Source: Crambe crambe
Lineage: Eukaryota > Porifera > Demospongiae > Poecilosclerida > Crambeidae
Assembly (NCBI GenBank): GCA_963924555.1
Contig: OZ004587.1
Location: 3,968,001-4,032,000, forward strand
DNA length: 64,000 bases
Direction of reading: 5' to 3'
The position numbers were made by a program, and so were the translations under genes. Of the stretch, positions 1 through 64,000 are shown one piece after another. The notes below the pieces were generated by a model, which saw only the letters and a program-made list of their open reading frames with translations, was not told the origin of the DNA and ran no database searches. Numbering within the stretch: the first letter of the stretch is position 1; each line of letters begins with the position of its first letter.

Positions 1-498
1 CCATCCCAGTGGAAAGCTTCAAACCACCTTCACATATACACAATGTCGTGATGGTGAATATAAAGTGAAATAAGAGTGATTGAATTGTTATAAGCTACTC
101 TCTTAGTGTTATACATTATCTCATTCACTTTCACTTATGCACCTTTTAAAGGGAGAGAAATCCTGATAAACTATCCAGATACAGTGATCTTGCAACATGA
201 AATTCTGAACGCCAAACAAAAATTTACTAGCCTCCTTTCAAAGGACTTAATCGTGGCTTTAGAGTTGGGCTACTTAATTAAAAAGGGAGCCATATTTGGT
301 GCATGTTGCAAGATCACTGCAATCCACTGTACAAATGGAAAATGAACTGTTCTAATATAAAAACCTTTGAACTTATAAATTGCTATGCAAGAAATGTAGT
401 ATGTATGTATATATGTATGTACATGATTTGACTGACCTGTGTGTCTTGATGTCCTTGAGACCACCACGAAGGTAGCCTAACCTCTCAGCTGGGTTATC
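1..498 (-). pseudogene. PKG-like kinase 3' exons, copy A (partial)
   Basis: On the minus strand two exons of a cGMP-dependent protein kinase-like gene can be read. The exon at 437-498 encodes [18 protein letters not shown] then THR and ends in a GT donor at 436-435. The exon at 1-27 begins WFEAFHWDG and runs off the window. They match the end of the AGC kinase domain in PKG (the NPxERLG motif, then the WF-x-x-F-x-W block). Compared with the copies at 19534-19594 and 53095-53155 this one keeps three extra codons (LKD) as in animal PKGs, but its upstream exon border is separated from the exon by the 499-827 transposon. I call it a disrupted copy; the rest of the kinase is not in the window. Confidence 0.6.
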
Positions 499-827
499 CA
501 GTGGCGGATTTAGAGTGGTTTCTGTGGTTTCCATTGAAACTCCCTTTGCTGCGCGCTAGCGCGTGCGATAGATGGCCAGTCTATAGCGCGCGCTATTTTA
601 ATACCCACTATTTTAATACCCACCTGTCAGTACTGAGCATGCTCAGAGTCTTTTCAAAGAGCCTTTAGTCGTCCAGAAACGGCTAGCTAGCTGAAGCTTA
701 CTATCTTCATCACTCACATATAAACAATCCAAAAAGGGTGTGGTTACGGGAAAGCGGGCGTAGTCAGACAAAAAATTTTCCCCGCAGATAGCTGAAACTC
801 CCTTTTAATTTTATAGATCCGCCACTG
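499..827. mobile_element. hAT-like MITE inserted in a PKG exon
   Basis: A 329-bp element begins CAGTGGCGGATTTAGAG and ends TATAGATCCGCCACTG, so the ends are inverted repeats of the CAGTGGCGGAT type common in hAT MITEs. TTATC flanks both sides (494-498 and 828-832), a partial match to the 8-bp duplication hAT elements make. The uninterrupted site is visible in the paralogs near 19583 and 53144. The interior has a GC-rich near-palindrome with repeated GCGCGC words. No coding frame is present. Confidence 0.75.
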
Positions 828-925
828 TTATCACTGCATTAAGCACACAGCTATAAATTGCATTGTTAAATTAATTATCCTGTACAACAATAACAAAAAA
901 ATAACGACAGCAACAAGAAGTAAAT

Positions 926-997
926 TTTTTAAAGGTGTTATCATGTAATGAGATGGTGAAGGAGGATTGAAGAAAAACTGGCAACCCAAGTGACCCC
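926..997 (+). repeat. Solo arm of a fold-back element
   Basis: About 70 bp from AAAGGTGTTATCATG to GGCAACCCAAGTGAC is nearly identical to one arm of the hairpin element at 59211-59421. The paralogs of this region (near 19640 and 53220) lack it, so it looks like an insertion or the remnant of one. Confidence 0.6.
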
Positions 998-1684
998 TTT
1001 TTTATCTCGGTATACTATGAATTAGCTATGTAATACTATAATGGCCAACGTTGTTCTAGTATATGAAGATATACTAGGATATACAAGTTATTGGTCTCTA
1101 GGGTTTACTGGCAGGTAAGAGTGTGTGTGCGTGCGTACATCAGTCAACAAAAAATGTTCAGTGATTGGACCATCCTCAGTAATTATCATTGGCTTTATGT
1201 ATAATTGGAGACTTACCATCCTGGGTCCTGTATGGAAAGTGTTTACTCTTGTTTTGATGGGTGTGGATATGCTAGCATCTTCAGTGGCTTCTCTCTTGAG
1301 GGAACAGGAAATCAAATAAAAGAAAATTTCGTACTTAAAGATAGTCCTAACCATTACGTATGTACGTAGCTGCTATTAGGAATTTGACTGGACAATAGCA
1401 CAATGGCAAAAAATTGACTGAATAATGTCAGAATTGATGTAAATCGGCCAGAAAATGTCTTAGCTGTGATGGGCTGTTTCCAGAGATAAATACAGTATAG
1501 TGTTTCTTTTGTGGTCTTACTAGCACGCTAATCTTATTTATAATAAGGACTCCAGAAATCTTTATTAAGCACTCCAGAGGTGTAGGGAAACCTACCAATT
1601 TGTTATTGGTATGGGTGTTATAGGAATTGTATGTTTTCCACATAGCTAGAAGGGTTATGCTGCCACAAATAAAGGGTGTCATGA

Positions 1685-2884
<1,200 letters not shown>

Positions 2885-3150
2885 AGAGAGTGCGGTAGCA
2901 CTCTCTAAGTAGGGATGGCAGGTCAAAGTCCATAGGACAGTATAAACTAAAAACTCTTCTTTCTCTTCTACCCTTACTCTACAGGTTCTCAGAAGGCTAC
3001 AGTGAATTATTATATCTACAAAGAAGAGAGGAGAATGTTCAAAAGCCAAAAATTCATTCGCCAACATAAGAAAAAAACGAGTTCTAAAATTGACTTTTCG
3101 TTCTTTTTCTTTATCAGAGAGTGCGGTAGCACTCTCTATGTAGGGATGAC
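2885..3150. mobile_element. Hairpin-ended MITE / satellite unit
   Basis: Two exact copies of the palindrome-like word AGAGAGTGCGGTAGCACTCT, at 2885-2906 and 3116-3137, bracket about 210 bp. The whole unit is the reverse complement of the units arrayed at 27541-28230. Each palindrome is followed by (A/T)GTAGGGAT, a word shared with the fold-back elements further on. It has no coding capacity. Confidence 0.65.
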
Positions 3151-3876
3151 TCGGACGGCCGCGCGCGCCGCCTATAGACTAATACAAAAGTGAAATTCCA
3201 GTTCCCCCACTTAGACCTAACAAAAGCTACTGTGAATGATTATCCAGCCTACTAGAGCCTACTACAATGTGCAGACCAAGTTTCAGGACCAGGGAGCTTA
3301 CCGTTTCAGAAATACGGCAAGCAGGTAAATCGCTATATTCTTCTTCTTCTCTATTATTATTATTCTTCTTCTTATTATTCTTCTTAGACAACCATATCTC
3401 TCGAACCACTCAAGCTACAGCTATGATTTCTGGACAAATCCACTCCAAATTCTACGAACTACGATCTTTTCTACTCGTTGATCCTCGAAAGAGTCGATGA
3501 AAAAGGAGACACTATGGAGCACAGCACTCGACTAATTCAATTAGGAAGCCATCTTTTCTATAATACGCATGCGCATGTATTTGAATATCCAATTATTCGA
3601 AATCATAATATTACTCAGCTGTCTCTAGCTAGCTAGCTAGCTAGCTCTAGTTGATGATAGACTACTGTATCGATTCGGGGATTTAGATTCACCAAGGTAG
3701 ACTATATTTCAGCATCTTCGACCTCCAAGTATGGCTCAACAACACAACACCTTGACTCGATAAATGATTGGGCTGGTATGCTATTGGAGAACTTCTTTCA
3801 TCTGTCCCTGCATACACATAGAAGAATGAACTCTAATCATAGCTAAAACCATAAAAGAGAGGAAAAAAGACCAGGA
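3151..3876. other. Non-coding stretch with CTT/ATT tracts
   Basis: Contains a short GC-rich patch (near 3150-3172), interrupted CTT and ATT trinucleotide tracts at about 3338-3388, and a run of TAGC repeats near 3628-3646. I see no gene. Confidence 0.6.
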
Positions 3877-4188
3877 ACAAGTAAGGGAAAAAGCATTTCG
3901 TGAAATGAAAAAAGATGTAGGGATGACCACTGCTCAAAAAAGTAAGGAAACAAGAAGGATGGAAATGGGATCAATCTTTGTTCTGTACATCCAGCCAACA
4001 ATCCCTACATATACGTCAGGTAACTTCAGATTATAGTGTAGTAATGTGTGTATATGTAGGGATTGTTGGCTGGATGTACAGAACAAAGATTGATCCCATT
4101 TCCATCCTTCTTGTTTCCTTACTTTTTTGAGCAGTGGTCATCCCTACATCTTTTTTCATTTCACGAAATGCTTTTTCCCTTACTTGTT
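3877..4188. mobile_element. Fold-back element with ~138-bp arms
   Basis: The left arm (3877-4014) starts AACAAGTAAGGGAAAAAGC and the right arm (about 4051-4188) is its reverse complement, nearly perfect by eye, around a loop of about 36 bp. The words GTAGGGATGAC and ACAAGT near the ends relate it to the fold-backs at 5229-5676 and 23398-23914. It encodes nothing. Confidence 0.85.
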
Positions 4189-5355
4189 ATAATAAGGATA
4201 ATAATAATAATAATAAGATCGACGTACCGACTTACTGGCTATAGTCATCAAAATTCTGCTTTGGCCATCTGATAGAGCGGCACCTAGAGGCTGATCTTTT
4301 GCTATTAGTTTTGACTAAGGCTCTACTTCACTATTTGATAGCACTCGGAACACAGCTGCTAATCTTTCTACGCCATTTTGAAGGGGGCGGGGCTTATGGG
4401 CGGAGCCACGTAAGCTTAAGTTTAGCTAGCTATAGCCAAGGTCTTCATTCATTATCTGATGATGTTCCAGTCACTCCTTGCTGAATTACAGTACAGATGC
4501 TCATCCTATAGTAGCATTATAGCCAGTACTTGGCTGTAGTGTAGTCAGCTCACTTCACCATGCCGTGTACATGTCATTTACATTGCTGTTGCTGTAAAGT
4601 TTTATATCAACAAAACTTAAATAGCTAAACAAATTCTTCAACCAGAGACACTGTATGTACCTACAAAAGAGGTTTATGTAGAGCTGGCTTTGTATAGTAC
4701 TGTACTGTAGCCTCCCTCATTCAACTTCAAGCACTAAGAAAAAGGATAGAAACAAGTGAGCGTAAAAAATAAAAAGGTTAAGTAGGGATAGCCTAAAATC
4801 TAGCTGGGCTATCTATAATGTGCTGCAGCCTCGTATGAAAAAAATCTTCGCGATATTACCTCATAAAAGGGGTGGGGCAATTAATAGCAGTTCTCCTCAT
4901 AACACCTGCACAGGATGTGGCCATTTGATGGCATCCACTATTATGATCACTACACCAAATGCATAAACTCCCCATACTCCTCCCTCAAGCAAGACATACG
5001 TACCATCTCAATAATTATTTCAGTGATCACATATGTAACAATTAGCTAATGCTGTTCACTTTTTAAAATGTTCACTCCTTTCAGTACTCCATTACACTGC
5101 AGATGATCATCCTTCAAACTCTCCTCCCTGAACAGAATGAAATACTGATCATTAAATAAATTTAGTTCAATCAAGGAAGCCTTTAGTGTCTATCAATTTT
5201 CATAATCACAAAGAAAAAGAATGCAAACAAGTGAATGCAAAAAATTTCTTCGAAATAAAAATGTGAAGTAGGGATGCTATTATAACTGCAGCTTCATTAT
5301 GAAAACCAAGTACTGCAGCATCGAAGCAGTATGGCCCAAAAATCTAGCTGGAATA
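4189..5355. repeat. Block present in inverted orientation at 21482-23395
   Basis: This block recurs as reverse complement at 21482-23395, interrupted there by a 714-bp transposon. Position 4337-4344 (GATAGCAC) is the unfilled target of that transposon. About 4200-4340 has a third partial copy at about 27400-27535. There is an (AAT)n tract at 4197-4216. I see no gene; short reading frames in it are not conserved between copies. Confidence 0.85.
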
Positions 5356-5676
5356 TGTATTATAACTGCATGCAAGAGAGTGAACTTAGTGAAGTGACCC
5401 TTACCCATCATCAAGTACAAGATACTATTCCTACTTCACTCCCATGATCAAGGGCCAAGGGAGTGAAGTAGGAATAGTATCTCGTACTTGATGATGGGTA
5501 AGGGTCACTTCACTAAGTTCACTCTCTTGCATGCAGTTATAATACATATTCCAGCTAGATTTTTGGGCCATACTGCTTCGATGCTGCAGTACTTGGTTTT
5601 CATAATGAAGCTGCAGTTATAATAGCATCCCTACTTCACATTTTTTATTTCGAAGAAATTTTTTGCATTCACTTGT
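5229..5676. mobile_element. Fold-back element with ~210-bp arms
   Basis: The left arm (5229-5440) begins AAGTGAATGCAAAAAATTTC and the right arm (about 5460-5676) is its near-perfect reverse complement; the loop around CCATGATCAAGGGCC is about 20 bp. The copy of this locus at 21482-21625 has only one arm. The sub-terminal word GTGAAGTAGGGATG is shared with 23398-23914. Confidence 0.85.
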
Positions 5677-6937
5677 AGTTATAGCTAGCTTACTTGTACA
5701 TGGTAATCTAATTACTTTCCTTGTCATTTTTGTCAGTTGACATTGTACATGATAAACAGTAGATACTGTATGTACAAGCAATAATTACTGCTAGCTACAC
5801 TAGTAATTTGTTTGACTCTAGAAGTGCATGTTCACTTCCAGTATTTTAAGTGGCAATAATGTCACAATAATTGTTACTAACAAGAGATCTAGACTACACT
5901 GAATCAGATTAGTCACTAAGTAACTCAACTTAATCAACTGGCTAACAAAACTCACAAAACTCTAACTCAAAAATAACTCTCAAAAACTCTCTAAGACCCT
6001 CTCTCTGCTACCTACTTTTATACAAAACTCAACTAACATGAAAAAAAAAATATAAACAAACAAAAAAAACATAAAAATAAACAACAACAAACAGAAAAGC
6101 AGGAAAAATCTCACACACACAAAATACAACCACACATGAGAATGCAGGACAGGTTTGGACATGCACAAGCACACAACAAAAATAAGCACACAACAAAAAT
6201 AATAATTTTTTACTGTACACACATACAAACTAGTCCATCATGGTATTTTGGTGGTCAAGTTTAAGGTGAAAGGTCAGTCCAGTAGTCCAGTCCAGTCCAG
6301 TGAATTCGGATACCCCATCAAGACACACATGTACATAGGTGAATCTAATCATGCACATACATAATTATTATCATGAATGTCAAGGAACATGTATCTGGAT
6401 AGATTTCCCCCCTGGCCATTATTGAGAGGCTTCACTGCATAGTGAAACAAGCGATCACTCTTATTACACTTATCATGACATGATCGTGAGCTTTCCACTG
6501 GGAGGGGCTTGTCAAGAGAACATTGGTTCCACCCAGTAGTGTATCATCCCTAATTTTGTTATTGTATATAAAGGACATAAAAGTGAGAGTAACATGATTA
6601 GGAAACCTATTGTGATGGCCATTTAATTGTTATTGGTATGGGTGCATGCGTAACAACATCCAGAAGGAGGGAAATGTAACTCATGAATAATCATGTCTAC
6701 TTGGGACTATCACATTCTAGATTAGCTGGTGATATCTCATTGTAATAGTAATAGAAAGTGCAGGTATTTTCATATGACTTTCCCCTCTCTAGTATCAGTT
6801 TCTCTGCTCCTTAATCTCTTAAGGGCTCACAAGGTATAAAAGTGAGATCAATTTAATTATCCTATGCTTATAGTGTGTCTAGCTATATAAACTCCATAGA
6901 GTATTTATAGGGAGGAAAATGTACTCAATAATAAAAT
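5677..6937. other. Left edge of GPCR block, paralog of 45830-46740
   Basis: From about 5860 this stretch aligns with 45830-46740; shared words include AACTGGCTAAC, CACACATGAGAATGCAGGAC and CATGACA..CGTGAGCTTTCC. No coding exon is recognised. It ends where the TTAA element begins. Confidence 0.65.
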
Positions 6938-7179
6938 TTAAAGGGTAGGTTGAATGAAAAAAAATTTTTTTTTAAAAATATAATATTATAGCTACCACCA
7001 AAACCCTTTCAGGGTAGTCTATAAACAATATATATTACAATTTTTATTCACACTATAGCATAACACCCACAAAAGAACATTCTTTTCAGCTAGAAATTGA
7101 CATTAGAAATTTACTTCCTGTTGTGGGCGGGGCTTAACGATGACGCTAATATAGGATTCAATTTGGCCACATGCTATGA

Positions 7180-7323
7180 ATGGCAACAGATAGTAGTCTA
7201 GGTGACCACAATTCTGGAGAAATCACTTTAGACTCAAACTCTTCACTAGGAAGTAGTTCAGGTGACAGCTCTCTAGAGTTTGATGGTGCTGATGAGCAAG
7301 GAGTGCATAGATTTCTCTATTTT
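7180..7323 (+). pseudogene. Acidic N-terminal exon of the TTAA element's protein
   Basis: An ATG frame of 48 codons rich in Asp, Glu and Ser (MATDSSLGDH, then SSLEFDGADEQGVHRFLY). It stops shortly after the point where foreign sequence begins. In the right arm the matching sequence continues without that insertion as GVHPFLYEPVTNSDDEGSD. The left arm resumes at about 7879 with YEPVTSDDDERSDPND, followed by a GTAAGT donor at 7951. So this is the first exon of the element's protein, present twice because both arms contain it. Confidence 0.5.
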
Positions 7324-7878
7324 TAAAATTTTTTTTAAATTTAATTTAATTTTTTTATGTTCTGATGCACGTACCATGGCTAATGCCAACTAGTGATACA
7401 CTAATAAATGGCAGCCAAAGAAAGAGAAATGAGAGAGAGAAACAGGTGGGATGGATGCACTACATAGACATAAAACGGCTCAAATGCCTTTTATAATAAT
7501 TATTATGATGACACTGTCTGTGATAATATATCTGGAAGGGAGTGCCATAAAAATATGACACTGATAAAGAAAGAATACCTATGATAATTAGTTCTGATGA
7601 ATGGTTGAAAAAGCAGGCATGAGTTCAAGTCAGTGTCGAGCAGTTGAGGATGGATAGTCTATGATGGATAATCTATAAAGACTGTTGCAGGGATGAGTGA
7701 CTCACCACTCAGAATTCTGTGAGCCAGGCACGACTCATGTACTTCCTCCTGCACTCCAGAAGTGGCCAGCCAAGCTGAGCCCTAACCAGACCAGTTCTTG
7801 GTTGCAAGTCTCACTGCAAAAGACTGGACACTCTAAAAGAGATTGACGTAGTACGTGGACTGATAAGGTGCCCAAATG
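7324..7878. mobile_element. Unidentified insertion inside the left arm of the TTAA element
   Basis: Between TTTCTCTAT (7314-7322) and CTATGAGCC (about 7878) lies about 555 bp absent from the opposite arm, where FLYEPVT reads straight through. CTAT on both sides could be a short target duplication. The insert is AT-rich at its left end. I do not recognise a family. Confidence 0.45.
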
Positions 7879-8465
7879 CTATGAGCCTGTTACCAGTGAT
7901 GATGATGAAAGGAGTGATCCAAATGATGTAGACTTCTCAATACAGATTGGTAAGTAAACAACAGTTCAAATTCCCAATGTTGAAGGTGCACTTGTGGTCA
8001 CTGTATGGTAATGCTTACAGCTATACTAATTCAATATACTTGAACTGTTGTTTACTTACTAATCTGTATTGAGAAGTCTAGCTAGATGAGTCACCACTTG
8101 AATCGCTCCCTTCATCATCACTATTGGTAACAGGCTCATAGAGAAATGGATGCACTCCTTCTGGCTCATCAGCACTGTCAAACTCAGAAGATACTGTCAC
8201 CTAAACTACTTTCTAGCGAAGAGCTTGAGTCTAACATGCTTTCTCCAGAACTGTGTGTGTAGCATGTGGCCAAATGAATCCCTACATCTGCGTCATCGTT
8301 AAGCCCCGCCCGCAGCAGGAAGTAAATTTCTAATATTTAATTTCTAGTTGAAAAGAATGTTTTTTGTAGGTGTTATGCTATAGTGTGAATAAAAATTGTT
8401 GTTTATAGACTACCCTGTGGTGGTATTTAAAAAAAAAATTTTTTTCCATTCAACCTACCCTTTAA

Positions 8466-9161
8466 TTATTATAATTCCAGGAACCCATTAAATTTTTAGT
8501 TCAGTTGGTGGTACCTCACCACAAGGGAATCCTCAAAGGACAACAGAAGGACAGCAGAAAGGGACGATTTACAATAACAATAAATGATTATTAATTAATC
8601 AGATTGAATATTCATGTTGAGTATTGTTCTCTCCAGTCAGATTGAACATTTATAACTTACGCTGTTGAAGGTAGGGTAATTCCAAGCAGTTCACAACTCC
8701 TCAGAAAATTTCAGGTAGCTAGCGTCCATTAGTTCTAGAGAAAAATAACTCTGGTCATGCCTGCATATTATACTAGCTACTGGGAAAGTTGGTAGGCAGT
8801 TTCAAACAATAGTCAGAGAGAAGCTATCGTAGTTTCCTGGTGCTATGAAGTGCCAACTAAAGCCTAAAGAAGAGGCACCAAATGTAGCATAGATAGCTTA
8901 GTTTGTTCATAATTATTTCCAAATATGCTGGAAAACCTACACTGTTTTCCACATGACTCATAAGGGCTGGATTTTCTGTGGATGGAGTTTATCATGGATG
9001 ACTAGCTAACCTAATTTTCTACTTTTTAGTCTGAGCTCTAAAAAATTTGTCAGAATTTCATAGAAAAAAAAAAAAGGACATGACTCACTAAAAGTACTCC
9101 TACAATAGTTAGTTTAAATCATGGTTATTATTTCTTCTCCCTTTTCTTTTCTTTTTTCCAG
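8466..9161. other. Upstream region of GPCR 1
   Basis: Colinear with 46730-46780 plus 47870-48430, the region upstream of the second GPCR. At 9138-9161 a pyrimidine-rich tract ends in CAG, a strong splice acceptor just before the GPCR start, so an upstream 5' exon probably lies in or beyond this region. I could not find that exon. Confidence 0.5.
9138..9161 (+). promoter_or_regulatory. Splice acceptor upstream of GPCR 1
   Basis: A pyrimidine run (CCCTTTTCTTTTCTTTTTTC) followed by CAG. The same site precedes GPCR 2 at 48923-48946. Conservation of both tract and spacing suggests a 5' untranslated exon spliced to the coding exon about 125 bases before the ATG. Confidence 0.6.
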
Positions 9162-9285
9162 ATTCGATCATCCAACTTCCCCCTCCCCGCTGGGAACTCT
9201 CACTACCATTATTTTTGCTATGCGCGCACTCATTAATTTTATACTATGCGCATGCTGATCGAGTCTCAAAAAATTAATAAACTTG

Positions 9286-10527
9286 ATGGGGAACAGTAGT
9301 TCGACGTCTTTCCCACAGTACATCTGCTTTGCAGAAAATTTGAGCAGAAATTCTGTCACGCCAGAATATTGGACTCCCCCTTCTGAATTCAGGGATGTTT
9401 CCCTAGCCACTGGGGTTGTGATGTTGCTGTTCTGCCTGATAGGTCTGCCGAGTAATTTCATCATCATCGTCAGTATACTGAAGCAAAAACTCTACAAGCT
9501 ACCAACTCACATTCTGCTGCTCAACCTGGTTATATCCGATTTTCTCTTGTGCCTTCTGTATATGCCCTTTACAGTCATTGCTTCATTTGCTGGGAGCTAT
9601 ATTTTTGGAAGCAGTGACTACACAAGATGTAGATTATGTGAAGGAGGTTTGATATTCACTGCACTAACTTTTTTCTCTCTATGGACCCTTGGCTTGATCT
9701 CTGTTGATCGTTTTATCTACGTCAAATTTCCTTTCTCCTATGAAAAAACAGTCACCAAAGTAAGAACTGTGATCACAGTCATAGTGGTTTGGTTACTCTC
9801 TATCTTCGTAGCTCTGCTACCATTTACTGGTTTTGGGCAAATCACATTTTCTTACAGTCTAGAAACTTGCATGGTAAATTTATTTGGTGAAACACCATTG
9901 ACACGAAACATAAACTACATGATATTCCTGATTGCATTGGGTCTCATTCCTGTGATTATAATAGTCATCACAAACATTTGGATCGTGTGCATAGCCAGAA
10001 AACAGATCAGGAAAGTTTACCATTCGACATGTAGAGAAGACAAACGTGAAAGAAAGCAAATCCAGAAAGTAAAAAACAAGAAGCAAGTTGCATTGCTGAA
10101 GGTCTTTGGAGGAATTTTAATAGCTAATTTCATTACTTGGACACCAGTAATAATTTATTCTGTAGTATCTATTGTAGTCAGCGGAGACGATATCCCCCTT
10201 TGGGTTCTTGTGTTCGTGTTTGGTACTTTCATCATGCATTCAGTGTTGCATCCTTTCATCGAGGGTATTTTCATTCCTGATATAAGAAACACTTTCAAAA
10301 AAGTATTCCCATGTAAGAAAATTTCATGCAAGTCAGGGACTAATAATTCAGAATTTGAAACTGGGAATCGGACGTTGCAAGAAGTCATAGATAGTGATGA
10401 TGGAAACAAGACCTGTTGCATAGGATGCTTGCAGACATGTTGTTTTGTGATCATTCCTGAATCTAGTGGAAGACCCAAAGAAGAATCCAACTCCTCTCCT
10501 TCAACTGTTATGAAAACAATACTATAA
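9286..10527 (+). CDS. Rhodopsin-class G-protein-coupled receptor 1
   Basis: One uninterrupted 413-codon frame with seven hydrophobic segments at residues about 42-64, 75-100, 115-145, 160-182, 208-232, 268-295 and 303-330. Class A hallmarks: Asp85 in LVISDFLL of TM2, Cys118 at the top of TM3 with Cys195 in loop 2, a DRF variant of the DRY motif (141-143), FITWTP in TM6, and a degenerate NPxxY (HPFIEGIFIP). N3 and N18 are glycosylation sequons. The basic third loop suits G-protein coupling. The tail has a cysteine cluster (TCCIGCLQTCC), possible palmitoylation sites. I chose the ATG at 9286; it follows a splice acceptor at 9160-9161. The ligand is unknown. The receptor is nearly identical to 49056-50099 in the membrane core. 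Confidence 0.93.
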   Translation: MGNSSSTSFPQYICFAENLSRNSVTPEYWTPPSEFRDVSLATGVVMLLFCLIGLPSNFIIIVSILKQKLYKLPTHILLLNLVISDFLLCLLYMPFTVIASFAGSYIFGSSDYTRCRLCEGGLIFTALTFFSLWTLGLISVDRFIYVKFPFSYEKTVTKVRTVITVIVVWLLSIFVALLPFTGFGQITFSYSLETCMVNLFGETPLTRNINYMIFLIALGLIPVIIIVITNIWIVCIARKQIRKVYHSTCREDKRERKQIQKVKNKKQVALLKVFGGILIANFITWTPVIIYSVVSIVVSGDDIPLWVLVFVFGTFIMHSVLHPFIEGIFIPDIRNTFKKVFPCKKISCKSGTNNSEFETGNRTLQEVIDSDDGNKTCCIGCLQTCCFVIIPESSGRPKEESNSSPSTVMKTIL

Positions 10528-10600
10528 AGTAAATGTAATATAGCTAATGAGTCCTTTGCAATAATTAGGCCGGTATTTTGATTGGGTAACTGTATACTTG

Positions 10601-11161
10601 TTAAGGGTGGTCAGACATAGTAACCATGTGGTCACAAAAGAATGTAATTACTAACCATAAATTTCCAGTGTGATACATAGAGTTTCAATGGGACTATATG
10701 AAATGCATTGTTTCTCTGGAATGAAGTATAGCACTGGGCCTAAAATTTGCATACAGCTATTATCTGAATAGGTGAACAAATTTACATTTGGATTTATCGA
10801 TACCTATTCTAGAACTTCATTTAGCAAGCCATGTAGTCACCACTAATGTTGCCATAGGAATAAATTAAAAGATATCAACAAAAGCTCACGTAAATAATTT
10901 GTAAAGGATAGTAATAAGAAATGGCTGACCAAAAATCAGCCACTGAACTCAAGTATTTGGTGAGAAATAGTTTTTTATACTTTGAGAGTGATGAAGCTTC
11001 ATATCTTGGGTAAGAATTGTCCTTTCTCCTTCATGTTTGGTATGTGTGGTAGTGTTATAGTGTGTCTTAGTCATGTGGAGTTTCAAGTCCTTAGCAATAG
11101 TAGCTTTGGAGATTGGCTTCCTTAGCAACCATGTGTGGGCGATATGTCTGACCACCCTTAA
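10601..11161. mobile_element. TTAA MITE, ~560 bp
   Basis: Ends are TTAAGGGTGGTCAGACATA and its reverse complement; TTAA at 10601-10604 and 11158-11161 is the likely target duplication. The 553-bp interior has no coding frame of note. It lies just 3' of GPCR 1, and the matching position after GPCR 2 shows no such ends. Confidence 0.75.
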
Positions 11162-11478
11162 GTTCTTTGCATCCAATAATTATAATATTATTTGTAGTTA
11201 ATTGCTTTACAACATGACTGAGAGGTGATAGCTCCTGACTATTAAGAACTAGGTGGGTGGCCTTGAGGAGCATGGAATTCTCCTCAGAGATCTTTGTTGA
11301 TATACATGTAAGTGTGCCACAAATTTGGGAAATCAAACCTCTTGAAGTTATGGTACCTCTCACTAAGTGAGTTATAACAACAACCTTAAAGACTGCCAAA
11401 CACAATACATAATTATGGACACACATACAGTAGCATACAAGAGTTAGTACACTTTTATTGTAATGGTCATCCGCTTTT
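11162..11478. other. Block sequence shared with 50840-51070
   Basis: No gene seen. The word CACAAATTTGGGAAATCAAA occurs here (11316) and at 50947, marking the paralogous alignment that continues on the far side of the retroelement at 17703. Confidence 0.65.
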
Positions 11479-11659
11479 AATGAAGTTTAATCGTAGATTC
11501 AAACGTGGTTAATGGGAGGAGCATTGGGCGGGGCCAGTGTATCAACCAGAGAGCATGCGCAAGAGAGCGAGTAGGTCAAATAAATAGGCGCGAAAAATAG
11601 TACCAGCAGTTTTTGTTGCAAGTAGCAAAGTCAGAGAACAGTCGGCTGAGAGCTTTTCC
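11479..11659 (+). repeat. A1 repeat of the YR retroelement
   Basis: A 181-bp left terminal repeat, the same as 17127-17307. It contains GGGCGGGGCC and TCAAATAAATAGGCGCG, promoter-like words expected at the 5' end of such an element. Confidence 0.85.
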
Positions 11660-12229
11660 ACCTTGGTGCGAGCTCGAATGCTACGTCTGAAAATTGAAGA
11701 GCCGGGAACCCAGTCTTTACGCCGGAGCAGGAGGCTTGGCTGTAGCGTTTTTTCGCGACCCGCGAGGGAGGAGCTGGAGTGGCATCTTCGTCAGGTTCGA
11801 CGACGACGCGGGCTTCCTGACAAGCAGGTAGTACTACGCCAGTTGGAGCTATTTAATGTGAGCTTGGGTTGTGAGTGAGGGGTTAGAAATGGCAACGGGT
11901 AGGCCGGGAGTAGACTTAGCGGAGAGCATGAAAGCTGGGGCTGTTTATACATTGGGTAGGTATAGCTTAGCTTACTGGCATGAAGATTAGACTAAGCTAG
12001 CTAGCTGGGCATGGAGCAGCTGCGGGAGAGGTACATGTACTACGGGTATGTCACTTGTAATTAAGGTGCCCAAAGATTCATACTTGTGCGCATGCGTGGT
12101 ACGAGTGGGAGGAGCTAGGGGGCTGATTGCAGACAGGCATGCACGTTGCCCAAAGAGAATAGGAGCAAGTAAAAAAAAAAAAAAAAAAAAAAAAAATTGT
12201 AATAGCTAGCCAAAGCTCAAGAGGCTCAG

Positions 12230-13150
12230 CAGTAGCTGGGCATGCTGCCCAAGTGGAACAGGAAGAAATGTTGGCTGGGAATAATGTAGACTGGTGGCAG
12301 GGTAGGCAATCAGCAATAGCTGGGCATGCTATGGTAGGCATATCAAGGGATGTAAAGGTAGCAGTGGCAGGCTTGCCAGATTTGGCAGGCATGCCAAGTG
12401 AGGTTAGAATGCCAAGCATGCTTGATGAAGCGATGGTAGTACTATGGTAGGCATACAAAGGAGCAGTGGCAGGCTTGCCACTTGCTAGGTTTGGCAGGCA
12501 TGCCAAGTAAAGTTAGAATGCCAAGCAAACTTGATGAAGTGATGGCAGTACTATGGTAGGCATACCAAGGTAGCAGTGGCAGGCTTGCCAGGTTTGGCAG
12601 GCATGCCAAGTAAAGTTAGAATGCCAAGCAAACTTGACGAAGTGATGGTAGTACTATGGTAGGTATAACTACCAAGGAATGTAAAGGTAGCAGTGGCAGG
12701 CATGCCAAGTAAAGTTAGAACGCCAAGCAAACTTAATGAAGTGATGGCAGTACTATGGTAGGCATACCAAGGTAGTAGTGGCAGGCTTGCCAGGTTGGCA
12801 GGCATGCCAAGTAAAGTTAGAATGCCAAGCAAACTTGACGAAGTGATGGTAGTACTACGGTAGGCATACCAAGGAATGTAAAGGTAGCAGTGGCAGGCAT
12901 GCCAAGTAAAGTTAGAATGCCAAACAAACTGGATGAAATGATGGCAATACTATGGTATAGGCATGCCAAGGTAGCAGTGGCAGGCTTGCCAGGTTTGGCA
13001 GGCATGCCAAGTAAGGTTAGAAGGCCAAGCAAACTTGATATGATGGCAGTACTATATGGTAGGCATACCAAGGAAGCAAAGGTAGCAGTGGCATGCCAAG
13101 TTAGTAAAATTAGAATGCCAAGCAAAGTTGACGAAGTGATGAAGTAGCTA
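12230..13150. repeat. ~100-bp minisatellite inside the YR retroelement
   Basis: About eight degenerate units with the words GGCAGGCATGCCAAG, AGTTAGAATGCCAAGC and GATGGTAGTACTATGG. Units vary between about 80 and 120 bp. The recurring GGCTTGCC and GGCATGCC are small palindromes. Reading frames across it are repetitive artefacts. Confidence 0.85.
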
Positions 13151-13812
13151 CTTATGGCAGGCGGGCAAACAACACCACCAACAACAACAAAAAAAAAGAA
13201 AAAAAAAAGAGCTAACTTGGTTACATGAGCAGGAGGTGCGGTTATAGTAGTTATGCTATCATGCAGGCTCTGGTGTAACAGTTGCATCAGGGCAAACGCT
13301 ACTCATCCTTTCTCCACATCGAATGGACTGGGATTTTTCTTCAACCAAATGGTGGAAACAGTGAAATAGGCTTCCTGTCATCCAAGTTCGGTCTAGCGAT
13401 CCCACCAAAATTGGAAAAGAAGATATTGGACATTGAATTTGGCTGCCAGATGGGTGGAGGCAGCAGGAGGACGAGACCGGGAGATGCTGTAGGGGGAAGT
13501 CCTCACTGAAGAGAGGACCTGTGACAGACATCACACTGCGGGCAGAGTGTTATGCAACATTGGTGGGGGTATTGGCAGAGAAATACCCCATGTAAGTGCC
13601 AGGGCTCATGAGCCACATGACCTGAAAGCCAGCAGGTCATACCAAGGCAAGGCATAGGTTTCGTATAATATGGCATATCGTAGGCAAGCTGCCTATAGGA
13701 AGTCGCTAGACAGGGGCATAATTTTCACTGTTTAATGAGACATTTACTGGAAGAACCAAGGCGCTTGCACACTGCAAGTACTGTGTAAGCGGGTGGCACG
13801 CATCACAAGATT

Positions 13813-14030
13813 GTGAGTTGGCTCCAGCAAGGGAGGCTCAGCTTCCAGCCAAACGTCCATCAGTGGGGTCAGGGGATAGGAATACGACTCCGTTATGTTT
13901 GCTGTTCAACAGCAGGTTGGGGAACCAGTGCAGGTACAAACAATGCCGATTTGCCCATCTGTGTTCAGCCCTCTCCCATTCCCGAGCTGCCAGAGTAAGC
14001 TGCCACACATGGCAGTCAATGTCATCATGA
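13813..14030 (+). pseudogene. Gag-like zinc-finger fossil of the YR retroelement
   Basis: Cysteine and histidine spacing in the stretch around CLLFNSRLGNQC and FAHLC resembles the CCCH finger (C-x2-F-N ... C ... H-x-C) at the end of DIRS and Ngaro first proteins. Only this part of a gag-like protein is recognisable. Treated as part of the broken element. Confidence 0.5.
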
Positions 14031-14689
14031 TTTGAGCATTCCACTGTACAGAGAAAGTGTAACGGCATATACATGAGATCAATGAACAGTCTAACAAAAA
14101 AGTAAATAAATAAATAAAAAATAAAACAAAACAAAAACAAACAAACAAAAAATAAAACAAAAAAAAAGAAGCAAATAAACACAGCTAGCTATAGTACGGT
14201 GATAAATTAAGTCATGTGATTATAAGTATGATGAATATTAAATAAAAATTTTAAAAAATTAAAAAATAGCAATAATGAGCATGAGTTAGGGAGTGAGCTA
14301 GTATACAGGGGGCATACGTTGATCATACCATAGGACCCATGGGTCGTTACTGCTACACCAAGGATCTTCTCAGCCTGAATGAGGTTTTTTTTCACAACCT
14401 GGGAGTGTAGACCACAGACTGTCAGTAGTCACCATGCCCCTCAGCGTGGAAGAATGAAAAAAAAAGCATTGAGCTACCACCCAGATGCTGACTTTGCGAG
14501 ATATCTGTGATGGGTTAAAGTACGGGTTCCACATAGGTGTAAAGGGAGGGGGATCATTCCAGGGTGCTAAGAGGAATATGTTGCCGGCAAGGCAGAACCC
14601 CAGGGTGGTGGAGGAATACTTATACAGAAGGAGCTAACACAGGGAAACATACTAGGTCCATTCCATTTGTCGTCTATGCCGTCTGTGCA

Positions 14690-14865
14690 GGTCAACCGAT
14701 TCTGCTGCATCCCAAAGAAACACCACCCAGGAAAGTGGCGGTTGATCATGGATTTGTCCCACCCAGAAAGTGGTAGCGTCAATGATGCTATCAATCCTAG
14801 CCTGTGCTCACTATCCTACATTTCAGGGGAGAAGGTGGCAAAGCAGGTAATGAATCTGGAGCATT

Positions 14866-14900
<35 letters not shown>

Positions 14901-15710
14901 CATAAGTTAGCCTTCATCATCGAAATGTGCTGATAGTTTGAACATGTTGGAAGGTGTGTATGCACAGCTAGGGGTGCCATTGGCTCCAGAGAAGAGAGAC
15001 AGTCCATCCTCAGTGTTGATTTTCCTTGGTATAATCATCAATACAGTAAAGGGTGAGCTGAGACTGCCAGCAGACAAGCTGAGAAGGCTGTCGGGGGCAG
15101 TGGAGGAATGGCTAGGAAAGAAGTGGTGTACAAGGAGAGAGCTGGAGTCACTGATTGGCACACTGCAGCATGCTTGCTCAGTAATTAGGCCTGGAAGGTC
15201 ATTCCTATTGCACTGCTATCAGTGGTGAAGAAGCCACACCACCACATTAGGTGAACAAAGAATTCAAGTCAGATATGATTGGAATGGCACAAGTATATTG
15301 ATATATGGCTTGCCAGAGGTAACAGTGACATCCGATGCATCAGGTAGTTGGGGATGTGGGGCGTGGCAGGGTACAAATTGGTTTCAGCTCAAATGGGATG
15401 AGCAGTCAGCAAGCAGGGGAATAGCACCAGTTAAGGAGCTGTTGCCAATTATAGTAGCAACAGTTGTGTGGGGTCACGGTTGGAAGGGAAAGCAAGTTTG
15501 CTTCCAGTGTGATAATAGTGCATATGTTGAAAAGCAGGACTAGCGGAGATGCAGTTGCTGCTATGCTTGTTCTTTTCGAGGCCAGCTTTCAATTTTGGTT
15601 GTCATCCATCCGCATCCCAGGGGCGAACAATGGGAAAGCAGATGACCTGTCTAGGGATAGGCTGGCTAACTTCGAAGTGTTGAACCCTGGGGCAGACAAA
15701 CTTCCCACTT
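14690..15710 (+). pseudogene. Reverse transcriptase and RNase H fossil
   Basis: Reverse transcriptase motifs include IPKKHHPGKWRLIMDLSHP and, downstream, FLGIIINTVKGELRLP with the thumb-like region LIGTLQHACSVIRPGR typical of DIRS-order enzymes. RNase H is marked by VTSDASGSWGCGAW and the later CDNSAYV block. The region is broken and its catalytic core is not complete. Confidence 0.8.
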
Positions 15711-15732
15711 ATATCCCTTCTCCTTTGTTGCA

Positions 15733-16690
15733 GTGGCTACTGTGCCCTCAGCAGGATTGAACCTCTCCAAGCTGGATTCAGCTGTTCAATACTTTTGTTA
15801 CAAAGAATTAGCCGAATCTACACACAAAACATATCAATCAGCCATCAAGAAATTTGGTACTTTTTATTCGTCTCCCCCTTCCCCGTATCTGAACCAATAC
15901 TCTGCTACTTTGCTACTTATCTAGCATCACAAGGCCTGGCTCCTGGGACAGGCAGGGATCTGCCACACCCAGATCACTCTAGGGCTCCCTGAACCTAGAG
16001 AATTTTCCTCTCTACCGTGACTGCGGCTGGTGCAAGAAGGCATCAGGAGGACTCACACACAGAGGGCCTCTGGCCCACAGAGAATATGTCTGTCTATTAC
16101 ACCAGCTATTCTAGAAAAGCTAAGGACCCACTGGCAAGCGAACCAGAATTTTGACCATACCATGCTGTGGGCTGCTGCAGCCACATGTTTCATCGGTTTC
16201 TCCCGAGTGGGAGAAATAACCATTCCAACAGCAGGGGGCTTTGTCCAAGAGCACCACTGGGCATGGGGAGATGATGTTGCAGCAGATAGTGAAGAGAGGC
16301 CATCAATCATAAGGGTGCATCTCAAGAAATCAAAGATGGACCAGTTAGGCAAAGGAGTGGATGTCTAGTTGGGGAGGACAGGCAGCTCTATTTGTCCAGT
16401 GGAGGCAGTGGTGGCATATGTGGCAGTGAGGGGTGACAGCCCAGGTTGCTTCTTCAGGTTTGAGGATCAGACCCCACTCACAAAAGCTAAGTTTGGGGCA
16501 AGAGTGAGGCAAGCCCTGCTGGAACTTGGACTGCTATAAGCAGTTTCCGCATCGGGGCAGCGACAGCAGCAGCAGGGGTGGGTATTAAGGATTCAATGAT
16601 AAATAAACTGGGGCAATGGAGCAGTGCTGCTTTCCTCTCCTATGTACGGACCCCAAGATATGAACTTGTGCAGTACACCAGCAGAATGGG
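15733..16690 (+). pseudogene. Tyrosine recombinase fossil
   Basis: N-terminal SAM-like part ELAESTHKTYQSAIKKFG, then the core around CFIGFSRVGEITI (first catalytic Arg) and a C-terminal part near 16540-16680 with words typical of DIRS/Ngaro recombinases. These elements integrate circular DNA by this enzyme instead of a DDE integrase. Broken. Confidence 0.75.
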
Positions 16691-16837
16691 GGACATGAGG
16701 TAGAGGGTAGCTACATGTAGGGGGAGTATAGAAATTCACTAGAAGTTATTATCAAAAAAAAAAAAAAGGTGGGGGATATACAGTTAGGGTCAGGAAGTGG
16801 ATGTATTGTTTGGAGGAGAAGAACAGGTTCTTCATTG

Positions 16838-17127
16838 GACCAATTGGGTCCAGTAGGACAGGGCCCCAATATACCCCCAAACGAAAATCTTATAGGGAAA
16901 GAGAGGTGATCCAGATAACCAGGGATAAAGGTAATAATAAATATTGAGTAATATAAAGCATTGCTTGATAGGCAGCAATTTACAAAAATCTGGATCCGCC
17001 AACAACAAATAGCAAACAAGTCATCTGTAGCATTTTGGGGTGCACTGGCCACGACCCTATGCCAAAATGTAACCACATTGGGCTAACCACAATTGCCAAA
17101 AAGGGGTGGGCTAGGACGAACCATTAA
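16838..17127 (+). repeat. B1 repeat of the YR retroelement
   Basis: 290 bp, identical by eye to B2 at 17413-17702. Abuts A2 directly, as expected for a split direct repeat. Confidence 0.85.
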
Positions 17128-17307
17128 ATGAAGTTTAATCGTAGATTCAAACGTGGTTAATGGGAGGAGCATTGGGCGGGGCCAGTGTATCAACCAGAGA
17201 GCATGCGCAAGAGAGCGAGTAGGTCAAATAAATAGGCGCGAAAAATAGTACCAGCAGTTTTTGTTGCAAGTAGCAAAGTCAGAGAACAGTCGGCTGAGAG
17301 CTTTTCC
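17127..17307 (+). repeat. A2 repeat of the YR retroelement
   Basis: 181 bp matching A1 at 11479-11659 base for base as far as I can see. Confidence 0.85.
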
Positions 17308-17412
17308 CCACCCAATCACCCCACCCCTTTTGCAGTCTCAAGTCCATGTGTTTGCATTGTTGCCATTATCTTTATTCCGTCATTAGACGTGACTTCGGGT
17401 CATGGCCAGTAA

Positions 17413-17702
17413 GACCAATTGGGTCCAGTAGGACAGGGCCCCAATATACCCCCAAACGAAAATCTTATAGGGAAAGAGAGGTGATCCAGATAACCAGGGA
17501 TAAAGGTAATAATAAATATTGAGTAATATAAAGCATTGCTTGATAGGCAGCAATTTACAAAAATCTGGATCCGCCAACAACAAATAGCAAACAAGTCATC
17601 TGTAGCATTTTGGGGTGCACTGGCCACGACCCTATGCCAAAATGTAACCACATTGGGCTAACCACAATTGCCAAAAAGGGGTGGGCTAGGACGAACCATT
17701 AA
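17413..17702 (+). repeat. B2 repeat (right end) of the YR retroelement
   Basis: 290 bp matching B1. The block sequence shared with 51090 onward starts a few bases later with ATATTATTGGTAGCTGC. Confidence 0.85.
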
Positions 17703-17780
17703 CTAATAATATTATTGGTAGCTGCAATTCTGAAAGATATTAATTTTTTCTAGAGCCATTATTATTAGCTACAGTTCTAT

Positions 17781-17784
<4 letters not shown>

Positions 17785-17843
<59 letters not shown>
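17785..17843. repeat. (GA)n microsatellite
   Basis: About 59 bp of AG repeats. At the paralogous position near 51180 there is only AAGAAAGAGAG, so the tract expanded in this copy. Confidence 0.95.
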
Positions 17844-17847
<4 letters not shown>

Positions 17848-18071
17848 ATAACTCTAGAACTACGATAGTAACAATAATAACTGACAAAAACGACACAACA
17901 AATAAACAAACAACAAAAACAAAGTTAAACAGATAGCTTTAGGTCAACGAAAATAGGTCTGAATGATAAACTATGAATCTCCCACAGCAGTCTACACTAA
18001 GACCACGGTATTGTAGTGATTGTGGAATGTACTAAAACAGCAGAAATAATGTGCTGGAGGACACACCTCCA

Positions 18072-19594
18072 TCAGTAGCCTCCAGGGATGCACCACTTGG
18101 GAGTGTTCTGCAATGTCCCAAAGTCGGCATCCCAGCCAGTGAGGTCGTCAGGAGGCACTTCTTCCCGGCTTGGGGGGAAGTGATCAAAGTTGGATGTATC
18201 AGTGGCTGATTGGACCTGGGAATAACAATCTACAGCTTTATTATTCCAACACTATTTTTACTATCAAAAACTTACAATAGCTATTATTGTGCTGACTGAG
18301 CCACTACCCAATACACTATAGTTCAGTGAGGCTCACAGGATGCCATTTCCTTTTTTTAATGTGGCACAGGTACGTAGATTGACGTTGGTGAAGCTCTTAG
18401 ACAATAGTGCCTGCAAGAGTTTACATTACTACAGTACGTAATTATTTTTTAACCGCATACCAAGTAGATTTAATTCACAAGGTATTTTTAGACCAATTCA
18501 CTTGGGTTGGTAAAGGGTTGCTAGGAGTATTATGTATACAGTATAGAGTGGACTTACATTTGGAATGATGCTTTTGATGAGCCCGTCCCAGTGGAAAGCT
18601 TCAAACCACCTTCACATCAAACACAATGTCGTGATGGTGAATACAAAGTGAAATAAGAGTGACTGACTTGTTATAATGTCTTAATGTTATACATTATCAC
18701 TTTCACTTATGCACCTTTTAAAGGGAGAGAAATCTTGATAAACTATCCAGATACAGTGATCTTGCAACATGAAATTCTGAACGCCAAACCAAAATTAATA
18801 GCCTCTTTTCTCAAAGGCTTTAGAGTTGGGTTAGGGAGCTATGTTTGGTGCATGTTGCGAGATCACTGCAATCCACTGTACATAAACTGTCTTAATATGA
18901 ACACCTTTGATCCACATGATACTTATAAAATTGCTATGCAGGAAATGAATGTATACATGCATGTATGCATGTATATACCGTATAGCCGGAAATATTGGAA
19001 GATTTTAATTTGACGCTTTGGCGGTTTAAGCATCAAATCGCCAAAAATAAAACCGTCAAAAAATCGCGCGGTTTAATTAAGTTTGCGATACATTGCGTTC
19101 CATTTATCGCACACCACTGCTGGAGAGTCAAAGAATAACTTATAGGCTCTGGAGGAATAGCGCCTTGAACCTGTGATAGCGCAACAAATTGAAGAGCCAT
19201 GAGCCATCCATCACTATAAAGAAAGAGAGAACAAGCGGCTGAAATTCTTCGAGGGACGTGTCCATTGTAGCAATCGCTATCAGTGTTAGTTTCTCCCAAG
19301 AACACTTTCGTAGACTAACAACTGGAGAACTCGTACTAAACTGATAATAGCTATATGGCTAACTAGCTGTACACAGCTCGCATGCACGATGCACGCGCAT
19401 TATTTATTTTGCGCGATTTCAGATTCCGTCAAATTAAATACCGTCAATGGTATTTTTATGAGGTAATCGTATAATATAATTCCCGTCAATATTACCGGCT
19501 ATACGGTATATGTATGTTGCATGATTTACTCACCTGTGTGTCTTGATGCCACCACGAAGGTAGCCTAACCTCTCAGCTGGGTTATCCCACACAG
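18072..19594 (-). CDS. PKG (cGMP-dependent protein kinase-like), 3' exons, copy B
   Basis: Four minus-strand exons with compatible phases: 19534-19594 ([19 protein letters not shown]), 18558-18609 ([17 protein letters not shown]), 18374-18410 ([12 protein letters not shown]) and 18072-18205, ending in TGA at 18072-18074. The last exon gives [16 protein letters not shown] then [13 protein letters not shown]. PKGs end in almost the same way (TDTSNFDxFPxDxxxPPDDxSGWDxDF), so this is the kinase C-lobe end plus AGC-type tail of a cytosolic Ser/Thr kinase activated by cGMP. This copy adds 14 residues after DADF. The cGMP-binding and main kinase exons are not found upstream on the minus strand, so the locus may be a partial duplicate. 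A MITE sits in the first of these introns. Confidence 0.75.
18976..19508. mobile_element. Mariner-like MITE, copy B
   Basis: Ends TACCGTATAGCCGG and its reverse complement, flanked by TA. 533 bp. Interior has repeated TTTGGCGGTTTAAG / CGTCAAA words near the ends. Absent from the matching place in copy A (near 415), present in copy C at 52544-53069. A minus-strand 90-codon frame (19033-19305) is broken in copy C, so I do not call it a gene. Confidence 0.75.
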
Positions 19595-20059
19595 CTGTAA
19601 ATTGCATTGTTAAATTAATTATCCTGTACAACAATAACAAAAAAATAACTGACAGCAACAACAAGTAAGTTGTTACAGTAACAACTAGTGTACAAGTAAG
19701 CTGCTAGGCAGTTCAAAATTAATTGCTTTTTTTCAGGCAGGCAGATCGAAATAAACAAACTTGAATACTACTTCTTTATCTCAGTATACTATGAATTATG
19801 TAATACTATAATGGCCAACGTTGTTCTAGTATACGAAGATATACTAGGATATACAAGTTATTGGTCTCTAGGGTAAGAGTGTGTGTGCCTGTGTACATAA
19901 GTTAATAAAATGTTCAGTGATTGGACCATCCTCAGTAATTATTATTGGCTGTATGTATAATTGGAGACTTACTATCTCTTCAGTAGAACCTTGGTCCTGT
20001 TTACTCCATGGGTGTGGATATGCTAGCATCTTCAGTGGCTTCTCTCTTGAGGGAAGTAA

Positions 20060-20640
20060 TGTAATCTAAATAAATAAATAAATAAATAAATAAAATAAAA
20101 TAAAGATAATCAAAGTGCGTGCCATCACGGATCTCTAAAGCAACTCCCATGCTATTTAGAGTGTACTACTGTCTCCATGTTGACGATCTTTACCATGCAA
20201 TCTAAGAACACATGCAAGCAGAGTTCTTTAGCTTCTCCTGTAGCGGCAAGCCTTGATTTGTAGACAGAGATGAGACTCGTGTACAGGCAGTCAGCTTTAA
20301 CTATCATCTGTATTAATAGTTGACAAAAAGCAGTTAGGTCATAACAACTGCTTGTATTATGGAAATGTTTCCTATCTTTTATCAGGTTATGGCCTTCCAG
20401 CTTCAATAATCTGACTTGGGACAGTAGTGAGAGAGTAGAGTTGTGCTTCCTGTGTTAACTTGCTACAAAAATAATATTTTTTAATGATCAAAATAATTAC
20501 TGCCTTGACAGCTTCTCTCAGTGACACATCTGTAATGTAAAAAAAAAATAAATGTAAATATGAATAAGACTTATTGCCTGTTTTTTTCTACTTAGTATGC
20601 GGTCGAGTCTTGAAAAAAAAGAAGGAAACTTCCACATAAT
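20060..20640. other. Segment unique to copies B and C
   Basis: Begins with an (AAAT)n tract (20066-20100). Holds a minus-strand 84-codon frame at 20152-20406 (KLEGHNLIKDRKHFHNTSSC...) that is interrupted in copy C at about 53827, so it is probably not under selection. Absent from copy A between GAGGGAA and CTTAAAGATAGTCC. Confidence 0.5.
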
Positions 20641-20986
20641 TTCCTTAAAGATAGTCCCTAGCCATTATGTACGTAGCTATTAGAAGAATTTGACTGGACA
20701 ATAGCATAATGGCAAATTTGACTGGATAAGCAAGAATTGACTGGTAAGTGGAGAAATCGGCCAGAAAATCTCTTATGATGGGCTGTTTCCAGAGATACAT
20801 ACAGTATAGTGTTTCTTTTCCGGTCTTACTAGCACACTGATCTTGTTTATAATAAGGACTCCAGAAACCTTTATTAAGCACTCCAGAGATGTACATAACA
20901 TAGGGAAACCTATCAATTGGTTATTGGTATGGGTGTCTGTAATACGTTTTCCAATAGCTACGTAGAAGAGTTATGCTGCCACAAAT

Positions 20987-20992
<6 letters not shown>

Positions 20993-21067
<75 letters not shown>
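20993..21067. repeat. (TG)n microsatellite
   Basis: About 75 bp; paralog of the 262-bp tract at 1687-1948. Confidence 0.95.
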
Positions 21068-21070
<3 letters not shown>

Positions 21071-21156
21071 AGGGGGTTGTTTAAGCAGAAACAAAAAATG
21101 AAAATAGAAAATATAACTTTGGAAATGATAGCTACAGCCTATTTATATAGTAAAGC

Positions 21157-21338
21157 CTAACACTCCCATTGATCCAAGTTAGTCAGCACCCGACACCAGT
21201 CATCAGGGGAGAACCCAATCTGATCAACACTAAGCCATGGGTTTCGGTCCCATAAATCTCCCGACCCATTGGCTAACTCCTGGAAAGGGAGGGACCACTC
21301 CCACCAACGGAGTCCGGCAGCATCAATGATTAGAAAGC
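21157..21338 (-). CDS. Possible 3' exon of an unrecognised gene (Trp-rich)
   Basis: On the minus strand an acceptor (GCAGCTTCTTAG) is followed by 60 open codons to a TAG at 21157. The peptide is tryptophan-rich (LRWWEWSLPFQELANGS, later WDRNPWLSVDQIGFSPDDW) and does not look like random translation. I do not recognise the family. It lies outside the part shared with copy C and might be a host gene exon or an old element's coding end. Confidence 0.35.
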
Positions 21339-21481
21339 CTAAGAAGCTGCTGGCAATTCATATAACTCTGTCACGATCACTTCTGGTTTGTAAGCTGCCA
21401 CACTGGTTGACCTGTAAGGCCATAATTCGTCCGGGGTAATTTTCTGTCCGCCCGGACTAAAAAAGGCGCCATATTCCATCC
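21339..21481 (-). CDS. Possible upstream coding stretch (MEYGAFFSPGG...)
   Basis: Directly upstream on the minus strand a frame reads MEYGAFFSPGGQKITPDE then LWPYRSTSVAAYKPEVIV, ending in a TAG that overlaps the acceptor of the exon above. It could be a neighbouring exon of the same gene. The frame continues into the repeat beginning at 21482, which weakens the case. Confidence 0.25.
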
Positions 21482-23395
21482 GCATGCAGTTATAATACAT
21501 ATTCCAGCTAGATTTTTGGGCCATACTGCTTCGATGCTGCAGTACTTGGTTTTCATAATGAAGCTGCAGTTATAATAGCATCCCTACTTCACATTTTTAT
21601 TTCGAAGAAATTTTTTGCATTCACTTGTTTGCATTCTTTTTCTTTGTGATTATGAAAATTGATAGACACTAAAGGCTTCCTTGATTGAACTAAATTTATT
21701 TAATGATCAGTATTTCATTCTGTTCAGGGAGGAGAGTTTGAAGGATGATCATCTGCAGTGTAATGGAGTACTGAAAGGAGTGAACATTTTAAAAAGTGAA
21801 CAGCATTAGCTAATTGTTACATATGTGATCACTGAAATAATTATTGAGATGGTACGTATGTCTTGCTTGAGGGAGGAGTATGGGGAGTTTATGCATTTGG
21901 TGTAGTGATCATAATAGTGGATGCCATCAAATGGCCACATCCTGTGCAGGTGTTATATGAGGAGAACTGCTATTAATTGCCCCACCCCTTTTATGTAATA
22001 TCGCGAAGATTTTTTTCATACGAGGCTGCAGCACATTATAGATAGCCCAGCTAGATTTTAGGCTATCCCTACTTAACCTTTTTATTTGAAGAAATTTTTT
22101 ACGCTCACTTGTTTCTATCCTTTTTCTTAGTGCTTGAAGTTGAATGAGGGAGGCTACAGTACAGTACTATACAAAGCCAGCTCTACATAAACCTCTTTTG
22201 TAGGTACATACAGTGTCTCTGGTTGAAGAATTTGTTTAGCTATTTAAGTTTTGTTGATATAAAACTTTACAGCAACAGCAATGTAAATGACATGTACACG
22301 GCATGGTGAAGTGAGCTGACTACACTACAGCCAAGTACTGGCTATAATGCTACTATAGGATGAGCATCTGTACTGTAATTCAGCAAGGAGTGACTGGAAC
22401 ATCATCAGATAATGAATGAAGACCTTGGCTATAGCTAAACTTAAGCTTACGTGGCTCCGCCCATAAGCCCCGCCCCCTTCAAAATGGCGTAGAAAGATTA
22501 GCAGCTGTGTTCCGAGTGCTATCATAGACTATAGAGGTTCCAGAATGGACTGGAAATGATTAATTACATCCGCCTTGCGGTGTTCCGTATATTTATGGTA
22601 ATACTTACCGGATATTGTATTCTGGGCCGGCTGTTTCCATCAATTAATTAACTGTCTAGTGAATTTCTACAACCAAATATGTACCCAAAATGGATAAAAA
22701 CAATACCATGCAACACTGCAAACTTTATATGAACTGCTTATATTACAGTATGAGCTGGATTGGTTAAACTTGGTCCTAGAAAATTACGCAAAGCAGGTAT
22801 ACTATTTGACAAAGAAAGGTGTAGTAGTTAGTAACAATGTAGTAGAAAGTTGATATGTATCTTTTAAAACAATTTACTAACATGTACTTCAAGTCCTCAA
22901 CCACATTAACTATGGATGATAGAACTACTTCAGGAGATAAAATTACACAAAGTATTTATATGCAATTTTAACTGCTAGAGCACACTTTAACTCGAGTTTT
23001 GCTATGACAATAATCCCAAGGTCTTGGGATCTTGTAGTATAGTCTCCCTGGCAGAGTTCAGCCTCTTCATAGCCACTTATAAGCTTGTACGGTATAACCA
23101 CTAAAGTGATCTTTCCTGTTCATGGAGATACAGCTGCAGCGCAATAGGCGCAACACGGATATCACACAACCGGAAGTGCTTGTTAATATTAATTTAATAG
23201 GCGTTTCCAGTCCATGTTGGAACCTATATAGTCTATGGTGCTATCGAATAGTGAAGTAGAGCCTTAGTCAAAACTAATAGCAAAAGATCAGCCTCTAGGT
23301 GCCGCTCTAACAGATGGCCAAAGCAGAATTTTGATGACTATAGCCAGTAAGTCGGTACGTCGATCTTATTATTATTATTATTATCCTTATTAGCT
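21482..23395. repeat. Inverted copy of 4189-5355, split by a transposon
   Basis: Reverse complement of 4189-5355, including one arm of the 5229-5676 hairpin (21482-21625). The copies are close: most of the 1.2 kb reads without difference. Together with 4189-5355 it brackets the left GPCR/PKG block as an inverted pair about 16 kb apart. Confidence 0.85.
22524..23237. mobile_element. hAT-like non-autonomous insertion with exact 8-bp TSD
   Basis: GTGCTATC at 22516-22523 and 23238-23245 is an exact 8-bp duplication. The ends are inverted: ATAGACTATAGAGGTTCCA with ATGGACTGGAAA just inside, and the reverse complement at the right. The homologous block at 4337-4344 carries the same 8-bp word once, without insertion. 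714 bp with no coding frame of note. Eight-base duplications point to hAT, although the terminal bases are not the usual CAG. Confidence 0.85.
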
Positions 23396-23397
23396 AT

Positions 23398-23914
23398 ATA
23401 AGTGCAAAAAATTTCTTCTAAATAAAAAGTGAAGTAGGGATAGCCATAACATTTAGCTGCATTCCTATCACTCCTACCCCTCCTAATTTCAATATCCATG
23501 CCCATATATATACCCAACTTACGTAAATCCCTACTCTTCACTCCCCCTTCAGCAATAAGTGAGTCAAGTAATCCCTTACCCATACCCATCACCAAACTCA
23601 AGAATCACAGCAATCATATTATTACAAAACTACTACTCCTACTTCACTCCTAAGGAGGCCTAGGAGTGAAGTAGGAGTAGTAGTTTTGTAATAATATGAT
23701 TGCTGTGATTCTTGAGTTTGGTGATGGGTATGGGTAAGGGATTACTTGACTCACTTATTGGTGAAGGGGGAGTGAAGAGTAGGGATTTACGTAAGTTGGG
23801 TATATATATGGGCATGGATATTGAAATTAGGAGGGGTAGGAGTGATAGGAATGCAGCTAAATTTTATGGCTATCCCTACTTCACTTTTTATTTAGAAGAA
23901 ATTTTTTGCACTTA
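23398..23914. mobile_element. Giant fold-back element, ~250-bp arms
   Basis: The left arm 23398-23647 and right arm 23655-23914 are nearly perfect reverse complements around the centre TAAGGAGGCCTAGG; I count only a handful of mismatches. The ends carry AAGTGCAAAAAATTTCTTC and GTGAAGTAGGGATAGCC, shared with 5229-5676. Reading frames in the arms mirror each other and are artefacts. Confidence 0.9.
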
Positions 23915-24182
23915 CTTGTTTCCATTCTTTTTCTTTGTAATTAGCTATTATAAATTGATATTTAAAAATATATTTTCTGAAATGTTCTTAATTTGGTAAA
24001 TACATAGCACTGGATATGGAAGATTAACAATATTTGTGTATTATTCATATTCATAAGTAGTTATTCCTTCATACCCTGCACCTATGGTTTGCAAATAGCT
24101 AATTATATGCATTCCCTTGCTAAGAAAAGCTGAATGATTAATTTTGAATGTTATATTCCTCAGGGATAATTGACTGATGAGG

Positions 24183-24250
24183 AGGTTTCAGAACGAGAAG
24201 GTGCAGTAGTGAAGAACCTGGAAGAAATGAATGGCAGGACACTTAGCTAA
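24183..24250 (+). CDS. Possible short terminal exon
   Basis: EEVSEREGAVVKNLEEMNGR followed by TLS and a TAA at 24248-24250, preceded by an AG acceptor at 24181-24182. The peptide is hydrophilic and protein-like. The acceptor has only a modest pyrimidine tract (TATATTCCTC) and no partner exon was found, so this is weak. Confidence 0.2.
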
Positions 24251-25035
24251 TTAGCTATTGGTGTTTTTTTTTTTTTTTCAATATGTGGGGGCATGTGCAA
24301 TAAGGAGTGGTTGGGCAGTTTTTTTATTGAGAGTACCCTCTCATGCATGTGTGCTGAGGGTTTATTGTTTGCAAGCATAGGAGGAAGAATGTTTCGTTGT
24401 CTTGAGGGAGGAGAGTATGACTGACATGAAGGAGGAGTATCTGTAGTGAATACAGTACTGAGGAGTGAAAACATTAGAGTGGAGGAGCAGAAGGAAATGT
24501 AGTTGTTGAGGTTTTGTTGTCTTGCGGATGAGCATGTGGAGTGCAAATGAGTGTTGAGGTTTGGTTGTCTTGCACGAGGAAGGGTATGGGGAATGAGCAA
24601 ATGAGAGTAGCAATTTGTGATGCGCATGCACATTTGATGTAGCAGGATTTTGTGCAGAAGCTTAGTATAGAGATTTGCTGTTTGTGTACGTGATGATCGC
24701 GAGATATATATCTATAAAGCAATAGGGTTAAATGAAGCCAAGCTATAGCAGCTTTATGCTTGCCTTGAGTTGGAGAATTTCTGCAAGTATTGAGATACAA
24801 ATGAAATGTTTTATAGTGTTTGAGTGCGTGACTTACTTTTTATTTTTGATGATAGTGGAAATGCACTGGAAAAGACAAGTAGCTATATATAGCTAAGTGA
24901 TTTTGTAATGTTTTATATTACTTACAGTTTCCTCGATACATATTAGGGTCTGGAATTAAAGATTATGGTGATACATGTTATATGTGTTGGTGGAAAATGG
25001 TTAAGTATGTACTCACATGGGAACAGGCAGAATCG
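24251..25035. other. Stretch without recognised features
   Basis: Contains a T14 run and loosely repeated words (GTTGAGGTTTTGTTGTCTTG, GAGGAGAGTATG) suggestive of an old degenerate tandem repeat. No gene is seen on either strand. Confidence 0.4.
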
Positions 25036-25540
25036 AACACCCCTCCCTCTGCGCCTGGCCCTGGCCCTAGCCCTCCACCCTGGGTGAGGGTGTGAAGTTG
25101 GAAGTGGCACTGGATGAAGTAATTGTAAGATGCTATCTATAGTTAGTTGCTTACCTTCTGGGAGGGGGTGCGCAGCTGGAGGATGATGTAATCGTAAGAT
25201 CATGAAATGTTTTATTTATAGTTGCTTACCTTCTGGGAGGCCGAGGGGGCGTGCAGTAGGTGGTACTGGATGACGTAATTGTAAGAGTAATGAAATGTGT
25301 TATCTATAGTTGCTTACCTTCTGGGAGGGGGTGCGCAGCTGGAGGTGGCACTGGATATAAGAGTAATGAAATATGTTATCTATGTATAATTCTTTACCTT
25401 CTGGGAGGGGGCGCGCAGCTGGAGGTGGCACTGGATGATGTAATTGTAAGATCGTGATATGTGTTATGTATAGCTAGTTAGTTGCTTACCTTTTGGGAGG
25501 GGGTGTGCAGCTGGAGGTGGCACTGGTTGAGATCAGTGGA
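25036..25540 (-). repeat. ~85-bp minisatellite with a splice donor in every unit
   Basis: Six or so units of about 80-92 bp. On the minus strand each unit reads CAG, a GC-rich 33-36 base segment (GCCACCTCCAGCTGCGCACC...), then CCCAGAAG followed by GTAAGCAAC. A plausible acceptor, mini-exon and donor therefore recur in each copy. The remaining AT-rich part (ACACATTTCATTACTC) would be the intron. Confidence 0.7.
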
Positions 25541-25929
25541 GTAGTTCCAAACTGATAGTGCTACGTAGTCAGAGAAAGAAACACTTATGAAAGAGTGAAT
25601 ATGGTTGACACTGAACACATTTTTTGTACAAATAGCTGCAGAGCACTAGAATTGTAAGGAAACAGTTCCAAAGTTGCAAGCAGCTGATTATAAAATGAAA
25701 AGAAGCACTGGACTCAGGAGTCAAACAAAGGAAAGAGTGAGTATAACATACCTTGTTGAACAAACAGCAGAAGACCTTGACCTTGTGTCTCAGAAGAGTG
25801 ACTGTTACTTATTTAGGATTGCACTTTAAAAGCAGCTGCACTTCAAAAGAAGCTAGCACGTGCGCGTGAAACGCGCGCGCATTGCATACTACGTAATACT
25901 ACGTAATATGCACGCACAGGCTTCAAAAT
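25541..25929. other. Stretch without recognised genes
   Basis: Ends in a GC-patch (ACGTGCGCGTGAAACGCGCG) and a near-palindrome TACGTAATACTACGTAATA just before the transposon at 25930. No gene seen. Confidence 0.4.
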
Positions 25930-27365
25930 CAGTCTAATCGCCAGCGTACATTTACAATACTTTTTGTATTACATGATGACGTCATAATTTTTGAGAAAAT
26001 GGCCGCTGAGGTACATCTCTTGAGCTCGGCTTTTCATCAGACTAGATACCTTATAGGTGGTAGGTTTGTTCTCAACAGATGGTGATAGGCTTATTCTACC
26101 TTACCATCCGCTATGTAAGTAAACAGTAGCTCTTTTTAGCATAGAATAGCCATGGTGGTTGAGAGTCATGGAAGTTTAGATGGCTTTTAAGGGCCCTTCA
26201 GAGAGATGAACAGAAGTTATCTTACTACAAACATATAGTCAGTATGTATTCTAACATGTATGTCCATACTTTAGGTTGATACTTACGTTTTACAGCAAAT
26301 GGCCCATGTTTGTATATATAAGTGTATGTTTAATATAATCATAGCAGTGTTAAAATCATTCTCAAGTTAGAATTTTTCATCTGTCTCAAATAATTTTCAT
26401 GTCTACTTTGATAGGGTAGACTGTTCATTACTGATCTGGCTCAAATAAGGGTTGATATGTCGGGTGATGGGCAATATTTAGAGTACTGTTCCCTGTGTTG
26501 GATCTGATACACATTCACTCCCTATGAGCTTGCAAGTTGCAAGGTACTGTAAACCTGAATGTAGTGTTCCTTGAAAGTGTGTTTACTGTGTTATTCACAG
26601 TGAACGCCACCAGTTATTTCCCTGTTAGAAGGTGTGGCTATGTTAGTATGCCTGTAGACCCTGTTTTGCATTGCAGTTTAATATACCAGTAGTTACTGGT
26701 TTAGGCCTTTGGTCCTGGGTGAAAATTTACATTTCCTGCTACTCGGTTATAGCAAGCTTGACATTGGGTCCAAAATTAACATTTGTTCCATATTCTCTGG
26801 ATGTATATACTGCACACTCTCCTTATGACACAAATGTAGCAGGGGCTACGTTTACTCCGATGTACTATGTACTTTACTTGTCATTGATCACTGCAGGCAC
26901 TGAAGAAGAAACAAAGCTGTCAAGACTGTAGTCATTATAGTGTGTATTGTGATTTATTTGTGGCAAAGATGTGGTGTCATTTATACTGTGTTATTATGTT
27001 TGAACAGAAATGATTGTTGGATATATACATGCAGTAAGTATTCCTCTATAGAATGTACCTGGTATCAAAATGAAATAACTTGTTTACAGGAAATGGCCCT
27101 ATAATCCAACAATACACTTGAAATTGAGACATGGCTTGATAACTCTCTAGTGGTAATAGCTACGTGTACCAAATTCACATTAAAGGTCATCTGTGCCGGC
27201 CTAAAACTGCCGCCCAAGTCTTGTTGATTTATGTTGACAGAATCCAGAGATACAAGGTCATAAAAAATTTCCTAGTATCCCAGTGTCCGTATATTCCGCG
27301 TGATGAGCATGTAAATGAAATTGTATTGCGTAAATACAACCGGATGCACGCTGGCGATTAGACTG
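25930..27365. mobile_element. CAGTCTAATCGCC DNA transposon, non-autonomous copy 1
   Basis: Left end CAGTCTAATCGCCAGCGTAC, right end its reverse complement (GCACGCTGGCGATTAGACTG); similarity extends inward about 45 bp. AAAT abuts both sides and may be the target duplication. A TGATGACGTCAT site lies near the left end. 1.44 kb, no long reading frame. The same left end begins the element at 60663, and the word ACAGCAAATGGCCCA (26293) recurs inverted at about 60950. Confidence 0.75.
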
Positions 27366-27540
27366 AAATGGCGGATGAAAAGTAGCTAGTGCATCTATAC
27401 CACTGAATTGTGAAGTATAACCTTAGTGAAAACGAATAGCAAAAGATCAGCCTCTAAGTACCGCTCCATCTAATCGCCATGTTATAATTGTGACAACTAT
27501 AGCCAGTTAGTCAGTACGCCGATCTGATTATTATTATGTT
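27366..27540. repeat. Fragment of the 4200-4340 repeat
   Basis: About 27400-27535 matches 23240-23385 (and 4200-4340 inverted): AATAGCAAAAGATCAGCCTC and ACTATAGCCAGT are shared, with more differences than the other two copies show from each other. Confidence 0.65.
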
Positions 27541-28230
27541 GAAAAACTAGAACAAAAGTCAATTTTTGAAATTATTTTTTGTTGATGTTATAGAATGAAT
27601 TTTAGATTATTATACATTGTCCTGTCTTCTGTGTAGATGTAGGGATAGGGCCATGACTTGTGAGAACCTGTAGAGTAAGGGTAGAAGAGAAAGAAGAGTT
27701 TTTAGTTTATACTGTCCTATGGACTTTGACCTGCCATCCCTACTTAGAGAGTGCTACCGCACTCTCTGATAAAGAAAATGAACAAAAGTCAATTTTAGAA
27801 CTCGTTTTTTTCTTATGTTAGCGAATGAATTTTTGGTTTTTGAACACTCTCCTCTCTTCTTTGTAGAAGTAGTATCTCACTGTAGCCTTCTGAGAACCTG
27901 TAGAGCAAGGGTAGAAGAGAAAGAAGAGTTTTTAGTTTATACAGTCTTATGACCTTTGACCCGCCATCCCTACTTAGAGAGTGCTAGCGCACTCTCTGAT
28001 AAAGAAAAAGAACGAAAAATCAATTTTAGAACTCGTTTTTTTCTTATGTTGGCGAATGAATTTTCGGCTTTTGAACATTCTCCTCTCTTCTTTGTAGATA
28101 TAATAATTCACTGTAGCCTTCTGAGAACCTGTAGAGTGAGAGTAGAAGAGAAAGAAGAGTTTTTAGTTTATACTGTCCTATGGACTTTGACCTGCCATCC
28201 CTACTTAGAGAGTGCTACCGCACTCTCTGA
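27541..28230. repeat. Three-unit satellite with hairpins, ~230-bp period
   Basis: Three head-to-tail units of about 238, 231 and 218 bp, each ending in CTACTTAGAGAGTGCTACCG plus CACTCTCT, a 22-base hairpin. Each is the reverse complement of 2885-3150. It sits precisely between the two direct copies of the CAGTCTAATCGCC element. Confidence 0.8.
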
Positions 28231-29262
28231 TAGCAGTGTTAGAATCATTCTCAAGTTAGAATTTTTCATCTGTCTCAAATAATTTTCGTGTCTACTTTGA
28301 TAGGGTAGACTGTTCATTACTGATCTGGCTCAAATAAGGGTTGATATGTCGGGTGATGGGCAATATTTAGAGTACTGTTCTCTGTGTTGGATCTGATACA
28401 CATTCACTCCCTATGAGCTTGCAAGTTGCAAGGTACTGTAAACCTGAATGTAGTGTTCCTTGAAAGTGTGTTTACTGTGTTATTCACAGTGAACACCACC
28501 AGTTATTTTCCTGTTAAAAGGTGTGGCTATGTTAGTATGCCTGTAGACCCTGTTTTGCATTGCAGTTTAATATACCAGTAGTTACTGGTTTAGGCCTTCG
28601 GTCCTGGGTGAAAATTTATATTTCCTGCTAGCTACTCAGTTATAGCAAGCTTGACATTGGATCCAAAATTAACATTTGTTCCATATTCTCTGAATGTGTA
28701 TACTGCACGCTCTCCTTATGACACAAATGTAGCAGGGGCCACGTTTACTCTGATGTACTTTACTTGTCATTGATCACTGCAGGCACTGAAGTAGAAATTC
28801 AAGAAACAAAGCTGTCAAGACTGTAGTCATTATAGTGTGTGTTGTGATTTATTTGTGGCAAAGATGTGGTGTCATTTATACTGTGTTATTATGTTTGAAC
28901 AGAAATGATTGTTGGATTTATACATGCAGTAAGTATTCCTCTATAGCTAGAATGTACCTGGTATCAAAATGAAATAACTTGTTTACAGGAAATGGCCCTA
29001 TAATCCAACAATACACTTGAAATTGAGACATGGCTTGATAACTCTCTAGTGGTAATAGCTACGTGTACCAAATTCACACTAAAGGTCATCTGTGCCGGCC
29101 TAAAACTGCCGCCCAAGTCTTGTTGATTTATGTTGACAGAATCCAGAGATACAAGGTCATGAAAATTTCCTAGTATCCTAGTGTCCGTATATTCTGCGTG
29201 ATGAGCATGCATGTAAATGAAATTGCGTAAATACAACCGGATGCACGCTGGCGATTAGACTG
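28231..29262. mobile_element. CAGTCTAATCGCC element, truncated copy 2
   Basis: Direct repeat of 26342-27365 (about 1.03 kb), starting at TAGCAGTGTTAGAATC and ending in the same right terminal repeat at 29262. The left quarter of the element is missing. Small insertions and deletions relative to copy 1 are scattered through it. Confidence 0.8.
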
Positions 29263-29560
29263 CAAGACTCTGTAGCAAAGTTCTCCTTGGAAGCAGACTT
29301 TAAAGAGATGATTATGGAGGGTTCACACACTTCTTTCTCAGTCCTCTGACCTGATCCTCCATCCGGTGTAGTAGTGAAATGGGGCCCCCCTGGTTTTGGG
29401 GCCCCTGTTGCAGTGATTTCTGTTTCCCCGGGTTGCGTGTTTCCCCGCACATATAACCCTAGGGAGGAATGTTTCCCAACGGTGGGTCAAAGGTCATCAC
29501 AAAGTTTCCAGGGCTGGATGTTTCCTTGGTTCTTGCTTGCGGCGCTGCATCAGAGCTCCT
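29263..29560. other. GC-run repeat fragment
   Basis: 29352-29480 contains CCGGTGTAGTAGTGAAATGG, GGGGCCCC runs, and GTTTCCCCGGGTTGCGTG. The reverse complement of this string of motifs is at 40385-40490, and the CCGGTGTAG..GGGGCCCCC part recurs inverted at about 43220-43290. A 28-codon open stretch at 29268-29351 (VAKFSLEADFKEMIMEGS) is too short to call. Confidence 0.5.
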
Positions 29561-29639
29561 AGCCAGCTTTTTAGTTGCAGTTTTCTCTCTGACAGGTATC
29601 ATGTAACCAGTCATGTTTAATATTCTGTCCTGCGATTGT

Positions 29640-29853
29640 TGTCCATAGCAATTGGCCTATGACTGCTGTCATCTCAGGTATCTATAGCTGCATCACATTA
29701 ATTTTTTATCAAGGAGTGATAATGCAGGATTATAGAACCAGGCACTCAAGAGCAATTGGTCTCCAAATAAGAAATGCAACGTACTTGAAGTGATGGAGAC
29801 TAGAATAACCAGTCTTCTTACAGCACAGTTCCTACTGTGGCCAGAGATCATAA
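29640..29853 (+). pseudogene. Fragment similar to the 3' exons of the 35213-39397 gene
   Basis: At 29778-29853 a frame ends TSLLTAQFLLWPE, against TGLHIAQFILWPE at about 39212-39250. The DNA agrees too (GCACAGTTCCTACTGTGGCC versus GCACAATTCATACTATGGCC). Upstream, SNWPMTAVIS resembles SQWPIELVDL of the preceding exon. Probably the remnant of a second copy of that gene or element. Confidence 0.45.
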
Positions 29854-29884
29854 CTAGCTATAGTAATTGTTGATTATAAGATTA

Positions 29885-30475
29885 TGCACACTTTTAGTGA
29901 AGGAATAAGCAGGGGAAACACATATCCCTGATCAGTGATATGCGTTCCCCTGACATGAAATTTGCAGCAAAGGGATTATACATTCCTGATCAATATACCC
30001 TGGTATATGTAAGGTAATATTCCTCACTAGAGGTTTCTTTTATTGAAGGAATAAGCAGGGGAAACATATATCCCTGATCAGTGATATGCGTTCCCCTGAC
30101 ATGAAATTTGCAGCAAAGGGATTATACATTCCTGATCAATATACCCTGGTATATGTAAGGTAATATTCCTCACTAGAGGTTTCTTTTATTGAAGGAATAA
30201 GCAGGGGAAACATATATCCCTGATCAGTGATATTGTTCCCCTTACATAAAATTTGCAGCAAAGGGAATACACATTCCTGATCAGTGTACCCTTGCCTGAC
30301 ATAAGATAAAATCAATTAGCTATAATGACCAGATATTTCTTTTTGTGAAGAAATAAGCAGGGGAAACACATACCCCTGATCAGTGATATGTGTTCCCCTG
30401 ACATGAAATTTGCAGCAAAGGGATCATACATTCCTGATCAGTATACCCTGATATAATTATTATGTAAGGTAAAAA
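29885..30475. repeat. ~150-bp minisatellite, left part
   Basis: Four units with the words GAATAAGCAGGGGAAACA, CCCTGATCAGTGATATGCG, TTCCCCTGACATGAAATTTG and CAGCAAAGGGAT. The same array continues at 31415-32420; the intervening LINE-like segment splits it. Confidence 0.85.
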
Positions 30476-30512
30476 ATCAATTATTCCTAAACCACCTTTT
30501 TGGACATGTGAT

Positions 30513-31126
30513 TCAGGGCTCGCTTGCTAGCTGCTACTAAAAAGGAGTCTGGGGCATGGCTACATGCGTTGCCAGTATCGTGTCTTGGACTGAGACTTGA
30601 TGATGACACCATTAGAATTGCTGTTGGCCTGTTACCTCATCTCTGTAGTCACTGTGGTTCCCCTGTAGATGTCCTTGCCACTGCAGAAAGAGTTAGGGGA
30701 GACATTTGAGGCATAGTTCCATCAATGCCTTGATAAAAAGATCTTTATCATCTGCAAAAATCCCATCTAAATTAGAACCAAGTGGAATCAGTAGAAGTGA
30801 CGGAAAGAGACCTGATTGAGTCACCCTTTGCCCTTGGTATGGGACTTCACTTTTTCTATATTGCACGTCAGCCTGGCTGCTTGAAGCACGAAATGTGGCT
30901 AATGAAGCGGAACACAAGAAGAAGGTCAAATATTCAAACTTAGGAGATCAGTACCTCTTTGTCCCGTTGGCAGTGGAGACATCAGGATCCTTTGGTTCAG
31001 CTGCCATGTCATTCTTTGGAGAAGGATTAGGGAAAACACTGGGGAGATAAAGTCTTACTTTTATTTAGTGCAGAGATTGTCCATAGAGATACAAAGAGGC
31101 AATGCTTCTGCTGTGCTGGGGACTTA
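30513..31126 (+). pseudogene. C-terminal end of a LINE-type reverse transcriptase polyprotein
   Basis: [19 protein letters not shown], then [11 protein letters not shown] and a CxxCG pair, is the post-RT C-terminal region that I know from non-LTR polyproteins of invertebrates. It continues near 30725 (NALIKRSLSS, IPSKLEP, RSDGKRPD) and near 30960 (FVPLAVETSGSFGS), ending RLSIEIQRGNASAVLGTY and TAA at 31126. The order matches the family, but the frame is interrupted by stops and deletions, so it is a 5'-truncated, degenerate copy. Family assignment beyond non-LTR is from memory. Confidence 0.6.
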
Positions 31127-31414
31127 TTAACTTTAACCATATAGTTTTTTTGTTTTTTTGTTTGTTTATTTTTTGTTTTTTTGTTGGCATTTCATTATTG
31201 ATTCTCCGTTTCCGGATTCCCATCTCATTTTTGTATCTAGAACTCGTTATTATTATTATTATTATTATTGCAGTCATGTTATCGTTTTTGTTTTTGTTTT
31301 CCACTAGCTTTCTTCTTGGTATTTGTTTGTTCTAGAAAAAAAACTTCTGATCCTGAAGTTGAATTTACACCTGTTTAAAAAAAAAGAAGAAAAAACCTCA
31401 CCAGAGATTAGCTA
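31127..31414. other. T-rich tail and simple repeats after the LINE fragment
   Basis: T-rich stretch (TTTTTTTGTTTTTTTGTTTG at 31145), an (ATT)n tract at 31246-31269 and an A9 run near 31377. This fits the 3' untranslated part and flank of a LINE insertion. Confidence 0.4.
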
Positions 31415-32420
31415 CTTTTAGTGAAGAAATAAGCAGGGGAAAGATATCCCCGATCAGTGATATGCGTTCCCCTGATATGAAATTTGCAGCAAAGGGAATA
31501 CACATTCTGTACCCTTGCCTGACATCAATTATACCTAACCTGAGGTTTCTTTTAGTGAAGAAATAAGCAGGGGAAACACATATCCCTGATCAGTGATATG
31601 CGTTCCCCTGATATGAAAGTTGCAGCAAAGGGAATACATATTCCTGATCAGTGTACCCTTGCCTGACACAAGGTAAAATCAATTAGACTCTATACCTTAC
31701 CTGAGGTTCTTTTAGTGAAGGAATAAGCAGGGGAAACACATATCCCTGATCAGTGATATGCGTTCCCCTGATATGAAATTTGCAGCAAAGGGAATACACA
31801 TTCCTAATCAGTGTACCCTTGCCTGACATAAGGTAAAATCAATTATACTTCACCTGAGGTTTCTTTTAGTGAAGAAATAAGCAGGGGAAACACATATCCC
31901 TGATTAGTGATATGCATTCCCTTGACACGAAGTTGGCAGCAAAGAGATCATAGTTATATTCCTGATCATTATTTTGCTGAATATCAGATTTATTACTTAC
32001 CCTTGGTTGGGCATAATATTCCACTCAGCCCATGGCCTCTTGAAATATTGCCACCATGTAATAAGTCATGATAATATTATTCAAAGCATGAATGTGCAAT
32101 AAATACCTCACTTGAATTTAGTAAAGGAATTAGCAAGGGAAACATATGCATTCCCCTGACATTATTCCTGATCAGTGTATACCTTGCCTGACATGAGGTA
32201 AATCTTACCCGAGGTTTCATGAAGGGAGTGATAGTGTTCCCCTGACATACTGATGTATAATCCCTTTGCTCTGATATATTTTCCTGCTTGTTTCTAAGAG
32301 GTATAAGCTATAATATCAGGGTATCTGTATCTTTGCTGCAAATTTCATGTCAGGGAAACACATATCACTGATCAGGGATACGTATGTGTTTCCCCTGCTT
32401 ATTCCTTCACTAAAAGAAAC
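31415..32420. repeat. ~150-bp minisatellite, right part
   Basis: Four good units followed by degenerate and inverted partial units (32150-32420, where TTCCCCTGCTTATTCCTTC reads in the opposite sense). Each unit has GGGGAAACACATATCCCTG and its near-reverse complement GATATGCGTTCCCCTG, so every unit can fold. Confidence 0.8.
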
Positions 32421-32924
32421 CTAAGGTGAAGTGAACGAAATTGATGTTGAAGCAAAAGTATATTATAAGGTCTAATTTTTCTCAATTTTAATTTCTTAAG
32501 TGTCCGTAACCATCCCATACAAGCATTCTTCCCTAGGGCCCTCTCATGCATGCATGAGTAACTATGACTGAGCATGCTCAGTTTCAATCCATATGCAAGG
32601 TCGACCACGCCTACTTGTGTGACCACACCCACCACTGAGTAAAACAACAGCAACAACAACAACAACAGTTGCTGTGTGGCCAGCTTTGGACAAGTTTTTT
32701 CTTGTTTCTTGATTTGTGCTGTTTGTGCACTATGTAATCCTTGTAGTGGTTTTGGTTTTGTGCATGTCTTTTCTTGTCTTTACACTCGGTGCATGTTTTT
32801 TCTTGTCTTGGTGATTTTTATATAAATAGGAGCATTCTAGTTGTAGTCAGTTTATTGTAAAGTTCTATAGCTAGTGGGACGAAAAAATCTATCTTCTGAT
32901 TTGGCTTTCATCTATCCTTCAAAC
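32421..32924 (+). promoter_or_regulatory. Upstream region of the integrase gene
   Basis: Holds direct repeats of TTTTTTCTTGTCTT (three variants at about 32695-32810), a palindromic GAGCATGCTC, and a TATA-like TTTATATAAATAG at 32817-32829, about 100 bases before the ATG. No terminal inverted repeat of a Ginger element was found; one CCGT lies at 32504-32507. Confidence 0.45.
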
Positions 32925-34019
32925 ATGGATGATAAACAATATGAAGCTCTGTACCTTTATATCAATGATGGAAAATATCCCCTTGGATACAGCAAAAGTG
33001 AGAAGTTCATGCTACGAAGGAGTAGTAAAAATTTCTTTGTTCAAGGAGAGCAGTTATTTTATATCTCCAAAAGACCTGATGGCACTTCCTTTAATCGTTT
33101 AGTACTATGTGGTCAAGAAGAAGCTGAAAGGGCTTTTTTAGAATGTCATTTGACTACTGGTGGTCACAGAGGGAGGGATGCTACCACGAGTAAGATAAAG
33201 GAAAGATACTATTGGCCTCTCTACTACAAAGAAATTGAAGAAAAGGTTTGTGTTTAAGCATAGGTTCACTTTTTGTTACATGGTAAAGAAAAGTTTTTAT
33301 AGGTAATAATACGGTAATTTCCTCCCATGATATTTCTTCCTTATAAATATATAGTTCTTTAATGGGTGTGCAGGCATTACCTGTGTGTGTTTACAGTTAT
33401 CCAGTGTGGATTTCTGTTGATTTATCAATGCTATGTACTAACTGATTCTGAGGGACCTTAATTGGTTCTACTTCTGCAGATCAAGAGATGTGACAGGTGC
33501 CAAAGGAATGCATCACAGCTGAAAAAAGCTGTAGTTGAGCTTCAACCAGTAGCTGTTGAGCCACAGGTGTGGTATCTGGTTGGAATGGATATAATTGGTC
33601 CTTTTCAAAAAAGTGCCAATTTCTCATATATCCTCACAATGACAGACTATTTCAGTAAATATGTTGAAGCAGTGCCGATAGAAGATAAATCAGCAATCTC
33701 AGTGGCCAAAGCTATTTACAAGGTGTATTGTAGACATGGAGCTCCTGTGAGCATTATTTGTGATCAGGGAAAGGAGTTTACAAATCAGGTATTTTTTTAA
33801 AATAATAGCTGACTGTTAATTTCCTTGTAAAGTTGAAATTCTTTTTATATTGAAAGCTTATTGAAACACTTCATCAAAGCTTTATGGTAAAAATGCGGAT
33901 TACCTCACCATACCATCCACAATCAAATGGCTTAGATGAACGAACTAACCAAACACTTAAGAGGTAATGGTGGCACAGTAAATAGAGAAATCTCCTTAGT
34001 CGTCATCATCACATTAATG

Positions 34020-34103
<84 letters not shown>

Positions 34104-34810
34104 GCCTAATTTCATATGCATTTCAATAGGTCACTATCCAAGCTCATGTATGATCATGATGATGACTGGTGTCACTATCTTGATGTTGCAGTCTTTTCAA
34201 TTAATACAAGTATCCAGCTCACTACAAAGTATTCTCCATTTAGGATGATGTTTGGGAGAGAGCCACGTTTCCCACTGGAAGCAGAAAAACAGGGACAGAG
34301 GGAATGCTTTGAAAATATTTTAAATACTTTTGAAGACATTGAAGGAATAATGCAGAGATTTATCAAGAAGCAGCAAAATATCTTTGTGTCGGCTGAGCTG
34401 AACATACAAAAATCACAAAAAAAGCAGAAAGAGCAATACCTAAAGCGCAAAGGAATGCTGCAATATGGATTTAAAGAAGGTGACATGGTATTGCGAAGAA
34501 ATATGAGACAAAAGACAAAAAAAGGACATAAAAATGAAGACAGATGGTAATTTTGAAAGACTAAACACAGTCGTGTATTATTCGTTAATTTTGTAAATTC
34601 AGGTTGGGTCCATATAAGATTTCAAATATGAAGAAGTCAACCTGCCAGCTAGAGACCAAACTGGGGAAAAGGCTGAAGACTCTTGTTAACCTCAGTCAGC
34701 TGAAACCTTACAGTCAGCCTACATTGGGTAATAATGATGCCATAGAGCATATCTGTGACCGGCTCTGGGAAAACCCTCCGTCCGGTGCAAAAATCAATTA
34801 TCAGATATGA
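32925..34810 (+). CDS. Gypsy-type integrase gene, five exons (Ginger1-like)
   Basis: Exons 32925-33245, 33480-33788, 33857-33963, 34130-34546 and 34603-34810 are bounded by GT and AG with phases 0, 0, 2 and 2. Residue order: the N-terminal block YLYINDGKYPLG and LRRSSKNFFVQGEQLFY; an H2C2 zinc finger (HLTTGGH ... CDRCQRN); a DDE core with Asp in VGMDIIGPF, Asp in IICDQGKEF and Glu in NGLDERTNQ; and a C-terminal GPY module (WLGPYKI). About 460 residues. This is the full domain set of Ginger1 DNA-transposon integrases and of host genes derived from them (GIN1). All catalytic residues are present and every exon is open. The ATG at 32925 is chosen because it starts the conserved block; an in-frame upstream stretch has no ATG. 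A USP/Ulp1 gene follows 400 bp downstream on the same strand. Confidence 0.85.
34020..34101. repeat. (ATA)n/(TTA)n microsatellite in integrase intron 3
   Basis: An ATA tract runs directly into a TTA tract, forming an inverted repeat able to fold as a hairpin. Confidence 0.95.
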
Positions 34811-35212
34811 GCACGTTTAGTTGGCAGTGCCAAAATTTGGCTAAAAATTTTTTTAAGCATAAATGACAACTATGATCCTTGAACAAAGCACAGATGAAGT
34901 TTGGAGCTCAGACTACAAGTAGGCTACAAGTAGGCAAAGGCTTCAAATGAAGCGCTAAAGTTAGCTAGTCAGCCATTGAAGCTTCGTGCACGGAGATTCT
35001 AGTCAGGCTGAAATTCATTGAACTTTAGGCAGGCTTTCCAGCTTATGCGCTGGGAAATATGAACTTACTAAGCTATCTGCGCTACCTTCGGTACCTTGCT
35101 TCTCTTCTCGGAGCTTTGGTTGGACCTTTCTTACTACAGTTAATTTCACTAGCTAATAATACAAGGGTGTTAAATAATTTATAGTTGGACCCATATCAAA
35201 AGCTAAAGTGTT
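34811..35212. other. Spacer between the integrase and protease genes
   Basis: About 400 bp without conserved coding sequence. An acceptor-like TAATTTATAG at 35174-35183 and an in-frame stop at 35204-35206 precede the next ATG. It could be an intergenic spacer or an intron if the two genes are spliced together. Confidence 0.5.
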
Positions 35213-36586
35213 ATGTATGATACAACAGTTCCATGGGGTCATAGCTTTCTTATTAAAATTGAAGGCATTCCTTCATGTCCAAAATCTGAAATTCCTCCTC
35301 CTTCTCCTCCTCCTCCTCCCCCTGCTGTTGCTGCAGCTGCTACTATTGCTATTAAAGAAGAAGTTTATGAACTTCCCCCTCCTGCAAAGAAATTCTGTGC
35401 CATCTCTGAAGAAAAACTTACGTTAAGCAATGTGGTAAGTGAAGGTTAACTAATAAACTTCCTCCACCTTCACTCCCAACTCAACCAGAAAAAATACTGT
35501 GGAATTACCAACAAAGAGAACAGTTGTTGGTTGATATCATGCATACAGTTATTAATAAATGGAACAAATATTCATCACTTCCTCCATGGTACGTTCTGCA
35601 AATACCATGATGTAACTAGCTATAAAATATGATACCAAAAGGTATGAGAAGCACCAATGAAGTCCAGGTTGAGTATTGTGATATCTGTAAGTCATTGGAC
35701 ATGCATCAATCAGTGAATATTCTATGCTTAAAGGTACAAAATCTGAAATCGGTATTAATTTTCTACATTATTACTTAAACAATTTTTCTTCTAGTCCATG
35801 CTCAAGAGTAGCCTAGTTGGTTCTGCACAACAGGATGCTGCTGAAGGTTTGCAGTGCTTAATAAACAAATTGACAGAATGTATTAACATAAGTAGTTTAA
35901 CACACTGATACTATCTAGATTAATAATGAAACTATGGAGCTCTCAATTTCATTTTTATGCAGGAAGATGCACTCCTTACCTTCTCATATTTAAGTCAGTC
36001 ATATTGCACTTCTTGCCATAATGGAGGAACCAAAAAGGTATACTCATAATGACTGTGACTGTTTCACCTATTCTAAGTCATTTCTTGCCCTAGCTACATA
36101 TGATACATGTTTATTTCTTATCAGTTCAGTGATGTTGGAGTGGAAGAACATAATATTTTATATTGCTCTCTTGGTAAATCTTGTGAAGATATTGCAGTAA
36201 AGGATCTGATTACCACAAATTATGACCTTGAAAGAGTCACCAAAGGACCTAATAACAGGTATTAATATCTATAATTATAACTACTATGGCTGTAATAATA
36301 TTCTGGATACAGAAGGTGCACGAACTGTTTCAAACCAGGAGGAATATATGTGACCTCAAAACTTAAAAATGCCCCTAAGTACATTTTTATCACTTGTAAA
36401 AGGACACTGTTTGGCAGAAAGAGGTCAGGCCCCCCAAAAAGATCAAACAGGCCAGTCACCATCCAAAGGTGAAACTCTATGCCATTATAGTATTGCCACC
36501 CTATTATTCTTCTGCATTCCAGGGAAATGAATGTGAAGCTTGATAATGGTCATGAGATTCAATATGACCTACAAGGTTTTATAGTG

Positions 36587-36629
<43 letters not shown>

Positions 36630-39397
36630 ATTATGAAAATAGTTGTTTTTTTAAGTTTCATCATGGTACCACAACAAAAAGTGGACATTGTAAGTTTTCA
36701 CCAAATAAGCTACCTATAGACTATGATAGTTTTCATTTCTTAGACACTGCTTACACTCTGACTCAGCAAGATACTTTAATCCACTTCAATGATGTACAAG
36801 TTTCAGAAGTAGAAAGTAGTGTTATTGAGTCTACTTATATTCAGGTATACACTAGAATCACATTAATTTCATGAATCAATAATGAGTATTAATTCTATGC
36901 AGAGGAATGTTGTAATCATTCTCTACTCTACTCCTCAAATATCAGTAAGAATTACCTCTCTATAGCTACCACGATTTAATACTTTCTACAACCTACACAA
37001 CATACATTCAGGTACATATTTTGAAAACTGATGTCAGTAATTTACAAATGGAATTAAAGGTAAATCATAATGTATACGTAGCAGTTATACTTATCATTAT
37101 TGCGTATCATTTAATAGGACTTCAGCATTGAGGAGGAAATGAAGGTATAGCTAGTGATCATAATGATAGCTAAGTTTCTGAATAATGATAACACATTTCG
37201 CAGGAGAACTGAGTGCTTTCGTTATCTTTGTAGATTGTTTCATCTTTCAGTGACTCGCTGTTAGAATCAAGCTTATGGAGATTAAATGATAGTGAATGGC
37301 TGGATGATGTGGTAAATAATGTGAATGCATTATCAAATGCATGCATGATGATAAAAGGGCTCGTTTGCTCGTAGATTATCAACAAATATTTTTCACTTAT
37401 TGTTGATGAGAGTGCTTCTGATGCTAAGGTGAGATGACTAGCTGCAGCTCTCTACTGCTCTTATTCTTATATCTATTATAAATAGCTCAAAGTTGCAGCA
37501 GCAAATACTTTTTTTGGTACCTCTTTTTTGTTGCATGGTTATATAAAATCAAAGAAGTATTTCCCTGAGGTAAGAGTAGCTGTATTGAATTTGAATTCTG
37601 ATGTCAGATATTATAATTTCCAGAAAAATTGCTTTGACAACAACATTATTTTAATTCCATGGAATATACACAGTTCTCACTGGATATTAGTGGTAAGTAA
37701 TAAAATTCATTATACAACATTAATCATCATTATTACACAGGTTATAAAACCAAAGGAAAGAAAAATGATCTACATGGACTCTTCTCTAGAGCTTTCCAAT
37801 TCTAGTATTGAAAATAATATTTGGTAAGACTATAAGCATGAAAATTAATGACACGTGCAGCTAAAGTGCCATAATTATTATAGATATTTTTTATGTGAGT
37901 TGAGTCAGGAGTCTGGACATATCGGTGAAATGGACCAGACTGAGTGGAAGAGGTGGAATTCTGAAGTAAATGACTTGATTATTATAATTATGATTATTAT
38001 CAATCTGTTTCACCATGCACAGATGGGATGTATGCCATTACAGACTAATACATCTGACTGTGGAGTATTTATATGCATGGTAAGTTGAATGATTGACACA
38101 AAATAGTGCAATGTTGTGCAAAACCATATTCCTGCACAGATTCAGGCAACAACCCATGTACTTTGTATTTATACGTCCCCCTCCCCCCTCTCCCTATAAT
38201 CTTCCCCCTGTACTGAATAATATCTTACTTACAGGCTGCTCGCTTCATAGTAATAGATGAAGTTCCTTCCTTCAGCCAGGTATGGTATGGTCAAAATTTG
38301 CTACTAATATTTTTTATTGTTGTAGCTAATAGGCCGACATACCTCACTTAAGGAGGGTGATGAAGAATGAGCTAAGACAGGGGAAATTGATGCCCATCAA
38401 ATTCAAGGAAAATGGTGTAGATTCTGTATGTAATTAAAATAAGGCAATAAACTATCATAATTATAAGCAGAGTCCAAAAGAAGTGAATCAGATAATCAAA
38501 GTGAATCCAACAAGGAGTCAGGATCAAAAGCTAATGGTAATTTCAGCATAGTCAATAGACTACATGTATCTGTCTTTGCAAAAAAATGAACTTAAATTTG
38601 CTAATCATGATAATCAGTCTGATTTTCAGCTCTTTTGATCATTAAATTTAAGTGATTCAGTATTGCCAGCAAACTTCCTATTCCCATCCTTCCAAGAAGA
38701 CCAAACAAATTATGATAGTGATGATATTTTCACTTTTGATAAAAGAAGCATAAAAGACAGGTGGCTGGATATAGCAAAAATGTATTATCGTGATAAAAAG
38801 GTCCTATTGCTTCAGACAGGTATGTATAATAGGGGAGTAATCTTATGGTAGTATGCAAAGCATTGATATTTTCATTAATATTAGTCACTGTATCTTCAAA
38901 AGGGAATTCGTGAGAAGGGTGATCAAAGAAAATGAGGTAGCTATTTGATTTAAAATTTAATACAAAACTATAATGACAGGAATTGTGGAGAGGAATCATA
39001 GAAGGAAGAGTTTCAAGTTCATACACTACATATCCTACACGTGCACAGAGAAAAAAAATAGCATCTCAGTGGCCTATAGAGCTGGTGGACTTGGTACATA
39101 ATAATTATAGCTAGCTAATAATTATTCTACTATCTCTAATTTTTTTAGGGATTTGAAGTGGAACATTATCTTAAAGCACTTCAGTGCGATGTGCAGCAGA
39201 TAAACAATATCACGGGTCTTCATATAGCACAATTCATACTATGGCCAGAGGTGATAACTATGAAATTGGTGTATAGTATAGTATTAGTTACTGTTGTATA
39301 GGCAATGATCCAGCTCATTAAAGAACGATTTGAAATCAAAAGAACTGAAGCGGACAGAATATACAAAAATCAAATTTGTTTAAGCACCTTTAGCTAA
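35213..39397 (+). CDS. Dual-protease gene: USP (C19) plus Ulp1 (C48) domains
   Basis: About twenty short exons on the plus strand, from ATG 35213 (in-frame stop just upstream) to TAA 39395-39397. The first exon is proline-rich (IPPPSPPPPPP). Next come all landmarks of a ubiquitin-specific protease (35489 to about 36840), then a Ulp1/SENP-type SUMO protease (37234 to about 38430), then a tail with acidic and Ser-rich exons. A USP removes ubiquitin and a Ulp1 removes SUMO, so the protein would handle both. Exons are mostly 50-150 bases with GT/AG borders; not every junction could be phased by eye, notably around 37823-37861. Ginger1 transposases are known to carry a C-terminal Ulp1 or OTU protease; the USP is extra. 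Whether it is a host gene or part of a transposon is open. Confidence 0.75.
35489..36841 (+). other. USP-type deubiquitinase domain
   Basis: Cys box KKYCGITNKENSCWLISC (35489-35542), aligned to GxxNxxNxCYxNSxLQ; the catalytic Cys is in NSCW. The QQDA box (SAQQDAAEGLQCLI) is near 35824. Two zinc-binding pairs follow: YCTSCHNGG (about 36005) and RCTNC (about 36314). The strand before the His box reads APKYIFITCKRTLF. The His box is at about 36580-36690: DLQGFI, then an intron with a (CT)n tract, then FHHGTTTKSGHCKF. Both catalytic Cys and His are present. The order and spacing match the family; the domain is compact, roughly 300 residues. Confidence 0.75.
36591..36656 (+). other. Short intron with (CT)n polypyrimidine tract in the USP His box
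   Basis: GTGAGC at 36590 and TTTTTTAAG ending at about 36655 bracket about 66 bp with 16 or so CT repeats. Removing it joins GFI to FHHGTT, which fits the USP family; reading through inserts a Ser-Leu run. Confidence 0.55.
37234..38435 (+). other. Ulp1/SENP-type protease domain
   Basis: Starts with RLNDSEWLDDV / IINKYFSLIV across an intron (37234-37311, 37375-37428), the usual WLxDxxIxxYxxLL opening. The His of the triad is in SSHWILV (about 37680), Asp in MIYMDSS (about 37780), and Gln and Cys in PLQTNTSDCGVFIC (38034-38076). The end reads DIPHLRRVMKNELRQGKL, as in SENPs. The triad is intact. Confidence 0.85.
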
Positions 39398-40330
39398 CAT
39401 TTTGTTTTATGTAATTTCAGTGTTATTTCTCACTATAATCTGTATAGCTACGTATACGAGCGAGCAGAGCGAGTGAGTTGACTCTGATCAGGTTATGAAA
39501 TTGTAGATAGACTCCAAAATTCCCCATAAGATACGTATGTATGTACATGTCCTGAGTTAGTATATACCACCACCCCGAATTAGTAGCACCTGTCCTTATA
39601 GTATTTTAGGTATGAAAAGGGATAGCTATATTAATTCCTTCAAAGTCAAGCTTATTATGCTTTTCACTGATTATTGAACTCATTATAGCGATTAAAATGG
39701 TTTCTGCACTAGCTAAATGACACCTATTATTTCTTTGTTTTGATACATACAAATGGCACCCCAATATTATACTGCACTGATATGGGAAAAAAAATAAAAT
39801 TGGGCTGCATAAAGAAAGGACATAGCTAACCCTGACTGATGATACTTATTGCTGGACATACGTACATACATAAACTAAATGAAACACAGTTGAGATAATT
39901 ATTAGCTATATATGATGTAGAGGGAACTTGGTGTTCCCTAATTTCTTTAGTATTCAGGACATGTCGCTTAGGCCGAGCAGAGTTTATCGTCACCTCCCTC
40001 ATCATCAAAATATTGAATTTTTAGTGAGGCATTTCAGACAAAAATTTGAAAAATTGGTACATTTTATTCATTTGCTTATCCAAAGTACAATATTGAATGG
40101 TGACCAGGTTCCCTCCCTCATGGAAATCTGAAAGTCTTGTGTTTGTGTGGCCTTATCAGGGAAGTGGATATGTTCCTCTGCTGGTTCTTTCACATGTTGG
40201 GTGGCTCATACTTATTATTAGCTGGTTAATTAGCTAGTTTATCATGTCATGTCCCTTACAACACGGAACGACTGACTAGCTACGTTGCAAGAGACTAGCA
40301 GATAATACAGATCGTAGCTATAGCTAGCTA
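39398..40330. other. Stretch 3' of the protease gene, no gene seen
   Basis: Contains GAGCGAGCAGAGCGAGTGAG near 39458, a word that recurs near 46865 followed in both places by GTTATGA..TTGAAATTGTA and CTCCAAAAT.CCCC, so it is a dispersed repeat. No terminal repeat matching the region upstream of 32925 was found. Confidence 0.45.
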
Positions 40331-40339
40331 TTCGCGATG

Positions 40340-40640
40340 GAAACATTCTACCCGGGGAAACACTTACCACTGCCGGCAATGAATCTTCGCAGTTCAGTGC
40401 TCAATGTGCGGGGAAACATTCCTCCCTAGGGTTATATGTGCGGGGAAACACGCAACCCGGGGAAACAGAAATCACTGCAACACCCCCCATCCCCAAATCA
40501 CTAGAGATTTAGGGCTGGGGGGGGGGGGGGGGGGGGGGGGGGCCCATACAACTAGGGTTATGGGGACCCCGTAGTCCCCATATTCCTAGGGCTATATAGG
40601 GACCAGTCAGTGATATGGGGCCCCCTCAATTTTCCAAGCT
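40340..40640. repeat. GC-run repeat end with G26 tract
   Basis: GGGGAAACACGCAACCCGGG and TATCACTGC-like words match 29385-29475 (inverted) and 58600-58760. A run of about 26 G is at 40517-40542, followed by TATGGGGACCCCGTAGTCCC. It directly precedes the minisatellite at 40560 onward. Confidence 0.65.
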
Positions 40641-41915
40641 TCCTAGCAAAATAAAAGCTTTTGCATGCTATAGGGACCAGTCAGTGATATGGGGCTCCCT
40701 CAATTTTCCAAGTTTCCTAGCAAAATAAAAGCTTTTGCTATAGGGACCAGTCAGTGATATGGGGCCCCCTCAATTTTCCAAGCTTCCTAGCAAAATAAAA
40801 GCTTTTGCTATAGGGACCAGTCAGTGATATGGGGCCCCCTCAATTTTCAAAATAAAAGCTTTTGCTATAGGGACCATCAGTGATATGGGGCTCCCTCAAT
40901 TTTCCTAGCAAAATAAAAGCTATAGGGACAGTCAGTGATATGGGGCTCCCTCAATTTTCCAAGCTTCCTAGCAAAATAAAAGCTTTTGCTATAGGGACCA
41001 GTCAGTGATATGGGGCCCCCTCAATTTTCCAAAGCTTCCTAGCAAAATAAAAGCTTTTGCTATAGGGACCAGTCAGTGATATGGGGCCCCCTCAATTTTC
41101 AAAATAAAAGCTTTTGCTATAGGGACCATCAGTGATATAGGGCTCCCTCAATTTTCCTAGCAAAATAAAAGCTATAGGGACAGTCAGTGATATGGGGCTC
41201 CCTCAGTTTTCCAAGCTTCCTAGCAAAATAAAAGCTTTTGCTATAGGGACCAGTCAGTGATATGGGGCCCCCCTCAATTTTCCAAGCTTCCTAGCAAAAT
41301 GCTTTTGCTATAGGGACCAGTCAGTGATATGGAGCCCCCTCAATTTTCAAAATAAAAGCTTTTGCTATAGGGACCATCAGTGATATAGGGCTCCCTCAAT
41401 TTTCCTAGCAAAATAAAAGCTATAGGGACAGTCAGTGATATGGGGCTCCCTCAATTTTCCAAGCTTCCTAGCAAAATAAAAGCTTTTGCTATGGGGACCA
41501 GTCAGTGATATGGGGCCCCCTCAATTTTCAAAATAAAAGCTTTTGCTATAGGGACCATCAGTGATATGGGGCTCCCTCAATTTTCCTAGCAAAATAAAAG
41601 CTTTTGCTATAGGGACCAGTCAGTGATATGGGGCTCCCTCAATTTTCCAAGCTTCCTAGCAAAATAAAAGTGTTTGCTATAGGGACCAGTCAGTGATATG
41701 GGGCTCCCTCAATCTTCCAAGCTTCCTAGCAAAATAAGCTATAGGGACCAGTCAGTGATATGGGGCTCCCCCAATTTTCCAAGCTTCCTAGCAAAATAAG
41801 CTATAGGGACCAGTCACTCTCTGAATTTTCCAAGCTTCCTAGCAAAATAAAAGCTGTCAGTGATATGGGGCTCCCTCAGTTTTCCAAGCTTCCTAACAAA
41901 ATAAAAGCTTATGGT
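40558..41915. repeat. ~70-bp minisatellite, about 20 units
   Basis: Unit: TATAGGGACCAGTCAGTGAT then ATGGGGCCCCCTCAATTTTC, CAAGCTTCCTAGCAAAATAA and AAGCTTTTGC. A shorter variant lacking the CCAAGCTTCC part recurs at regular intervals, so there is a higher-order repeat of about 290-310 bp (compare 40800-41090 with 41040-41400). Confidence 0.9.
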
Positions 41916-43150
41916 GTCTGAATATTGTCCTCCCAAAATTTGTCCCAGTGGACAATTTTCACCAGTGAATAATGTCCATAATTCACTGTCCCCCTCAGTG
42001 AATAATGAAATCCTCAAGGCTGAAGAATTGTTACTGCATGGATGCGAGAGAGAGATTGATAGTTTTCTCCAGTCTAGCTAGACATCTCAGACTACATCTG
42101 CTTCTCTACAAATGCAACTAGGGAAGCATTGAACAACAAACTGGAGTACAAGTTTAATCGCACCATCGTGGGCCGCCACTTCTATTTCAGCAGAATCATG
42201 GCTGTGGAACTCAATGCCTCAAGTGAATCTTGAAAAGTCATTCAACTTTTACAGTTTTCATGGCACATTTCATGAACAACTTTAATCAAGCCAGGCTATG
42301 TACATATCATAATGCTGTCCTTGCTCAACATGCCATTTAACCTACTACAGTCACTACAAATTTTTATTTTTATACCATAGTTCTCTAAGTTACAACCTTT
42401 GTACATACTTCACTTCACTTTATTTTATTTCCAGCTTCACCAGCACGTGGTGTTAGTCTTGCAACATGTTTCACTATGCTTTAGTTCTGTAGTACCAAAC
42501 TCTTTATCAAAAAAATCACCTTGGAAGAAGCATGGAAGAAGCGTGGTAAAACTCTAGCTATATGTCACGTGCTAGATGAGAAAATGTCAACTAGGTGAGG
42601 TTCCCTATTTTCTACTCAGTAAGCTGTGTCACATAACACTAGAAAAGTATCTCAGTCTGTATGGTCAACGTCACAGAGTCTATGAAGCAAGTCAGAAAAT
42701 TCACACTCGATCGTGGTTATAATACTCCAACAGACTCTAACACACCATTAGAATGCTGTATAGCTATGAGGAATCTATATAGAAACTATGTATCTTTGCC
42801 TCTTGTATGCAATGCATACCAGCTAGCCCAAGTCAATGGCGCCTACCTCACATGGTTAGCCCCCTGAAACTCATGGCAGCTAGCTATGCATGCCTAGATG
42901 AACAGGGCAGGCACGCACGAACCTAGTGTCTCTAGGGGCTAACTCCAAGAACCTCTGCCCACCAAATCAACACATCAGCCTAGCGCCTATAGCAATTTTT
43001 ATATGCTGCAGTTTTGTGGATCTTCCTCCTCCTCATTCTTAGACTGCTTGTCATAGCCATCAGGATACACTCCACCTGTCAAGTACTCTTTTGATGGCTG
43101 TGTAGGAATACTGACATATAGCTAGCTGCTATTCCCAGCTGATTACAAGC
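41916..43150. other. Stretch without recognised genes
   Basis: Short frames (for example at 42661-42867) show no family features. It begins with a small set of degenerate repeats of CAGTGAATAATG (41960-42010). Confidence 0.4.
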
Positions 43151-43159
43151 ACGCGTGCG

Positions 43160-43295
43160 TGGGCCCCATTTCACTGGGGGAGCCCCAAAATACTGGCGCT
43201 TTGAGGCCCCCCTGGGGGCCCCATTTCACTAGTGATATACGGCCGGGGGGCCCATATCACGGGGGGCCCCATATCGCTCCTACACCGGACCAAGA
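43160..43295. repeat. GC-run repeat fragment
   Basis: GGGCCCCATTTCACT twice, and GGGGCCCCATATCGCTCCTA followed by CACCGGA. This is the inverted counterpart of 29352-29400 and belongs to the same GC-run family. Confidence 0.6.
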
Positions 43296-43304
43296 ACTGT
43301 GCTT

Positions 43305-43572
43305 CTCTTCCCAGCTAGCTACTACTTCTTTTTTCTTATTACGAATCTCGCGCGGCCAGACCTTACTGAGACTAATAGACGTTCTGGTGGTCCACTACAA
43401 ACGGCAGAACTTGGCTCTTTCCAGTCGGCAGTCAGACGTACAAATACTTCGTTTTTTAAATAGACCTGATGGGCCAGGCTTTGTTCCTTTACACTATGCT
43501 CTACATAAGGCAAGCCCGACGTCTCCAAGGGAAAGCGACGGCGTCAGAAAAACAAGTAACTATCGTTTGTAG
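43305..43572 (+). CDS. Possible exon with a single ankyrin-like motif
   Basis: After an acceptor-like CTCTTCCCAG (43304-43313) a frame runs to 43572, including LIDVLVVHYKRQNLALSS and NRPDGPGFVPLHYALHKA. The latter resembles the D-x-x-G-x-T-PLHxA core of an ankyrin repeat. A GTAACT donor is at about 43556. No further repeats are seen, so this could be chance. Confidence 0.25.
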
Positions 43573-43629
43573 CCGACCTTATCGGTAGCTGAAGCTGGAG
43601 AAGCACCTTCCATTGTTCTAACTACTATC

Positions 43630-44040
43630 AGCCGTCATAGAAACAAGGCCCCGCCCAATTATTGTGACGTTTACGTATCCTAAAATTTCCGAAAGTGCAC
43701 AAATTCACGGAAAAGCGTGAAAAACCAGCACATGCGCAAACAGTGGATACCAGGCCCTAAATCTGCAGCTACTTGGAGCAGATTGGCTGTGCTAAATATC
43801 GCTGCTGGTTAGTCGAAGTAGATTTGAAGATTCTAGCTCCGGAGTAAAAAGGTGTCCGAAATTTGGCAACTTTACCTTACTTAATGCCAATAATGGTGCG
43901 TGCAAGAGCTGAAATGGACTGAGGAAGCAATCGACCTCTCGAAGTTCAGAAGTAAGTCCATAGCATAGCTAGTAACTTCACCACCTTACTCGTACAAAAA
44001 GCAAATTTTTTGCTGCTAAGACACCCATGCCAGCCTTTGT
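43630..44040. promoter_or_regulatory. Possible promoter region
   Basis: CCCCGCCCAATTATTGTGACG with TGACGT lies at 43652-43672, giving a GC box next to a CRE-like site, and several start-like pyrimidine words follow. GAGCTGAAATGGACTGAGG at 43908 and a GTAAGT donor at 43952 could mark a first exon. Evidence is only motif-level. Confidence 0.2.
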
Positions 44041-44546
44041 GTAAGGTAGGCGGGGGTAACTCCGGACGAACTTTGAATTGGGAAGGATAACTTTGGAATG
44101 GAAGCAGCTATGATCGAGCAGTAAAGTTCAAAAAGAAGCTGAACTCTCCATCTATCAAGGCCCCAAGCGTTATTATTTTAGTACTTACTCTTGTGAAGGT
44201 ATTGGGCAAAATTCATAGCTAGTATAAAATTGCGGTTTGGGGTAACTCCAGACACTACTGGTAGAAATCTCTGATAGAGCTAGCTAGCAACCCAACATGA
44301 AAAATTTTAGAGAGAGATGACCTTGGTTTATCTGATACACATAAAGTTTCAGTTCGACGATTATAGATTTCAGGGCATGATGCAGTCCAGAACGGTGGAA
44401 GAAGAGTTTAGCTAAGCATGCATTTAAACAAGTAGCAGTTATAGTTACTGCAGGTATAAAGACTGCCTCTCAATCTTTGTCGGTTCTGAAAAAAAGTCGA
44501 AAGTCTGAAGTTACCCCATGTCCGGAGATACCCCCGCCTACCTTAC
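44041..44546. mobile_element. MITE with 27-bp inverted ends
   Basis: GTAAGGTAGGCGGGGGTAAC (44041) and its reverse complement (TACCCCCGCCTACCTTAC, ending 44546) with CTCCGGAC continuing inside. 506 bp. The word GGTAACTCCGGAC is repeated internally as GGGTAACTCCAGAC (44242) and GGATAACTTTGGA (44086). Superfamily not determined; no clear target duplication. Confidence 0.7.
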
Positions 44547-44877
44547 CTGTATCCCCTTACATGAAGGAATAAATTTGCAACTTACAGTTTCAGAGTTTAG
44601 TAGCTATACACTCTACTTCATGCCCTCATACCTAAAATGTAGTGAATGTATTCAAGAGTTTCAGCCAATAGTTCACATTAGCTGGGTGTGTCTTTGCGTA
44701 TCTTTTTGAAAAAGTTAAATAGTGACCCCAATATATATTCATAACAAGTAGTTTTTCCTTCATGCCTTGCACCTATGCTTTCCAAATGTATGCATTCCCT
44801 TGCCAAAAAAAAAAAGAAGAAAAAGCTCAATGACTAGAGTATACACTACGTAAGTATAGGTTATTGCACGAAGTCAA
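44547..44877. other. No recognised feature
   Basis: AT-rich with an A-rich run at 44806-44824. Nothing else seen. Confidence 0.4.
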
Positions 44878-44988
44878 GGAGTTTCACTATTTTAGGAACC
44901 TGAGAGCTGTTGCTATTATGTGTGACCGAGGGTGAAGCCTGAGGTCATCATAGGCAACAGCTTGAAGGTCCTAAAATAGTGAAACTCC
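44878..44988. mobile_element. Small fold-back element
   Basis: GGAGTTTCACTATTTTAGGA at the left and its reverse complement at the right, with AGCTGTTGC/GCAACAGCT pairing inside. About 110 bp in all. Confidence 0.75.
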
Positions 44989-45829
44989 GAGGCTGAGGGC
45001 ATTAACTGACTTAGTATGGCCGGCTAAGCGCCATAGTAGCCCTTACAACATGATATAGCTAGTCTCAACTTTCAAACATTGTTGGATCATGAATATAATT
45101 AATTTTTATCTTCACTGTACACTTTTCTACACTTTTCAAGCAATTCAGGTAAAGTTTAAAGAAATGAATAATTGTATTCTTTTAAAACCATAATGAAAGT
45201 TCTGAGAGTAAGACACTATAAAAACAGCCCTTTAGCTTAACTAAGGTGCTTATGGAGCTAGTCTTGCTCTACTGGTCATTCACTGTTTTAAAAAACCTTA
45301 TTGTGGTCAAAGCTTCAAAGCATATTATGGATGCCATAGTCTAATTTTAATAATATAATAACACAAAGACCCACCAGACAGGAAGTGATCATCAGCCTAG
45401 AGGTGTAGCAAAACATTTACCAGGAGACTGGATATATGTTTCTTCAAGTGAGAGTTTGGATGTATGTTTTTGCCAAGTACATCGGCGGCCTGACGGATGA
45501 CATTGAAACTGTTATGAGTTACCCTCACGTGTGGTTTGTTCTGTGGTTGCTGATAATGTGCATTCCTGAGTGCAATTATAGTGGCTTATACTAAGTGGAA
45601 TTTGACATTTGATACTTACTAAAATTGATGTCTACTACAAATACAATCATAACAGATGGCACTGTTATGCATGGAATGTCAGGATGTACAGTCATTATGA
45701 AAACTACATGCACTACAAATATTTCTTAAGGCTTCACATGATTATTTGATATCCAATGTAGGTACCCATGCTGAAATCTCACTAGTTAGTCCTGCCACGT
45801 CAGAGAGGGCATTGAGTTAAAGAGAATGA
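44989..45829. other. Non-coding; includes inverted partner of 2490-2765
   Basis: 45370-45830 is the reverse complement of the repeat at 2490-2765. No gene seen. A GC-rich first exon was looked for and not found. Confidence 0.5.
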
Positions 45830-46784
45830 TCATTGAGTATGCTACTAACAAGGGATGAATCAGATTACACTAAGTAATTCAGCTAACAACTGGCTAACTC
45901 AAAAACAACTTTCAAAAACTCTCTAATATTATACTCTCAAAAAACAACAACAAAAAAACAACAACAACAAACAACTTGTCTCTGCTACTAATTTTTATAC
46001 AAAATTCAACTAATATGAAAAAATACTGATACAGAAAAACAGGAAAAATCTCTCACACACAAAATACAACCACACATGAGAATGCAGGACAGGAAAAAAT
46101 AATTAAACCACACAACAGAAATAACTAGCATACAAACTGGTCCATCAGTATTTTTGTGATCAAGTTTAAGGTGTAGCTACATACATTATGAATAGTGAGA
46201 TAAATGATCACTCTTATTTCACTTATCATGACATCGTGAGCTTTCCACTGGGAGGGGCTTGACAAGAGAACATTGGTTCCACCCAGCAGTATATCGTTAT
46301 TAAGTGTTTCTTTTCTGGCATTTAGTCCTTGTTAAAGTTCTAGCATACAAACTTAAGGACATAAAAGTGAGAGCAAGTGGTTAGGAAACCAGCCATTTCT
46401 TAAATTGCTATTGGTATGGGTGCACATGTGTAACAACTCCAGAGCTGGGAGGGAAATATAATTCATGGGGCCAATATTAATTTTGATTTCCACTTGGGAC
46501 TGTCACATTCTATGTAGCTAGATTATATAGAAGGTGATGTCTCATTGTAATCGAAAGTGCAGGTACTATTTAGTATGATCCCCCCCTTTAACCAAGAATT
46601 TTCTCTAGCATCAGTTTCTCTGCTCCAAGGACTCACAAGCATACAAATGAGATCAATTTAATTATCCTATATGTATAAACTCCATAAAGTATTTATAGGG
46701 AAACTGTACTCAATAATATTAGCTATCATTCCAGGAACCCATTAAATTTTTAGTTCAGTTGGTGATACCTCACGGCAATGGAAT

Positions 46785-47868
46785 GGCATATGCCAGCTAT
46801 GTATAATGACTCTGTATATATGCTAGCTATGTATAATGCCAGCTATGTACTCTGTATAATTGCAGCGAGCGAGCGAGCGAAGCGAGTGAGCTGACTCTCA
46901 GGTCATGACTCATTGAAATTGTAAAATATATAGGTCTACACTCCAAAATGCCCCAGGCGTAAGTACGTAGGTGTCGTGCAATAGTAGCGCCCTGCGCGTG
47001 CATTCATGCGCATGCTCCAATTGTAATTCTTGATTGATTTCTACATCGCTTCGTTATAGTACGGTGGATAGTACGGCTAGGCTATCTAAGTGGATTGTAG
47101 GCATTAAACATATCTAAGTGCTTTGTGGTAAGTACTATGCATGCAGCTGCCTGCCACTTACATTACTCAACAGCAAAGCACAAATAAATTAGAGCCTATC
47201 AGCTCTAAGCATAGGTGCTTCTTGCTCACTCACTCGCTGTCTAACATTTCTTGTAACAGTCTTTTGGGCAGCAGGCACAAGGCATATCTCAGTGGCTTGT
47301 AGGCACCAGGCTTATCTAAGTGCTTTGAGGCAGCTTTCTATGTATGCAGCTGCCTGCCACTTACATAACAGAGCAAAATCTTCTAAGGAGTTTAAGCTCA
47401 AACGAATATCAGTATAGGAATACTTGCTCGCTCACTGCGACTCAAATGTTGTACATTGCCCTAGTAATATGCCAGCTATATACTATGTATATAATGCCAG
47501 CTATGTACTATGCCAGCTGTGTATATATGCCAGCTATGTGCTATGTATATAATGCCAGCTATGTATATATGCCAGCTATGTACTATGCCAGCTGTGTATA
47601 TATGCCAGCTATGTGCTATGTATATATGCCAGCTATGTACTATGCCAGCTGTGTATATATGCCAGCTATGTGCTATGTATATATGCCAGCTATGTACTAT
47701 GCCAGCTGTGTATATATGCCAGCTATGTGCTATGTATATATGCCAGCTATGTACTATGCCAGCTGTGTATATATGCCAGCTATGTACTATGTATATATGC
47801 CAGCTCTGTATAATTATGTCAGCTATGTATTGCCAGCTACAATGTATCAAAGGGTAGTGAGGTGAGTT
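46785..47868. repeat. ~57-bp minisatellite split by another repeat
   Basis: Units of ATGCCAGCTATGTACTATGC and GTGTATATATGCCAGCTATG form a 57-bp array at 47466-47835, with a few leading units at 46790-46860. Between them 46862-47465 holds the GCGAGCGAGC repeat and a tandem pair of about 200 bp (CTTATCTAAGTGCTTTG twice). Frames such as MPAMYYASCVY are artefacts. Copy 1 has none of this near 8520. Confidence 0.85.
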
Positions 47869-48429
47869 TCCCACACCCCAAGGGAATCCTCAAGCTTACA
47901 ATAACAGAAAAGGACAGCAGAAAGGCCGGTTTATAATAACAATAATTTACAATAACCAGTCAGATTGAACATTCATGTTGAGTATTGTTCCCTCCAGTCA
48001 GATTAAACATTTATTACCTACACTGTTGAAGGTAGGGTAATTCCAAGCAGTTCATAACTCCTCAGAAAATTCCAGGTAGTGTCCATTAGTTCTAGAGAAA
48101 AAGCAACTCTGGTCATGCCTGCACACTATACTAGCTACTGGAAAAGTTTGTAGGCAGTTTCAAACAATAGTCAGAGAGAAGCTATAGTAGCTATAAAGCT
48201 TAAAGAAGAGGTACCAAATGTAGCATAGATTCCAAACATAATTAATATAAGCTGGAAAGCCTACCCTGTTTACATGACTCATAACTGCTGGATTCTCTGT
48301 GGATGGAGTTTTTCATGGATGACTAGCTACAACCTAATTTTCTACTTTAGTCTAAGCTCTAAAAACTTTGTTAGAAAAAAAATGGACATGACTCGCTAAA
48401 TTACTCCTACAATTTTTGCATAATGGTTA

Positions 48430-48890
48430 ATACTAATTGTAATCAATCCCTAATTGCACTCGTAGTTTTATAATTGCACTCCTGGCTACATCTGCGCATG
48501 TGCAGACAAATAATAGCGATGTTTCTGAAGATGGTAGGCTAGCTTGATTTATTCCTACCAGGTTTTTTCAAAGTGAATTGCTTATCTAAGTGGATTGATG
48601 ACCACCCACTAGGCTTATGTAAGCGTTTTGTGGCAAGCATTACAGGTTCATAATTATTAGCTAACAGCTTCCTACATGCAGCTGCAAGTAATCTATCACA
48701 CGATTAATAGGCAATCACATGCTTTTGAGGGCAATTTGAGTATAATTGCACGAGAAACTGTCTAAAATCATACTTGGCTTCATCTCATGCAATTACTTAG
48801 CCGGTTTCTCATGCAATTATACCCAAATTGCACTCAAAAGCATGTGATTAGCTACCTATACAAATTATAATTCCAGGTTTTCTAGCTAAA
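48430..48890. mobile_element. Insertion upstream of GPCR 2, with hairpin
   Basis: Absent from the left copy between 9105 and 9120. 48713-48850 folds on itself: AATCACATGCTTTTGAG...TATAATTGCA pairs with TGCAATTATA...CTCAAAAGCATGTGATT. Part of it (CTTATCTAAGTGGATTG, CATGCAGCTGC) is related to the repeat at 47090-47360. Confidence 0.6.
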
Positions 48891-48922
48891 TCATTATAAT
48901 AATGGTTATAATTCATTTTCTT

Positions 48923-48946
48923 CTCCTTTTCTTTTCTTTTTTCCAG
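48923..48946 (+). promoter_or_regulatory. Splice acceptor upstream of GPCR 2
   Basis: Pyrimidine tract ending in CCAG, matching the one at 9138-9161. Confidence 0.6.
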
Positions 48947-49055
48947 ATCCAATCAGCCATTACATCCAACTTCCCCCTCCCCCCCAAGCTGCCTCTATGC
49001 GCGCACTCATTTTGGTGCATTAATTTTATACTATCGAGTCTCAAAGCTAAACTTG

Positions 49056-50099
49056 ATGGGGAACAGTAGTTCGACGTATTTCCCACAGTACATCTGCGAT
49101 AATCCGAGCAGAAACTCTGTCACGCCAGAATATTGGACTCCCCCTTCTGAATTCAGGGATGGTTCCCTAGCCACTGGGGTTGTTATGTTGCTGTTCTGCC
49201 TGATAGGTCTGCCGAGTAATTTCATCATCATCATCATTATACTGAAGCAAAAACTCTACAAGCTACCAACTCACATTCTGCTGCTCAACCTGGTTATATC
49301 CGATTTTCTCTTGTGCCTTTTGTATATGCCCTTTACAGTCATTGCTTCATTTGCTGGGAGCTATATTTTTGGAAGCAGTGACTACACAAGATGTAGATTA
49401 TGTGAAGGAGGTTTGATATTCACTGCACTAACTTTTTTCTCTGTATGGACCCTTGGCTTGATCTCTGTTGATCGTTTCATCTACATCAAATTTCCTTTCT
49501 CCTATGAAAAAACAGTCACTAAAGTAAGAACTGTGATCACAGTCATAGTGGCTTGGTTACTTTCTATCTTTGTAGCTCTGCTGCCACTTACTGGTTTTGG
49601 GCACATCACACTTTCTTACAATCTATTAACTTGCATGGTTAATTTATTTGGTGAAACACCATTGACTAGAAACATAAACTACATGATATTCCTGATTGCA
49701 TTGGGTGTCATTCCTGTGATTGTAATAGTCATCACAAGCATTTGGATCGCGTGCATAGCCAGAAAACAGATTGGGAAAGTTTACGATTCGACAAGTAGAG
49801 AAGACAAATGTGAAAGAAAGCAAATCCAGAAAGTAAAAAACAAGAAGCAAGTTGCATTGCTGAAGGTCTTTGGAGGAATTTTAATAGCTAATTTCATTAC
49901 TTGGATACCAGTGATAATTTATTCTATAGTATCTATTGTAGTCAGCTCAGACGATATCCCCCATTGGGTTTTTTTGTTCGTGTTTGGCACTTTCATCATG
50001 CATTCAGTGTTGTATCCCTTCATTGAGGGCATTATCATTCCTGATATAAGAAACGCTTTCAAAAAAGTTTTCTCATGGAAAAAAATTTCATGTAAGTGA
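49056..50099 (+). CDS. Rhodopsin-class G-protein-coupled receptor 2
   Basis: A 347-codon frame from the ATG at 49056, nearly identical to GPCR 1 over the seven membrane segments (same SDFLL in TM2, CRLCEGG before TM3, DRF, FITWIP in TM6). Differences concentrate in the N-terminus (ICDNPSRNS for ICFAENLSRNS), loop 2 and the tail. The tail stops right after KKISCK, where GPCR 1 continues for another 66 residues with its cysteine cluster; the DNA beyond is still recognisably homologous (GGGACTAATAATTTAGAATT) but no longer open. Tail motifs control arrestin binding and trafficking in this class, so the two receptors may be regulated differently. Ligand unknown. Confidence 0.92.
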   Translation: MGNSSSTYFPQYICDNPSRNSVTPEYWTPPSEFRDGSLATGVVMLLFCLIGLPSNFIIIIIILKQKLYKLPTHILLLNLVISDFLLCLLYMPFTVIASFAGSYIFGSSDYTRCRLCEGGLIFTALTFFSVWTLGLISVDRFIYIKFPFSYEKTVTKVRTVITVIVAWLLSIFVALLPLTGFGHITLSYNLLTCMVNLFGETPLTRNINYMIFLIALGVIPVIVIVITSIWIACIARKQIGKVYDSTSREDKCERKQIQKVKNKKQVALLKVFGGILIANFITWIPVIIYSIVSIVVSSDDIPHWVFLFVFGTFIMHSVLYPFIEGIIIPDIRNAFKKVFSWKKISCK

Positions 50100-51089
50100 G
50101 GGACTAATAATTTAGAATTTGAAGTCAGGAATAGAATAATTATTGTAAGAAAACACAGATAGTGATGATGGGAATGAAGCAAATCTAAAGAACAAATAAA
50201 AACAACAACAACTTTGTTGTCATTGATATAGCTAGCTACATTATTCCACTGAAACTATACTTTGTGCCACTACTTCCCCATGCTAAAATTAGTGAATTGC
50301 CTGAGGCTGAGAGTAGAATGTAGTACAATACTTATTGATCTCAACCTAAGCTTTAATGCTCAAATCACATCTCCTTATAATTAATCATTAATTTTCTGGT
50401 CATACTTTACACATTATTTTAACCCTGTTCATTTCATGTTGTTGTCCCTGTTCTTTTTTATGCCATCTTCTTTTCTTACTAGCCACTCCAAAACCTCTAC
50501 CTATCTTGCCCTTGCACTAATCTTACCATTATTCTTTCCATTAAACAACCATCTCACCATTGCAAATTCTCTACATAATTCAGTCCCACTATTAAGTAGA
50601 ACAGTTACCTGAATATGTATTATTGTATTATAATTATAGCTCATGACAGGGGCTGATTGGGGAAAGGGGGGGGGTGAATTGGGTGGGTGGCTGGCCCCCC
50701 ACCTCATTATGAAATCTCCACTTGTTTCTTTCTTCACCATCGGTTGATCACTAACATTGGCTACAGTCCAAGTGTGGCATAAACAATCCCAGAACTTGAA
50801 ATCCTGGATCAACCCCCCAAGCTAAAACTACTGGAGGGAGAATAATGATAACATCCACTGATGTCTTCAGGAGCATGCGGTTAAAAACCATTCTTTGTTG
50901 ATATGTATGTGGAGGTTAAGAACTTAAAGATCATGTGTATGTGTACCACAAATTTGGGAAATCAAACCCCTCAAAGTTATGGTACATACCTCACTTAAAG
51001 TGGATTACAGCAACAACCCATAGCATACAATACAAGAGTAAGTACACATCAATTATTGAACCTGACCTACCCTTGTTCCTTCACATTTG
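50100..51089. other. Region 3' of GPCR 2
   Basis: 50100-50190 keeps homology to the tail of GPCR 1 at 10328-10400. 50840-51070 matches 11230-11460. A run of 9-10 G at 50667 is unremarkable. No further gene seen. Confidence 0.5.
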
Positions 51090-51316
51090 GTCAGTAATAT
51101 TGGTAGCTGCGATTCAGAAAGATATTAATTTTTATCTAGAGCTATTATATTATTAGCTACACTTCTATTCCATAAAAATGACAAGAAAGAGAGCAACAGG
51201 CAAGAAATGACGAATTCAAAAAATAACATAAGATACATTCATAATAGTTGTCTTCAAAATTAATAATTATAACCCTAGAACTATGATAGTAACAATAAAA
51301 ACTGACAAAAAACACC

Positions 51317-51349
<33 letters not shown>

Positions 51350-51369
51350 AACAAAGTTAAACAAGATAT

Positions 51370-51835
51370 GATTATATCATAGATATAAGAGGTTTTACGG
51401 GATTGTAAACGGATCACGTGCTCTCGTTAGCAACTAACAACCGAGGCGCGTTGACAGCTGAATGACATAGCACTTTTGTCAAAGTTGCTGTTCTGACAAG
51501 ATCCATGAGGTAAGACTTATGCCAATGATACTATAATACACTAGGGCATAGATTTACTGTATGAAATAAATTTTTGCTCAGATTTTCAAGTTTAATCCTA
51601 CAAATACTACTGTAGTGGTTAATGGGACTATAATCCCTCTCACGCTTGATAGAATCAATTGCTGTTGCCCATTTTCTGATCAAAAGGCATGTAAACTTTA
51701 ACTACATGGAATAGTAATGTTAGTTTTTGTATTAGCTGACGTATATTGTCTCTAGCATTTGCAAGTGGTGTTAAAACTGTAACCCCTCTCCCAAGAAATA
51801 GATTAACAATATTGCAACTGTACTATCAAAAACTT
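51370..51835. other. Sequence replacing the last PKG exon in copy C
   Basis: At the place where copy B has the tail exon (18072-18205), copy C has unrelated sequence. It includes a CACGTG and GGCGCG patch and ATGAG followed by GTAAGA (51505-51514), which could be a short first exon on the plus strand. No PKG tail motif is present here. Confidence 0.35.
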
Positions 51836-51935
51836 ACAATAGCTATTATTGTGCTGACTGAGCCACTACCCAATACACTATAGTTCAGTGAGGCTCACAG
51901 GATGCCATTTCCTTTTTTTAATGTGGCACAGGTAC

Positions 51936-53155
51936 GTAGATTGACGTTGGTGAAGCTCTTAGACAATAGTGCCTGCAAGAGTTTACATTACTACAGTACG
52001 TAATTATTTTTTAACCGCATACCAAGTAGATTAATTCACAAGGTATTTTTAGACCAATTCACTTGGGTTGCTAGGAGTATTATGTATACAGTATAGAGTG
52101 GACTTACATTTGGAATGATGCTTTTGATGAGCCCGTCCCAGTTGAAAGCTTCAAACCACCTTCACATCAAACACAATGTCGTGATGGTGAATACAAAGTG
52201 AAATAAGAGTGACTGACTTGTTATAATGTCTTAGTGTTATACATTATCTCATTCACTTTCACTTATGCACCTTTTAAAGGGAGAGAAATCTTGATAAACT
52301 ATCCAGATACAGTGATCTTGCAACATGAAATTCTGAACGCCAAACCAAAATTAATAGCCTCTTTTCTCAAAGGACTTAATCGTGGCTTTAGAGTTGGGTT
52401 AGGGAGCTATGTTTGGTGCATGTTGCGAGATCACTGCAATCCACTGTACATAAACTGTCTTAATATGAACACCTTTGATCCACATGATACTTATAAAATT
52501 GCTATGCAGGAAATGAATGTATACATGCATGTATGCATGTATATACCGTATAGCCGGAAATATTGGAAGATTTTAATTTGACGCTTTGGCGGTTTAAGCA
52601 TCAAATCGCCAAAAATAAAACCGTCAAAAAATCGCGCGGTTTAATTAAGTTTGCGATACATTGCGTTCCATTTATTGCACACCACTGCTGGAGAGTCAAA
52701 GAATAACTTATAGGCTCTGGAGGAATAGCGCCTTGAACCTGTGATAGTGCAACGAATTGAAGAGCCATCCATCACTATAAAGAAAGAGAGAACAAGCGGC
52801 TGAAATTCTTCGAGGGACGTGTCCATTGTAGCAATCGCTATCAGTGTTAGTTTCTCCCAAGAACACTTTCGTAGACTAACAACTGGAGAACTCGTACTAA
52901 ACTGATAATAGCTATATGGCTAACTAGCTGTACACAGCTCGCATGCACGATGCATGCGCATTATTTATTTTGCGCGATTTCAGATTCCGTCAAATTAAAT
53001 ACCGTCAATGGTATTTTTATGAGGTAATCGTATAATATAATTCCCGTCAATATTACCGGCTATACGGTATATGTATGTTGCATGATTTGCTCACCTGTGT
53101 GTCTTGATGCCACCACGAAGGTAGCCTAACCTCTCAGCTGGGTTATCCCACACAG
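51936..53155 (-). pseudogene. PKG-like kinase 3' exons, copy C, without tail exon
   Basis: Minus-strand exons at 53095-53155 ([18 protein letters not shown]), 52108-52159 ([17 protein letters not shown]) and 51936-51972 match copy B exactly in position and phase; one residue differs (N for H after WFEAF). The final exon with FDHFPP...GWDADF is not found downstream, so as it stands the copy lacks the conserved AGC kinase tail. Either a different last exon is used or the copy is dead. The upstream kinase exons are not in the window. Confidence 0.65.
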
Positions 53156-53634
53156 CTGTAAATTGCATTGTTAAATTAATTATCCTGTACAACAATAACA
53201 AAAAAATAACTGACAGCAACAACAAGTAAGTTGTTACAGTAACAACTAGTGTACAAGTAAGCTGCTAGGCAGTTCAAAATTAATTGCTTTTTTTCAGGCA
53301 GGCAGATCGAAATAAACAAACTTGAATACTACTTCTTTATCTCAGTATACTATGAATTATGTAATACTATAATGGCCAACGTTGTTCTAGTATACGAAGA
53401 TATACTAGGATATACAAGTTATTGGTCTCTAGGGTAAGAGTGTGTGTGCCTGTGTACATAAGTTAATAAAATGTTCAGTGATTGGACCATCCTCAGTAAT
53501 TATTATTGACTGTATGTATAATTGGAGACTTACTATCTCTTCAGTAGAACCTTGGTCCTGTTTACACTTGTTTTGATGGGTGTGGATATGCTAGCATCTT
53601 CAGTGGCTTCTCTCTTGAGGGAAGTAATGTAATC

Positions 53635-53669
<35 letters not shown>

Positions 53670-54431
53670 AATAAAGATAATCAAAGTGCGTGCCATCACG
53701 GATCTCTAAAGCAACTCCCATGCTATTTAGAGTGTACTACTGTCTCCATGTTGACGATCTTTACCATGCAATCTAAGAACACATGCAAGCAGAGTTCTTT
53801 AGCTTCTCCTGTAGCGGCAAGCCTTGATTGTAGACAGAGATGAGACTCGTGTACAGGCAGTCAGCTTTAACTATCATCTGTATTAATAGTTGACAAAAAG
53901 CAGTTAGGTCATCATAACAACTGCTTGTATTATGGAAATGTTTCCTATCTTTTATCAGGTTATGGCCTTCCAGCTTCAATAATCTGACTTGGGACAGTAG
54001 TGAGAGAGTAGAGTTGTGCTTCCTGTGTTAACTTGCTACAAAAATAATATTTTTTAATGATCAAAATAATTACTGCCTTGACAGCTTCTCTCAGTGACAC
54101 ATCTGTAATGTAAAAAAAAAAAAAATGTAAATATGAATAAGACTTATTGCCTGTTTTTTTTTCTACTTAGTATGCGGTCGAGTCTTGAAAAAAAAGAAGA
54201 AAACTTCCACATAATTTCCTTAAAGATAGTCCCTAGCCATTATGTACGTAGCTATTAGAAGAATTTGACTGGACAATAGCATAATGGCAAATTTGACTGG
54301 ATAATGGCAAGAATTGACTGGTAAGTGGAGAAATCGGCCAGAAAATCTCTTATGATGGGCTGTTTCCAGAGATACATACAGTATAGTGTTTCTTTTCCGG
54401 TCTTACTAGCACACTGATCTTGTTTATAATA
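52134..54431. repeat. Segmental duplicate C of the PKG 3' region
   Basis: Nearly identical to 18584-20845, ending abruptly at CTTGTTTATAAT (54431), after which the two copies share nothing. Differences are mostly small length changes in simple repeats such as (AAAT)n at 53636-53672. Confidence 0.9.
52544..53069. mobile_element. Mariner-like MITE, copy C
   Basis: Same insertion as 18976-19508, with the same TA-flanked TACCGTATAGCCGG ends; inserted before copies B and C separated. Confidence 0.75.
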
Positions 54432-54818
54432 TAATTTAACTATATATAGCTATAGCTATTCTTTGTGTTCTGTTTGAGTAACTGCTGCAAATCTTGATTT
54501 CTTTTGCATCTTTAGCTATAGCAGAGTCCAAATCTTTTGCTTATAGGAGAATCATTGCCTGCATTTAAAAGAAAGTATCATTTCAAGCATTATAGCTACG
54601 TAGCTATGGCTAGCTTTGTACCAATAGCAGCTACTTCAGGCCAGAGCACATAACTTGCAATATAGCTATACAGGTTGGTAATTGTTTTCTTATTTTGAGC
54701 ATCACTCTGAATACCCCTCAAGTAAGTGTCCACCTCAGCTGTCTGTTAATGTGGTAACAATTAACAACCAATAATAACTCTATAGCTAATAGCTATATCT
54801 AATCTGGGCATATATACC
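54432..54818. other. Upstream of a possible first exon
   Basis: AT-rich, with many TAGCTA words and no recognisable element. GCATATATACC just before the next ATG could act as a TATA box. Confidence 0.35.
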
Positions 54819-54936
54819 ATGTCATTGGGCTACTGTGATGAAAACTTCCTCCTCTCTCCCTTTGATGGGGAAAAAGAGTATGTACTCTGGACAGATCCTT
54901 CCACTATACTCCGCCATAATAATCTCTCACATCATG
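54819..54936 (+). CDS. Possible first coding exon of an unrecognised gene
   Basis: ATG at 54819, 39 codons (MSLGYCDENFLLSPFDGE, then KEYVLWTDPSTILRHN), ending at a good donor (CATG then GTAAGC). Composition looks like real protein. The next intron would contain the 86-bp array. No partner exon was recognised downstream, so the function is unknown. Confidence 0.4.
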
Positions 54937-54996
54937 GTAAGCTAGCTAGTTACATGCTAATATCCCATGCATGGTTCAGAGTGCATTATGTAAACT

Positions 54997-56318
54997 GAGT
55001 CAGTGATATGTGCTTATCTCATGCACAGTCCATTCAGATTGCATTAATTTGAGGGGAAACACATATCACTGACAATAGAAGTCGGTGATATGTGTTTATC
55101 TCATGCAAGTCCATTCAGATTGCACTGAGGGGAAACACATATCACTGACAATAGAAGTCGGTGATATGTGTTTATCTCATGCAAGTCCATTCAGATTGCA
55201 TTAAATTGAGGGGAAACACATATCACTGACAATAGAAGTCGGTGATATGTGTTTATCTCATGCAAGTCCATTCAGATTGCATTAAATTGAGGAAACACAT
55301 ATCACTGACAATAGAAGTCGGTGATATGTGTTTATCTCATGCAAGTCAATTCAGATTGCATTAAATTGAGGGGAAACACATATCACTGACAATAGAAGTC
55401 GGTGATTTGTGTTTATCTCATGCAAGTCCATTCAGATTATTGCATTAAATTAAGTCAATGAGGGGAAACACATATCACTGACAATATAGAAGTCAGTGAT
55501 ATGTGTTTATCTCATGCACAGTCCATTCAGATTGCATTAAACTGAGGGGAAGCACATATCACTGACAATAGAAGTCAGTGATAATTGTTTATCTCATGCA
55601 AATCCATTCAGATTGCATTAAATTGAGGGGAAACACATATCACTGACAACAGAAGTCATCACTGACAATACAAGTCAGTGATTTGTGTTTATCTCATGCA
55701 AGTCCATTCAGATTGCATTAAATTGAGGGGAAACACATATCACTGACAATAGAAGTCAGTGATATGTGTTTATGGTTTCTATCTACAATTTGATTGTCAC
55801 AGTGAAACTTTAAATAGAACTAAGCTTTTGTACGAAAGGATCGAGTGATAGATATCTGCTGGTGATATTGTGGGCCTCTGGTAAACTTTCGAGGGGGAGT
55901 GGAGAAGTGGCATAAGGGTAGTGCGATTGCTTTGAAGGCAGTTGTGTGTTAGTTCGAATCTGATTTTCTTCATAAGTTTATCTCATGTATGCATTAAATT
56001 GAGGGGAAACATATCACTGACAATAGAAGTCAGTGATATGTGTTTATTTCATGAACAGTCCATTCAGATTGCATTAAATTGAGGGGAAACACATATCACT
56101 GACAATAGAAGTCGGTGATGTGTTTATCTCATGCAAGTCAATTCAGATTGCATTGAAGTTGGCAACTATGTAGCTAGAGTTCATTCAGATTGCATTAAAC
56201 TGAGAGGAACATATATAATTATATCACTGACAATAGAAGTCATGTGTTCTATTTTATGCACAGTCACATTATTCAGATTGCATTAAACTGAGGGGAAACA
56301 TAATAGAAGTCTGAGATA
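54997..56318. repeat. ~86-bp minisatellite, about 14 units
   Basis: Units: GGGGAAACACATATCACTGA, CAATAGAAGTCGGTGATATG, TGTTTATCTCATGCAAGTCC, ATTCAGATTGCATTAAATTG. Each unit contains ATATCACTGA and TCxGTGATAT as an inverted pair, so each can fold. Interrupted at about 55780-55980 by unrelated sequence with a tRNA-like segment. Confidence 0.9.
55905..55975 (+). ncRNA. tRNA-like segment (SINE head or tRNA pseudogene)
   Basis: GTGGCATAAGGGTAGTGCG resembles an A box and AGTTCGAATCT, 34 bases on, resembles a B box (GGTTCGAATCC). Spacing fits a pol III promoter. Acceptor-stem pairing is poor, so it is probably not a working tRNA. Confidence 0.4.
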
Positions 56319-56491
56319 TGCGTGCATAGGAGGACCAAGAATGTCTCAGTCTTTTATATACAAGGCATGATTGTGGTTAGGAAAAATGATGAGCTGTGAT
56401 GAGCAAGTCTGTATCTAATGAAAAATGTGCAGGCTCTTGAGCCAATAGAGGTTAGCTTGTTAGTGGGGACACTAGCTATAGTCTATTATTA

Positions 56492-57939
56492 CAGGCCCGT
56501 AGCAACCGGTCAGGCCAGTCAGGCCATGGCCTGACCACTTTTAAACTTTCGACCCGATACCCCTAAGTGAGTATTAGGGCTCATTCAACTATATTCTCAA
56601 ATTTTCAAGCACACTGCATGCCCATAATGCTTTGATATCTACCAAGCTTTGATATACTCAAAAGACATAATATTACTGCTAGTGCTAGAAGCTTCAGGCT
56701 CAAGCTCAATTTCTTTCCCAATAGGATTGGTGGAATGGAACGGAATACTGGAATCTGAGATTTCGATTAACACACGTTCCGACCTCGGCTTCCATATGCA
56801 TGTTCTATATTGCATTGGTATTAAATCTGTGATTGCTAGCAATAATTGTACCAATTAAGATGCAGGAATCTATCAGTGTGATGCAGTTAAAGGTGGATGT
56901 AGCAGCTTTGTGTTAAACATAACCATGAAAAAATTGCTTTTCGCAAAGAGTTGGAGTGTACAATACAAGAGGAGATGTGATCGTGTTAATCACCTGTTAC
57001 TACTATAGTTCCCTGAGGATGTTTGCTGAGTAGTGAAAATATATACATATCTACATATCACTTAAAGGTAGCTAGTAGGCCCGGATAAATAATACTGGCG
57101 TCATACAGTATATCTAGAAGTGTTGTGTAACATTTGAGAATTATAGTTTATAGCTACAGTATCAGTCTGACCATATGGTAATAATATGGAATGTGGATGT
57201 GGGATTCAGCATAATTATGACAGATACAATACTCGAGAGCTGCATGATCTTACAAGTTCTATATTAGGTTTCAGTGATAACAATCGCTTATATAGCTGTC
57301 ATACATGATTTGAGGAGTAATAAATAATTGTTGGTACTGGCATGTTTGTTAGCGTTGAAGAATGAATTGTAGGTTAACTGGGCCTAATAGCTAGTAGCTA
57401 GATCAATAGTATTGGTAGTATTCTAGTCCAGTATTCAATTCCACTGTTCCCAATCCACGGGCCTACTAGCTACCTTCAAGTGATATGTTACTCAGCAAAC
57501 ATCCATAGTACATGATCATGTCTCCTCTTGTGCACTGTATTCTATTCCACTGTTTTCAATCCACAGGCCTACTAGCTACCTTCAAGTGATATGTAGATAT
57601 GTTACTCAGCAAACATCCATGGAAGCCAAGGTCGGAACGTGTGTAAATAATCTAACGTAGATTCCAATATATTCCTATCCCTGCCGTTATGTATAGAGCA
57701 TTGGCCCTCTCACTATCTTGCGACTCAATGCACCCTTGGTGCATGTTATTCATCATGCATGTCATGCATGTCAAAAGGGAATCAGCAAGTTGCCAGTTAC
57801 TGCTCAAATTCTACTTATAAAATGTTCACCAGCATAATTTATGCAGCCCTAGTGAGTATTATTGTGTAGCCACACCCATTTCACTTGACCACACCCACAT
57901 CCTGGCCTGACCATTGAAATTTTGCTTCCTACGGGCCTG
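56492..57939. mobile_element. hAT-like fold-back element, 1.45 kb
   Basis: Left end CAGGCCCGTAGCAA, right end TTCCTACGGGCCTG. Flanks TATTATTA and TATTAGTG share five of eight bases. The halves are partly inverted copies of each other: ACACGTTCCGACCTCGGCTT (56772) recurs reversed near 57615, and CTAGTAGGCCC (57072) near 57460 and 57565. No transposase frame. Confidence 0.65.
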
Positions 57940-58396
57940 TATTAGTGTAACAACTATAGAGAGGGTAAAACTGCAAGGCGAAGTGCAAGCACGAAATCAC
58001 TTCAGCATGTTAGCAATGGCCAATATGATATATGATTGCAGTATTTTCATTGTGAGGGCAGTTAGTAGCTACATAGATATTGTCCATGGAATGAACAGAG
58101 TATGCTCCCATGGACCAAATCTGGCAAGACCAAATGTACATTGCATGATAGGCTCCTGCATGCAGAATTGTCAGCAAATAGTCTGTTACTAGCTAGCTCT
58201 TCTAATGATGGCCAGCTGAACTTCAGATCAACATGTGCACAAGTGTATGTGATGATTGAATTATCACTAGCTACGTAGCTATAACTAAAGCTACTCTAAC
58301 CTTGCTCTTCATGTAATAATTTGGCCAATAATAACAAGCCTTTATTTCACCAAATAGTACTCTATGCCGTCGAATGACATTCCATAAAGACCCTGT
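57940..58396. other. No recognised feature
   Basis: A 90-codon frame running out of the transposon to 58192 has no family features and I do not call it. Confidence 0.4.
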
Positions 58397-58574
58397 CTAC
58401 TTCATTTCTTCCTCAAAGTATAAGTCTTGGGAAAGTAGAACCATCAGAATGTAGTGCAGCTGATCACCTATCAGCTGATAACTCTTGCTAGCCCTTATCT
58501 GATTGCTGTTAAAACCAGGAAGATATTCTTGCTTCTCAATATAACCCAAGTAGCTATCTTTCTTCTTCCATGCC
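58397..58574 (-). CDS. Possible terminal exon of an unrecognised gene
   Basis: On the minus strand an acceptor (TTTCGTTTGATGCTAG, AG at 58576-58575) is followed by about 58 open codons to a TAG at 58397: AWKKKDSYLGYIEKQEYLP, then RASKSYQLIGDQLHYILM and SQDLYFEEEMK. Composition is protein-like. Upstream sequence is repeat, so the rest of any gene lies elsewhere. Confidence 0.3.
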
Positions 58575-59164
58575 ACTAGCATCAAACGAAAATTAGCACG
58601 TGGGGAACACATATCACTGCAGGTTTTGAGAGTGACGTTTGATTTCGCGTGGGCGAACAGATATCCCTAGAGTTATGCGTTCGGGGAACACGCGCCACCA
58701 GGAAACACATATCACTGTAACACCGGTGTCATAAAGTTTTGGGGACCCCGTAGTTCTAGGTACCCCCCGTCCCTAAATCTACCGTAGATATGGGGACCCC
58801 CTCATAGATATAGGGACCCCCAGTCCTCGCGCTTTATATGCGCTTTATATCTCTACATAGCTGACAAAACAAAAGTGAGGGAGAGTGAAATATTCAGTTC
58901 AAGCTGGGTAAGTTAGCCATCTGTAGCTAGTATTTATTTTACTGTTTTAGGGTTGAATAATAGGTATGAGGAAGTGGGCTATTCAGTTTGAGGCTATCAT
59001 CCATATGGACCACATGCAGTTTTGGCCCTCCAATAGTTTAATATTAAAATACAAAATTACATTATCCTAGCTTGCATTAATTATTATCTATATTAATTTT
59101 TAATCACTACTACAACTACTACTATTAGTAAATTTTAGTTTCATAATGCTTATTTAATGATAAT

Positions 59165-59174
59165 AATGATAATA

Positions 59175-59210
<36 letters not shown>
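59165..59210. repeat. (AAT)n microsatellite
   Basis: AAT tract directly left of the fold-back element; a second AAT tract lies at 59456-59485 on its right. Confidence 0.9.
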
Positions 59211-59421
59211 TTTAAAGGTGTTATCATGTAATGAGATGGTGAAGGAGGATTGAAGAAAAACTGGCAACCCAAGTGACTCATTCGGTTGGGTCCTGTGGCT
59301 ATGACGGCTAAAGTCAGATGCTGTGGGTTCAAACTCAGCTGGTGGGTTGCGGGGTCACTTGGGTTGCCAGTTTTTCTTCAATCCTCCTTCACCATCTCAT
59401 TACATGATAACACCTTTAAAA
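59211..59421. mobile_element. Fold-back element with tRNA-like centre
   Basis: Arms of about 67 bp (AAAGGTGTTATCATGTAATG ... CAACCCAAGTGAC) pair perfectly by eye. The 75-bp centre contains GGGTTCAAACTCAGC, a B-box-like word, and TGTGGCTATGACGGC, a weak A box. The left arm alone is at 926-997. Confidence 0.75.
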
Positions 59422-59451
59422 CATGCTTAGATGAGAGATAACCATCGTTTG

Positions 59452-59484
<33 letters not shown>

Positions 59485-59689
59485 GGTCAGATTCCTCTAC
59501 CACACTTTCAGCAAAAATCCAACATAGATTTAACGACCTCCAATAGCTAATATATCTGTAGATTCAATGATAAAATATCTGTACTGGCATCCACTAAAAA
59601 TTTGACACCACTAAATTACCTCATCTGTGACCCCATCCCCAAATGTATGAATCTATTATAGCTAGCTAAGTAGCTACAGTACCCTATCT

Positions 59690-60055
59690 GTAGATATGGG
59701 GACCCCATCCCCAAATGTAACTCATCCAGATATACCGTAGGTACTATTTCTCCATCTGTAGATATGGGTACCCCATCCCCAAATGTATGCTTATCATAAA
59801 AGATACCTCATCCAGATATACCGTATGTACCATCTCCATCTGTAGATATGGGGACCCCATCCCCAAATGTATGTTTATCAATAAAGATACCTCATCCAGA
59901 TATACCGTAGGTACCATTCTCCATTCTGTAGATATGGGGATCCCATCCCCAAATGTATGTTTATCAATAAAGATACCTCATCCAGATATACCGTAGGTAC
60001 CATTCTCCATCTGTAGATATGGGGACCCCATCCCCAAATGTATGTTGATCAAAGG
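59690..60055. repeat. ~90-bp minisatellite inside the GC-run element
   Basis: Four to five units of TCTGTAGATATGGGGACCCC, ATCCCCAAATGTATG, GATACCTCATCCAGATATAC, CGTAGGTACCATTCTCC. Confidence 0.9.
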
Positions 60056-60600
60056 ATATCTCATCCACGAATCTTCATAAATAATTGTAGGAACCTTTTT
60101 AGATGGTCTACTTCACTTGTATCTTCTTTCTCCTACTCACGAGGTGGTCTCTCATCTGCAACCTGCTCCTTCGTAATGCTGGCCAAGGATTGCTTGTTTG
60201 AAAACCTCTGTTTACCTCTCTGTCTCAGTTTGCAACAGTGAGGCACCCTCAGACATCTTGCCCCAAATTGAAAGAGCTAGCTATAGCCTATTATTGTGGT
60301 TTATATTACGTATACCAAGCATGCTATATGAATATAGAGGGGAACAGCTTAGTTCCCAGACTGATTTTTTCTCCCCGAGCTTGCTATTAGCAATACTATT
60401 GCTACTTGGCCAGATCTGGCTACTTTGGCTGGGGTCCCCATATCTACGCAGGGGTCCCCATATCTACCGTAGATATGGGGACGGAGGTTCCCATATCTAC
60501 GTAGATTTAGGGATGGGGATCCCCATATCTACGTAGATATGGGGACGGGGGTCCCTGAAATAGGGGGGTCCCCAAAACATTATGACACCGGGTTGGTACT

Positions 60601-60662
60601 GTTCAAACGCGAAGCGAATCCGGGTCGAATCCGGGTTAGAACCCCGTGTAAACGGGGCTATA
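60601..60662. other. Small hairpin and B-box-like words before the transposon
   Basis: CCCCGTGTAAACGGGG (60641-60656) is a perfect 6-bp-stem hairpin; GGGTCGAATCC and GGGTTAGAACCCC lie just before it. Function unknown. Confidence 0.4.
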
Positions 60663-63600
60663 CAGTCTAATCGCCAACGTACCGGAAGTGCTATATCTGT
60701 AATACAAATTAATTTTTTTATGACATCACCGCGAGATTAAAATTAGCAAAAATTAGCAATGGCGCGGGCAGCTTTATGCAGCTGTCACTCGTTGTTGGTT
60801 TGCAGCTGCAGCTTGTTACCTGGAATGTTAAGTGGTCAACCCTCCCTGCAACCGTCCATGAAATTTAGTAGGAAATAATTGAAGTACCAGTTAGCTAGAG
60901 CTCATTCAACAACTACTACCACTTTTGAAGTCACCAACTGCATCTGTGGGCCATTTGCTGTAAGCAAACAATTACGGCACAAGACAGGTAATGAAGATAG
61001 AGCAATAGCTACAGCATTAATACATAAATAAAAAATAACTGTTGTGTTATTATACAGTGCATAATTGATGGTACAAAGTTGAACATTAAATTACCATAGG
61101 CAGTGAAGGTGCTAGCTACACAAGTTCGCTGCAAGTGAGTACAAAAAAATAAATCCACTGCCATAATAAGGATCAATCTTTTATTCAATAGGAGAACAAA
61201 AATAGGTGTTCGTTCATCCTTCCACCTCTCCTCAACACCTATAACTCAAAGATAAGAAAAAATTGTAATTTAATAAATAATGGCCAACACACACAAGGGC
61301 AAATGCAGTGCTTGCTCTCTATGTCAAAGAGAGAGCAATAGGTATACCCACCCACTAACAATGGACCAAAAAGTATATAATTTTATCAGTGAAATTGAGG
61401 ATCAAACTTTGAGCACCACTGCTTGCATCTGCCATGCGTGCTACAAGCAAGCATCTAGAAATGTCGGGAATGAAAATTATCATCCGAGATGGAAACCTAA
61501 GACTCATGTTAATGCATATTGCGGAGTGACAAACTGTATATTAGAGGTCCATAGGCACACCAATATGGCAACCCTTGCTGACATGGAGAAAATTTTAGGT
61601 ACTAAAATCTCAAAGGGAGGAGATGATAGTGTTCCACTATGCCAAAAACACTACATGACAGTGTACGCTGCTCTGCATGCTCCTCATCCATGCCATTCAT
61701 GTAATAGTAAGCCTAGATGGGGAGAGGAATACTTCCGACACTGCCCTTCACCTGACATCATTAATTCTTATCTTAAAAATATGAGCAGTGAATCGTGCAC
61801 CCTAGTGGAATCTAGTACAATATGTAATCGATGCTACCAGTTCTTCAATAGCATCATAACCCACTTTCACCACACTAAGTCCATTATACAGGAAATTCAT
61901 AGTACAGCAGGAATTAACCTTGAAACAGTAATGGCCACCATTTCCTCTCAAATAGATACCATTAATTCAAAGGCTAATATAAGCAGAGAAGAATACTATG
62001 ATTTAATCTTTTGCTACACTGCACAAAACATTGCCAAAAAACTTACCAAAAATGAAGCCATGCTTTTACCCACAATTTACAGGAGTTTCTTTGAATCAGC
62101 TGCTTTGAAAACATCCCTCTATCCTTACCTGAACTTAACCACTAGTGATATTCCATCCACACTCTGGTTCATATCTAGACTTCATCATTACCTGGGGGAA
62201 GATATAGTGATGGAGTGTAAACACAAAAGAATTGGAACAATGATTTATCATAAAAATTGTGACCTCTCAAGTGCTTTATCTCATGCTCTTGGACAACAGA
62301 AGACAGCAAATAAACATGAGCCTGACAGTACTACAATAGTTAATACTGTTGAACACAATGTACCAACAAAACAGGACATTGAAATAGTAGCACTGTATTT
62401 AAATACCAAATTACATGAACAATCTAGAAAACTTGTACAAGAATTCAGGGAGCCAGAAAATTATACCAAAATGAGTATTTCAAATATATTAAAAAATACC
62501 GACCCCATACTTATTCAGTTTCTCAAGCAGTTAACCTGCATAGTCAATGAACGAAGAAAGAAGCACATTACCACTGAAGAAGGCATGGACATACGAACCA
62601 TCCGACAATTTTATGCATTATGTGTTCTACTCTTTAACACTAACAGCATATGTAGTGCACCTATGCATGTATTATTAACCGAGATAATCTTATGTCACAA
62701 GGGAAGTTTGGAATTGGTCAAGATAATGAACAGGATTGGAGCCGTGGCAAGTTTAGATACATGCAATCGACTGTCAACCTTGGTGGTCCAAAAGAGACTC
62801 AGAGATGGCATAAAAATCCACCTTGTTCCAGGCATGCTATCAGTTATATCTATTGATAACATTGACATTCAGTTACCTCATGGTATAGTTTCTTGCATGG
62901 ATGATACAAGGAGTTGGCATGGTACATCCACCCAATGTACACAGCCCATGCCAATAACAGGCATGCTTAGTGCTGAAGAAAGGGTAAGCAATTCTGCTAG
63001 TCAGCAAACTGAAAGTTCACCAGTAGTGGTACACAGGCACAAAAGGAGAAAGCGTACTTTAACTGAGCAAAGTTCACCTCATACCCATGTTATGGAGTCT
63101 GATCTAGAAAATGGAATTGGTATAGATAATCTATTGTACCAGCAGAGTGACACAACTCCCAACATCAATGATTTCTTAATTACTGGAACTGAGAGTGCTA
63201 CTTTGGACAAACTAAAACGAGATATTCACTTTGCTATGCTATTGAAACACTTCAATAAGCTTGGGGATGACAGTACAACCCCTCTCCCAGCAATACCATC
63301 ATTTATCCACTGCCTGCAAAAGCTATCCACTGAAGCAGAATGTTCAAATGTAGTGTATGTTGATGTTCTTAGTGAAAAGGCTGATTCCAAAGCCACTTTG
63401 CTACACATAGGACAAATACACAAAACATTCATTACTGAACTTGATCAAAAGTGGGTATTAGTTGTTGGTGATGCCAAAATATATGATGTACTTCAGGCAA
63501 TTCGCATTGAATATGGGGATAATGTTAATTGGCTCATTCCTATCCCTGGAGACTGGCATACACTATACAACTATCAGAAAGTGTTAATGAAACCATACTA

Positions 63601-64000
63601 TGATGCAGGGTTGGTTAACTTGGCTAAAAAAGCCGGTTTCAGGTCAGAGACTCTTAAGTCTCTAAAAACGTCATCTAATTTTAGAAGAACACACCTATTT
63701 CTTTTAGAGTGTTTTGAATCAGTGTATGAGTACTTCTTACAGTCCTATGGCGAGAGTATTGATGAATTTCAAGCCAGTCTTTGCAACCTACTAGACAAGT
63801 TCAAACAAATAAAAAACGAAGTGGATCTGGAAGAGTTCCGATTAATGGCAAGTTCTTTCGTTGCCAATAAACTACCTACACTTTATAGCAAATTTTTGAA
63901 GCACCTTGAAACACTTGTAAAAAAACATGATACATACAAATTTTGGCATGGCTTTTTATTTGAAGATTGCTTACCCTATCTATCTCTGTATATATCTATC
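60663..64000 (+). mobile_element. CAGTCTAATCGCC DNA transposon, apparently autonomous, cut by window edge
   Basis: Left end CAGTCTAATCGCCAACGTAC is the same terminal repeat as 25930 and the right ends at 27365 and 29262. Inside, TAATACAAATT..TTTATGACATCACC parallels the start of the 25930 element, and GGGCCATTTGCTGTAAGC recurs inverted near 26290. It contains the long transposase-like frame from 61280. The right end is beyond the window. Confidence 0.65.
61280..64000 (+). CDS. Large transposase-like protein, 907+ codons, incomplete at window edge
   Basis: ATG at 61280, no stop to 64000. The N-terminal third is a cysteine/histidine-rich zinc-binding region with repeated Cx2C pairs (KCSACSLCQR, CICHACYK, CGVTNC, LCQKHY, PCHSC, CNRCYQ). 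The middle has SVISIDNIDIQLPHG (Asp about 526 and 529) and, soon after, SWHGTSTQCTQPMP. Then come a basic linker (HRHKRRKRTL), VVGDAKIYDVLQAI (Asp about 731) and PIPGDWHTLYNYQKVLMKPY (Asp-Trp-His about 758). The SxDN..HGT..QP / GDWH arrangement is one I recall from large repeat-encoded proteins in cnidarians and sponges; the acidic residues may form an RNase H-like catalytic core. It sits 600 bp inside a transposon terminus, so it is probably the transposase. The frame is intact, suggesting a young element. Superfamily not assigned. Confidence 0.75.
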   Translation, partial: MANTHKGKCSACSLCQRESNRYTHPLTMDQKVYNFISEIEDQTLSTTACICHACYKQASRNVGNENYHPRWKPKTHVNAYCGVTNCILEVHRHTNMATLADMEKILGTKISKGGDDSVPLCQKHYMTVYAALHAPHPCHSCNSKPRWGEEYFRHCPSPDIINSYLKNMSSESCTLVESSTICNRCYQFFNSIITHFHHTKSIIQEIHSTAGINLETVMATISSQIDTINSKANISREEYYDLIFCYTAQNIAKKLTKNEAMLLPTIYRSFFESAALKTSLYPYLNLTTSDIPSTLWFISRLHHYLGEDIVMECKHKRIGTMIYHKNCDLSSALSHALGQQKTANKHEPDSTTIVNTVEHNVPTKQDIEIVALYLNTKLHEQSRKLVQEFREPENYTKMSISNILKNTDPILIQFLKQLTCIVNERRKKHITTEEGMDIRTIRQFYALCVLLFNTNSICSAPMHVLLTEIILCHKGSLELVKIMNRIGAVASLDTCNRLSTLVVQKRLRDGIKIHLVPGMLSVISIDNIDIQLPHGIVSCMDDTRSWHGTSTQCTQPMPITGMLSAEERVSNSASQQTESSPVVVHRHKRRKRTLTEQSSPHTHVMESDLENGIGIDNLLYQQSDTTPNINDFLITGTESATLDKLKRDIHFAMLLKHFNKLGDDSTTPLPAIPSFIHCLQKLSTEAECSNVVYVDVLSEKADSKATLLHIGQIHKTFITELDQKWVLVVGDAKIYDVLQAIRIEYGDNVNWLIPIPGDWHTLYNYQKVLMKPYYDAGLVNLAKKAGFRSETLKSLKTSSNFRRTHLFLLECFESVYEYFLQSYGESIDEFQASLCNLLDKFKQIKNEVDLEEFRLMASSFVANKLPTLYSKFLKHLETLVKKHDTYKFWHGFLFEDCLPYLSLYISI

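Follow-up and report, generated by a model that had tools for sequence, protein, structure and literature searches.

A Ginger1-type DNA transposon of the sponge Crambe crambe with predicted USP and Ulp1 protease domains downstream of its integrase

The window analysed here comprises 64,000 nt of the Crambe crambe genome (contig OZ004587.1), and the region at 32925-39397 in it is almost certainly the gene of a Ginger1-type mobile DNA transposon that moves by cut-and-paste. Our reading as a whole, namely a Ginger1-type transposon with one intron-rich gene whose proteases would most likely remove SUMO and ubiquitin near the transposition complex, appears likely. The novelty is the addition of a USP to Ulp1 in a Ginger1-type element, the class being assigned by published features. 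Bao et al. (PMC2836005) reported that Ginger1 elements carry OTU or Ulp1, "but not both", and listed no USP. A preliminary description of this locus, which took Ginger1 to be an integrase with C-terminal Ulp1 or OTU, agrees with that paper, and the USP beside Ulp1, which it proposed as a new arrangement, indeed goes beyond the published account. No USP-bearing Ginger1 was found in the part of the open-licence PMC literature that was covered.

The transposon occupies 29406-40482 of the window (11,077 bp) and is thus larger than the gene. The span 32925-39397 of the preliminary description holds as start and stop of the gene model, but the mobile unit extends beyond it on both sides. Its terminal inverted repeats (TIRs) are 72 bp long and 100% complementary, the left one on the plus strand at 29406-29477 starting with TGTTG, which fits the TGTNR ends of Ginger1, and the right one on the minus strand at 40411-40482 ending with CAACA; this length lies in the published range of ~40-270 bp, a comparison that applies to family A, the family of the window copy, only. 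The flanking 4-bp target site duplication (TSD; 29402-29405 and 40483-40486) reads CCCC, which is weak evidence in C-rich surroundings. Among 13 TIR-bounded elements, the TSD was exact in 10 and had one mismatch in the other 3. The ten exact TSDs comprised CCGG (3), ACGG/CCGT (3), CCGC/GCGG (3) and CCCC (1), so that six match the published Ginger1 types CCGG or CCGT/ACGG; within these counts, two short copies with common flanks (C15) may represent one event. In the control, a match was also seen for 22 of the 156 flank pairs made up of non-partners, because the target sites resemble one another. The 5' subterminal region (29891-32432) contains repeats of ~146 bp that have the word GGGGAAACA in common with the TIRs, and 14 of the 24 matches of this word in the window fall within the element, with an expected mean of 0.52 over the whole window. 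These repeats are possible candidates for transposase binding sites.

Family A has at least 13 copies with integrase matches in the 143-Mb genome, the window copy included; this number is a lower bound, with 150 of 632 candidates scored. Thirteen TIR pairs were found for the family, and one TIR-bounded derivative has an internal deletion (L046). For the C18 copy, the uninterrupted pre-insertion site was recovered with 100% identity over 120/120 nt at 5 loci, among the 40 matches listed of 99 candidates. A search with the joined flanks of the C8 copy gave a partial match only, to a repeat, and for family B the 11 kb surrounding its C1 copy yielded short subterminal repeats and no TIR. At the level of sequence, the mobility of family A is established by its copies, TIRs and TSDs, together with one insertion for which empty sites exist. 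Dispersed copies with TIRs had been proposed beforehand as the mark of a transposon, and the result falls on that side. Of the alternatives "mobile or domesticated" left by the preliminary description, the first applies to family A. Conserved exons, many introns and dN/dS values mostly below 1 would also suit a domesticated host gene, but dispersed near-identical copies, TIRs, TSDs and empty sites make this reading extremely improbable for family A; single diverged copies of other families might be domesticated host genes.

Consistent with Ginger1, the first part of the gene encodes a Gypsy-type integrase with an H2C2 zinc finger and a D-D-E core. The spliced integrase of the window scored 56.9 bits for Pfam Integrase_H2C2 (cut-off 25.5) and 45.3 bits for rve (cut-off 32.6). 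A motif search located the GPY module as LGPY at residue 386 in family A and 377 in family B, and a regular expression with inspection by eye found the YPYY feature upstream of the zinc finger, as YP followed by aromatic pairs, in both families. The integrase is uninterrupted in the window, so its earlier description as a complete Gypsy-type integrase with D-D-E and GPY stands. A match to EcoRII-C was under its cut-off and was discarded. We also rejected a Gypsy LTR retrotransposon, since the element is bounded by inverted repeats, no direct ones are listed for its ends, and the longest ORF between the TIRs has 148 aa, whereas many integrase matches in the genome lie in ORFs of >1,000 aa.

The gene model, entirely on the plus strand, has 32 exons and 31 introns and runs through integrase, proline-rich linker, USP (C19), Ulp1 (C48) and a conserved C-terminal domain; the integrase, USP and Ulp1 exons announced for 32925-39397 were all recovered. 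Exons 1-5 (32925-33245, 33480-33788, 33857-33963, 34130-34546, 34603-34727) encode the integrase with YPYY, H2C2, D-D-E and GPY. Intron 5 contains a high-copy repeat of 374 bp on the plus strand (34755-35128), which lies outside the gene proper and is peculiar to the window copy, being missing from all 12 other copies examined. The proline-rich linker is encoded by exon 6 (35229-35434), and its junction with exon 5 is in phase 1. The USP follows in exons 7-15 (35489-35588, 35642-35733, 35795-35887, 35963-36037, 36125-36258, 36316-36468, 36523-36583, 36656-36844, 36903-36944) with the Cys box NSCWLIS, a QQD box, two CxxC of a zinc ribbon, and SGHC and ND boxes. After a short spacer (exons 16-17; 37012-37059, 37118-37144), exons 18-26 (37234-37311, 37375-37428, 37486-37569, 37624-37692, 37741-37823, 37884-37965, 38023-38079, 38235-38279, 38333-38414) encode Ulp1 with the catalytic residues H-D-Q-C in SSHW, YMDS and QTNTSDCG. 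The C-terminal domain of unknown function takes exons 27-32 (38471-38536, 38661-38819, 38903-38936, 38980-39093, 39149-39250, 39302-39397); an RTC4-like match of this domain was below cut-off in family A and absent in family B, and was not used.

Both protease assignments exceeded their profile cut-offs. For UCH (cut-off 23.9) the window copy reached 33.8 bits with an incomplete first exon set, family A 64.1 bits when scored on the C8 copy (L009) with an added exon corresponding to window 36316-36468, which encodes the second CxxC of the zinc ribbon, and family B 76.3 bits. For Peptidase_C48 (cut-off 20.7) the scores were 68.0 bits in A with the first window model and 84.1 in B. Thus C19 and C48 domains do occur together, as had been claimed, and a USP below threshold, which would have spoken against that claim, was found in neither the window, L009 nor family B. 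The Cys, His and ND boxes of the USP align with USP28, although this match is weak (E 0.004), and the His box is SGHC in family A instead of the usual SGHY, which is present in family B. The nearest solved structures to Ulp1 are SENP1 and SENP2, and the alignment was made with SENP1. OTU gave no match in the scanned spliced proteins, and Ulp1 is therefore the one of the two C-terminal Ginger1 proteases found here. A USP-Ulp1 protein query had no match at E <= 0.001 among 7,174 candidates. Both domains are predicted to be active, with substrates in the ubiquitin and SUMO pathways.

The preliminary description had an integrase gene followed by a protease gene; the order of domains was right, and the splice sites favour one gene instead of two. 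The 32 exons of family A, modelled on L009, and the 36 of family B are all joined in phase at GT/GC-AG sites, and 22 of the 31 family A introns have the identical column and phase in B. The family B model encodes 1,240 aa with no internal stop and the same domain order. Across diverged families, the USP and Ulp1 exons remain together with their order and phase preserved, which speaks against separate USP and Ulp1 genes. The transposon might still hold two genes, an integrase ending soon after GPY and a USP-Ulp1 gene with its own start, since exon 5 read straight on past GPY hits a stop and an ATG lies upstream of the USP at 35213. This is improbable, as in-phase splices link integrase and proteases in A, five repeated proline-rich exons, all in phase 0, form the linker in B, the last integrase exon ends with a phase-1 donor at comparable places in families A and D, and the proteases of Ginger1 are C-terminal parts of the transposase according to Bao et al. 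(PMC2836005). At the family D locus L021, a second linker junction was sought by eye and no in-phase placement was found. A single polypeptide with integrase, USP and Ulp1 is thus quite probable, presumably from one spliced mRNA, and the stop after exon 5 may give a short integrase form and a separate protease product.

The window copy itself is damaged. Exon 9 lacks a GT donor, a stop codon lies at the exon 22/23 junction, and exon 28 is out of frame by one base, so that the integrase part is intact and the lesions are confined to the protease part. In none of the 13 family A copies is the gene free of interruptions. Indels, absent exons or changed splice sites affect 11 of them, and L009 has one stop in the integrase.

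Integrase, USP and Ulp1 matches occur in the same order and strand in 12 of 13 family A copies (the 13th has no Ulp1 within the following 7 kb), in all five copies of family B, as tabulated by hand, and at one locus each of families D (L022) and F (L059). Two other family D loci have integrase and USP without an Ulp1 match (L021) or integrase alone (L024), and family E has integrase and Ulp1 without a detected USP. Between A and B, identity is 39% for the integrase, 63% for the USP, 65% for Ulp1 and 50% for the C-terminal domain; on these alignments, the proteases are better conserved than the integrase. Of 32 comparisons by domain and pair, 31 gave a dN/dS below 1. Values of the USP were mostly above those of other domains, at 0.29-0.89 in the eight diverged pairs, 0.65 for window/C10b, and 1.52 for window/C14 on seven changes; the counts of changes behind these values are low. 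Gene capture by transposons occurs, and, judging from family E, not every element of this type needs a USP; it might be a passenger captured by chance, with no role in transposition. Retention of the USP with its catalytic motifs in A, B, D and F, and its identity between A and B, make this unlikely.

According to our model, the intron-rich gene would produce a polypeptide of ~1,230 residues, whose integrase part most likely binds TIRs containing GTTTCCCC, excises the element and would insert it at 4-bp CpG sites (CCGG, ACGG/CCGT, CCGC/GCGG). The accompanying USP and Ulp1 would most likely take SUMO and ubiquitin off proteins near the transposition complex. Their substrate could be the transposase itself, which would in this way escape SUMO-targeted ubiquitination and degradation, or host factors of silencing and repair, or both. 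Taken alone, deconjugation of ubiquitin and SUMO at the transposition complex has slightly less than an even chance of being correct. Ulp1-like proteases carry out processing in some DNA viruses, and with the proteases following the integrase in the single polypeptide predicted here, they could chiefly cut the integrase from the rest, like viral C48/C5-like proteases, instead of acting on host conjugates. We regard this as rather doubtful: processing needs no two proteases of differing specificity, Ulp1 is similar to SENP1/2, and the better conservation of both proteases than of the integrase is expected with conserved host substrates. Returning to deconjugation, we suggest, more tentatively, a transposon lineage that unites SUMO protease and deubiquitinase in one transposase polypeptide as an anti-STUbL toolkit. 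This toolkit would remove ubiquitin signalling that depends on SUMO from the sites of transposition, for self-stabilisation or against SUMO-based silencing, and the protease half of the lineage would evolve at a lower rate than the DNA-cutting half. A role of OTU or Ulp1 of Ginger1 in transposition via ubiquitin and SUMO pathways was already suggested in 2010 (Bao et al., PMC2836005). With both deconjugases in one gene and conserved above the integrase, this idea becomes directly testable by mutation of the catalytic Cys residues one by one, and the family of this genome that has Ulp1 and lacks a detected USP offers a natural comparison.

Among known systems, Imagin of crustaceans (PMC12863088) is likewise a multi-exon integrase of Ginger1 origin, but is described there as a domesticated host gene with catalysis lost, and the words OTU, Ulp1 and ubiquitin are absent from its main text. 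Trichomonas vaginalis XP_001314237.1, in the passage of PMC2836005 that treats it, also joins C19 to a DNA transposase, but of another family (transposase_11), with Ulp1 unmentioned in that passage. OTU-bearing Ginger1 elements (Ginger1-1_HM etc.; PMC2836005) similarly combine an integrase with a ubiquitin-family cysteine protease, whereas the deubiquitinase-type domain here is a USP (C19) together with Ulp1. Closest are the Ulp1-bearing elements Ginger1-4_HM to -10_HM (PMC2836005), with the same YPYY, H2C2, D-D-E and GPY integrase, TGTNR ends, TIRs within 40-270 bp, 4-bp CpG TSDs and a downstream Ulp1. Unlike them, the present element has a USP between integrase and Ulp1, an extra conserved C-terminal domain, 31 introns in the model versus 0-4, and TIR-bounded long copies of 11.0-14.5 kb versus ~2.6-7 kb. 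Whereas these described relatives have one such protease, the element of Crambe crambe may strip both ubiquitin and SUMO while moving.

Within 32925-39397 of the window, the preliminary description had placed a Gypsy-type integrase with D-D-E and GPY motifs, followed by a USP (C19) and a Ulp1 (C48) domain, and profile scores agree with this. The spliced integrase reached 56.9 bits for H2C2 and 45.3 bits for rve, and the first spliced protease model 33.8 bits for UCH and 68.0 bits for C48, all above cut-off. H2C2, rve and C48 already exceeded Pfam cut-offs in unspliced single open frames; the USP fragment from a single open frame alone fell below its own. The second CxxC of the USP zinc ribbon is encoded by an initially missed exon (36316-36468), and with it UCH scores are 64.1 bits in family A (the window copy and its near-identical relatives; here locus L009) and 76.3 bits in the diverged family B, in which C48 reached 84.1 bits. 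Among solved structures, SENP1 and SENP2 come nearest to the C48 part, and the USP part weakly matched USP28 and USP30 chains in single-sequence comparison (best E 0.0004). A conserved C-terminal domain of ~190 residues was also observed at 38471-39397 and in loci L044 and L057; no Pfam profile exceeded its cut-off there (RTC4-like, 17.7 bits against 23.7 in family A, and none in family B).

Domains and order stand as first described, whereas the division into an integrase gene and a protease gene probably does not. The reading frame continues when exon 5, which ends at 34727 in phase 1, is spliced to exon 6 (start 35229), and the family B model from contig C1 (36 exons, 1,240 aa, all sites GT/GC-AG) has no internal stops. 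The family A model, built on L009, joins 32 exons through GT-AG sites and meets one internal stop, within the integrase, and 22 of the 31 family A introns match family B introns in column and phase. We therefore favour one predicted gene for integrase, USP and Ulp1. Intron 5 of the window copy holds a 374-bp insert (34755-35128), missing from all 12 other family A copies, which belongs to a high-copy repeat (538 candidates; among the best 40, one is the window's own and 39 have 95-96% identity) and appears SINE- or MITE-like. In family B, five repeated proline-rich exons separate integrase from USP. These tandem exons (L044 2643-3400), all of phase 0 and with a PPPxSYQQPPQPSDKVPHSK-like unit, are a case of exon-by-exon repeat growth.

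The element is mobile. Near-identical integrase matches occur at many places in the 143 Mb genome, in which the window lies on contig C10, and the family A set comprises the window copy and 12 further copies, a lower bound because 150 of 632 candidates were scored. The 72-nt TIRs of the window copy (29406-29477 and 40411-40482) form a perfect inverted repeat with 38 genomic matches, of which 26 pair up to delimit 13 elements, 11 of them 11.0-14.5 kb long and the other two, both on C15, 4.0-4.7 kb. One of the latter (L046) keeps both ends and had no match to the coding part; of the other, only the ends were fetched. Dispersed TIR-bounded copies had been proposed as the mark of a transposon, and these 13 elements identify it as one.

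Four-bp TSDs flank the 13 elements, exactly in 10 and with one mismatch in three, and 22/156 non-partner flank pairs also matched because targets resemble one another; the two C15 elements have common flanks and may represent a single event. When the flanks of the C18 copy were joined with one TSD, at least five other loci matched at 100% over 120 nt (best 40 of 99 candidates), so the target of this copy was a dispersed repeat that is commonly present without the element. With the C8 copy, the same search gave only partial matches. The C9 copy occupies the site used by the C18 copy in this dispersed repeat, in the opposite orientation; the sequence there, at C18:4276509 and C9:6088523, is ACTGCAGG-ACGG-CACCA, and at C6:7211461 the left flank and first bases of the right flank are as in this site. 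This sharing suggests a target preference wider than four bases.

Across the window, GGGGAAACA is present 24 times, compared with a mean of 0.52 in shuffles; 14 of these occurrences fall within the TIRs and subterminal repeats of the element. The other 10 belong to a tandem array of their own (55053-56300), whose unit resembles the subterminal repeats. A blastn search with the element found nothing in the rest of the window at E <= 1e-10. Immediately to the left of the element is a direct duplication (26341-29265; ~1.9-kb spacing, segments 92-99% identical), and just to its right an array of 58-252-bp repeats containing GTCAGTGATATGGGGC (40592-41913).

The arrangement recurs in this genome. 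By hand tabulation, integrase, USP and Ulp1 matches follow one another in that order on one strand in 12/13 family A and 5/5 family B copies. They do so also in locus L022 of family D and L059 of family F, the latter with integrase identity of only about 30%. Three further family A remnants (C9:5.39, C11:4.40 and C19:2.70 Mb) have protease exons, with no integrase among the matches listed. At D locus L021 integrase and USP matched and Ulp1 was not found; at L024 integrase was alone within 10 kb. Family E has integrase and Ulp1, the latter matched by tblastn in all three loci (L023, L025, L026; Pfam 24.0 bits in L025 and 19.3, just under the 20.7 cut-off, in L026), and no USP match in any of them at E <= 1.

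Between families A and B, identity is 163/419 (39%) in the integrase, 183/292 (63%) in USP, 131/202 (65%) in Ulp1 and 90/180 (50%) in the C-terminal domain. Comparing family A copies in 11 pairs gave 32 Nei-Gojobori dN/dS values, each for one domain in one pair; they are rough because changes are few and the early exon set lacked 36316-36468. In eight of these pairs, which are diverged (window, C8a, C1 or C14 against C6, C5 or C8b), integrase values were 0.19-0.30, Ulp1 values 0.16-0.30 and USP values 0.29-0.89. Values for integrase and USP were 0.51 and 0.65 in window/C10b; for integrase, USP and Ulp1 they were 0.50, 1.52 (1 synonymous, 6 nonsynonymous changes) and 0 in window/C14, and 0.33, 0.25 and 0.50 in C1/C14. 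The window copy has an uninterrupted integrase part. Its exon 9 lacks the GT donor present in 12/12 other copies, its exon 22/23 junction has a stop absent from the 10 other aligned copies, and its exon 28 is shifted by one base against the frame seen in 10 of the 11 other copies aligned; the remaining copy has a deletion at this place. Given these three lesions, this copy itself probably makes no working proteases. In transposition, the integrase would probably bind the TIRs, then cut and insert at 4-bp sites, mostly CpG-centred, and the proteases, we infer, would probably strip SUMO and ubiquitin from proteins close to the complex. Retention of both proteases, with stronger conservation than in the integrase, is consistent with conserved host proteins as their substrates.

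No USP-bearing Ginger1 came to light in open-licence PMC literature, and a database-only or subscription description is possible; Ulp1, OTU and ubiquitin go unmentioned in the available portions of PMC12863088 and PMC10045372. In the available text of Bao et al. 2010 (PMC2836005), Ginger1 is defined by the features tested here, its elements are about 2.6-7 kb with 0-4 introns, a C19 domain is noted on a Trichomonas transposase belonging to another family, and Ginger1 carries OTU or Ulp1, 'but not both'.
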